From Archaeoglobi archaeon (GTDB lineage Archaea > Halobacteriota > Archaeoglobi > Archaeoglobales > Archaeoglobaceae): a DNA stretch of 34,941 bases. The position numbers and the translations under genes were made by a program. How positions within the stretch are numbered: the first letter of the stretch is position 1; each line of letters starts with the position of its first letter. The notes under the pieces were generated by a model. The model saw only the letters and a list, made by a program, of their open reading frames with translations. It had not been told where the DNA came from and did no database searches. Positions 1 through 34,941 of the stretch are shown here, piece after piece. The stretch covers positions 1-34,941 of the forward strand of contig JAPDIX010000006.1 of the NCBI GenBank assembly GCA_029259345.1. The letters are read 5' to 3'.

Positions 1-138
1 ATAAAAAGGCTATTTGAAGATGAAGCATTGTATAAGAAAATAAGCAGGAATGCGAGGGAATATGCGAAGAAAAACTTTTTGGCGGATGTCGTTGCGAGGA
101 AATATGAAAAGGTGTTTGAGGAGGTTGTGAAAAAATGA
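1..138 (+). CDS. Glycosyltransferase, C-terminal tail (5' truncated by window)
   Basis: The reading frame is open from the first base and ends at a TGA at 136-138, giving 45 residues. The sequence ([20 protein letters not shown], then a helix ending EEVVKK) is the typical last helical segment of GT-B glycosyltransferases of family 4, where the C-terminal helix crosses back to the N-terminal domain. The next gene begins inside its stop codon (ATGA overlap), so it is the upstream member of a plus-strand operon with the acyltransferase and glycosyltransferase that follow. The catalytic part lies outside the window, so neither donor sugar nor acceptor can be inferred. Confidence 0.7.
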
Positions 139-659
139 ACTTTAAATACAAAATAGGTTGTTTTATCTCCAAGTTAATTTTTGGGTGGAGGTTAGGCAAA
201 TTTGGTAAGGATACACTTATTCACTGGAAAGCTAAAATAGATAACCCCAAAAATGTGTTTATAGGCAATAATTCCATAATATACCCGTTTGCAGTTTTGA
301 GGGGGGCTGGAAAAATAGAAATAGGAAATAATTGCGTTATAGAACATGGTGTATACATTCATACGAATAAAAACACTAAACTTGTGTTAAAGGATAACGC
401 TATCATTGCACCAAGAGCGATGATATTTACTACCACTAATTATTATACTAAAGGTAAAATAATCAGAAATGTTATCAAGAATGGGGATGTAGTTGTAGGA
501 TACGACGCTTTTATAGGAGCAGGAGCGATAGTTTTGCCGGGTGTTACTATCTCAGATGGTGCAATAGTAGGTGCTGGAGCAGTAGTTACAGGGGACGTTC
601 CGCCTTACACGGTGGCTGTTGGAGTTCCCGCAAAACCAATAAAGGTGAGGGAAAGATGA
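135..659 (+). CDS. Hexapeptide-repeat (left-handed beta-helix) acyltransferase
   Basis: The 174-residue protein is built mostly of hexapeptide repeats such as [16 protein letters not shown] and [20 protein letters not shown], which form the left-handed beta-helix of the WbbJ/LpxA/serine acetyltransferase superfamily. It ends with the usual cap of sugar acetyltransferases, VGVPAKPIK. These enzymes are homotrimers that transfer an acetyl or other acyl group from a CoA donor to a hydroxyl or amino group of a sugar. The gene starts in an ATGA overlap with the upstream glycosyltransferase and overlaps the next one the same way. With the aminotransferase and dehydrogenase encoded nearby, N-acylation of an amino sugar is plausible, but O-acetylation of a glycan cannot be excluded. 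Confidence 0.85.
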
Positions 660-1633
660 ATATCTGTTTTGTTTATGTTGATTTATCTACTTTTGTCAAA
701 AGAGATTTAGAAATATTGAGGAAATACTTTAATGTAAAACCAATCAAATGGACGACATTTTGGGATTTCAAGATGATTCTCTCGCTAATAAGGGCTATAC
801 TGACCTCAGATTTGTGCTTTATATGGTTTGCAGATTTTCATGCTGCATTCACTGTATTACTGTCCAAAATCTTTCGTAAGAAATCCATTATCGTGACAGG
901 AGGATATGATGTTTTAAAAATGCCCGAAATAAATTATGGTATCAGGCTAAGATGGAACAAGCATTACGCAAGTTTTGCACTTAAAAATGCCAATATTTGC
1001 TTGGCATTTTCAAAATCAAGCGAAGAAGATTTGAAAAAATGGATAAGAAATGCGAGAACAAAAACTGTTTATTTGGGAGGTATTGATTTGAAAAAGTTTT
1101 CATGCTATACCAAAAAAGATGATAAGTTGGTTATTACTGTTGCAAAGGTTACATGGTCAAATGTGCTTAGAAAGGGATTGAAAACGTTTGTTGAATGTGC
1201 AAAATACCTGCCAGAAGTGAAGTTTGTTTTGGTAGGGAAAGTTTTAGACGATTCAATAGAGTATCTAAAAAAGTTAGCAAGTGGAAATGTGGAGTTTGTG
1301 GGTGATGAAAAGCTTTTGGATTACTATCAAAAAGCAAAAGTTTACGTTCAAGTCTCTGCTCATGAAGGCTTTGGAGTTGCTTTGGCAGAAGCAATGGCGT
1401 GTGAATGCATTCCAGTAGTAACAAATCGTGGTGCAATTCCGGAAGTAGTAGGAGATGTTGGATATTATGTTCCGTATGGAGACTCAAAAGCTACTGCTGA
1501 AGCGGTAAAAAAGGCATTAGAATCGGATCAGAGTAAAGGGAAGATGGCAAGAGAAAGGATTAAGAAATATTTTTCAATTGAGAGAAGGGAGAAAGAACTT
1601 GTTGGCATTGTTAAACAAGTTTTAGAGTCTTAG
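656..1633 (+). CDS. Glycosyltransferase family 4 (GT-B fold)
   Basis: The protein has 325 residues. The N-terminal half is a degenerate acceptor domain ([20 protein letters not shown]), and the C-terminal half is a GT1/GT4 nucleotide-sugar domain. That domain shows [20 protein letters not shown], then VGKVLDD, then the E-x7-E region [19 protein letters not shown], which contacts the donor phosphates. It is shorter than most family members (about 350-390), mainly in the N-terminal part. It overlaps the acyltransferase stop by ATGA and ends in a 4-bp overlap with the convergent flippase fragment. Its codons look more A+T-rich than those of leuS or the dsr genes, which fits a horizontally acquired glycan locus. 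Sugar specificity is unknown. Confidence 0.85.
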
Positions 1634-2133
1634 ATAAATTTCCCAATCACATTCCTTATCCATTCGGATTTTATTCCCGTTCTCGCCTCTATTGCTTTCA
1701 TAACAATGACATCTTCACGCTCAAATGTTCTCATTATTAAAAGAAGCAAAAAGTAAATGGAAATGTAGAGGACGAACATTGCAATTAAAATATAAATTGA
1801 AGTTTTAATTTGCCTCGTTAGCAGATAAATCAGTGAGAGTGAGATGAGTGAAGCGGTAAAAATCTTCGCATAATTTATTCTTACTGGCTGAATGTGTGTG
1901 ATTTTGAAAACCTCTGCGAATGAAAGTAAGCTCACGGTGAGAACAGAAATGCCTGTTGCAATTGCAGCCCCCTCCATTCCATATCGGGGGATGAGCAGAT
2001 AATTTAGAATTGCGTCCAGAAACGCTCCGACTGATGTGTTCAGCATTATTAATTTTGTTCTCCCACCGTCTTTATTATTTGTCCCGTTGGAAACATTATT
2101 GATATAAAGAAATATGAGAGAGTGAGAATGCAA
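1630..2133 (-). CDS. C-terminal fragment of frameshifted Wzx-like flippase
   Basis: This minus-strand frame encodes the last part of a polysaccharide flippase. The real homology starts near 2058 with KLIMLNTSVGAFLDAILNYL, followed by GMEGAAIATGISVL and two to three hydrophobic helices, as in the C-terminal bundle of MATE/Wzx (RfbX-like) transporters. The residues before that (from the ATG at 2133) are an out-of-frame reading of the N-terminal part and are probably not protein. It continues exactly where the upstream frame (2049-3152) breaks off, so the two are halves of one gene. Adding one base in the A4 run at 2053-2056 would join them into a protein of about 507 residues, normal for the family. 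As it stands, the fragment is unlikely to be translated by itself. Confidence 0.75.
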   Translation of the reverse strand: MHSHSLIFLYINNVSNGTNNKDGGRTKLIMLNTSVGAFLDAILNYLLIPRYGMEGAAIATGISVLTVSLLSFAEVFKITHIQPVRINYAKIFTASLISLSLIYLLTRQIKTSIYILIAMFVLYISIYFLLLLIMRTFEREDVIVMKAIEARTGIKSEWIRNVIGKFI

Positions 2134-3152
2134 AATGCATAAGCCCCTCTTATATATGCAGAACCATACAAAATATTCAAAACATCATCAGAAAAAAGAA
2201 CCATAAGCATAACTAAGGGCAAAACAATCATGAATATCCATTTTGTAACCGCATAATTTGTGTCTTTTATTTCCTCATGCATCCCTTTTGAATACAGTTC
2301 GGTTACAACAGGAAAGAATATGGAAATAAAGGAGCTTGGAACAATTTTTAGCAGTCGTGCTGTTGCCAACGATGCTCTGTAAATTCCAACATCCTTTGCA
2401 GTGAGAAAATAACCAAGCATTAAGGTGTCAATCCATCCCATAACTAAACCGAGCATTCCTGCAAACATCAAAGGCCATGAATAAGAGAGTAACTCCCTTT
2501 TTGTGAGAACTGTCTTTTTCTCCCAAAAAGGAAAAATTTTATTCAAGTAAAAAAAAGCAACGAAAGGTGCGCAAATTATAGCAAATGTATATGCAAATGC
2601 GGCTCCATATATACCCCAGCCTAGTATAAGAACTGAAACAAGGATTAAAAGTCTAAAAATATTCTGAAATATATCTCTCACAAGAACAACATATTTCATC
2701 TCCTGAAATCCTCCTATAGCATAATTGAAGATATTGAATAGTACATAAAATGGAATTCCAACTGAGAATATTCTTAGTATGGGTACTAATTCTCGCTCTT
2801 TGAAGATTAAAGAAATTGAATCTGAAAAGAAGAAAATTGTAAAAGATGCAACTATGCTGAGTGGTAAAACTATTTGGATTGCTGAAACTATTACTCCCTT
2901 TATCTTTCTACTTTCTCCTCTCCCTCTATAAAAAGAGATAAACCTTACTACCCCCTCAGGCATTCCTATCAAAACAACAGTAGAAGCGATTGTAGTGACA
3001 GCAGAAGCCAGAGAAATCAAACCGTAATCTTTTGGACCAAGAAATCTTGCAATTATGAGCACTGTAATGTATGCTGATAGCATTCCCACTGCTATCCCAA
3101 TGAAAACAATTCCTGCTCCTTTCGCCACCTTCAGCAAAGATTCATCATGCAT
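2049..3152 (-). CDS. Wzx-like polysaccharide flippase, N-terminal part (frameshifted)
   Basis: The 367 residues in this frame include about ten hydrophobic segments. They begin with GAGIVFIGIAVGMLSAYITV and RFLGPKDYGLISLA, the hallmark start of RfbX/Wzx oligosaccharide flippases of the MATE-like superfamily, which turn a lipid-linked oligosaccharide across the cytoplasmic membrane. The frame ends abruptly at FPTGQIIKTVGEQN, in the middle of the conserved FPTGQI(I/L)KAxGxxK region, and the remainder lies in another frame at 1630-2060. The start codon at 3152 overlaps the cupin stop by 8 bp, making this the last gene of the five-gene minus-strand operon (6434 to 1630). If the frameshift is real, export of the glycan would need another flippase or recoding. 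A sequencing error in the short A run is also possible. Confidence 0.8.
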   Translation of the reverse strand: MHDESLLKVAKGAGIVFIGIAVGMLSAYITVLIIARFLGPKDYGLISLASAVTTIASTVVLIGMPEGVVRFISFYRGRGESRKIKGVIVSAIQIVLPLSIVASFTIFFFSDSISLIFKERELVPILRIFSVGIPFYVLFNIFNYAIGGFQEMKYVVLVRDIFQNIFRLLILVSVLILGWGIYGAAFAYTFAIICAPFVAFFYLNKIFPFWEKKTVLTKRELLSYSWPLMFAGMLGLVMGWIDTLMLGYFLTAKDVGIYRASLATARLLKIVPSSFISIFFPVVTELYSKGMHEEIKDTNYAVTKWIFMIVLPLVMLMVLFSDDVLNILYGSAYIRGAYAFCILTLSYFFISIMFPTGQIIKTVGEQN

Positions 3153-3471
3153 ACTTCAAAAATGGTCTGATTCCATTTAAAGCAGGCAAGCCGATAACAA
3201 GCACTTCCATATTTCCTCTCGCTCTGTGCAGAGTCCCAGGTTCAATCACAACTAAATCACCCTCCCTTACCTTTATCACATCATCGTTCAGCTCTATCTC
3301 TCCTTCTCTCCTCACAATGAAATAGTATTCCTTCGTTTTCTTATGGAAATGCTTCTCTGCATCCTCAATTCTCACGAAATCAAATGAAATGTCCTCAGAC
3401 AAAAGCCTCTTCAACGCTCCACAACGTCCTTTCCTCCATTCGACGTCTTCAGACCTTATCACTCTGTTCAT
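3145..3471 (-). CDS. Cupin-domain protein
   Basis: The protein is small (108 residues) and has one double-stranded beta-helix. The first motif region contains EKHFHKKTKEYYFIVRREGE (metal-ligand histidines and a glutamate in the usual G-x5-HxH-x3-4-E area). The second is GDLVVIEPGTLHRARG, with the typical G-D-x3-I-x-P-x-x-x-H pattern. Small cupins in glycan loci include sugar epimerases, ketoisomerases and putative regulators, and this one cannot be assigned among them. It starts in an ATGA overlap with the aminotransferase stop and overlaps the flippase start. It is therefore co-translated with the dehydrogenase and aminotransferase and may act on the same nucleotide sugar. Confidence 0.75.
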   Translation of the reverse strand: MNRVIRSEDVEWRKGRCGALKRLLSEDISFDFVRIEDAEKHFHKKTKEYYFIVRREGEIELNDDVIKVREGDLVVIEPGTLHRARGNMEVLVIGLPALNGIRPFLKYA

Positions 3472-4550
3472 CTCACCACAAACTCGTTTACTTTCTCACA
3501 TATATATATCGCTTCTTCCTCAGTTAGTAGCGGATGCATGGGAAGTGAGAGAATCTCATTGCATATTCTTTCAGTTCTCGGCAATCTGCTTCCGTAACCT
3601 AAGAAAATAGCCTGTTTATGAACGGGAATTGGATAGTGAATCCCAGTTTCTATCCAGTTTGTCCTTAAAAATTCCGCTAATTCATCTCTATTTTTTATCC
3701 TTATCACATAAAGGTGATAAACATGCTTTCTGCGATCAAACTCTTTTGGCTTCTTAATTTCATCTCTCAGCATTTCATCATATATTCTCGCTATTCTCCT
3801 CCTCTTTTCATTCCATTCATCAAGATGCTTGAGCTGTTCAATCCCTATCGCAGCCAATATCTCAGGCATTCTGAAGTTAAAACCGAGCATCGTGCTTGAA
3901 TATTTTTCTTTTCTTCTGTAATCCCTACCATGATCTCTCAATGTCTTGAGCATTGCATCCAACTCATCATCGCTCGTTACAACCATCCCTCCCTCTCCTG
4001 CAACTGTAATGTTCTTTGAAGGGAAGAATGAGAAACAAGCTAAATCTCCGAAAGAGCCTGCTTTCTTGCCATTGAATTCCGCTCCATGTGCTTGTGCAGC
4101 ATCCTCTATTAAATAAAAATCATGTTTCTCCTTTAACTCAGCGAGAGCATCCATGTCGCACATCTGCCCATACAAGTGAACGCATATAACAGCTTTCGTC
4201 CTCTCACTTATCTTTCTTTCAACATCATGAATATCAATGTTGTAATCCTCACCCACGTCAACGAAAACTGGCTTTGCTCCCACCATCGGAATGGGCTCGG
4301 CGGTTGCTATGAATGTGTGCGACGGAAGAATCACTTCATCTCCTTCCCCTATTCCTAGAGCTCTCAGCGCAAGATATATAGCTGCTGTTCCGTTGCTTAC
4401 TGCAGTTGCGTATTTAACGCCACAGTAATCAGCAAAATTCTTCTCAAACTTTTTAACTTTCGGCCCCTTAACAAATCTACCGCTCTCAAGCACTTCCAAA
4501 GCCGCTTTTTTCATTTCCTCCGTTATCACGGGCTTTGACAGTTGTATCAT
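3468..4550 (-). CDS. DegT/DnrJ/EryC1/StrS-family sugar aminotransferase
   Basis: The 360-residue PLP-dependent enzyme transfers an amino group, usually from glutamate, to a keto-sugar bound to a nucleotide. Visible family features are YATAVSNGTAAIYLALRALG (PLP phosphate binding), VICVHLYGQMCDMDAL, and IEDAAQAHGAEFNGKKAGSF. The Schiff-base lysine sits in CFSFFPSKNITVAGEGGMVV, near residue 180. The C-terminal region GIHYPIPVHKQ also matches. The length is normal for the family. The start is well supported by a full GGAGGTGA ribosome site just upstream, lying inside the end of the dehydrogenase gene. Together with that MocA-type dehydrogenase it resembles the WbpB/WbpE pair, which makes a 3-amino sugar acid. 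The exact substrate is inferred only from this arrangement. Confidence 0.9.
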   Translation of the reverse strand: MIQLSKPVITEEMKKAALEVLESGRFVKGPKVKKFEKNFADYCGVKYATAVSNGTAAIYLALRALGIGEGDEVILPSHTFIATAEPIPMVGAKPVFVDVGEDYNIDIHDVERKISERTKAVICVHLYGQMCDMDALAELKEKHDFYLIEDAAQAHGAEFNGKKAGSFGDLACFSFFPSKNITVAGEGGMVVTSDDELDAMLKTLRDHGRDYRRKEKYSSTMLGFNFRMPEILAAIGIEQLKHLDEWNEKRRRIARIYDEMLRDEIKKPKEFDRRKHVYHLYVIRIKNRDELAEFLRTNWIETGIHYPIPVHKQAIFLGYGSRLPRTERICNEILSLPMHPLLTEEEAIYICEKVNEFVVR

Positions 4551-5485
4551 ATCTTCACCTCCATCATACCACTTGTTGACTTTAGCGCAATTTCACATAA
4601 TTTCGTGACAATGTAAGCGGAGAATGCATCATTCACGGGTTCTTTATCACATTCAACACACTCAATGAAATGTTTTAGCTCCTCTTTCAACGGCTCCTTT
4701 TTTTCAATTTTTACCTCAGTAAAACCCCTATTTATTGTCTCATCCTGCCTCACTTCTATAAAGTGTTCCACCATCTTTTGCTCAAGAAAATCCACATAAG
4801 CCTTCCTTTCTGAAGCTATTATCCATGCATCTCTTCGTTTCAAAGGATGAAGCCAAGAAACTTCAAGTGATGCATAAAAATCACCGTAATCGGCGAGAAT
4901 TACAGCACTATCTTCCCTTTCCTCTGATAGGTAATTTGTTTTCATACATACCAACTTTTCTGGAATACCTATCAAGAATAGAAGGATGTCAAAGAGATGA
5001 GATGCAAAGTTAAATATCACACCGCTATCCCTTCTTGGTGGTTTGTGTGAGTGAATATATCTCATTGTTATGTTATGAATAATGCCAAATTCTTTCACCC
5101 TTTCCTTCAACTTCAAAACCGCGGGATTAAATCTATAGGTGTATCCCGATGCTAATATTAAATTCTCCCTCTCCGATATTTTAATGAGTTCCTTTGCCTT
5201 TTCTGAACTCAATGTAATAGGTTTCTCTACCAAAACATGCTTTCCAGCAAGCAAACAATCCTTTGCAACCTCGTAATGCATGTCTGTTGGTACTGTTATT
5301 GAAACAGCATCAGCGAATTTTAACAGCTCTTTGTATGATTCATAGTATTGACAGCCAAATGTCTTGTTTTTAACTATATCTGAGAATCCAATAAGTTCAC
5401 ACAATCCTTCACTTTCAAGCTCCTGAAACACTCTTATATGGTTACTCCCCCATTTTCCTGCCCCTATCACTCCAACCCTAAGCAT
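4547..5485 (-). CDS. Gfo/Idh/MocA-family sugar dehydrogenase
   Basis: An NAD(P)-dependent oxidoreductase of 312 residues. The N-terminal Rossmann fold opens with RVGVIGAGKWGSNHIRVF (GxGxxG), followed by ADAVSITVPTDMHYEVAKDC and the catalytic-region motif KHVLVEKPITL (EKP). The C-terminal alpha/beta domain carries MRYIHSHKPPRRDSGVIFNF and the conserved HLFDILLFLIG. I chose the ATG at 5485; a GTG one codon upstream (5488) has a slightly better distance from the AGGAGGT site at 5494-5500, so either is possible. It overlaps the glycosyltransferase upstream and the aminotransferase downstream, so the genes are translationally coupled. Oxidation of a UDP-sugar at C3 before transamination is the likely role, by analogy with WbpB. 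Confidence 0.88.
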   Translation of the reverse strand: MLRVGVIGAGKWGSNHIRVFQELESEGLCELIGFSDIVKNKTFGCQYYESYKELLKFADAVSITVPTDMHYEVAKDCLLAGKHVLVEKPITLSSEKAKELIKISERENLILASGYTYRFNPAVLKLKERVKEFGIIHNITMRYIHSHKPPRRDSGVIFNFASHLFDILLFLIGIPEKLVCMKTNYLSEEREDSAVILADYGDFYASLEVSWLHPLKRRDAWIIASERKAYVDFLEQKMVEHFIEVRQDETINRGFTEVKIEKKEPLKEELKHFIECVECDKEPVNDAFSAYIVTKLCEIALKSTSGMMEVKI

Positions 5486-6434
5486 CACTTTGAACCTCCT
5501 CGAGCACTCCTAAATACATATCGGCAACCTCTCTCCATGTGTAAACCTTTACTCTCTTAACGCCATCGGCAAGCCTTTTCCGCAATTCATCATTTTCTAA
5601 TAGTAATTTAAGTCCTTTTTTTAAGTCATTAGTAAGATAAGCATTTTCTAAATGTGTCAAAACGTAATTTAATCGCCCTCTTATACCAAGGATAGTTTTT
5701 CCTGCTTTAATGTATTCAAACATCTTAAGTGTGCAGTCATCATCTGCAGTCAAAACTAAAATGTCTGCAGCCTTTAAATAACGAGGCAGCTCACTCTGAG
5801 GAATCAGCCCAAGAAAATGAACATTTTTCATACCTTCCCAATTCCCTTTTAACTCCTCACTCACTTTACCCGCTAGATATAAATCGCATTCAAGCCCTTT
5901 AACAGCTTCAATTAGCATATTCACTCTCTTCCTTCGTGATATTTCCCCAGCATAAAATACATTTATATCACCTTCAAGCTCAACAGGACTTTTCTTCTCA
6001 AAGTCTTCTGGGACGCCGTGAGGTATATAAAATGCCTTCTTACTCCATAACTTGCATCTTTCATACTTAAATATGCTTGGCGTCGTTATATAATCCGCAT
6101 TCTCAACTGTGAAATATTCATATAATGCCATCTTTGTTATTCCATGCTCTTTACCATTTATATCAACGTTATCATCTGTCCAATCGTGGACATGTGTTGT
6201 CCTTATAAACCTCAATTTCTTCAATATGGAGGGTATGAATGCTACAGGTCCCACAGAGATCAATACATCTGGTTTGAACTTTAAGTATCTGAAGTAAAAG
6301 TATTTCCACTCCTGTTTCAGTATATGGTCGACCTCGTACCCTCTCTCTTCAAAGTAGAGTGGGAGCCAGTGCCATCTCATCTTGACTGCTGGCTCCTCCT
6401 TTTCGGTGTTATGTGTAATTATTTGAATTCTCAT
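5478..6434 (-). CDS. Glycosyltransferase (GT-B, family 4-like)
   Basis: The protein has 318 residues. It begins MRIQIITHNTEKEEPAVKMR and has an acceptor-side domain with HWLPLYFEERGYEVDHI. The nucleotide-sugar domain includes DINVFYAGEISRRKRVNMLI, AGKVSEELKG, and LPRYLKAADILVLTADDD followed by KMFEYIKAGKTILGIRG, where the usual E-x7-E is partly preserved. It is the first gene of the minus-strand operon that continues into dehydrogenase, aminotransferase, cupin and flippase, and its 3' end overlaps the dehydrogenase start by about 8 bp. Possible archaeal TATA boxes lie upstream around 6460-6470 and 6498-6506. Donor and acceptor are not predictable from sequence alone. Confidence 0.82.
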   Translation of the reverse strand: MRIQIITHNTEKEEPAVKMRWHWLPLYFEERGYEVDHILKQEWKYFYFRYLKFKPDVLISVGPVAFIPSILKKLRFIRTTHVHDWTDDNVDINGKEHGITKMALYEYFTVENADYITTPSIFKYERCKLWSKKAFYIPHGVPEDFEKKSPVELEGDINVFYAGEISRRKRVNMLIEAVKGLECDLYLAGKVSEELKGNWEGMKNVHFLGLIPQSELPRYLKAADILVLTADDDCTLKMFEYIKAGKTILGIRGRLNYVLTHLENAYLTNDLKKGLKLLLENDELRKRLADGVKRVKVYTWREVADMYLGVLEEVQSDA

Positions 6435-6543
6435 TTACAGCCCTCTGTCCTAGTCCCATTTATTATTAGGCCCATTCGTGACTATTAAGAACATCGTATT
6501 TTAAAATGTTACCACAACTGGCTCAGCATATTTGACAGCAAAC

Positions 6544-7683
6544 TTAAACCTGTCTCAAATAAATATCCTTAATTAACTTCAGATACTTTCTACTAACCTC
6601 AATCCAATCAAATTTCTCAGCTCTTCTTCTTGCATTTTTGCCCATTTTCCTTCTCAATTTATTATCGCTCAACAGCAAAATATGCTTTGCAATTTCTTCA
6701 TAATTTGCTGGTTTTGCCCTAAAACCAGTGTTACCATGAGCTATGGTGTCCAGCATTCCTCCGACATTCGTGCCTACAACAGGTTTCCCACACGCCATGG
6801 CCTCAAGAACCGCTATCCCGTATGGTTCTATTATGCTTGGTTGCACATAAATATCGCATGACGAATAAACCTGCGGCATTTCTTCGTTCGGAATCGGGTT
6901 GGTTACAAACCTAACACGGTCAACAACGTTTAATTTTTCTGAGAGCTTTCTAAGACGGAATTCTTCCTCGCCTCTACCAAGCAGATACAATCTAGCATCC
7001 ACTTCTTGGGTAACTATCTTCATAGCCCTAATTAGATATTCCAGACCCTTATACACGTGATACCTTGCCACACATAGTACTCGAATGTCTTCATTCCCGT
7101 AACCGATAAAGTCTACAGGATGTTTTATAGGTTTAAAGATCCTACAGTTAACACCAACATGCACAACTTCAATGTCTCGCCTAACTCCAACGACGTTTTT
7201 CAGAAATTTTTTTGCTTCAGTACAATGAGCCGTCAGAATATCAGCATTTTCCCTCAAAAATTTGCTGATGGTTGCATCGAAAACGTTCAAACCTATTCTT
7301 TTTTTGAAATCAAAGGGAATATATGTTCGTTCAGAAGAAAGTATTGTTTTCACACCATGTTTTTTCGCTGCAAAAAATGCAAAATGGCAAATTAAAGGAT
7401 AATCCTCCTGCAACATTACAACATCAAACTTCTTGATTATTTTATTTAAATCTCCAATCACTACCGGATTTTCAAAAAGATCGATTAGAGTTCTCAGATA
7501 AATAACGTCAAAAGGTAGTTCTTTGCTCACATTCCCATTGAAAACAGTTCTCTCTCTTGGAGCCTTGCTTTTGGAAGTAATGATCGTAACATCATTACCT
7601 AATGTTGATAAACTTTCCGCCAAACCATATTCGTTCCCCCTAACAAATGGTGTGAAATACGGAGCAACAATACAAATTTCCAT
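6544..7683 (-). CDS. Glycosyltransferase family 4 (GT-B)
   Basis: A 379-residue enzyme from the ATG at 7683. That start is preceded by GAGGGTGATTCA, a good archaeal ribosome site overlapping the stop of the upstream gene. An in-frame ATG seven codons earlier (7704) lies inside the neighbour and has no such site. Family features are MEICIVAPYFTPFVRGNEYG (N-terminal domain), VRVLCVARYHVYKGLEYLIR-like sequence, LYLLGRGEEEFRLRKL, and the donor-binding stretch EPYGIAVLEAMACGKPVVGT with its E-x7-E glutamates. The last helix (KFDWIEVSRKYLKLIK) is also typical. It forms an operon with the glycosyltransferase at 7694-8767. The acceptor is probably a growing lipid-linked glycan, but the sugar is unknown. 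Confidence 0.9.
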   Translation of the reverse strand: MEICIVAPYFTPFVRGNEYGLAESLSTLGNDVTIITSKSKAPRERTVFNGNVSKELPFDVIYLRTLIDLFENPVVIGDLNKIIKKFDVVMLQEDYPLICHFAFFAAKKHGVKTILSSERTYIPFDFKKRIGLNVFDATISKFLRENADILTAHCTEAKKFLKNVVGVRRDIEVVHVGVNCRIFKPIKHPVDFIGYGNEDIRVLCVARYHVYKGLEYLIRAMKIVTQEVDARLYLLGRGEEEFRLRKLSEKLNVVDRVRFVTNPIPNEEMPQVYSSCDIYVQPSIIEPYGIAVLEAMACGKPVVGTNVGGMLDTIAHGNTGFRAKPANYEEIAKHILLLSDNKLRRKMGKNARRRAEKFDWIEVSRKYLKLIKDIYLRQV

Positions 7684-7693
7684 TGAATCACCC

Positions 7694-8767
7694 TCACAAT
7701 TCATAAACTCGTTTGATTCTCATCGCCACTTCATCCCAAGACACCAACTTATCACTCTCTACGACATCAATTTCCACAAGTTTCTTAATTAGCTCCGTCA
7801 AGTTATCTATATCGATTGGATAGTCTACTTGGTACACACTTTTGTTATCCACCCACTCTTTCAAAGCAGCTTCATTTGCAACAATACAGGGTGTTTTTGC
7901 TGCCAGAGCTTCGGCAACAGCAATTCCATAAGCCTCATGTTTAGAGAGCAAAACAAAAACATCCGCTTCAGCATATTTCCTTACAAGCTCTTTCCTGCTC
8001 AAATCCTGATAAAACTTAATCCTGCCGGTAACACCGACGTCTTTCGCAAGCTTAACAATCTTCGGCTTACAGCTACCCTTCCCAACCACTTCAAGAACAA
8101 AGTTTTCTGGCAAGTGCTTCAAGGCTTTGACGAGATAATCCAGCCTCTTGTACTTCTCAATCCTCCCAACGAAAAGTATTCTCCTCAAACTTTTATCTCT
8201 CTGCTCTTTTATTTTATCAACCTCTTCGAACTCCTCCAGATTAATCCCATTGGGAATTACGTGGATTTTATTCCCGGCAACTCTGAAATTATCCAGAACC
8301 AAACGCTTTTCGTAATTCGAAACACAGATTACCGCATCTGCTTTCTCAAATATCTTTCTTCCGAACAGTTTGTACGGTTTGTGAAGCAGATTTCTGAAAA
8401 AGCTGTGTCCGTGAGCATGATAATGCGGGGTGAAAATGAATCTGCTATCTCTTTTTGATAAAGCTGCGAATAAAGCTGGAAAAGCGTGGTAGTTGTGGGC
8501 GTGGATTAAATCGTACTTAACGGAGTTTTTCTTCAAATACCTGTAAAGGTCTAAAGAAAAATAGTATGCGTCTCCAGGAGCGAGGGATTTGAACCTCCTG
8601 ACAGTAACACCTTCAACATCCTCTATCTTCGGCAACTTACCGCTCGGATCTGTTGTCAAAACCTCCACTTCGAATTCCTTAGCCAGCCTTTTTGAAATTT
8701 CGTAAACGTGCGTTTCCACACCACCGATATCTGGGTAAAACCTTGGGCAGACCTGAGCTATTCTCAC
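7694..8767 (-). CDS. Glycosyltransferase family 4 (GT-B)
   Basis: The protein is 357 residues long and starts with GTG (8765-8767). MRIAQVCPRFYPDIGGVETH is a classic GT4 N-terminus with the glycine-rich acceptor loop GGVETHV. DLIHAHNYHAFPALFAALSK and FTPHYHAHGHSFFRNLLHKP follow, then the C-terminal domain with RILFVGRIEKYKRLDYLVKA, VGKGSCKPKI and the E-x7-E segment KHEAYGIAVAEALAAKTPCI. It is similar in overall pattern to PimA/mannosyltransferase-type enzymes. A TATA-like element (CTTTAATAA, 8791-8799) sits 28 bp before the GTG, and there is no convincing ribosome site, so the message is probably leaderless. It is the first gene of the two-gene minus-strand unit. Confidence 0.9.
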   Translation of the reverse strand: MRIAQVCPRFYPDIGGVETHVYEISKRLAKEFEVEVLTTDPSGKLPKIEDVEGVTVRRFKSLAPGDAYYFSLDLYRYLKKNSVKYDLIHAHNYHAFPALFAALSKRDSRFIFTPHYHAHGHSFFRNLLHKPYKLFGRKIFEKADAVICVSNYEKRLVLDNFRVAGNKIHVIPNGINLEEFEEVDKIKEQRDKSLRRILFVGRIEKYKRLDYLVKALKHLPENFVLEVVGKGSCKPKIVKLAKDVGVTGRIKFYQDLSRKELVRKYAEADVFVLLSKHEAYGIAVAEALAAKTPCIVANEAALKEWVDNKSVYQVDYPIDIDNLTELIKKLVEIDVVESDKLVSWDEVAMRIKRVYEL

Positions 8768-8790
8768 TCTTTAACTATCTTTAGAGCTTG

Positions 8791-8799
8791 TTATTAAAG
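8791..8799 (-). promoter_or_regulatory. TATA box for the 8767 glycosyltransferase
   Basis: On the minus strand this reads CTTTAATAA, centred about 28 bp before the GTG start at 8767. That spacing predicts transcription beginning at or next to the start codon. It is half of a 100-bp divergent promoter region. Confidence 0.45.
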
Positions 8800-8835
8800 G
8801 TATCTCATCTGAAATTCAAAAAGGCATCTCAAAAT

Positions 8836-8844
8836 CTAAATATA
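8836..8844 (+). promoter_or_regulatory. TATA box for the 8868 glycosyltransferase
   Basis: The sequence CTAAATATA is centred about 28 bp before the ATG at 8868 and is flanked upstream by an A-rich BRE-like stretch. No Shine-Dalgarno sequence precedes the ATG, so a leaderless transcript is likely. Confidence 0.55.
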
Positions 8845-8867
8845 CAAAGCAAAGTTAACTCCCATAA

Positions 8868-10019
8868 ATGAAAACTATTACAATTCTTGGACCTTCAAGG
8901 CGATTCCTTTCTGGTGTGAGTTATTATACTATCCGCCTCTCTAACGCATTATCTGAGCTATTCCATGTTAATACCATTTTATTCCGTAATATGTTACCTA
9001 AAAGGCTATTTCCAGGATGGAAAAGAGTGGGCGAAAATCTAACGAACCTCGATTTTAATAAAAATGTACGCGTTTATGAATTGCTTGATTGGTACAATCT
9101 GTTAACATGGATTAAAGCATACAGAATCGCTAAAAAGAGTGATGCAATAATTCTGGAGTGGTGGACATCTAGTGTGTCGCATATGTATCTTTTTATAGAG
9201 TTAATGAACAAAATTTCTGCAAAGATTCCGGTAATCATAGAATTTCATGAGGTTGTTGATCCACTTGAGAATTCCATACTGCCAATAAGAATATACTCGA
9301 GAATTATGGGCAGGCTGGTAAGAAAACTCGCAGTGCATTATGTTGTCCATTCAAGAGCAGACTTGGAGTTGGTTTCAAGAGTATATTCAATCCCTGAGAA
9401 AGATATAACCGTTATCCCACACGGCATATACGACCACTATCCTAGACTTAAAAAAAAGGTGGCAAGGAAAGCCCTTGGAATCGAGGATGAATTTCTAATA
9501 CTGTTTTTTGGTCTCTTAAGACCGTACAAAGGTGTCAAATATCTCATAAAAGCTTTTGATTCGTTACCTATTGAAATCATAAGCCGCTCAAAATTGCTAA
9601 TAGTAGGTGAAACTTGGGAAGACAAAGAATCTGCAATACTCGCGAAAAACTCGAACCACTCGGACAGAATAATGATAGTAAACAAATACATCCCTGATGA
9701 CGAAATACCACTGTACTTCTCCGCAGCAGATGTTGTTGTTCTGCCATATATAAGAGCTTCCCAGAGTGGTGTCGCCCATATTGCGATGGCTTTCGGCCTA
9801 CCAGTAATAGCTACAAAAGTGGGGGGGCTTTCGGAGTCTCTCGGCGCTTATTCCGGCACTATATTTGTCGAGCCCTGCGACCCAGACTCAATAAAGAGGG
9901 CTTTGATAAGAGTGCTTAATCATCGTGGACACTACCCTCCTCCAGATGATTATAGATGGGAAAACGTTGCTCTGAAATGGGCAGAATTGTTGAATTCCCT
10001 CTGCGATCCTATCCAATAA
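8868..10019 (+). CDS. Glycosyltransferase family 4 (GT-B)
   Basis: The protein is 383 residues long. MKTITILGPSRRFLSGVSYY is the N-terminal acceptor-loop region. The middle carries IIEFHEVVDPLENSILP and VVHSRADLELVSRVYSIPEK. The C-terminal nucleotide-sugar domain shows LILFFGLLRPYKGVKYLIKA, LLIVGETWEDKE, and PLYFSAADVVVLPYIRASQS followed by AFGLPVIATKVGGLSESLG. The first glutamate of the usual E-x7-E is replaced (SQSGVAHIAMAFG), a substitution seen in several GT4 subfamilies, which also fits an ALG11/WbaZ-like or fucosyl/mannosyl branch. It is transcribed alone, divergently from the 8767 glycosyltransferase, and followed by a decayed region. Confidence 0.88.
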   Translation: MKTITILGPSRRFLSGVSYYTIRLSNALSELFHVNTILFRNMLPKRLFPGWKRVGENLTNLDFNKNVRVYELLDWYNLLTWIKAYRIAKKSDAIILEWWTSSVSHMYLFIELMNKISAKIPVIIEFHEVVDPLENSILPIRIYSRIMGRLVRKLAVHYVVHSRADLELVSRVYSIPEKDITVIPHGIYDHYPRLKKKVARKALGIEDEFLILFFGLLRPYKGVKYLIKAFDSLPIEIISRSKLLIVGETWEDKESAILAKNSNHSDRIMIVNKYIPDDEIPLYFSAADVVVLPYIRASQSGVAHIAMAFGLPVIATKVGGLSESLGAYSGTIFVEPCDPDSIKRALIRVLNHRGHYPPPDDYRWENVALKWAELLNSLCDPIQ

Positions 10020-10480
10020 CTATCACCTTCTCACCACATTGAAATAAAATACGAATTGGCTGTCCTAACCTCAGGATGCACTTCAACCAAATCCCTGATG
10101 AACTCGTTAAAGTTACTGAAGAAATAACAAATGGGTTAAAATATGACTAAGACAAATTCTTTTTGATTATGCAACCATTAGAAGATAAGATCACTCGGCA
10201 AAATTAAAGGTTGTGAGCTTTACTCTGAGCCCCTTACCAACCTCTCTGTATACATTTATTAAAAAAGACGTTCTTAGGATTTCTATTTTCAGAACTAAAC
10301 CTTTACCTTCAAAGCTCTCATGATGGCTGTTTAGAACCTGCCTGAAGGATTCAACGTCTCCACACTTGCTGGAGGAAAGCATCTTTCTGTCTTAGACATC
10401 CCAAGGTTCGTGAGAAAACATTCCAACGTGAAGATTGAGCTGATGGAGAATCCAAAAAACACATAAATTCAGGCAGAATA
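10020..10480. other. 461-bp gap with apparent gene remnants
   Basis: No full-length convincing gene is visible. Short stretches look like former coding sequence in several frames. On the minus strand near 10050-10130 a frame reads FNEFIRDLVEVHPEVRTANS, resembling the last helix and strand of an Lrp/AsnC-type RAM domain. On the plus strand near 10345-10465 a frame reads PEGFNVSTLAGGKHLSVLDI and ends in a stop at 10463-10465. A 63-codon minus-strand frame at 10191-10382 lacks a promoter or ribosome site. The reading is that this is a gene graveyard separating the glycan island from housekeeping genes. Confidence 0.4.
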
Positions 10481-10489
10481 ATGAAAGCC

Positions 10490-10978
10490 ATGAAACTCGA
10501 GAAGGTTGAGATTCTGAACCCTGATTTGAAGTATCAGGTAATAGTCGGACAGGCGAACTTCTCCGTATTTACCGTTGATGACCTTTTCAGGGCTTTGCTT
10601 ACAGCAGTTCCGGGCATAAAGGTTGCCGTTGCCATGAACGAAGCTGCCCCAAAGCTTGTGAGAGTAACAGGCAATGATGAAGAACTGAAGAAGCTTGCAG
10701 CGGAAAATGCTTTGAGAATTGCAGCGAGTCACGTGTTTGTCGTAGTCTCTTCAAACGCTTTTCCAATAAACGTTCTCAACACCATCAAACTTCATCCGGC
10801 AGTTTGCAACGTTTTTGTTGCTTCAGCAAATCCAATCGAAATCATTGTGGCAGAAACGGAGCTTGGAAGGGCTGTACTTGGAGCTGTGGATGGAGCTGCA
10901 GTTACAAGAATTGAAAATGACGAAGAGAAAAGGCAGAGGAGAGAACTCTGCGAGAAGCTCGGATACAGGCTTGATTGA
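10490..10978 (+). CDS. Adenosine-specific kinase family protein (PF04008/DUF355)
   Basis: About 162 residues. The protein matches the small, widely conserved archaeal/bacterial family described as adenosine-specific kinase. It has EKVEILNPDLKYQVIVGQAN at the N-terminus, then VDDLFRALLTAVPGIKVAVA with MNEAAPKLVRVTGNDEELKK. SHVFVVVSSNAFPINVLNTI, ANPIEIIVAETELGRAVLGA and VDGAAVTRIENDEEK follow, the glycine/alanine-rich part being near-invariant. The family fold binds AMP/adenosine and is assumed to act in nucleotide metabolism, but the cellular role is poorly established. I prefer the ATG at 10490, because the TATA-like CATAAATT (10462-10469) is about 24 bp upstream of it. The ATG at 10481 is an alternative adding three residues. 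It stands alone just ahead of leuS. Confidence 0.85.
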   Translation: MKLEKVEILNPDLKYQVIVGQANFSVFTVDDLFRALLTAVPGIKVAVAMNEAAPKLVRVTGNDEELKKLAAENALRIAASHVFVVVSSNAFPINVLNTIKLHPAVCNVFVASANPIEIIVAETELGRAVLGAVDGAAVTRIENDEEKRQRRELCEKLGYRLD

Positions 10979-10982
10979 CAAA

Positions 10983-10991
10983 ATTTTTAAT
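10983..10991 (+). promoter_or_regulatory. TATA box for leuS
   Basis: ATTTTTAAT is centred about 26 bp before the leuS ATG at 11013, and no Shine-Dalgarno motif lies between them. The position predicts a leaderless leuS message. It also provides a T run after the preceding gene's stop. Confidence 0.5.
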
Positions 10992-11012
10992 CCCATCAAA
11001 TGAGGCAACCGC

Positions 11013-13814
11013 ATGGTAGATTTCAGAGAAATCGAGAGGAAGTGGCAGAAAGCCTGGCAGGAATCAAGGATTTTTGAGGTTGATCCTGACGATCGTGAAA
11101 AGTTTTTCCTGACAATCCCTTATCCTTACCTTAATGGGAATCTTCATGCGGGACATACAAGAACCTTCACAATTGGAGATGCCTTTGCCAGATACATGAG
11201 AATGAAGGGGTATAACGTCCTCTTTCCCCTTGGATTCCATGTAACTGGCACGCCGATTATAGGGCTGGCGGAACTGATAGCCAAGAGAGACGAGAAAACT
11301 ATCGAGGTTTACACGAAATACCATGATGTTCCGCTAGATGACCTTCTTGAACTTACCACTCCCGAGAAAATTGTAGAATACTTCTCCAGAGAGGCTCTTC
11401 AGGCTCTGAAGGAGATTGGGTACTCCATAGACTGGAGGAGGGTTTTCACGACAACAGATGAGGAATATCAGAAGTTCATCGAGTGGCAGTACTGGAAGCT
11501 GAAAGAGATGGGAGTGGTTGTAAAGGGAAGCCATCCCGTCAGGTATTGTCCTAACGACCAGAACCCGGTTGAGGATCACGATCTGCTGATGGGCGAGGAG
11601 GCTACTATCGTTGAGTTCACAGTGATCAAGTTCAAGCTTGAGGATGACGACTTAATCTTTCCCTGTGCCACGCTACGCCCCGAAACAGTTTTCGGGGTTA
11701 CCAACATCTGGATTAAGCCCACCACATACGTTATTGCTGAAGTTGATGGGGAAAAGTGGTTGGTAAGCAAGGAGGCGTATGAAAAGCTAACATACACCGA
11801 AAAGTCTGTTAAGCTTGTCAGAGAGGTTGATGCAAGGAATTACATCGGAAAATACGTTGTAGTTCCCCTTGTCAACAGAAGGGTTCCAATATTGCCAGCC
11901 GATTTTGTCGATACCGATAATGCTACTGGAGTTGTGATGAGCGTTCCCGCTCACGCCCCCTATGACTACGCCGCCATTGAGGATTTGAAGAGAGACGAAG
12001 AGAGGTTGAAGGAGTTCGGGATTAGTAGGGAAGTTGTCGAAAATCTGAAGCCTATCGTGCTCATAGGGACATCCGACCTAAAAGGGGTTCCAGCGGAGAC
12101 ACTTGTAAGGGAACTTGGTGTGAGAAGTCAGCAGGATGTTGAGCTGCTGGAGAAGGCGACAAAGACCCTCTACAAAAAGGAGTATCACACAGGAATTATG
12201 CTCGAAAACACGATGGATTATTCCGGGATGAAAGTTTCTGAGGCGAAGGAAAGGGTGCATGAGGATTTGATAAGGGCTGGTTTGGGTGATGTGTTCTACG
12301 AGTTCAGCGAAAAGCCAGTTATATGCAGATGCGGCACTAAATGTGTTGTGAAAGTTGTAAGGGATCAGTGGTTCCTGAACTACTCGAATCGAGAGTGGAA
12401 GGACAAAGTTCTGAAACACATTGAAGAAATGCAGATAATCCCCGATTACTACAAGGAGGAGTTCAGAAACAAGATTGAATGGTTGAAGGACAAGGCTTGT
12501 GCGAGAAGAAAAGGGTTGGGGACGAGGATACCGTGGGATAGAGAATGGCTGATAGAGAGCCTCTCGGATTCAACCATTTACATGGCTTACTACATCCTTG
12601 CCAAATATATCAACGAAGGCACTCTGAAAGCCGAAAACATAGCTCAGGAGTTCTTGGATTACGTGCTTCTTGGTAAAGGAGATGCAGAGAGCGCTTCAAG
12701 TTCCGCTGGCATTGACGTCAGGGTTGTGGAGAAAATCAGACATGATTTTGAATACTGGTATCCTGTTGATTTGAGGAGCAGTGGAAAAGACCTCGTCGCC
12801 AATCACTTGCTCTTCTATCTCTTCCACCATATTGCAATCTTTCCACCAGAAAAATGGCCAAGAGCGATTGCTGTCAATGGCTATGTCAGTCTTGAGGGTA
12901 AAAAGATGAGCAAGAGTAAAGGGCCTTTGCTCACGATGAAAAGGGCTGTTCAGCAGTATGGGGCAGATGTGACAAGGCTCTACATTCTCCACGCTGCTGA
13001 GTATGACAGCGATGCAGATTGGAAGAGTAGAGAAGTAGAGGGGCTTGCAAACCACCTCAAAAGATTCTACAACCTCGTGAAGGAGCACTATGTTGGCGAA
13101 GTTAAGGAGCCAACAACACTCGATCGCTGGCTTATTAGCAGAATGCAGAGGGCAATAAAAGAAGTGAGGGAGGCGATGGATAAGTTACAGACGAGAAGAG
13201 CTGTGAATGCTGCCTTTTTCGAAATTATGAACGACGTGAGGTGGTATTTGAGAAGAGGTGGTAACAATCTTGCAGTAATCCTCGACGACTGGCTAAAGCT
13301 ACTCTCTCCCTTCGCTCCGCACGTCTGCGAAGAGCTCTGGCACTTGAAGCACGATAGTTTTGTGAGTCTTGAACCCTACCCACAATTCGATGAGTCTAAG
13401 ATTGACGAGAGTGCTGAGATGACGGAAGAGTACCTTAAAAGGCTAATAGAAGACCTACTGGAGGTCAAGAAGTTCGTCGAAGGAGCTAAAGAGGTCTACA
13501 TTTATCCCGCAGATGAGTGGAAAGTTGAAGCTGCCAGAACCGTTCTCAGCAGTAACGATGTCGGTGAGGCTATTAAGAAACTCATGAAAGATGAAAAAAT
13601 GTGGGAGATTGGGAAAGAAGTAGCAGATTTCGTGAAAAAAGTTTTCAAGGACAGGAAGAAGCTGGTGGTTTTGAATGAGAAAGAGATAATCCAAGAGAAT
13701 GTCAGCTTCATTGAAAATGAGACAGGAATGAAAGTCTCCCTCGATCCATCGAAGGTTCCTGATGAGAAGAAGAGGATGGCCATTCCAGGTAAACCTGCCA
13801 TATATGTTGTCTGA
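11013..13814 (+). CDS. leuS: Leucyl-tRNA synthetase, archaeal type
   Basis: This class I aminoacyl-tRNA synthetase of 933 residues charges tRNA-Leu with leucine in the cytoplasm. The HIGH signature appears as HAGH at residues 45-48 (PYLNGNLHAGHTRTFTIGD). The CP1 editing domain contains LRPETVFGVTNIWIKP and the threonine/aspartate-rich NATGVVMSVPAHAPYDYA. The catalytic loop KKMSKSKG is near residue 630. Residues from about 690 to 800 form the anticodon-binding helical domain (RRAVNAAFFEIMNDVRWYLR), and an archaeal C-terminal extension follows, ending in AIPGKPAIYVV. The length is typical of archaeal LeuRS and longer than the bacterial form. It is a single-gene unit, with a TATA box just upstream. 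Confidence 0.98.
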   Translation: MVDFREIERKWQKAWQESRIFEVDPDDREKFFLTIPYPYLNGNLHAGHTRTFTIGDAFARYMRMKGYNVLFPLGFHVTGTPIIGLAELIAKRDEKTIEVYTKYHDVPLDDLLELTTPEKIVEYFSREALQALKEIGYSIDWRRVFTTTDEEYQKFIEWQYWKLKEMGVVVKGSHPVRYCPNDQNPVEDHDLLMGEEATIVEFTVIKFKLEDDDLIFPCATLRPETVFGVTNIWIKPTTYVIAEVDGEKWLVSKEAYEKLTYTEKSVKLVREVDARNYIGKYVVVPLVNRRVPILPADFVDTDNATGVVMSVPAHAPYDYAAIEDLKRDEERLKEFGISREVVENLKPIVLIGTSDLKGVPAETLVRELGVRSQQDVELLEKATKTLYKKEYHTGIMLENTMDYSGMKVSEAKERVHEDLIRAGLGDVFYEFSEKPVICRCGTKCVVKVVRDQWFLNYSNREWKDKVLKHIEEMQIIPDYYKEEFRNKIEWLKDKACARRKGLGTRIPWDREWLIESLSDSTIYMAYYILAKYINEGTLKAENIAQEFLDYVLLGKGDAESASSSAGIDVRVVEKIRHDFEYWYPVDLRSSGKDLVANHLLFYLFHHIAIFPPEKWPRAIAVNGYVSLEGKKMSKSKGPLLTMKRAVQQYGADVTRLYILHAAEYDSDADWKSREVEGLANHLKRFYNLVKEHYVGEVKEPTTLDRWLISRMQRAIKEVREAMDKLQTRRAVNAAFFEIMNDVRWYLRRGGNNLAVILDDWLKLLSPFAPHVCEELWHLKHDSFVSLEPYPQFDESKIDESAEMTEEYLKRLIEDLLEVKKFVEGAKEVYIYPADEWKVEAARTVLSSNDVGEAIKKLMKDEKMWEIGKEVADFVKKVFKDRKKLVVLNEKEIIQENVSFIENETGMKVSLDPSKVPDEKKRMAIPGKPAIYVV

Positions 13815-13954
13815 ATCCAATGGCTAATACGATGTTACTTGACTGCTGCCAACGCGACATTCAAGAGGGCATAAATAGAGAACTTCTTTATAATCACAGT
13901 AATACTCGCTCTCACAACTAAACTTGGCAAAAACCTAACAAAATTCAAGAAAGG

Positions 13955-13962
13955 CTTATATG
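13955..13962 (+). promoter_or_regulatory. TATA box for the beta-oxidation operon
   Basis: CTTATATG is centred 25-26 bp before the thiolase ATG at 13984, in an otherwise gene-free 169-bp gap after leuS. No ribosome site precedes the ATG (CCCCTCC), so the first gene is probably leaderless. The rest of the gap (13815-13950) shows nothing recognisable. Confidence 0.6.
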
Positions 13963-13983
13963 ATGTGTAACTAAAGCCCCTCC

Positions 13984-15171
13984 ATGTCAGAGAACGTTGC
14001 TGTTATAGGTATAGGGCACTCCAAATTTGGAACAAGGAAGGACGTGAACACCGCTGAACTGTGCTGGGAATCAATGAAACCAGCTTTTGAAACCGCAAAT
14101 TTGGAACCAAAAGATATAGACTTCTTCGCTGTTGGCAATGCAGGAATTTGGAGCAGTGAGGCAGCAATTCCCGCGCTTGTTGCAGAGTATGCTGACCTTG
14201 CCCCAAAGGGCTCTATGAGGGTTGAGGCTGCATGTGCGAGTGGAAGTGCTGCTGTTAGAGTGGGCTACACAGCAATCAAATCAGGAATTGCCGATTTAGC
14301 CTTGGCTCTTGGAGTCGAGAAAATGCAGGAGTCACCAAACCCCAATGTAATAGAGCTGATTGGAAGATTCGGAAGCTACTTCTGGGAATTCGAGAACTTT
14401 GGCCTTACCTTCCCCGCCTACTACGCCCTTCACGGCACTGCTTACATGATGAAGTATGGTGCTACCGAAGAAGACTATGCAAGAGTTGCGGTGAAGAACC
14501 ACTACTATGGAGCAAAGAACCCTTACGCCCAGTTCCAGAAAGAAATAGATATCGAGACCGTTTTGAAGAGTCCTTACATCGCTTGGCCATTCAAGCTGTT
14601 TGATTGCTCGCCAATCACCGACGGTTCAGCATGTGTGATTCTTGCGAGTGAGGAAAAAGTCAAGGAGCTTGGAATTGAGGAGAAGGTCTGGATTCTCGGT
14701 CAAGGTGTTGGTACAGGCACTGCAAATCTTAGCAGGAGAGAGGAGTTTACTTCCCTCGCATCAGCCAGATACGCAGCAGAGCAGGCTTACAAGATGGCTG
14801 GAATTGACATTGACAATCCAGCTAACTATCTCGATGGAGCAAATGTGCACGATTGCTTTACCGCTCCAGAAATTATTGCCTACGAGGATTTGAGATTCTG
14901 CAAGAGAGGGGAGGGATACAAGCTCATCAGAGATGAGCAGACGTATATTGGAGGAAAGATACCAGTCAATGTTGATGGGGGACTCAAAGCAAAGGGTCAT
15001 CCAATTGGCGCAACTGGGGTGAGCCAAGCAGTTGAAGCATACAAGCAACTACTGCAAAAGGCAGAACCGGGAAGACAGGCCGACATCAACAAAGGTAGGT
15101 GGTTGGCTCACAATGTTGGAGGAACGGGACACTACACCTATGTAACAATCTACGGGCTTGAAAAGAGGTGA
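13984..15171 (+). CDS. Thiolase-superfamily acetyl-CoA C-acyltransferase
   Basis: The 395-residue protein is of the SCP2-like archaeal thiolase type. It either cleaves 3-ketoacyl-CoA with CoA to give acetyl-CoA, or runs the reverse condensation. The acyl-accepting cysteine lies in RVEAACASGSAAVRVGYTA at about residue 84. The second catalytic region GLKAKGHPIGATGVSQAVEA carries the active-site histidine, and the C-terminal region HNVGGTGHYTYVTIYG matches archaeal members. Here the terminal Cys-x-Gly of classical thiolases is replaced by NVGGTG, usual in this subgroup. It is followed immediately by a DUF35 partner, and then by a dehydrogenase/hydratase fusion and etfBA. Fatty-acid beta-oxidation therefore seems more likely than mevalonate synthesis, since no HMG-CoA synthase is present here. 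Confidence 0.92.
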   Translation: MSENVAVIGIGHSKFGTRKDVNTAELCWESMKPAFETANLEPKDIDFFAVGNAGIWSSEAAIPALVAEYADLAPKGSMRVEAACASGSAAVRVGYTAIKSGIADLALALGVEKMQESPNPNVIELIGRFGSYFWEFENFGLTFPAYYALHGTAYMMKYGATEEDYARVAVKNHYYGAKNPYAQFQKEIDIETVLKSPYIAWPFKLFDCSPITDGSACVILASEEKVKELGIEEKVWILGQGVGTGTANLSRREEFTSLASARYAAEQAYKMAGIDIDNPANYLDGANVHDCFTAPEIIAYEDLRFCKRGEGYKLIRDEQTYIGGKIPVNVDGGLKAKGHPIGATGVSQAVEAYKQLLQKAEPGRQADINKGRWLAHNVGGTGHYTYVTIYGLEKR

Positions 15172-15176
15172 GTATA

Positions 15177-15665
15177 ATGGATGAGAAAGTGAAGAAGAAT
15201 CTGGAGGAGTTTGGTTTTCCGGTTATTGTTGATGAGAGAAGCGGAGCGATGCAGTGGGTGGACATGAGGGAACTCAGGTTGCGCTACATAATCTCAATTG
15301 AAAACATCAAGCCCTTCTACGAGGGGTTGAGAGAGGGCAAATTAATGGCCACAAAATGCAAGAAGTGTGGCAGGATATTCTTCCCCCCACAGAAGGATTG
15401 TCCAAGCTGCTTTGATTCTGACATTGAGTGGGTTGAGATGAAGAAAGAGGGGACACTTGAGACGATGACTGTCGTCTTTGTCAAACCTCCATCTTTCGGG
15501 CAGTACGACCCCTATCCAGTGGCGATTGCGAAGCTCGATGATGGGCCTAAAATCCTTGCTTGGTATAATGGTGATCCGCAGCAGGTTAAACCGGGTCAGA
15601 GGGTGAAGGTTCAGGTCAGCAGGAGGAAAGAAGGTTATCTTATGTATGAGTTAGCACCGATTTGA
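15177..15665 (+). CDS. DUF35 OB-fold zinc-ribbon protein (thiolase partner)
   Basis: The 162-residue protein has an N-terminal helix, a rubredoxin-like zinc ribbon (CKKCGRIFFPPQKDCPSC) and a C-terminal OB fold (GTLETMTVVFVKPPSFGQYD, then KPGQRVKVQVSRRKEGYLMY). DUF35 proteins accompany archaeal thiolases. In the acetoacetyl-CoA thiolase/HMG-CoA synthase complex the DUF35 subunit forms a shared CoA-binding bridge, so a structural or substrate-channelling role with the adjacent thiolase is likely. I chose the ATG at 15177, six bases after AGGTGA; the frame also opens at a GTG (15168) overlapping the thiolase stop. The next gene begins 10 bases after its stop, with its own GAGGTGA. Confidence 0.9.
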   Translation: MDEKVKKNLEEFGFPVIVDERSGAMQWVDMRELRLRYIISIENIKPFYEGLREGKLMATKCKKCGRIFFPPQKDCPSCFDSDIEWVEMKKEGTLETMTVVFVKPPSFGQYDPYPVAIAKLDDGPKILAWYNGDPQQVKPGQRVKVQVSRRKEGYLMYELAPI

Positions 15666-15675
15666 GGTGAATAAT

Positions 15676-17652
15676 ATGGAGGTAAAGAAGATTTGTGTTC
15701 TCGGCGCTGGAGCAATGGGTAGTGGTATTGCTCAAGTTTGTGCTACCGCGGGCTATGAGGTTTGGGTAAGAGATATAAAGCAGGAATTCCTCGACAGGGG
15801 CAAGGCTGGTATCGAGAAGAACTTGCAGAGAGCCGTGAGCAAGGGCAAGATGACTGAAGAGAAGGCAAAAGAGATTCTCAGCAGGATACATTTCACCCTC
15901 GAAATGGAAGAGGCTGTGAAAGATGCCGATTTGGTTATTGAGGCTGTGCCAGAAATAATGGATTTAAAGAAGCAGGTTTTCGCAGAAGTTCAGCAGTATG
16001 CAAAACCTGAGTGTATATTTGCGAGCAACACCTCTGGTTTGAGTATCACCGAGCTTGGAAACTCAACCGACAGGCCAGAAAAGTTCCTCGGTTTACACTT
16101 CTTCAATCCACCACCAGTAATGGCTCTGGTTGAGGTAATAAAGGGTGAAAAGACGAGTGATGAAACAATAAAGTTCGGTGTGGAGTTCGTGAAGAGTATC
16201 GGAAAGGTTCCTGTTGTAGTTAAGAAGGACATTGCAGGGTTTATTGTTAACAGAATTCTTGTGCCGTATCTGGTTTTGGCGATTGATGATGTGGAGAAGG
16301 GAGTGGCAACCAAAGAGGAAATTGATGCAACGATGATGTACAAATACAGCCTCCCGATGGGCCCAATCGAACTGTCTGATTTTGTTGGGCTGGACATCCT
16401 CTACCATGCGGGTCAGCAGTGGGACATCGTTCCGCCATCAAAGCTCCTTGCTGAGAAATTTGAGGCAAAAGAACTTGGGATGAAAACGGGTAAGGGATTC
16501 TACGACTGGAGTGCAGGAAGACCAAAGATACCTCAGGAGCTGGCTGGGAAGTACGATGCATTGAGATTGATGGCTCCGATGGTCAATATCGCTGCCGACA
16601 TTATCGCAATGGATGTTGCAGAACCAAAGGATGTTGATACGGCAATGAAGCTCGGAACGAATATGCCAAAGGGTCCATGCGAGCTCGGTGATGAAATTGG
16701 CCTTGACGTTATCCTCTCAAAGGTCGAAGAGCTTTACAAGGAGAAAGGTTTCGAAATTCTAAAACCATCCGAGTATCTCAAAAAGATGGTTGCCGAGGGT
16801 AAGCTTGGAGAGAAGAGTGGCGAAGGATTCTACAGCTATGGAAAGGGAGAAATGACCTTCAAGAATATTGAAGTTCAGAAAGATATTGAGAACAAGATTG
16901 CAAAAGTTATTATAAACCGACCTCAGAGACTGAACGCCCTTTCTCCAGAAGCTCTTGATGAACTGTTCGATGCGTTCAGGATGCTCGAGAAGGATGATGA
17001 GGTTAGGGTTGTAATTGTGACTGGCGCGGGAGATAAGGCCTTCTCGGCTGGTTTTGATCTTCAGACTGCGATGCAGGATCCATCCGGGTTGGCTCCAGCA
17101 AACTCGATGATGCTTGCAGCAAAGGGTCAGTGGGTTTTCACGCAGATAGAGAGATTTCCAAAACCTGTCATTGCCGCAATCAATGGATACGCCTTTGGCG
17201 GTGGATGTGAACTTGCGATGGTATGTGACTTCAGGATCATGAAAAAAGGTGCAAAAATCGGTCTAACAGAAGTAAGTCTCGCACTGATACCCGGATGGGG
17301 TGGAACTCAGAGACTTCCAAAGCTCGTGGGGATGACAAAGGCAAAGGAGATGATAATGCTTGCAAAAAGAGTAGACGCTGATGAGGCGGAAAGGATTGGA
17401 CTCGTAAACAAAGCGGTTGAATCTGAGAAGTTTGAAGAGGAGGTTATGGCACTGGCAAAACAGCTTGCCGAAGGCCCACCAATAAGCTTGAGAGCGGCTA
17501 AATATGCGATCAACTTTGGCTATGAACTGCCTCCTGAGATCGGACAGGCTATAGAAGCTGCATACTTCGGAATCGCAACTTCAACTCAGGACGTAATGGA
17601 GGGTGTTTCAGCATTCTTCCAGAGAAGGAAACCGGAGTTCAAAGGAAAGTAA
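15676..17652 (+). CDS. Fused 3-hydroxyacyl-CoA dehydrogenase / enoyl-CoA hydratase
   Basis: The 658-residue bifunctional enzyme performs two middle steps of beta-oxidation. Residues 1-180 are the NAD-binding domain (KKICVLGAGAMGSGIAQVCA), with the dehydrogenase signature ASNTSGLSITEL and LGLHFFNPPPVMALVEVI. Two C-terminal 3HCDH helical domains follow to about residue 390 (KDIAGFIVNRILVPYLVLAI; ELGDEIGLDVILSKVEELY). The rest is a crotonase-fold hydratase: INRPQRLNALSPEALDEL, VVIVTGAGDKAFSAGFDLQT, the oxyanion region AAINGYAFGGGCELAMVCDF and EVSLALIPGWGGTQRLPKLV, with a catalytic glutamate. The order (dehydrogenase then hydratase) is the reverse of bacterial FadB and is the archaeal arrangement. 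The ATG at 15676 follows GAGGTGA with a 5-base spacer. Confidence 0.95.
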   Translation: MEVKKICVLGAGAMGSGIAQVCATAGYEVWVRDIKQEFLDRGKAGIEKNLQRAVSKGKMTEEKAKEILSRIHFTLEMEEAVKDADLVIEAVPEIMDLKKQVFAEVQQYAKPECIFASNTSGLSITELGNSTDRPEKFLGLHFFNPPPVMALVEVIKGEKTSDETIKFGVEFVKSIGKVPVVVKKDIAGFIVNRILVPYLVLAIDDVEKGVATKEEIDATMMYKYSLPMGPIELSDFVGLDILYHAGQQWDIVPPSKLLAEKFEAKELGMKTGKGFYDWSAGRPKIPQELAGKYDALRLMAPMVNIAADIIAMDVAEPKDVDTAMKLGTNMPKGPCELGDEIGLDVILSKVEELYKEKGFEILKPSEYLKKMVAEGKLGEKSGEGFYSYGKGEMTFKNIEVQKDIENKIAKVIINRPQRLNALSPEALDELFDAFRMLEKDDEVRVVIVTGAGDKAFSAGFDLQTAMQDPSGLAPANSMMLAAKGQWVFTQIERFPKPVIAAINGYAFGGGCELAMVCDFRIMKKGAKIGLTEVSLALIPGWGGTQRLPKLVGMTKAKEMIMLAKRVDADEAERIGLVNKAVESEKFEEEVMALAKQLAEGPPISLRAAKYAINFGYELPPEIGQAIEAAYFGIATSTQDVMEGVSAFFQRRKPEFKGK

Positions 17653-17670
17653 AATTTTCTCCCTTAAATT

Positions 17671-17679
17671 TTTAAAAAT
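17671..17679 (+). promoter_or_regulatory. Possible TATA box for etfBA
   Basis: TTTAAAAAT lies about 50 bp before the etfB ATG, in a 76-bp gap containing T runs (TTTTT at 17686-17690). The geometry allows a short leader with the GGAGGTGG ribosome site, so etfBA may have its own promoter as well as read-through from the dehydrogenase gene. Confidence 0.4.
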
Positions 17680-17728
17680 AGGAAGTTTTTTATTCAGCCT
17701 TTGTCATGGTGGGGTTGGAGGTGGTTGA

Positions 17729-18472
17729 ATGAAAATTATAGTGCTTGCAAAACACGCCCCCGACCCGGAGTCAGAGATTAGTGTTGCAAGCGATGGCAAG
17801 AGCATCAGCCAGAGCGGGCTCGTTTATGATATAAACGACTGGGATAGATATGCAGTAGAGGAGGCAATAAGAATAAAAGAGGATAAAGGCGGAGAGGTTG
17901 TTGTAGTTGGTGTTGGAACCAACTGTGATGATACACTGAGAAAATGCCTTGCAATGGGAGCAGATAGGGCAATAAAAATCCCGGTTGATACATCTCTTGA
18001 CGCCTACACGATTGCAGAGGTTATAAAAGAGGCAATAAAGGATGAGCAATTTGATATGATTTTTGCAGGTTTAATGAGTCAAGACCTGAACAACGCACAG
18101 GTTGGTGTTTTGCTGGCTGCAATGTTAGACTTACCTGTAGCAACGGCAGTGACCGAGCTTAAGGTTGAGGACGGGAAGGCAATCGCAAGGAGAGAACTGG
18201 AGGGTGGATATCTTGAAGAGGTGGAGCTTCCAATACCATGTGTCGTTACCGTCCAGAGCGGTATAAATGAACCAAGATACGTTTCAATCATGGGTATCAA
18301 GAGGGCAAAGTCGAAGGAGATGAAGGAAGTCAGCGTTGCACCAAGCATCTCAACTCTCGAAATCGAAAAAATGTACCTCCCGCCAGTCAAGAAGGCGGAG
18401 ATGATTGAAGGTGACCCATCACAGATAGCCCAGAAGTTGATTGAAATCCTGAAGGAGAGGGGGTTGATATAA
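17729..18472 (+). CDS. etfB: Electron transfer flavoprotein beta subunit
   Basis: This 247-residue EtfB-family protein starts MKIIVLAKHAPDPESEISVA. It has the central region AVEEAIRIKEDKGGEVVVVG, followed by DTLRKCLAMGADRAIKIPVD. The nucleotide-binding loop is FAGLMSQDLNNAQVGVLLAA, and the family signature near the C-terminus is CVVTVQSGINEPRYVSIMGI. With EtfA it accepts electrons from acyl-CoA dehydrogenases and passes them to a membrane quinone reductase. The loop reads SQDLNNAQVG rather than the more usual D-G-D-T-x-Q-V/T-G, so whether it binds AMP or a second, bifurcating FAD cannot be settled by eye. A GGAGGTGG ribosome site precedes the ATG, and the stop overlaps the etfA start (TAATG). 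Confidence 0.95.
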   Translation: MKIIVLAKHAPDPESEISVASDGKSISQSGLVYDINDWDRYAVEEAIRIKEDKGGEVVVVGVGTNCDDTLRKCLAMGADRAIKIPVDTSLDAYTIAEVIKEAIKDEQFDMIFAGLMSQDLNNAQVGVLLAAMLDLPVATAVTELKVEDGKAIARRELEGGYLEEVELPIPCVVTVQSGINEPRYVSIMGIKRAKSKEMKEVSVAPSISTLEIEKMYLPPVKKAEMIEGDPSQIAQKLIEILKERGLI

Positions 18473-19428
18473 TGAAGGTGTTCTGTGTTGCTGAATATAG
18501 ATTTGATGAGCTTAACCCGCTCAGCATCGAGCTGCTCAATCTTGCCAACCAGATCAAGGGAGACGGGACGGCTGAGGCAGTTGTGATCGGTAAAGATGTT
18601 GGCAAGTATGCCGAGGAGCTTGCAAAATATGCGGACAAGGTCTGGAAGGTTGAGGATGATAGCCTCGAGAACTACACACCCGACCTCCATGTTGATGTTC
18701 TGTCGCAGCTCACCGAGAGAGAGAATCCCGACTTAATTCTTGTAGGTAATACCGCTCAGGGTGGAGAATTTGCCCCCTATCTCGCAGCAAAGCTCAACGC
18801 TCCAATTGCCACAGATGTTGTAGCAGTTGATGTGAGTGATGGTGTTAAGGTGTCAAGATATCTAATGCAGGGCAAGCTCATGGTTGATCTGAAGCTCAAA
18901 TCAACACCCTGTGTCCTGACAATCAGACAGGGCGTATTCAAAGAAGGATCAGAGGTTGGTGGAGAAATTGTTGATGCTGGAATCAAACCATCCAAGGAAT
19001 CAAAGAGGAAGTTCGTTAGCTACATTGAACCAGAGGTTGGAGAAGTTGACATTACACAGGCTGATATAATCGTCTCAGTTGGTAGAGGTATTGAGGACGA
19101 GTCGAACATAGAGTTGGCAGAGGAGCTAGCCGATCTGCTGGGTGGCGTTGTGGCTGGAAGCAGGCCAGTTATAGATAACGGATGGTTGCCAAAGGATAGA
19201 CAAGTCGGTATTTCAGGAAAAGTTGTGAAGCCAAAGCTTTACCTTGCTCTCGGTATTAGCGGTGCCTTCCAGCATGTCATGGGTATGAAAGACAGCGAAC
19301 TAATTATTGCCATAAACAAAGACCCAGAAGCGCCTATATTCGGAGTTGCACAGTATGGCGCTGTAGCGGATTTGTTTGATGTCGTTCCCGAGTTGATCGA
19401 GAAGTTGAAGGAGATTAAAGGAGCTTAA
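18472..19428 (+). CDS. etfA: Electron transfer flavoprotein alpha subunit
   Basis: The 318-residue EtfA has an N-terminal nucleotide-binding-like domain (MKVFCVAEYRFDELNPLSIE; PDLILVGNTAQGGEFAPYLA). The C-terminal FAD domain shows IIVSVGRGIEDESNIELAEE, GGVVAGSRPVIDNGWLPKDR, QVGISGKVVKPKLYLALGIS, and GAFQHVMGMKDSELIIAINK followed by D-P-E-A-P-I-F. These match the FAD pyrophosphate and isoalloxazine contacts of the family. No N-terminal ferredoxin extension is present. It is coupled to etfB by a TAATG overlap. The gene ends inside the perfect 14-bp palindrome described below, which likely terminates the operon. Confidence 0.96.
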   Translation: MKVFCVAEYRFDELNPLSIELLNLANQIKGDGTAEAVVIGKDVGKYAEELAKYADKVWKVEDDSLENYTPDLHVDVLSQLTERENPDLILVGNTAQGGEFAPYLAAKLNAPIATDVVAVDVSDGVKVSRYLMQGKLMVDLKLKSTPCVLTIRQGVFKEGSEVGGEIVDAGIKPSKESKRKFVSYIEPEVGEVDITQADIIVSVGRGIEDESNIELAEELADLLGGVVAGSRPVIDNGWLPKDRQVGISGKVVKPKLYLALGISGAFQHVMGMKDSELIIAINKDPEAPIFGVAQYGAVADLFDVVPELIEKLKEIKGA

Positions 19429-19450
19429 GCTCCATAAATTTTATTTAAAA
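19420..19450 (+). terminator. Hairpin terminator at the etfA stop
   Basis: The 14-bp perfect palindrome GGAGCTTAAGCTCC (19420-19433) contains the etfA stop codon and can fold as a 5-bp stem with a TTAA loop. It is followed by ATAAATTTTATTT. The same A/T-rich stretch has a CTTTTT run on the minus strand just after the microprotein stop at 19456, so the site may end transcription from both sides. Confidence 0.45.
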
Positions 19451-19455
19451 AGATT

Positions 19456-19551
19456 TTAAGCTAACTGTAACTGCAACAACAGAAGGGCCAGAGCAACAGC
19501 TGATAAAACGAGCAAGTCTTTTATTTCGATAACCGGTTTGGCCTCTGGCAT
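19456..19551 (-). CDS. 31-residue hydrophobic microprotein, unrecognised
   Basis: The minus-strand frame runs ATG (19551) to TAA (19456-19458) and encodes 31 residues: a charged start MPEAKPVIEIKDLL, followed by about 17 hydrophobic residues (VLSAVALALLLLQLQLA) up to the stop. It should be a single-span, tail-anchored-like membrane protein. Support for translation is unusually good for so small a frame: AGGTGA at 19558-19563 with a 6-base spacer, and a strong TATA box (TTTAAATA, 19585-19592) placing the transcript start about 12 bases ahead. It sits between etfA and dsrO on the opposite strand. It could be a small subunit of a membrane complex, but no family is recognised and no function is proposed. 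Confidence 0.6.
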   Translation of the reverse strand: MPEAKPVIEIKDLLVLSAVALALLLLQLQLA

Positions 19552-19584
19552 GATTTTTCACCTAATATTAATAGGGTCCCATTG

Positions 19585-19592
19585 TATTTAAA
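19585..19592 (-). promoter_or_regulatory. TATA box of the microprotein gene
   Basis: On the minus strand this reads TTTAAATA, preceded by an A-rich BRE-like GGAAAAAAG. The expected start site is near 19563, just ahead of the ribosome site and the ATG at 19551. The rest of the gap toward dsrO (19600-19730) is A/T-rich and shows only a 12-codon frame from 19640. Confidence 0.55.
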
Positions 19593-19735
19593 CTTTTTTC
19601 CTATAAATAAATGAAAATCTTATAATTACTATTATAATCATGGAGAAGCCGAGTAAATTTATCACAATTTTCTTTTAGAAGCATGACCCAAATTAACATT
19701 AACCTCCAGTAAGTGGAAAGGAAAAAAACAAAAGG

Positions 19736-19743
19736 TTAATATA
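19736..19743 (+). promoter_or_regulatory. TATA box for the dsrOPMKJ operon
   Basis: TTAATATA is preceded by A-rich AAAACAAAAGG (BRE-like). A start site near 19765 would leave a leader of about 50 bases before the dsrO ATG at 19817, which has a proper GGAGGA ribosome site. A second weaker candidate is AATATACT at about 19749-19756. Confidence 0.5.
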
Positions 19744-19816
19744 AGCCCAATATACTCCCTCTGAGAAATTAGAAACATACTCCATTGGAATAAAAATGAA
19801 ATCTGGAGGAATAAAC

Positions 19817-20623
19817 ATGATGTCGAGACGTAGATTTCTGATACTGGCGGGAGCAGCGACTGCAGGAGCTATTTTAACCCCACAGATTTCTGCAAAAACC
19901 CAATTTGTCGAATCACCAGAAGAAGTAGAGTCCAACAGGCGCTGGGCAATGGCTGTTGATGTTGACAAGTGCACTGAATGCATGGAAGAGCTGATTGCCA
20001 AAACAGGAGATGAAAAAGTAAAACCGCCGTGTGTTGTCGCATGTGACAAAGAGAACAATGTTCCTGAGTTTGAGGAGAAAAGGTTTGATCCGCAATGGAT
20101 GAGGATAGCCAAACTCAAGCTGGAAAAGCCAGTAAATGCAAAGGAGTTCTACATTCCACTTATGTGCAACCATTGCGAGAACCCACCATGTGTTCAGGTA
20201 TGCCTGACTAAAGCCAGCTTCAAGAGGCCTGATGGAATTGTAGAGATAGATATGCACCGCTGTATTGGATGCAGATATTGCATGATAGCCTGCCCATACG
20301 GAGCAAGAAGCTTCAATTTCCGTGACCCGAGAGAAGGGCTTAAGGAGGTAAACCCGAATGTCCAGATGAGGACTGAGGGTGTGGTTGAGAAATGCACCTT
20401 CTGCGTACACAGGATTGATGACGCGATTGCAAAGGGAGAAGAACCTATTCCAGCGTGCGTTGAGGCCTGCCACAAGTATGGAAAGGGAGCACTGGTGTTT
20501 GGGAATTTAAAGGATCCAAACAGCGAAATTTCAAAGATTCTGAGAGAGAACATCGTTGTTCAGCTTAGAGCCAATCTTGGAACTGACCCGCACGTTTTCT
20601 ACACCAAGCTTGGAGGTGAGTGA
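19817..20623 (+). CDS. dsrO: DsrO-type periplasmic iron-sulfur protein (Tat-exported)
   Basis: The 268-residue ferredoxin-like subunit of the DsrMKJOP (Hme-type) complex has a twin-arginine signal, SRRRFLILAGAATAGAILTP, so it is exported folded with its clusters. Four cysteine groups are visible: CTECMEEL...PPCVVAC, CNHCENPPCVQVC, CIGCRYCMIACPYGA, and CTFCVHRID...PACVEAC. These would hold up to four [4Fe-4S] clusters between the DsrJ haems and membrane DsrP. The ATG at 19817 is chosen because GGAGGA ends six bases before it and the signal then begins properly; an upstream in-frame ATG (19796) would add seven residues ahead of the ribosome site. It is the first gene of the operon, in the order O-P-M-K-J known from Archaeoglobus rather than the M-K-J-O-P of bacteria. 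Confidence 0.92.
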   Translation: MMSRRRFLILAGAATAGAILTPQISAKTQFVESPEEVESNRRWAMAVDVDKCTECMEELIAKTGDEKVKPPCVVACDKENNVPEFEEKRFDPQWMRIAKLKLEKPVNAKEFYIPLMCNHCENPPCVQVCLTKASFKRPDGIVEIDMHRCIGCRYCMIACPYGARSFNFRDPREGLKEVNPNVQMRTEGVVEKCTFCVHRIDDAIAKGEEPIPACVEACHKYGKGALVFGNLKDPNSEISKILRENIVVQLRANLGTDPHVFYTKLGGE

Positions 20624-21814
20624 ATGGCGGTCGAGTTTAAGAAGATTGAGGGCGACTCGATCCAGTATATCGCCTTGGTCATAATCCTTGCAGTTGCTAC
20701 CGGTGCAGGTTTTTATGCTTATATTCTCGACCATGAAATCGGTGGGCTTAACGGACTGAGCAACAGAGTGCCTTGGGGCATTGTCAACGCTGGAATCCCC
20801 TACTTCATTGGTCTGAGTGCAGGCTCGCTTATAGTCTCAGCTCTGGCTGGAGTTTTTAACATAAAGAAGTACAAAGTCTTCAGTAGAATTGCTGCATACA
20901 TGGCAGCAGCTTGGATCATTGCTGCAATTCTGAGCATCGCACTCGATATCGGAAAGCTATACCATTTCATGAATGCAGTCAGATACTTCAATCTGACCTC
21001 AATCTTCTCGTGGAACGCCTTTCTGTATTCAAGCTATTTCGTAATCTGTTCAATTTACCTGCTGGTTCAGTTTGAGGAAATGGAGAGAGCAACAAGATTC
21101 ATGGCAGGCTTGGCTGTTTTCTGGGCGGTTCTGGTTCACAGCGGTACTGGGGCAATCTACAGCTTTATGTATTCCAAAGAGCTTTACCATTCTGCACTGA
21201 CACCACCAATGTTCATCGTCTGTGCCATAACTTCGGGTCTCGGTCTATTGCTGGCTAACTTATACTTCACCTTCAAGTTCACAAACAGAGAATTGGATCC
21301 GTCCCTCATCAGAGGCCTTGGCTTAATCTTTGCGGGGCTTATGATGGTTCTGGGCTACTTCCTCGCCGTTGAAGGGCTGGAGAAAGGCTACATCCCCGGA
21401 CTTCACGAGGCGGTTCAGTTTGTATTCCTCAATCCCGGAACCGGAGTTTTCTGGAGCTTCTGGCTGCTCGTCGTGTTTGGTATTGCGATCCCAATAGTAA
21501 TAATACTCTACCCCAAAACCGGATACGACCTCCGCTGGATTTCAGTAGCAGGTATTCTCCACGCTGCATTGGTGTTCGCAGAGAGGTTCTATCTCATCGT
21601 TCCGGGACAGGTTTTCCCAGAAGAATATCTCCATGGTTACGAACTTAAATCTCTCCATACCCTCGAAGGCTATGTTGTTTCCTATACACCAACGATATTC
21701 GAGTGGCTTCAGGTAATCGGACTGGTTGCCATGGTTTATCTGGTCTACGTGGTCGGAGTTAAACTGTTCGCACTGATTCCTGAAAGGGCAGTTGAGGAGG
21801 TGGTAGAAGAATGA
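20624..21814 (+). CDS. dsrP: DsrP (NrfD-family) integral membrane subunit
   Basis: The 396-residue polytopic protein of the NrfD/PsrC family has about ten hydrophobic segments, including YIALVIILAVATGAGFYAYI, VPWGIVNAGIPYFIGLSAGS, AAYMAAAWIIAAILSIALDI, FWAVLVHSGTGAIYSFMYSK and GIAIPIVIILYP. The conserved charged sites typical of quinone interaction (HSGTGAIYSFMYSKELYHSA and AERFYLIVPGQVFPEEYLHG) are present. It likely oxidises menaquinol and delivers electrons to DsrO. The start follows directly on the dsrO stop, with GGAGGTGAGTGA as ribosome site, and the end overlaps dsrM by ATGA. It contains no cysteine cluster of its own. Confidence 0.92.
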   Translation: MAVEFKKIEGDSIQYIALVIILAVATGAGFYAYILDHEIGGLNGLSNRVPWGIVNAGIPYFIGLSAGSLIVSALAGVFNIKKYKVFSRIAAYMAAAWIIAAILSIALDIGKLYHFMNAVRYFNLTSIFSWNAFLYSSYFVICSIYLLVQFEEMERATRFMAGLAVFWAVLVHSGTGAIYSFMYSKELYHSALTPPMFIVCAITSGLGLLLANLYFTFKFTNRELDPSLIRGLGLIFAGLMMVLGYFLAVEGLEKGYIPGLHEAVQFVFLNPGTGVFWSFWLLVVFGIAIPIVIILYPKTGYDLRWISVAGILHAALVFAERFYLIVPGQVFPEEYLHGYELKSLHTLEGYVVSYTPTIFEWLQVIGLVAMVYLVYVVGVKLFALIPERAVEEVVEE

Positions 21815-22812
21815 TAGGAGTGATATTCGGCGTCATTGTGCCATACATCGCCGTCGCGATATTCGTCGTAGGGGTTATCTACAGATTTATCAACTGGGCG
21901 AACAGTGCTGTTCCACTAAAGATACCCACCACAGGAGGGCAACAGAAATCACTTCCATTCATAAAAAGAACGATCTACGACAGATTCGATTCCCCCTATA
22001 CGTGGTGGGAGACTGTTGGAAGAATGATTCTTGAGATATTCATGTTCAGAAGCTTGCTAAAGAATACGCGGTATTACCTCGACAGAGTCTCTCAAAAGGA
22101 TGCGCGCTGGCTCTGGCTTTTTGCAATCCTTTTCCACTACTCGCTACTCCTCGTACTTATCAGGCACTCAAGATTTTTCCTTCAACCTGTTCCAGAGTTC
22201 GTAGAGATGCTTAGCGAAATTGAAGCATTTAAAGGAGTGTTCATCCCATCAGTGTATGTTTCAGGCCTAGCAATAGTCGCAGGATTGTTTTTGTTGTGGC
22301 TCAGGAGAATTTTCCTGTCAAGGGAGAGAACTCTCAGTCTTCCAAGTGACCACTTCGCCTTAATCCTGCTTCTCGCCATAACGATTAGCGGAAACATCAT
22401 GAGGTATTTCTTCAAGGCAGACCTTGAAAAGGTCAAGGAGTTGCTGATGAATCTGATGGTATTCGATGTCGGAAAGGCTGTTGCAATTGCTGACAGCATT
22501 GAACCGATCTTCTACGTCCACTTCGTTCTTGCAAGTTTCCTTCTTGCCTACTTCCCCTTCAGCAAGCTCATGCATGCAGGAGGTGTTCTCTTCACACCAA
22601 CAAGAAACATGCCCAACGACAACAGAGCGAGGAGGCACGTAAATCCGTGGGACAGTGATCCTTCAGTGCCAATACTGGCAAAAGGAATTACGGTGGGCGG
22701 AAAGACTTTCACATCAAAGAAGCTCGATTGGGACACTTACTACAGCATGTACACCGATCAGCTTGATGAAATTGCAGAAAGCGATTACAAGATAGCTCCT
22801 GAGGAGTTGTGA
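21811..22812 (+). CDS. dsrM: DsrM b-type cytochrome subunit
   Basis: The 333-residue protein resembles the gamma subunit of nitrate reductase (NarI). About five membrane spans are visible: IGVIFGVIVPYIAVAIFVVG, WLFAILFHYSLLLVLIRHSR, YVSGLAIVAGLFLLWLRRIF, HFALILLLAITISGNIMRYF and YVHFVLASFLLAYFPFSKLM. Histidines in FHYSLLLVLIRH and in the last span (VHFVLA, LMHAGG) are candidates to hold two haems b. In the complex DsrM oxidises menaquinol on the membrane and passes electrons to cytoplasmic DsrK. The soluble C-terminus (about 65 residues) contains NDNRARRHVNPWD and presumably docks DsrK. It overlaps dsrP by four bases, and dsrK starts 10 bases after its stop. Confidence 0.92.
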   Translation: MIGVIFGVIVPYIAVAIFVVGVIYRFINWANSAVPLKIPTTGGQQKSLPFIKRTIYDRFDSPYTWWETVGRMILEIFMFRSLLKNTRYYLDRVSQKDARWLWLFAILFHYSLLLVLIRHSRFFLQPVPEFVEMLSEIEAFKGVFIPSVYVSGLAIVAGLFLLWLRRIFLSRERTLSLPSDHFALILLLAITISGNIMRYFFKADLEKVKELLMNLMVFDVGKAVAIADSIEPIFYVHFVLASFLLAYFPFSKLMHAGGVLFTPTRNMPNDNRARRHVNPWDSDPSVPILAKGITVGGKTFTSKKLDWDTYYSMYTDQLDEIAESDYKIAPEEL

Positions 22813-22822
22813 GGTGATTGTG

Positions 22823-24490
22823 ATGGAAGAAATGCCTGAAAAGATTGAGATAAGACAAAGATTTCCAGAATGGAGAGAAATGCTAAAACCAGTTAAAAAA
22901 TTCGAAGAGGGAAGGTTAAGCTACATTTCCCTGCCCAAGCAGGTGGATTCAGAGTTCTTCAAAATGCCCTTTGGTGATGTGGAAAGAGACCTCCATGATC
23001 TAAAGCTTCCTGAAAACTGGAAGGAACTTTTCCTTGAGGCGATGAAGGAGACTCTGGAAAAGAACAGAGCATTCAAGCTTTTCATGGACATATGTGTTAG
23101 GTGTGGAGCATGCGCCGATAAATGCCACTACTACATAGGCACAGGCGACCCTAAGAACATGCCAGTTGGAAGGGCTGAACTCATCAGATCTGTTTACAGA
23201 AGATATTTTACACTTTCAGGCAAAATATTTGGCAAATGGGCTGGAGCAAGGGAGCTAACTGAAGATGTGGTGAGGGAACTCTACTACTATGCCTATCAGT
23301 GTTCTCTCTGCAGGAGATGCAGTCTTTTCTGCCCCTACGGCATTGATACTGCAGAAATTGTCTGGTGGCTGAGAAGAATTCTGAGCAGAATTGGCCTGAA
23401 TCAGAGATTTATGACAATTTCAATTGAGGCGTCAGCGAGAACTGGCAATCACCTTGGTCTACTTCCGGGAGGTATGGCAGGTGCCATACAGCAGGGACTT
23501 GAGGAGCTTAAGGACGTGACAGGCTTTGATCTGCACACATACATCAACAAGAAAGGAGCAGATGTACTCTTTGTCGCCCCCTCTGGAGATTACTTCGCCA
23601 CACCGCACTGGTTCGTTATGCTCGGCTATCTTTTGCTCTTCAACGAGCTGGAAGAGAAATATGGATTAACGGTTACCTGGTCAACGTATGCGAGTGAAGG
23701 GGGCAACTTTGGTACATTCCACAGCTATGAGGCTGCGCAACTGCTTAACTCCAAAATCTACAAGGAGGCTGAGAGATTGGGAGTTAGCTTCATCATTGGT
23801 GGAGAGTGCGGGCACATGTGGAGAGACAAACACCAGTTCATCAACACCATGAATAATCCACCAAAGAATGAGGAATGGAAGAGATTCTGGGAGAATCCAG
23901 ATCTGGGAGAGCTTGCTGAAGGACTTAGAGGTGTTAGATTTGACAGCTACGCGTCTGGAGAGCATGGATGGATTCACATTCTTGAGTTTACCGCCGCACT
24001 AATCGAGCATAAGAAAATCACCTTGGACAAAAGCAGAAATGACCACTGGGCAGCGACATACCACGATCCGTGCAATGTTGCGAGGGGAATGGGATTAATT
24101 GAGGAACCAAGATACGTCCTGAGGAACGTCATGAACAAGTTCTACGAGATGCCGGAGCACACGATAAAGGAGAAGACCTACTGCTGCGGTGCTGGAGGAG
24201 GCTTGCTTGCAGACGAGATTATGGATCTCAGAATGAGAGGAGTAATGCCAAGGATGATGGCAGCGAGGCATGTTTACAAGAAGTACGGAGTGAATATACT
24301 CCTTACCCCCTGTGCAATTGACAAGGCTCAGTTCCCGCATGCCCTCGAATACTGGAAGATCCCCATTGAGGTCGGAGGGCCAATGGAGATGGTTGGAAAT
24401 GCTTTAGTTCTAACAGCGTTCGGTGAGAAACCTGAAGACAGGCAGTATGATCTGAGAGGTGAACCGCTAAATAAGGAGGAGGGTGAGTGA
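22823..24490 (+). CDS. dsrK: DsrK, HdrD-like iron-sulfur catalytic subunit
   Basis: The 555-residue cytoplasmic subunit is related to heterodisulfide reductase HdrD. Two ferredoxin motifs lie at CVRCGACADKCHYYIGTGDP (about residues 91-101) and CSLCRRCSLFCPYGIDTAEI (about 160-170). The C-terminal CCG region has YHDPCNVARGMGLIEEPR, KTYCCGAGGGLLADEI and LTPCAIDKAQFPHA, expected to hold the noncubane [4Fe-4S] site used for disulfide reduction. It is thought to reduce the DsrC trisulfide, or an equivalent, coupled to menaquinol oxidation. The ATG at 22823 is favoured by GAGGTGA at 22811-22817; GTG codons at 22814 and 22820 are in frame but poorly spaced. The stop overlaps the ribosome site of dsrJ. 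Confidence 0.94.
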   Translation: MEEMPEKIEIRQRFPEWREMLKPVKKFEEGRLSYISLPKQVDSEFFKMPFGDVERDLHDLKLPENWKELFLEAMKETLEKNRAFKLFMDICVRCGACADKCHYYIGTGDPKNMPVGRAELIRSVYRRYFTLSGKIFGKWAGARELTEDVVRELYYYAYQCSLCRRCSLFCPYGIDTAEIVWWLRRILSRIGLNQRFMTISIEASARTGNHLGLLPGGMAGAIQQGLEELKDVTGFDLHTYINKKGADVLFVAPSGDYFATPHWFVMLGYLLLFNELEEKYGLTVTWSTYASEGGNFGTFHSYEAAQLLNSKIYKEAERLGVSFIIGGECGHMWRDKHQFINTMNNPPKNEEWKRFWENPDLGELAEGLRGVRFDSYASGEHGWIHILEFTAALIEHKKITLDKSRNDHWAATYHDPCNVARGMGLIEEPRYVLRNVMNKFYEMPEHTIKEKTYCCGAGGGLLADEIMDLRMRGVMPRMMAARHVYKKYGVNILLTPCAIDKAQFPHALEYWKIPIEVGGPMEMVGNALVLTAFGEKPEDRQYDLRGEPLNKEEGE

Positions 24491-24491
24491 A

Positions 24492-24920
24492 ATGTATCAC
24501 AAGCAATACGTGATTCCCCTCATCCTGATTTTCCTTGCTGGGTTCTTCACACCCTACTGGTACAACGCAATGGCTGAAAGCTTTGGTTATGTACCTGAAA
24601 TGAAAAAGCCAGCGGGCGAGTGTGTTGAAAACAAAGACTGGATGGCAGCAAACCACATGCTACTGCTTCAGCAGTGGAGAACTCAGGCAATAAGGCACGG
24701 GGCAGAGGGTGGAAGAATCTATCACAGCTCTACGACCGGTTTGGAGTACCATGCCTCTACCAATACTTGCTGGGAATGTCATGAAAGCAAGGAGGAGTTC
24801 TGCGACCAGTGCCATGACTACGTGGGCATCCATCCTGAATGCTGGGACTGCCATTACACTCCCAGCATCGAAAAGCCACACTACCAAGGGACTGATACTC
24901 TCAGCAAGTTTTTCTCCTAA
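24492..24920 (+). CDS. dsrJ: DsrJ triheme c-type cytochrome
   Basis: The 142-residue protein has one N-terminal hydrophobic helix ([18 protein letters not shown]) acting as an uncleaved anchor, and a domain outside the membrane. Three haem-binding CxxCH motifs are seen: CWECH (93-97), CDQCH (104-108) and CWDCH (117-121). The conserved Cys44 in [15 protein letters not shown] matches the residue reported as the unusual haem ligand in DsrJ of Allochromatium. The ATG at 24492 is preceded by GGAGGGTGAGTGA. An in-frame GTG at 24483 would begin inside dsrK. It is the last gene of the operon, and its stop overlaps the convergent metallo-hydrolase gene by four bases. Confidence 0.95.
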
Positions 24921-25798
24921 TTTTTAGTTTTTCCTTCTCTGTCCTTTCTGTAAAGTTCAGCCCTTCTCGCTTCAAGCAGTTCCTCCTCAACACCTGCAAA
25001 AGTCGCCGCAGACATCACCTCAACTCCAGCATCCTCTCCACATCTGAAAACATCAGCCATCCTCTCCCTCCACTTCAAATCCCTTGTGAGATGATGGTCG
25101 AGGACGAGTTTCTTTACATCGGTTTCATGAATCAACTTTTTTAAGTTTTCAATGCTGTTCTCGAGAGCCCTCTGCGAGTAACGGTATCCGAGCATGTAAG
25201 TCATCGGTCCGTCAATAAACACTACTTCTGCAGACTTTTCAAGCATGAAGGCTAACTGTTCATCGTTATTTGGCCCCTCAACGTCAGAGGAAAAGAGGAA
25301 GCTGCCATTCCCATTATCCACGAAAACCTCAACAACAAAACCCAGCCTGCTGTCTGCACCGTGAAAAACTGGATCGGAAATCTCAACAACCGTATTACCG
25401 AACGAGTAGCTATTTCCGTCGCAGTAGTCTACCTCAACCTCTACCTTGCTAAGCTGATCCAAAAAGTAAGCTGCTCTGCCCTTCTGACTTCTGTTTATGT
25501 TTTCGGTGGGGTGTTTTATGAGGAGCCTCTTTCCGTTGAATATCTCAACCTCGTTTGGGTCGTGGTGGTCGTAGTGGTAGTGGGTTATAATTGCCACATT
25601 ACTCTCAACAAGATGCGCTTTTATCTCTTCCCATTTTAAATTCATTCTTTCCAGTTCAATTCTGTGGGGGGGTAAGCGGTAGCGCTTCGGAGCGAGACTA
25701 ACTCCGGGATCAATGAGGACGCTAACATCTTTGGTTTTTACGAAAGTGGCCATACTCCTGACACCCATTGAGTCAAAAGCTATCGGCTTTACTTCCAT
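24917..25798 (-). CDS. UPF0282-type metallo-beta-lactamase-fold hydrolase
   Basis: The 293-residue protein from the ATG at 25798 begins [20 protein letters not shown] and carries the metal-binding signature [20 protein letters not shown] (HxHxDH). Later metal-ligand candidates are [27 protein letters not shown] and [17 protein letters not shown]. It matches the archaeal UPF0282 group, whose substrate is unknown. The longer frame to 25837 is rejected because a TATA-like TTTTTTATC (25819-25827, minus strand) lies about 25 bp before 25798, implying a leaderless message. The final bases overlap the dsrJ stop (convergent). Its job is not connected to sulfate reduction by anything in the sequence. 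Confidence 0.85.
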
Positions 25799-25815
25799 AT
25801 AGTAAGTAAGGCGAA

Positions 25816-26472
25816 ATGATAAAAAACTTGATGTCAAGTTGTAATGTGCTCAGGGCAGAACTTCACGTGCATTCTTCTATCAGCGATGGTAGAGATAATG
25901 TTAAAACCATCTTGAACGCTGTCATCTCGAAAAAGATAAATGTAGTATCCATAACAGACCACGATACCGTTCAGGGATCTCTTGAGGCTATTGAAGTTAC
26001 CGCGGAAGAGCGTCTTCCCATCAGAGTTATTCCCGGATGCGAGATAACAACCTCAAGTGGCCATCTGCTTGCTTACGGAATAGTAGAGGATGTTGAGCCA
26101 AAGATGAGTATGGAAGAAACGTGTGAAAGGGTAAGAGCTCTTGGAGGGGTTTGCTTTCTCGCCCACCCCTTCGACTTTATTCGTGGGGGAAGTTTAAGAA
26201 TTGCTGACTTCAAGGTCGTTGACGGAGTTGAGATCTTTAACTCCAAGAGCTACTTCAACTTTCTCGCAAAAAGATACGCAAAGAAATTCTCAAAACCCGG
26301 AATAGCTGGCAGTGATGCGCACTCTGCAAAATCGGTTGGTATGGCTATAACACTGCTGCCCGAAACACCTGATGTGCTGAGTTCACTTTTAACTGCAAGC
26401 TACAACGGCAGGAGAGCGTCGCTTAAGGAGAGATTAGCTTTTCTGCTATTTCAACTAAATCAACGACTTTGA
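25816..26472 (+). CDS. PHP-domain metal-dependent phosphoesterase
   Basis: Up to 218 residues. The polymerase-and-histidinol-phosphatase fold shows all four motifs: [47 protein letters not shown] with FLAHPFDF, and [13 protein letters not shown]. These histidines and aspartates bind two or three metal ions. Similar small archaeal proteins act on 3',5'-phosphoesters or short oligonucleotides, but the substrate here is unknown. The start is uncertain. ATG 25816 gives the longest protein; ATG 25831 ([13 protein letters not shown]) or GTG 25846 would put the first motif closer to the N-terminus, as is common. The last 50 bases overlap the convergent iron-sulfur protein gene. Confidence 0.88.
25819..25827 (-). 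promoter_or_regulatory. TATA-like box for the UPF0282 gene
   Basis: On the minus strand TTTTTTATC is centred 25 bp before the ATG at 25798. It lies inside the first codons of the divergent PHP gene if that gene starts at 25816, which argues for a later PHP start (25831 or 25846). Confidence 0.4.
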
Positions 26473-27529
26473 TTTTGTTTCCAAGTTTTTCCGCGGACTT
26501 TGAGAGGTGATACTCGCAGAAGGGACAGCAGGTTATAAGGTATTCTGCACCAGTATCCATCGCTTCCAGAACCCTCTGTTTACCGATTTCAAAAGATATC
26601 TCCTTAAACTGGCTCCTCAAACCGCCTCCAGCACCGCAGCAAAGTGAGTACTCTTTCGTCCTCTCCATTTCCACTAATTCTATGCCAAGCTTCCTTATAA
26701 CCTTTCTTGGCTCTTCATACATCCCCATGTGTCTTCCGAGATGGCAGGGGTCGTGATACGTTCCTCTAATCTTTTTCCCAATTTTCTCAAATCTGCCCAT
26801 TCTCTCAAGAATGGACACAGTGTGAATGACCTCTATGTTGAACTCAAGTCCTTTCTCTTCCGCAAACCTTGGATAATCGCGAGATATCGTTCTGTAACAT
26901 CCAGGACAGGAAGTTATTATTCTCTCTATCCCTGCCCTCTCCCAGTATTTTAGGTTCTTCTCGAACAGCTTTTCGAAGATATCCTTCTGCCCTGTTCTCA
27001 GAAATGGTGAACCGCAGCAGTATTCGTTTCTTCCAGCAATGGTAAATTCGATGCCAAGTTTGTTGAGGGCATTTGCAGTAGCTTTGGCAAGATTTTGCAG
27101 TTTGAAACTTGCTGTACAACCCGCAAAATAAAGAGTTTTTGACGGTTTAATCTCGAAATTAGCCCACTCATCTCTCCTATCCTGATCTCCACTGTATGGA
27201 TTAAAGTATCTGTAGGTAATTTCTTTAAGCTTTTTGTGGACAGAGAGAGGTGCGTATCCGTTCTTAGACATTAAATATCTCAGTTCCTCCCAGAAGTCAA
27301 TTAAGGGTAGATCAATCGGACATACCTCCTCACACAACCCGCAGACGGAACACTTGAATATGTCCTTTACAGTCCTCGCATCAATTTTAATATCCCCATT
27401 CAGAAAAGAGAGGGCAATCTGGATCTTTCCTCTCGGTGATACAGACTCCCAGCCATCAATGCGGTAAGTTGGGCAGACGTTACAGTATCCGCACCTGCTA
27501 CACCTTGCCGCTATTTCTTGGATATTCAT
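26423..27529 (-). CDS. GlcF/HdrD-like iron-sulfur protein with two CCG domains
   Basis: The 368-residue protein has two N-terminal [4Fe-4S] motifs, CSRCGYCNVCPTYR and CSVCGLCEEVCPIDL. Two cysteine-rich CCG domains follow: YFAGCTASF...NEYCCGSPFLR...ITSCPGCYRTI, and TYHDPCHLGRHMGMY...YSLCCGAGGGLRS...ITCCPFCEYHLSK. This is the layout of glycolate oxidase subunit F, LutA/LldE-type and HdrD-type proteins, which carry electrons from a flavoprotein to a membrane or disulfide acceptor. It overlaps the FAD subunit gene by ATGA, so the two form an oxidoreductase. The second CCG motif is nearly the same as in DsrK, so interaction with a similar acceptor is possible. The convergent PHP gene overlaps its 3' end. 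Confidence 0.88.
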   Translation of the reverse strand: MNIQEIAARCSRCGYCNVCPTYRIDGWESVSPRGKIQIALSFLNGDIKIDARTVKDIFKCSVCGLCEEVCPIDLPLIDFWEELRYLMSKNGYAPLSVHKKLKEITYRYFNPYSGDQDRRDEWANFEIKPSKTLYFAGCTASFKLQNLAKATANALNKLGIEFTIAGRNEYCCGSPFLRTGQKDIFEKLFEKNLKYWERAGIERIITSCPGCYRTISRDYPRFAEEKGLEFNIEVIHTVSILERMGRFEKIGKKIRGTYHDPCHLGRHMGMYEEPRKVIRKLGIELVEMERTKEYSLCCGAGGGLRSQFKEISFEIGKQRVLEAMDTGAEYLITCCPFCEYHLSKSAEKLGNKIKVVDLVEIAEKLISP

Positions 27530-28737
27530 GGTACCATCTCCGCGAGCCTTACTAGCTTAGAAATCGCATTACCCTGTATTGCTTTTCCGGGATTCAGCAG
27601 GTTCTCAGGATCAACAGCCTTCTTATAGTCTGCAGCATCTTTATCAAGGATTTTCTTGTGAGGAAACAGCATACCTGTCGCGTATGTTCTCCCACCATAT
27701 TTCTCAGCCATTTTTATGAATTTTACAGCCTTCAAAGCTGTGCTGTAGTATCCTCTTTCCGGAAGAATTCCAAGCATTACCACACAGTCTTGGGCAAATA
27801 TCGCCTCAACCGCAAGCTTATCCACTTTTTGATAGAACTCCGGTGCAGTTTCGTAGGGCAATACCGCCTCTGTGAAAACTATGTTGGTATCCTTTGCAGC
27901 TTTAAGCAGGTAAAATCTCCTGCTCCAGAGTATATTACCAAGCTCGACATCAAAATCTAACTCTGATTTCTGATCTTCAAAGCTCAATAAAAGTGAGTCT
28001 GAATCTCCACAACCAAGCATCTTACCCAAATTTCTGTTCACGTAAGATGCATGATATGCCCCTTCTATAAGATCGAGAGAGTCTTTGAAGCTGCATTTAA
28101 CACCATAGTTACTTGGCTCTCCGCCCTCTCTTACTCTTAGGCAGACTCTGAGTATCAGCCCTGTTGTTCCAAACAACCCGACATAATATTTCAGCTCATC
28201 TCCCTTAACCCTCTTCACACCATCAAAATCTGCAACCTCGATCCACTCAACATTCTTTCCTATATCACCATACTTCAGACTTCCAACCCCGTAACCACCC
28301 TGTGCTATCCAACCCCCAACGGTTGATGCTGGTGCACTGGTTGGATATACTCTAAGTGCGTAGCCAGCCTTTTTAAGCTCCTTTTCAAGGTCAAGCCACA
28401 CCACACCACTTTCCGCAACAACGCATCCATTTTTAATTTCAAAGCTGTTCATTCTCGAAAAATCAATGACTATACATTTTTTGAGCGTCGTGGCACCACC
28501 GTAGGCTGAAGTTGCCGCACCTCGTGGAACTACTGGAATTTTAAACCTTCTGCTAACTTCAAGTACCGCCAGAACCTCCTCATCGTTTTCAGGCTGGACA
28601 ATACAGACAGGATATTTTATAAATCTTTTCAGAAAAGGAGAAATCTCGATAAAATCCTGTGAGTACAGCATTCTTTGGATAGGATGAAAATCATATCTTC
28701 TAACAGAACGTGATAATTCCATTTTAAATGAATCCAT
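27526..28737 (-). CDS. GlcD-like FAD-linked oxidase
   Basis: The 403-residue flavoprotein is of the FAD_binding_4 (VAO/PCMH) family. The FAD region is PVCIVQPENDEEVLAVLEVS, FKIPVVPRGAATSAYGGATT, then CVVAESGVVWLDLEKELKKA and TSAPASTVGGWIAQGGYGVG with SLKYGDIGKNVEW. The C-terminal end KKAVDPENLLNPGKAIQG is the family signature. It probably oxidises a 2-hydroxy acid such as lactate or glycolate, or an acyl/alkyl substrate. The region between about residues 210 and 330 is shorter and less conserved than in GlcD (usually about 460-500 residues), so the substrate is uncertain. A TATA-like AAAGTTTTTAG lies about 25 bp upstream. It forms a two-gene operon with the CCG protein. Confidence 0.88.
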   Translation of the reverse strand: MDSFKMELSRSVRRYDFHPIQRMLYSQDFIEISPFLKRFIKYPVCIVQPENDEEVLAVLEVSRRFKIPVVPRGAATSAYGGATTLKKCIVIDFSRMNSFEIKNGCVVAESGVVWLDLEKELKKAGYALRVYPTSAPASTVGGWIAQGGYGVGSLKYGDIGKNVEWIEVADFDGVKRVKGDELKYYVGLFGTTGLILRVCLRVREGGEPSNYGVKCSFKDSLDLIEGAYHASYVNRNLGKMLGCGDSDSLLLSFEDQKSELDFDVELGNILWSRRFYLLKAAKDTNIVFTEAVLPYETAPEFYQKVDKLAVEAIFAQDCVVMLGILPERGYYSTALKAVKFIKMAEKYGGRTYATGMLFPHKKILDKDAADYKKAVDPENLLNPGKAIQGNAISKLVRLAEMVP

Positions 28738-28757
28738 GATGAGAATTGGCTTCCAAA

Positions 28758-28766
28758 CTAAAAACT
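28758..28766 (-). promoter_or_regulatory. TATA-like box for the GlcD/GlcF-like operon
   Basis: The minus strand reads AAGTTTTTAG around this site, about 25 bp before the ATG at 28737. No ribosome site is present, so the transcript is probably leaderless. Confidence 0.4.
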
Positions 28767-28850
28767 TTTTGTGAAAATGATTTATTGTTTATAATATCTT
28801 CCCTAACAGCTTTTACAAAAAAAACATTAATCTTCTGGCCAACCAGGACC

Positions 28851-29978
28851 ATGTATCTTGACTTAAGAACTAAACTTGCAGACCACCTTAGAAGAGCAAG
28901 TTACAGAGTTGTCTCACCCTTTAAGGTTCCTGTAGGGTGGGTAGACATCGGAATTCTCAGAAAAAGGATTGGGATTGACATACTTGCCGGAAGTTATGAA
29001 TCATGCGTTGAAAGACTTACATCATACCCTTTCCGCGAAATTTACGTAATAGGGGACTGTGAGGGGTGCACATCTCTTGAGGAGTTCTGCAAGAGTTTTA
29101 AAATTGAAGTCCCATCTGAGAGTTTTGAAGAGCTTGGGAATCCGAGCATGCAGGTTAAGGCGATAGAAGACTCTCTTGCCTATCTTTACATAGTCAGAGA
29201 AGTTTATGAGAAGGACATCAGCTATAATCCGCTCAAAACCTCCATCGCAGACCTGAAAATGCTTGGTTTCGTCACCTCATCCTCCAAACCCAAGCTAAAG
29301 CCAGAAATGTTCGCATCTCTAACTCATGAAGGTTTTGCAGCGTCGAAGAAAGTCGTTCTAAGAAGGATTATGAGGAACGAGGAGGAACTTAGGAAGCTGG
29401 CTGAGAGTCCAAGAAACTATATTATAGCTCTCGGAATTTCCGAATCACTTGCTGTGAGAAGTATACACGAAAAACCAGAAGATTACAGCCTAAAATCTCT
29501 TTTAAACTTTATGAAAAAGTTTCCTCTCGAAGAGATGGGATACACTAACGAGGTTCATCCAAAAACACTTCTCTGTCAGTTCATCGTGAATTCTGTTTTG
29601 AATGACGATGCAATTGAATTTGTTAGAAGGCTAAGCAAAATGGGTCTTGCATTCAAGATAAAGTCCTACACCCCCTACGGTTATGAGATGGGTGAAGAAT
29701 ACCGAGTTGCAAGAGAGGCTGTTGAGGCAATTCTCAAATTCGGCTATGCAGAGATACCGCGCGAAGTGATTGGAGAGTTTCTCGCTGCAACATACCCTCT
29801 GAGGCACTCGGACATTTATCCCATTCTCAACCAAGCCGGACAGCATCTTTTCAAGGCTGAGGAAGAGGGGTTATGCAGAATTGATGGAACAAAAATCACG
29901 CTCGGAGAAAAATTTTCTGAGTATGCAAGAGTCAGACTCGCGATGATCTTGGAGAGGATTATTGGAAATCTCTCTTGA
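28851..29978 (+). CDS. Unrecognised archaeal protein, possible nuclease-like fold plus winged helix
   Basis: A 375-residue protein I cannot assign. The N-terminal 90 residues (MYLDLRTKLADHLRRASYRV, then VPVGWVDIGILRKRIGIDIL and REIYVIGDCEGCTSLEEFCK) have the alternating pattern of restriction-endonuclease-like folds, although the usual E-x-K is missing (IDILAG). A middle part near residues 120-190 (YNPLKTSIADLKMLGFVTSS, LTHEGFAAS) looks like a winged helix, and another appears near the C-terminus (EEEGLCRIDGTKITLGEKF). The frame opens at 28746, but I prefer the ATG at 28851, 23 bp after a TATA-like CATTAATC. It is divergent from the GlcD/GlcF-like pair and overlaps the next convergent gene by 20 bases. 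DNA binding or regulation of that pair is speculative. Confidence 0.6.
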   Translation: MYLDLRTKLADHLRRASYRVVSPFKVPVGWVDIGILRKRIGIDILAGSYESCVERLTSYPFREIYVIGDCEGCTSLEEFCKSFKIEVPSESFEELGNPSMQVKAIEDSLAYLYIVREVYEKDISYNPLKTSIADLKMLGFVTSSSKPKLKPEMFASLTHEGFAASKKVVLRRIMRNEEELRKLAESPRNYIIALGISESLAVRSIHEKPEDYSLKSLLNFMKKFPLEEMGYTNEVHPKTLLCQFIVNSVLNDDAIEFVRRLSKMGLAFKIKSYTPYGYEMGEEYRVAREAVEAILKFGYAEIPREVIGEFLAATYPLRHSDIYPILNQAGQHLFKAEEEGLCRIDGTKITLGEKFSEYARVRLAMILERIIGNLS

Positions 29979-31170
29979 CTTCCTCCGCAACCTCAAGCCC
30001 CGCCCTTATGCTCCCGTTCATACTCCTCTCTGGATAGTTTGGCTTTGAGGTCATTCCGGCTACGTAAAAACCATCTGTAACCTTGTAAGGTATTATTTTT
30101 TTCCTGTATCCCTTCTCGTAGATTTGGCCACTGTATTTCGCCTTGAAGATCCGTATCCATTGGATATCTTTCCCATCCATGCCAAGTTTTCGCAGATCGG
30201 AAAGGAAGAGTTTCGCAATTTCATCCTCACCCATGCCGAAGAGTTTTCCTTCCGGTGTTGAGTAGCTTGCGAGGTACATGAGATGTATTCCGTAGTCTTC
30301 AAAGGGCATGAAGTTCGTGTGCTCAATCACAGCCCCGAAGCTCATTTTGTCTGCAATGTTCGTCCAGTATATGTTCTCGGTTAAGTTTCTATCAGCACCG
30401 ACGAGAGCACAGACTGAACTCTGGTACTTAATCTCAGGGAGACCAAGCCGGTATCTTAACTTCCCAAGCTCAGGTATAGGGGCGGTGAAAATGACAGCAT
30501 CGAATGGCTCACCGTTCACCTCCCACCTTGCCCCTTTTTTGATTTTTGCTCTCTCCCTCACAATCTCAAGACCCTCCGCCATTTTCTCAATCAGCTGGTA
30601 AAAACCGTGCCTTATATAGCCTATTTCCTCTCCAGAATACTTTCTGTTGCTCCTTATTGCCACCCTACCGAGCAACCATGCGTAGCTTACCTCCGTGGCG
30701 TTTTCACCGAATTTTGACCTTAAAAGGGGCATGAAGAACTTTTCAAGAAGTTTCTCTCCAAGCTCATTTCTTATTCCCTCCACAGCCCCGATATCATCGA
30801 AATATTCATAGTTCAGCTTTCTGCTCCGTATCGTAAATTTTGCGAGCTTTATTTTATCAATCAGACTCATGCGAGGATATCTGAGTATTTCAAAAGGTGT
30901 GTTCAAAGGATAAATTTTGCCAGCAACAGCAAATCCAGTTCTGGCGGTTTTCCAGACCAATTTAAGGCCACTTCTCTTTATTTCTTCAATTAAATAGTGG
31001 TCATCACGAAAGCAGTGATGATAGAATTTCTCAATTTTGAAGCTATCACCCCAAGATGCCACCAGCCCCCCAATTTCATAAGGCTCAAAAACCCTCACAT
31101 CAGCATATTCTGCAAGCTCTTTCGCTGCCTTCAGTCCTGTAAGCCCTCCTCCAACTACTGCAATTTTCAT
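29959..31170 (-). CDS. FAD-dependent amine-oxidase-like oxidoreductase
   Basis: 403 residues from the ATG at 31170, where the FAD-binding motif MKIAVVGGGLTGLKAAKELA (GxGxxG) begins immediately. It continues with VRVFEPYEIGGLVASWGDSF, FYHHCFRDDHYLIEEIKRSG, a substrate-domain region and the C-terminal FAD-contact segment KVTDGFYVAGMTSKPNYPER followed by SMNGSIRAGLEVAEE. It resembles the protoporphyrinogen-oxidase/UDP-galactopyranose-mutase/phytoene-desaturase superfamily, often annotated as a generic NAD(P)/FAD-dependent oxidoreductase. The upstream 14 codons (to 31212) are not used because an ATAAAAAA box (31193-31200) lies 26 bp before 31170. The 3' end overlaps the convergent unknown gene. 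No specific substrate is supported. Confidence 0.8.
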   Translation of the reverse strand: MKIAVVGGGLTGLKAAKELAEYADVRVFEPYEIGGLVASWGDSFKIEKFYHHCFRDDHYLIEEIKRSGLKLVWKTARTGFAVAGKIYPLNTPFEILRYPRMSLIDKIKLAKFTIRSRKLNYEYFDDIGAVEGIRNELGEKLLEKFFMPLLRSKFGENATEVSYAWLLGRVAIRSNRKYSGEEIGYIRHGFYQLIEKMAEGLEIVRERAKIKKGARWEVNGEPFDAVIFTAPIPELGKLRYRLGLPEIKYQSSVCALVGADRNLTENIYWTNIADKMSFGAVIEHTNFMPFEDYGIHLMYLASYSTPEGKLFGMGEDEIAKLFLSDLRKLGMDGKDIQWIRIFKAKYSGQIYEKGYRKKIIPYKVTDGFYVAGMTSKPNYPERSMNGSIRAGLEVAEEVKRDFQ

Positions 31171-31192
31171 CTGCCCTGAATTTGCACGAGGG

Positions 31193-31200
31193 ATAAAAAA
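31193..31200 (-). promoter_or_regulatory. TATA box for the FAD oxidoreductase gene
   Basis: The minus strand reads TTTTTTAT, centred 26 bp before the ATG at 31170. This supports a leaderless message and the shorter protein. Confidence 0.5.
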
Positions 31201-31213
31201 TTCACCCCACACC

Positions 31214-31221
31214 TATATATA
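31214..31221 (+). promoter_or_regulatory. TATA box for the DsbA-like gene
   Basis: TATATATA is centred about 26 bp before the ATG at 31244. The motif is symmetrical and could also bind TBP for the opposite strand. A leaderless message beginning at MKDLALG is predicted, which argues against the GTG at 31235. Confidence 0.6.
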
Positions 31222-31243
31222 CCCCTACAATGATGTGGGATTT

Positions 31244-32173
31244 ATGAAGGATTTGGCACTGGGAATAGTGATCGGTCTTATCGTGGGAGCTATGGTTGGA
31301 TACGTCGTTGTAGGAACGCAAAATCCCACACCTCAGGCTTGTGAGGCAAATCTACCGAGCGCTGACTTTGATAAAACTCTCGAGAAAGCTGTTGAGAAGA
31401 TTAACTCAATGATTCACACGGATTATCCCGATGTTAACGTAAGAGTTACAAATACTCAGCCTTATGGTGAAATATACCTTCTGAATTTTGAGTTTTACAA
31501 CGATAATGGTCCACTTGCAACTCAATCATTTTTCATGACGGCTAACGGCTCAATGTTACTACTCAACGATCCGAAATGTATCGTTACCTTGTCAGAGCAG
31601 GAAACCAACGGTGAAACAGGAGGTGAAACAGGAGATGGAGAGAATAGAATAAACGTCAGTGTGGATGATGATCCATCCATAGGCCCTGCGGACGCAAAGG
31701 TTGTCATTGTTGAGTTCAGTGACTATACATGCCCCTTCTGTGCAAGATTTGCAAACGAAGTTGAGAGTAAGTTGCTTGAGAACTATGGAGATAAAATCAG
31801 GTTTGTATACAGGGATTTTCCTGTGCACGGGAACATTGCCTACAAAGCTGCTGAAGCGGCAAACTGTGCAGGGGAGCAGGACAAATACTGGGAATTCCAT
31901 AGAATACTCTACCAGAATCAAAGAGAGTGGATGTCCAACACCTCTATGCTATATTCATATGCCGAACAGCTTGGCCTGAACGTAACAGCCTTTAAAGTGT
32001 GTCTGGATTCCGGCAAATACAAATTAGAGGTTGAAAAGGACTTTCAGGATGGGATGAGCTATGGTGTTACTGGCACTCCGACTTTCTTCATCAATGGCAA
32101 AAAGGTTGTTGGAATTAATCCAAACAAGCCATACGAGGAGTTCGCCAAGCTGATTGACCAAGAGCTTCAATAA
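31244..32173 (+). CDS. Membrane-anchored DsbA-like thiol oxidoreductase
   Basis: The 309-residue protein has an N-terminal signal anchor (DLALGIVIGLIVGAMVGYVV), so the rest lies outside the cytoplasm. Residues 30-115 form an unassigned domain with two cysteines (QACEANL and DPKCIVTL) that could pair. A Gly/Glu linker (NGETGGETGDGE) joins it to a DsbA/thioredoxin-type domain with the active site FSDYTCPFCARFANEVESKL, then RFVYRDFPVHGNIAYKAAEA and the cis-proline loop GVTGTPTFFINGKKVVGIN. It probably forms or shuffles disulfides in exported proteins, and might serve the cysteine-rich DsrO and DsrJ subunits. A two-cysteine N-terminal domain on a DsbA chain is common in archaea but not characterised. 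The start is set by a TATA box 26 bp upstream. Confidence 0.88.
   Translation: MKDLALGIVIGLIVGAMVGYVVVGTQNPTPQACEANLPSADFDKTLEKAVEKINSMIHTDYPDVNVRVTNTQPYGEIYLLNFEFYNDNGPLATQSFFMTANGSMLLLNDPKCIVTLSEQETNGETGGETGDGENRINVSVDDDPSIGPADAKVVIVEFSDYTCPFCARFANEVESKLLENYGDKIRFVYRDFPVHGNIAYKAAEAANCAGEQDKYWEFHRILYQNQREWMSNTSMLYSYAEQLGLNVTAFKVCLDSGKYKLEVEKDFQDGMSYGVTGTPTFFINGKKVVGINPNKPYEEFAKLIDQELQ
31610..31633 (+). repeat. Two tandem 12-bp repeats in the DsbA-like linker
   Basis: GGTGAAACAGGA occurs twice in direct succession and encodes the linker repeat GETG-GETG. The copies are identical, so slippage could change the linker length by four residues without a frameshift. Confidence 0.7.
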
Positions 32174-32203
32174 CTCGAACAGCTTTTCAAGTTTCTTAAA
32201 AAA

Positions 32204-32211
32204 TTTTATTT
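32204..32211 (+). promoter_or_regulatory. TATA box for the UbiD-family gene
   Basis: TTTTATTT is centred about 26 bp before the ATG at 32233, following the stop of the DsbA-like gene by about 30 bases. No ribosome site is present. The T runs before it may also terminate the upstream transcript. Confidence 0.4.
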
Positions 32212-32232
32212 GTTTTAAATCCACATCAGAAT

Positions 32233-33468
32233 ATGAACCTCAGAGATGCAATCTCCACCACAAATCCTGCAATCTTTGATGATGAGTTGAGTCACGACAA
32301 AGTAACGAGCTTTCTCAAATCAAAAAATATTCTCGACAAGCCCGTAATTCTTAACGTTGAGGGTAAGAAAGTTGCAAAAAATTTCGTAGCCTCGAGAGAA
32401 GTTCTCGGTAAGTATATAGGTGTTGACGCGTACAGTGTTGCCAAAGAATTGTCCAAAATTGAGAATAGAGAAGCTGAAATTACTATTGAAAATTTCTCAA
32501 AGCTCGGCTTGAGAAAGGTCAGAGTAGACCTTAACGCGCTGCCAATCCTGAAGTACTATCCAAAGGACGGTGGAAGATACATCACAGCCGGAGTTGTGAT
32601 TGCAAAAGGAGAGCACTACAACGCCAGCATACACCGGATGATGGTTCTGGACGAGTCGTCTGCTGCAATCCGTCTTGTACCACCGAGACACACATACCTG
32701 ATGTGGAAAGATGCGGTTGAGAGGGGGGAAGAGCTTGAGGTTGCTGTAACAATTGGAGTTCACCCCCTTTTCCTCCTTGCCTCATCCACGAGGGTTCCGG
32801 TAGGGGAGGAGTTCAACTACGCTTCGAAGCTTATGAACGGACTGAAACTTTACAGGAAAGGTGACCTGCTTGTTCCAGACTCAGAAATAGTTCTCTTTGG
32901 TAGAATAACCGCCGAAAGGGTTAGCGAGGGCCCATTTGTAGATATCACTGGCACGTATGACAAGGTGAGGGATGAACCCAAACTCGTCTTCGATGAAATG
33001 CATGTCAAAGATGACTTCATCTACTACTCTATCACTCCCGGCAGCATGGAGCATCAGATGCTTATGGGGGTTCCATATGAGCCAGTAATTTACAAATTCG
33101 TCTCCAATGTTTGCAAGGTTAAGAGTGTGGCGATGACTCCCGGAAGCTTCCATTACTTCCACTGCATAGTTCAGATAGAGAAAAAATCGGAGGGGGATGC
33201 GAAGAATGCAATTCTTGCCGCTCTTGCAGCAAATCCCAGCATGAAGGGTGTTATTGTGGTTGATGAAGATGTAGATATTCTCAACTACAAAGACATCGAA
33301 TTCGCCATATCAACGAGGTTTCAGCCGGATAAGGACTTTATCGCTATAAAAGGGGCAAGAGGTAGCAGCCTCGACCCATCAGCAGAGGAGACCACCTCAA
33401 AATGGGGCATAGATGCTACAATGCCGCTTGGGGAGGAAGAGAAGTTTAGAAGGATTGATAAGGATTAA
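32233..33468 (+). CDS. UbiD-family decarboxylase
   Basis: The 411-residue protein belongs to the prenylated-FMN-dependent UbiD family of reversible decarboxylases. Family features include GGRYITAGVVIAKG, NASIHRMMVLDESSAAIRLV (the Arg and neighbouring residues bind prFMN and metal), LEVAVTIGVHPLFLLASSTR, and the acidic motif TAERVSEGPFVDITGTYD. The C-terminal end PLGEEEKFRRIDKD also fits. At this length, and in an archaeon lacking ubiquinone, the likely roles are anhydromevalonate-5-phosphate decarboxylase of the archaeal mevalonate pathway, or menaquinone/aromatic acid metabolism; the sequence alone cannot separate these. The mature cofactor would need a UbiX prenyltransferase, which is not in the window. 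The gene is followed 26 bases later by the polyferredoxin. Confidence 0.9.
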   Translation: MNLRDAISTTNPAIFDDELSHDKVTSFLKSKNILDKPVILNVEGKKVAKNFVASREVLGKYIGVDAYSVAKELSKIENREAEITIENFSKLGLRKVRVDLNALPILKYYPKDGGRYITAGVVIAKGEHYNASIHRMMVLDESSAAIRLVPPRHTYLMWKDAVERGEELEVAVTIGVHPLFLLASSTRVPVGEEFNYASKLMNGLKLYRKGDLLVPDSEIVLFGRITAERVSEGPFVDITGTYDKVRDEPKLVFDEMHVKDDFIYYSITPGSMEHQMLMGVPYEPVIYKFVSNVCKVKSVAMTPGSFHYFHCIVQIEKKSEGDAKNAILAALAANPSMKGVIVVDEDVDILNYKDIEFAISTRFQPDKDFIAIKGARGSSLDPSAEETTSKWGIDATMPLGEEEKFRRIDKD

Positions 33469-33494
33469 AAACCATATCAGAAAAGGTTAGGAAA

Positions 33495-34793
33495 ATGGAA
33501 GTGGAAAGAGACCTCGAAATGCTTGAAGATGGAAAGTTCAAATACATTCAAAGGGCTAAAGGAGAGGTAAGAGAACTTATATACGACTACAAGTGGTGCA
33601 ATGGCTGTGGGATATGTGTTTATGCCTGCCCGGTCAACGCGATAGAGCTTGGGCCGGTGCACGACATAGCAGTTGGACTGGATATGCCTCCGGTGATAAT
33701 AGACCATCTTAAGTGTGCATACTGCGGAATATGCTACTCCTTCTGCCCCTTCACAGCCTTTGAGTTTTACATTGATGGTGAAAAGGTTGACAGGTCAACT
33801 CTTACTCTCTCGCCAGTCATGTATACATATAAATACGAAACGTGCAGGGAGTGCACTCTGTGCTACAAAGCCTGCCCGACAAATGCAATAACAAGAGAGG
33901 TTTTCATAACCCGCCAAGACATCGAAGAGAAAAACGAGGGGATAGAAGGAAAAGTTGAGATTGATAGAGAAAAGTGCAACCTCTGCGGAATTTGTGCTGA
34001 ATTTTGTGAAGTTTTCAAAATGGTTGAGAAAGAACCAACCCCTGAAGACGTTATGCCATACACAGACATACTGATTGATGAGGAAATATGCGACTACTGC
34101 AAACTGTGCGAAGAAGTGTGTCCTGAAGAAGCAATTAAAGTCGAAGGAAGGAGAATCTCATTCCAGCTTCCCGAGAAAATCGCAGAAATAAAGATAGAGC
34201 AAGATTTGTGTTCCCACTGCGGTTATTGCGAAGAGATTTGCCCTTATGATGCTGCAAAAACAATCAAACCAATGGAGGGCAAACTTTCACTGTTTGAGGC
34301 GAGGATGGCGAGATGTGACCCCGTCGGATGTGCTGCATGCATCCTGATCTGCAAGCACAATAAAGTATGGTATGTGTCCAAGGATAAGGGGAGAGTTCAC
34401 TTCAACGAGAAATTCTGTACTTACTGCGGTGCCTGCGAGAACGCTTGCCCCTACGATTTGATTAGGGTTGATAGAGACGCTTATTTCACCAAAGAGGTTG
34501 CAACAGATGCTCCTTGGAGGGAGGCTTGGGAAGAGGCTGTAGTTCGGATTGTTGAAAAGAAAAGAGTTGAAGAACCCTTTAAGTTCTTTGTAGAGGAGAC
34601 AGAAGAGGAAATAGAGGAAGAAGAGATAGTAACAACTCCTCCAGATGAAGAAAAGCTTACTGTAATGAGTGAGAAAATTTCAAGAATAGAGGAGATTTTA
34701 AAAAAGGCGAGATACAGAAGGGCTCTTGAGAGCGGAAACATAGACGTTTTCATGAGAGGTGTTAAGCGTGCACTTGGAGAGGATAAAGGGTAA
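33495..34793 (+). CDS. fwdF: FwdF-like polyferredoxin
   Basis: The 432-residue protein has eight cysteine clusters of the [4Fe-4S] type. The first two are [20 protein letters not shown] and [18 protein letters not shown], then [48 protein letters not shown], an atypical [14 protein letters not shown] and [12 protein letters not shown]. The sequence after cluster 1 ([19 protein letters not shown]) resembles FwdF of formylmethanofuran dehydrogenase, which wires electrons to the CO2-reducing core. An acidic C-terminal extension of about 75 residues ([10 protein letters not shown]) follows the last cluster and may bind a partner. No other fwd subunit is present in the window, so a different partner is possible. 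A TATA-like ATTAAAAAC at the preceding stop suggests a separate promoter. Confidence 0.75.
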
Positions 34794-34941
34794 GAAAAGC
34801 AAGAAAATTGAAGGAAAAAAGGTCGTTTTAGGAGTCACGGGAAGCATAGCAGCTGTTGAGAGCGTAAAGCTTGCAAGAGAGCTTGCCAGAAGAGGAGCTG
34901 ATGTTGTTGCTGTGATGAGCAAAGCAGCAAGAAAGATCATA
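34768..34941 (+). CDS. coaBC: Phosphopantothenoylcysteine synthetase/decarboxylase CoaBC (3' truncated by window)
   Basis: The frame starts with GTG at 34768, preceded by a good AGGTG ribosome site (34756-34761), and runs off the window after 58 codons. It overlaps the end of the polyferredoxin gene by 26 bases. The protein starts with a basic [18 protein letters not shown] segment and then the FMN-binding motif [20 protein letters not shown] followed by [17 protein letters not shown]. This is the beginning of the archaeal bifunctional Dfp/CoaBC enzyme that makes 4'-phosphopantetheine for coenzyme A. UbiX-type flavin prenyltransferases have a related fold and could give a similar motif. The basic leader before GVTGSIAA, common in archaeal CoaBC, favours that reading. 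Confidence 0.75.

Follow-up and report, generated by a model that had tools for sequence, protein, structure and literature searches.

The window, the whole stretch of 34,941 nucleotides that was analysed, carries a frame of 31 codons on the minus strand. It is convergent with etfA and lies head-to-head with the dsrOPMKJ operon. The features of the locus are:

18472-19428, plus strand: etfA, the convergent neighbour
19456-19551, minus strand: microprotein gene, 31 codons plus stop, ATG at 19551, product MPEAKPVIEIKDLLVLSAVALALLLLQLQLA
Residues ~10-30 of the product: single C-terminal transmembrane helix
19558-19563, minus strand: ribosome binding site AGGTGA, six bases 5′ of the ATG
19585-19592, minus strand: TATA box TTTAAATA of the microprotein gene, with a purine-rich (A/G-rich), BRE-like flank upstream, GGAAAAAAG
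19619-19642, minus strand: triplet-periodic (NAT)n element, CATGATTATAATAGTAATTATAAG, which lies upstream of the TATA box and begins 50 nt before it
19736-19743, plus strand: candidate dsrO TATA box in the context AAAAGGTTAATATAAG, read from the sequence and conserved within the genus as well as in G032
19796-20623, plus strand: dsrO, the divergent partner, NF045797 above cut-off
19817, plus strand: likely start of dsrO, preceded by GGAGG, with the Tat-type N-terminus MMSRRRFL
20624-21814, plus strand: dsrP, assigned from its position and an NrfD Pfam match, below the cut-off of its own NCBIfam model
21811-22812, plus strand: dsrM, DsrM NCBIfam equivalog model above cut-off
22814-24490, plus strand: dsrK, DsrK NCBIfam equivalog model above cut-off
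24483-24920, plus strand: dsrJ, DsrJ NCBIfam equivalog model above cut-off

The 31-codon minus-strand frame, its TATA box, the AGGTGA and the one hydrophobic helix had been described in a sequence-only reading of this DNA, and all four were found again exactly. AlphaFold2 predicts one helix for residues 10-30 of the window microprotein, with a mean pLDDT of 89 and ~96 in the helix core. Across the stop codon of etfA lies a perfect palindrome, GGAGCTTAAGCTCC (19420-19433, plus strand), which is probably a terminator hairpin; Rfam gave a weak, sub-threshold match to the histone stem-loop on it.

Syntenic regions of relatives were gathered by a whole-genome search with the neighbouring etfA, and beside etfA a frame of the same length was found in G003, G005 and G002. 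A profile (A2) built from these three copies and that of the window found matches in the genus members without the gene beside etfA, namely G001 (E 4.5e-15), G006 (1.6e-14) and G004 (2.3e-14). The microprotein is thus present in 7/7 sampled Archaeoglobus species whose assemblies contain the dsr operon (G000-G006); G007 was left over, its assembly being 54% complete and giving no dsrO match. Among the seven genus members, the 28-codon core contains neither indels nor stops. Most pairs show saturation or near-saturation at the synonymous sites of the core (dS >1.3 or infinite), with dN at 0.13-0.45. For the closer pair G000-G003, dN/dS is 0.45, and G004 and G006 are near-identical. In the pairs examined, third codon positions make up 13-22 of the 28-36 differences. 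Under neutrality ~11 of the 28 residues are expected to be kept, whereas 17-21 are kept relative to the window copy at 29-36 substitutions (13 for G003); in simulations with 30 neutral substitutions, at least 17 of the 28 residues were kept in 0.13% of runs and at least 20 never.

We regard the microprotein gene as established by this sequence comparison, and we are nearly certain that the 31-codon frame is a genuine gene. The comparison with relatives that the sequence-only reading had called for showed conservation of the frame, the start, the TATA box and the amino acids at low dN/dS. The proposal of a membrane microprotein gene is therefore strongly supported. It is hardly credible that the frame is open by chance and that the conserved DNA is a non-coding element, such as a promoter or the 3′ end of etfA. 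High DNA-level conservation near the TATA box would fit such an element, but the codon-position bias, the near-saturated synonymous sites and the core without indels do not. Moreover, members exist without etfA nearby, and distant paralogs were recovered by a protein profile. The comparison across relatives thus already contradicts a non-coding origin.

The conserved association of the microprotein gene is its head-to-head arrangement with dsrOPMKJ, anchored by dsrO rather than etfA. Its earlier placement between etfA and dsrO is correct for the window, but does not hold as conserved context, since etfA adjoins the gene in one sub-group only. The gene is divergent from dsrO in G000, G001, G003, G004, G005, G006, G032 and G046, a set that comprises six genus members (A. 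fulgidus included), JdFR-41 and SJ3.Bin61. On the other side of the gene, four different genes occur among these carriers: in G001 (which we take to be probably A. fulgidus DSM 4304), G004 and G006 an acyl-CoA dehydrogenase-like gene stands there instead of etfA; G032 has another gene again, neither etfA nor acyl-CoA dehydrogenase-like; and G046 has a frame that by inspection resembles a metallo-beta-lactamase-fold protein. G046 also has the most divergent copy, MGLAVDRLDIVLLTLITLLLLAIQFAFI. In G002, the order and orientations of etfA, the microprotein gene and dsrO are kept, but ~15 kb separates the microprotein gene from dsrO, and the gene and its promoter are retained beside etfA. The microprotein gene has thus survived the loss of dsrO adjacency. 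Part of this intervening G002 stretch (L034 1200-6915, etfA-forward) carries LIV-type ABC transporter-like genes, a hydrolase gene and a RelE/antitoxin-like (toxin-antitoxin-like) pair. A dsrO search, followed by a search for the microprotein motif with 0 false matches in 408 kb of control DNA, led to the named records Archaeoglobus sp. UBA230, S5B4_HD70, GB_MAG2_100, S5B9_HD70, JdFR-41 and SJ3.Bin61 as carriers of the microprotein. In the window (15667-24920), genes for a 3-hydroxyacyl-CoA dehydrogenase/enoyl-CoA hydratase fusion and etfBA, which belong to beta-oxidation, are located directly before the dsr operon. Such beta-oxidation or acyl-CoA dehydrogenase-like genes before dsr hint that Dsr may be connected to electrons from fatty acids.

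The microprotein represents what appears to be a new, undescribed family of Archaeoglobaceae proteins of 28-32 aa with a single transmembrane segment. Its members share this length, a helix that runs to the C-terminus and the motif D-x3-L-x4-L-x-LL-x2-QL, or more fully E..D...L....L.LL..QL. D12, L16, L21, L23 and Q27 are the same in 14/14 sequences, while L24 and L28 are nearly invariant; the conservation moment for one helix face is weak and no more than suggestive (permutation p = 0.08). A group of paralogs of 29-32 aa (for example MKAVVEVKDVVMLSVVALGLLALQLGILG) adjoins a PaaI-type thioesterase gene in G001, G002, G004 and G006, and G050 carries a related copy of 28 aa. The family was found in three Archaeoglobaceae genera only. 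When 394 genomes of the phylum were scanned with a profile, no members emerged outside Archaeoglobaceae apart from one weak match (E 0.006), which lies inside a 217-residue open frame. Searches of Pfam, NCBIfam and PDB gave zero family matches to the microprotein, a PDB profile search gave no meaningful match and a plasmid search gave nothing. The open-licence papers that we searched contain no mention of the family, and it may be described elsewhere.

All 14 family members harbour the sequence TTTA[A/T]ATA. Its distance from the start codon is constrained, at 31-35 nt in the dsr-linked Archaeoglobus copies, with an internal ATG taken for G001, G004 and G006, and 21 nt in most paralogs and in G032, G046 and G050. 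The 21-nt spacing is what leaderless mRNAs would show, and the paralogs and more distant members look leaderless by sequence. The AGGTGA noted earlier is present in the window but is not a family trait: it is kept only in G000, G003 and G005, and G002 has another purine-rich stretch in its place. Furthermore, a (NAT)n run starts 41-50 nt before the TATA box in 13 of the 14 copies, covering both microprotein subgroups (L104-L109, L111, L113, L133), with dinucleotide-shuffle p values from <0.001 to 0.06 for the individual runs. The site is unique in the 35-kb window, where the reversed control gave 0 matches. Genome-wide, the pattern was only mildly enriched relative to the reversed control, and the other sites vary in their spacing to a TATA box. 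Similar sites are found 5′ of the gene for a 453-aa putatively secreted protein (L157, L168, L172) and 5′ of small winged-helix-like genes (L158, L159, L166). Because the (NAT)n run is shared by paralogs with unrelated neighbours, it argues for common regulation. A Fur box was considered for this element and found unsupported. A second, Ile/Met-rich micro-ORF (MIIIVIIRF...) is likewise disfavoured: G004 and G032 have in-frame stops while the DNA beyond is still conserved, and the frame would sit before the TATA box. A DNA element is therefore preferred.

Tiny single-helix proteins encoded beside a respiratory or transport complex of the membrane are also found elsewhere (PMC4325964, PMC10654040): CydX (37 aa) with cytochrome bd oxidase and KdpF (29 aa) with KdpFABC, and the microprotein fits them in size and helix length. 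The cydX and kdpF genes lie inside their operon on the same strand, unlike the microprotein gene, which is divergent, has its own promoter and has paralogs elsewhere. No Pfam or NCBIfam model, including the CydX and KdpF families, matched the microprotein. In nearly all dsr-linked carriers, the membrane redox complex encoded head-to-head with the microprotein is DsrMKJOP, or Hme, the menaquinol-oxidising complex. Its operon encodes five subunits, none of which is the microprotein, and many such operons occur without a microprotein gene.

Tail-anchored proteins of 67-83 aa encoded in MinD-like operons 3′ of etfA in other Archaeoglobaceae genera (L012, L015, L017, L022, L029) occupy a similar place, and their C-terminal helix also ends at the stop. 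They differ in belonging to another operon and in their N-terminal LM(D/E)D(D/G)E motif. Homology between the two groups was rejected, as neither profile detects the other group, and so was a link to MinD, as the MinD-like genes of the window genus are located elsewhere. Such proteins beside the MinD-like ATPase (L037 971-1174 and L038-L041, etfA-forward) have a C-terminal R(V/I)(I/L)DxxI motif plus helix; the one that was tested had no Pfam match. It is possible that they are a membrane anchor for the MinD-like ATPase.

For the microprotein itself, we tentatively favour, at somewhat below even chance, a role as a single-helix accessory or stabilising component of a redox complex in the membrane, for which DsrMKJOP is the first candidate. 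The gene has a promoter of its own, which stands back to back with the dsrOPMKJ promoter. The peptide would insert as one helix (residues ~10-30) and place a few charged residues at the edge of the membrane on its N-terminal side. Via D12, L16, L23 and Q27 the helix may pack against the membrane part of the complex, DsrP/DsrM of DsrMKJOP being the first candidate partner, and thereby stabilise or tune the complex in the manner of CydX or KdpF. We infer both partner and activity; the paralogs would act with a different partner in the membrane. This accessory role is favoured because of the dsrO linkage seen in three genera, together with the size and the helix of the peptide, and we also count for it the conserved frame under purifying selection in seven species and the invariant D12, L16, L21, L23 and Q27. 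In addition, a microarray study reports constitutive, high expression of dsrMKJOP in A. fulgidus (PMC3949148), which we count on the same side.

The distribution of the family points in more than one direction. The microprotein gene is adjacent to dsr in g1, g9 and G046, and many DsrMKJOP genomes are without it: DsrK occurs without a detectable microprotein copy in genera g2, g3, g4, g5, g11 and g12, mostly near a DsrO homolog. In several of these other Archaeoglobaceae genera (L134-L143, L150, L151, L153), a dsrC-like gene (MPELEVKGKKLTLDEDGFLQDWEEWDEEVA...) occupies the dsrO-divergent slot. G050 has a microprotein copy and no DsrK above cut-off. Since paralogs lie away from dsr and dsr operons occur without the gene, the family is not purely a part of Dsr. 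Against an accessory role in Dsr we also count the paralogs beside the PaaI-type thioesterase gene, the weak helix-face moment and the fact that the output of a divergent gene would not obviously match the amount of complex. Among PDB entries no chain matched the microprotein, and the closest DsrO-like chains are other enzymes. The stronger proposal is that a 30-residue single helix missed by annotation forms a sixth component of the archaeal DsrMKJOP, specific to this lineage, and that its paralogs, which share the dedicated promoter element, act with another membrane partner; this seems rather unlikely.

Close behind the accessory role ranks a regulator or a protein with another partner. A plausible form of this is a small membrane protein of regulatory or stress type rather than a subunit: the family would form a small (NAT)n-driven regulon and modulate membrane enzymes, transporters or lipid state, and the proximity to dsrO would then reflect only stable gene order in one clade. 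Paralogs away from dsr with the same promoter layout and (NAT)n run, the G050 and thioesterase-linked copies without a dsr link and the occurrence of the dsr complex elsewhere without the gene are all consistent with this, but across three genera the gene on the other side has changed at least three times and the dsrO linkage has lasted. It is improbable that the microprotein is instead a membrane partner of fatty-acid/acyl-CoA electron transfer (ETF, acyl-CoA dehydrogenase, thioesterase). Its neighbours include etfBA in one sub-group and an acyl-CoA dehydrogenase-like gene in a second, and the paralogs adjoin the PaaI-type thioesterase gene; however, G032 and G046 have neither an ETF gene nor an acyl-CoA dehydrogenase-like one as convergent neighbour, and dsrO is still divergent there. 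Because Archaeoglobus has many acyl-CoA genes, such neighbours are likely to arise by chance. A type I toxin-like hydrophobic peptide under antisense RNA control would resemble TisB or Ldr in size and hydrophobicity, but the stable position over three genera and the conserved polar residues D12 and Q27 make this very improbable; we saw no repeated or mobile context and no antisense RNA gene, and Rfam gave nothing relevant.

DsrMKJOP is believed to pass electrons from menaquinol on to sulfite reduction in the cytoplasm. If the microprotein is part of it, an overlooked small subunit would matter for the purification, structure and reconstitution of the complex. G001 offers two candidate microprotein genes, at 457.3 kb and 2029.8 kb. 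The locus also illustrates that a real archaeal gene of 31 codons can be recognised by comparison alone. Its conservation beside the dsr genes, under selection, suggests that the microprotein may be an overlooked accessory piece of the sulfate-respiration machinery.
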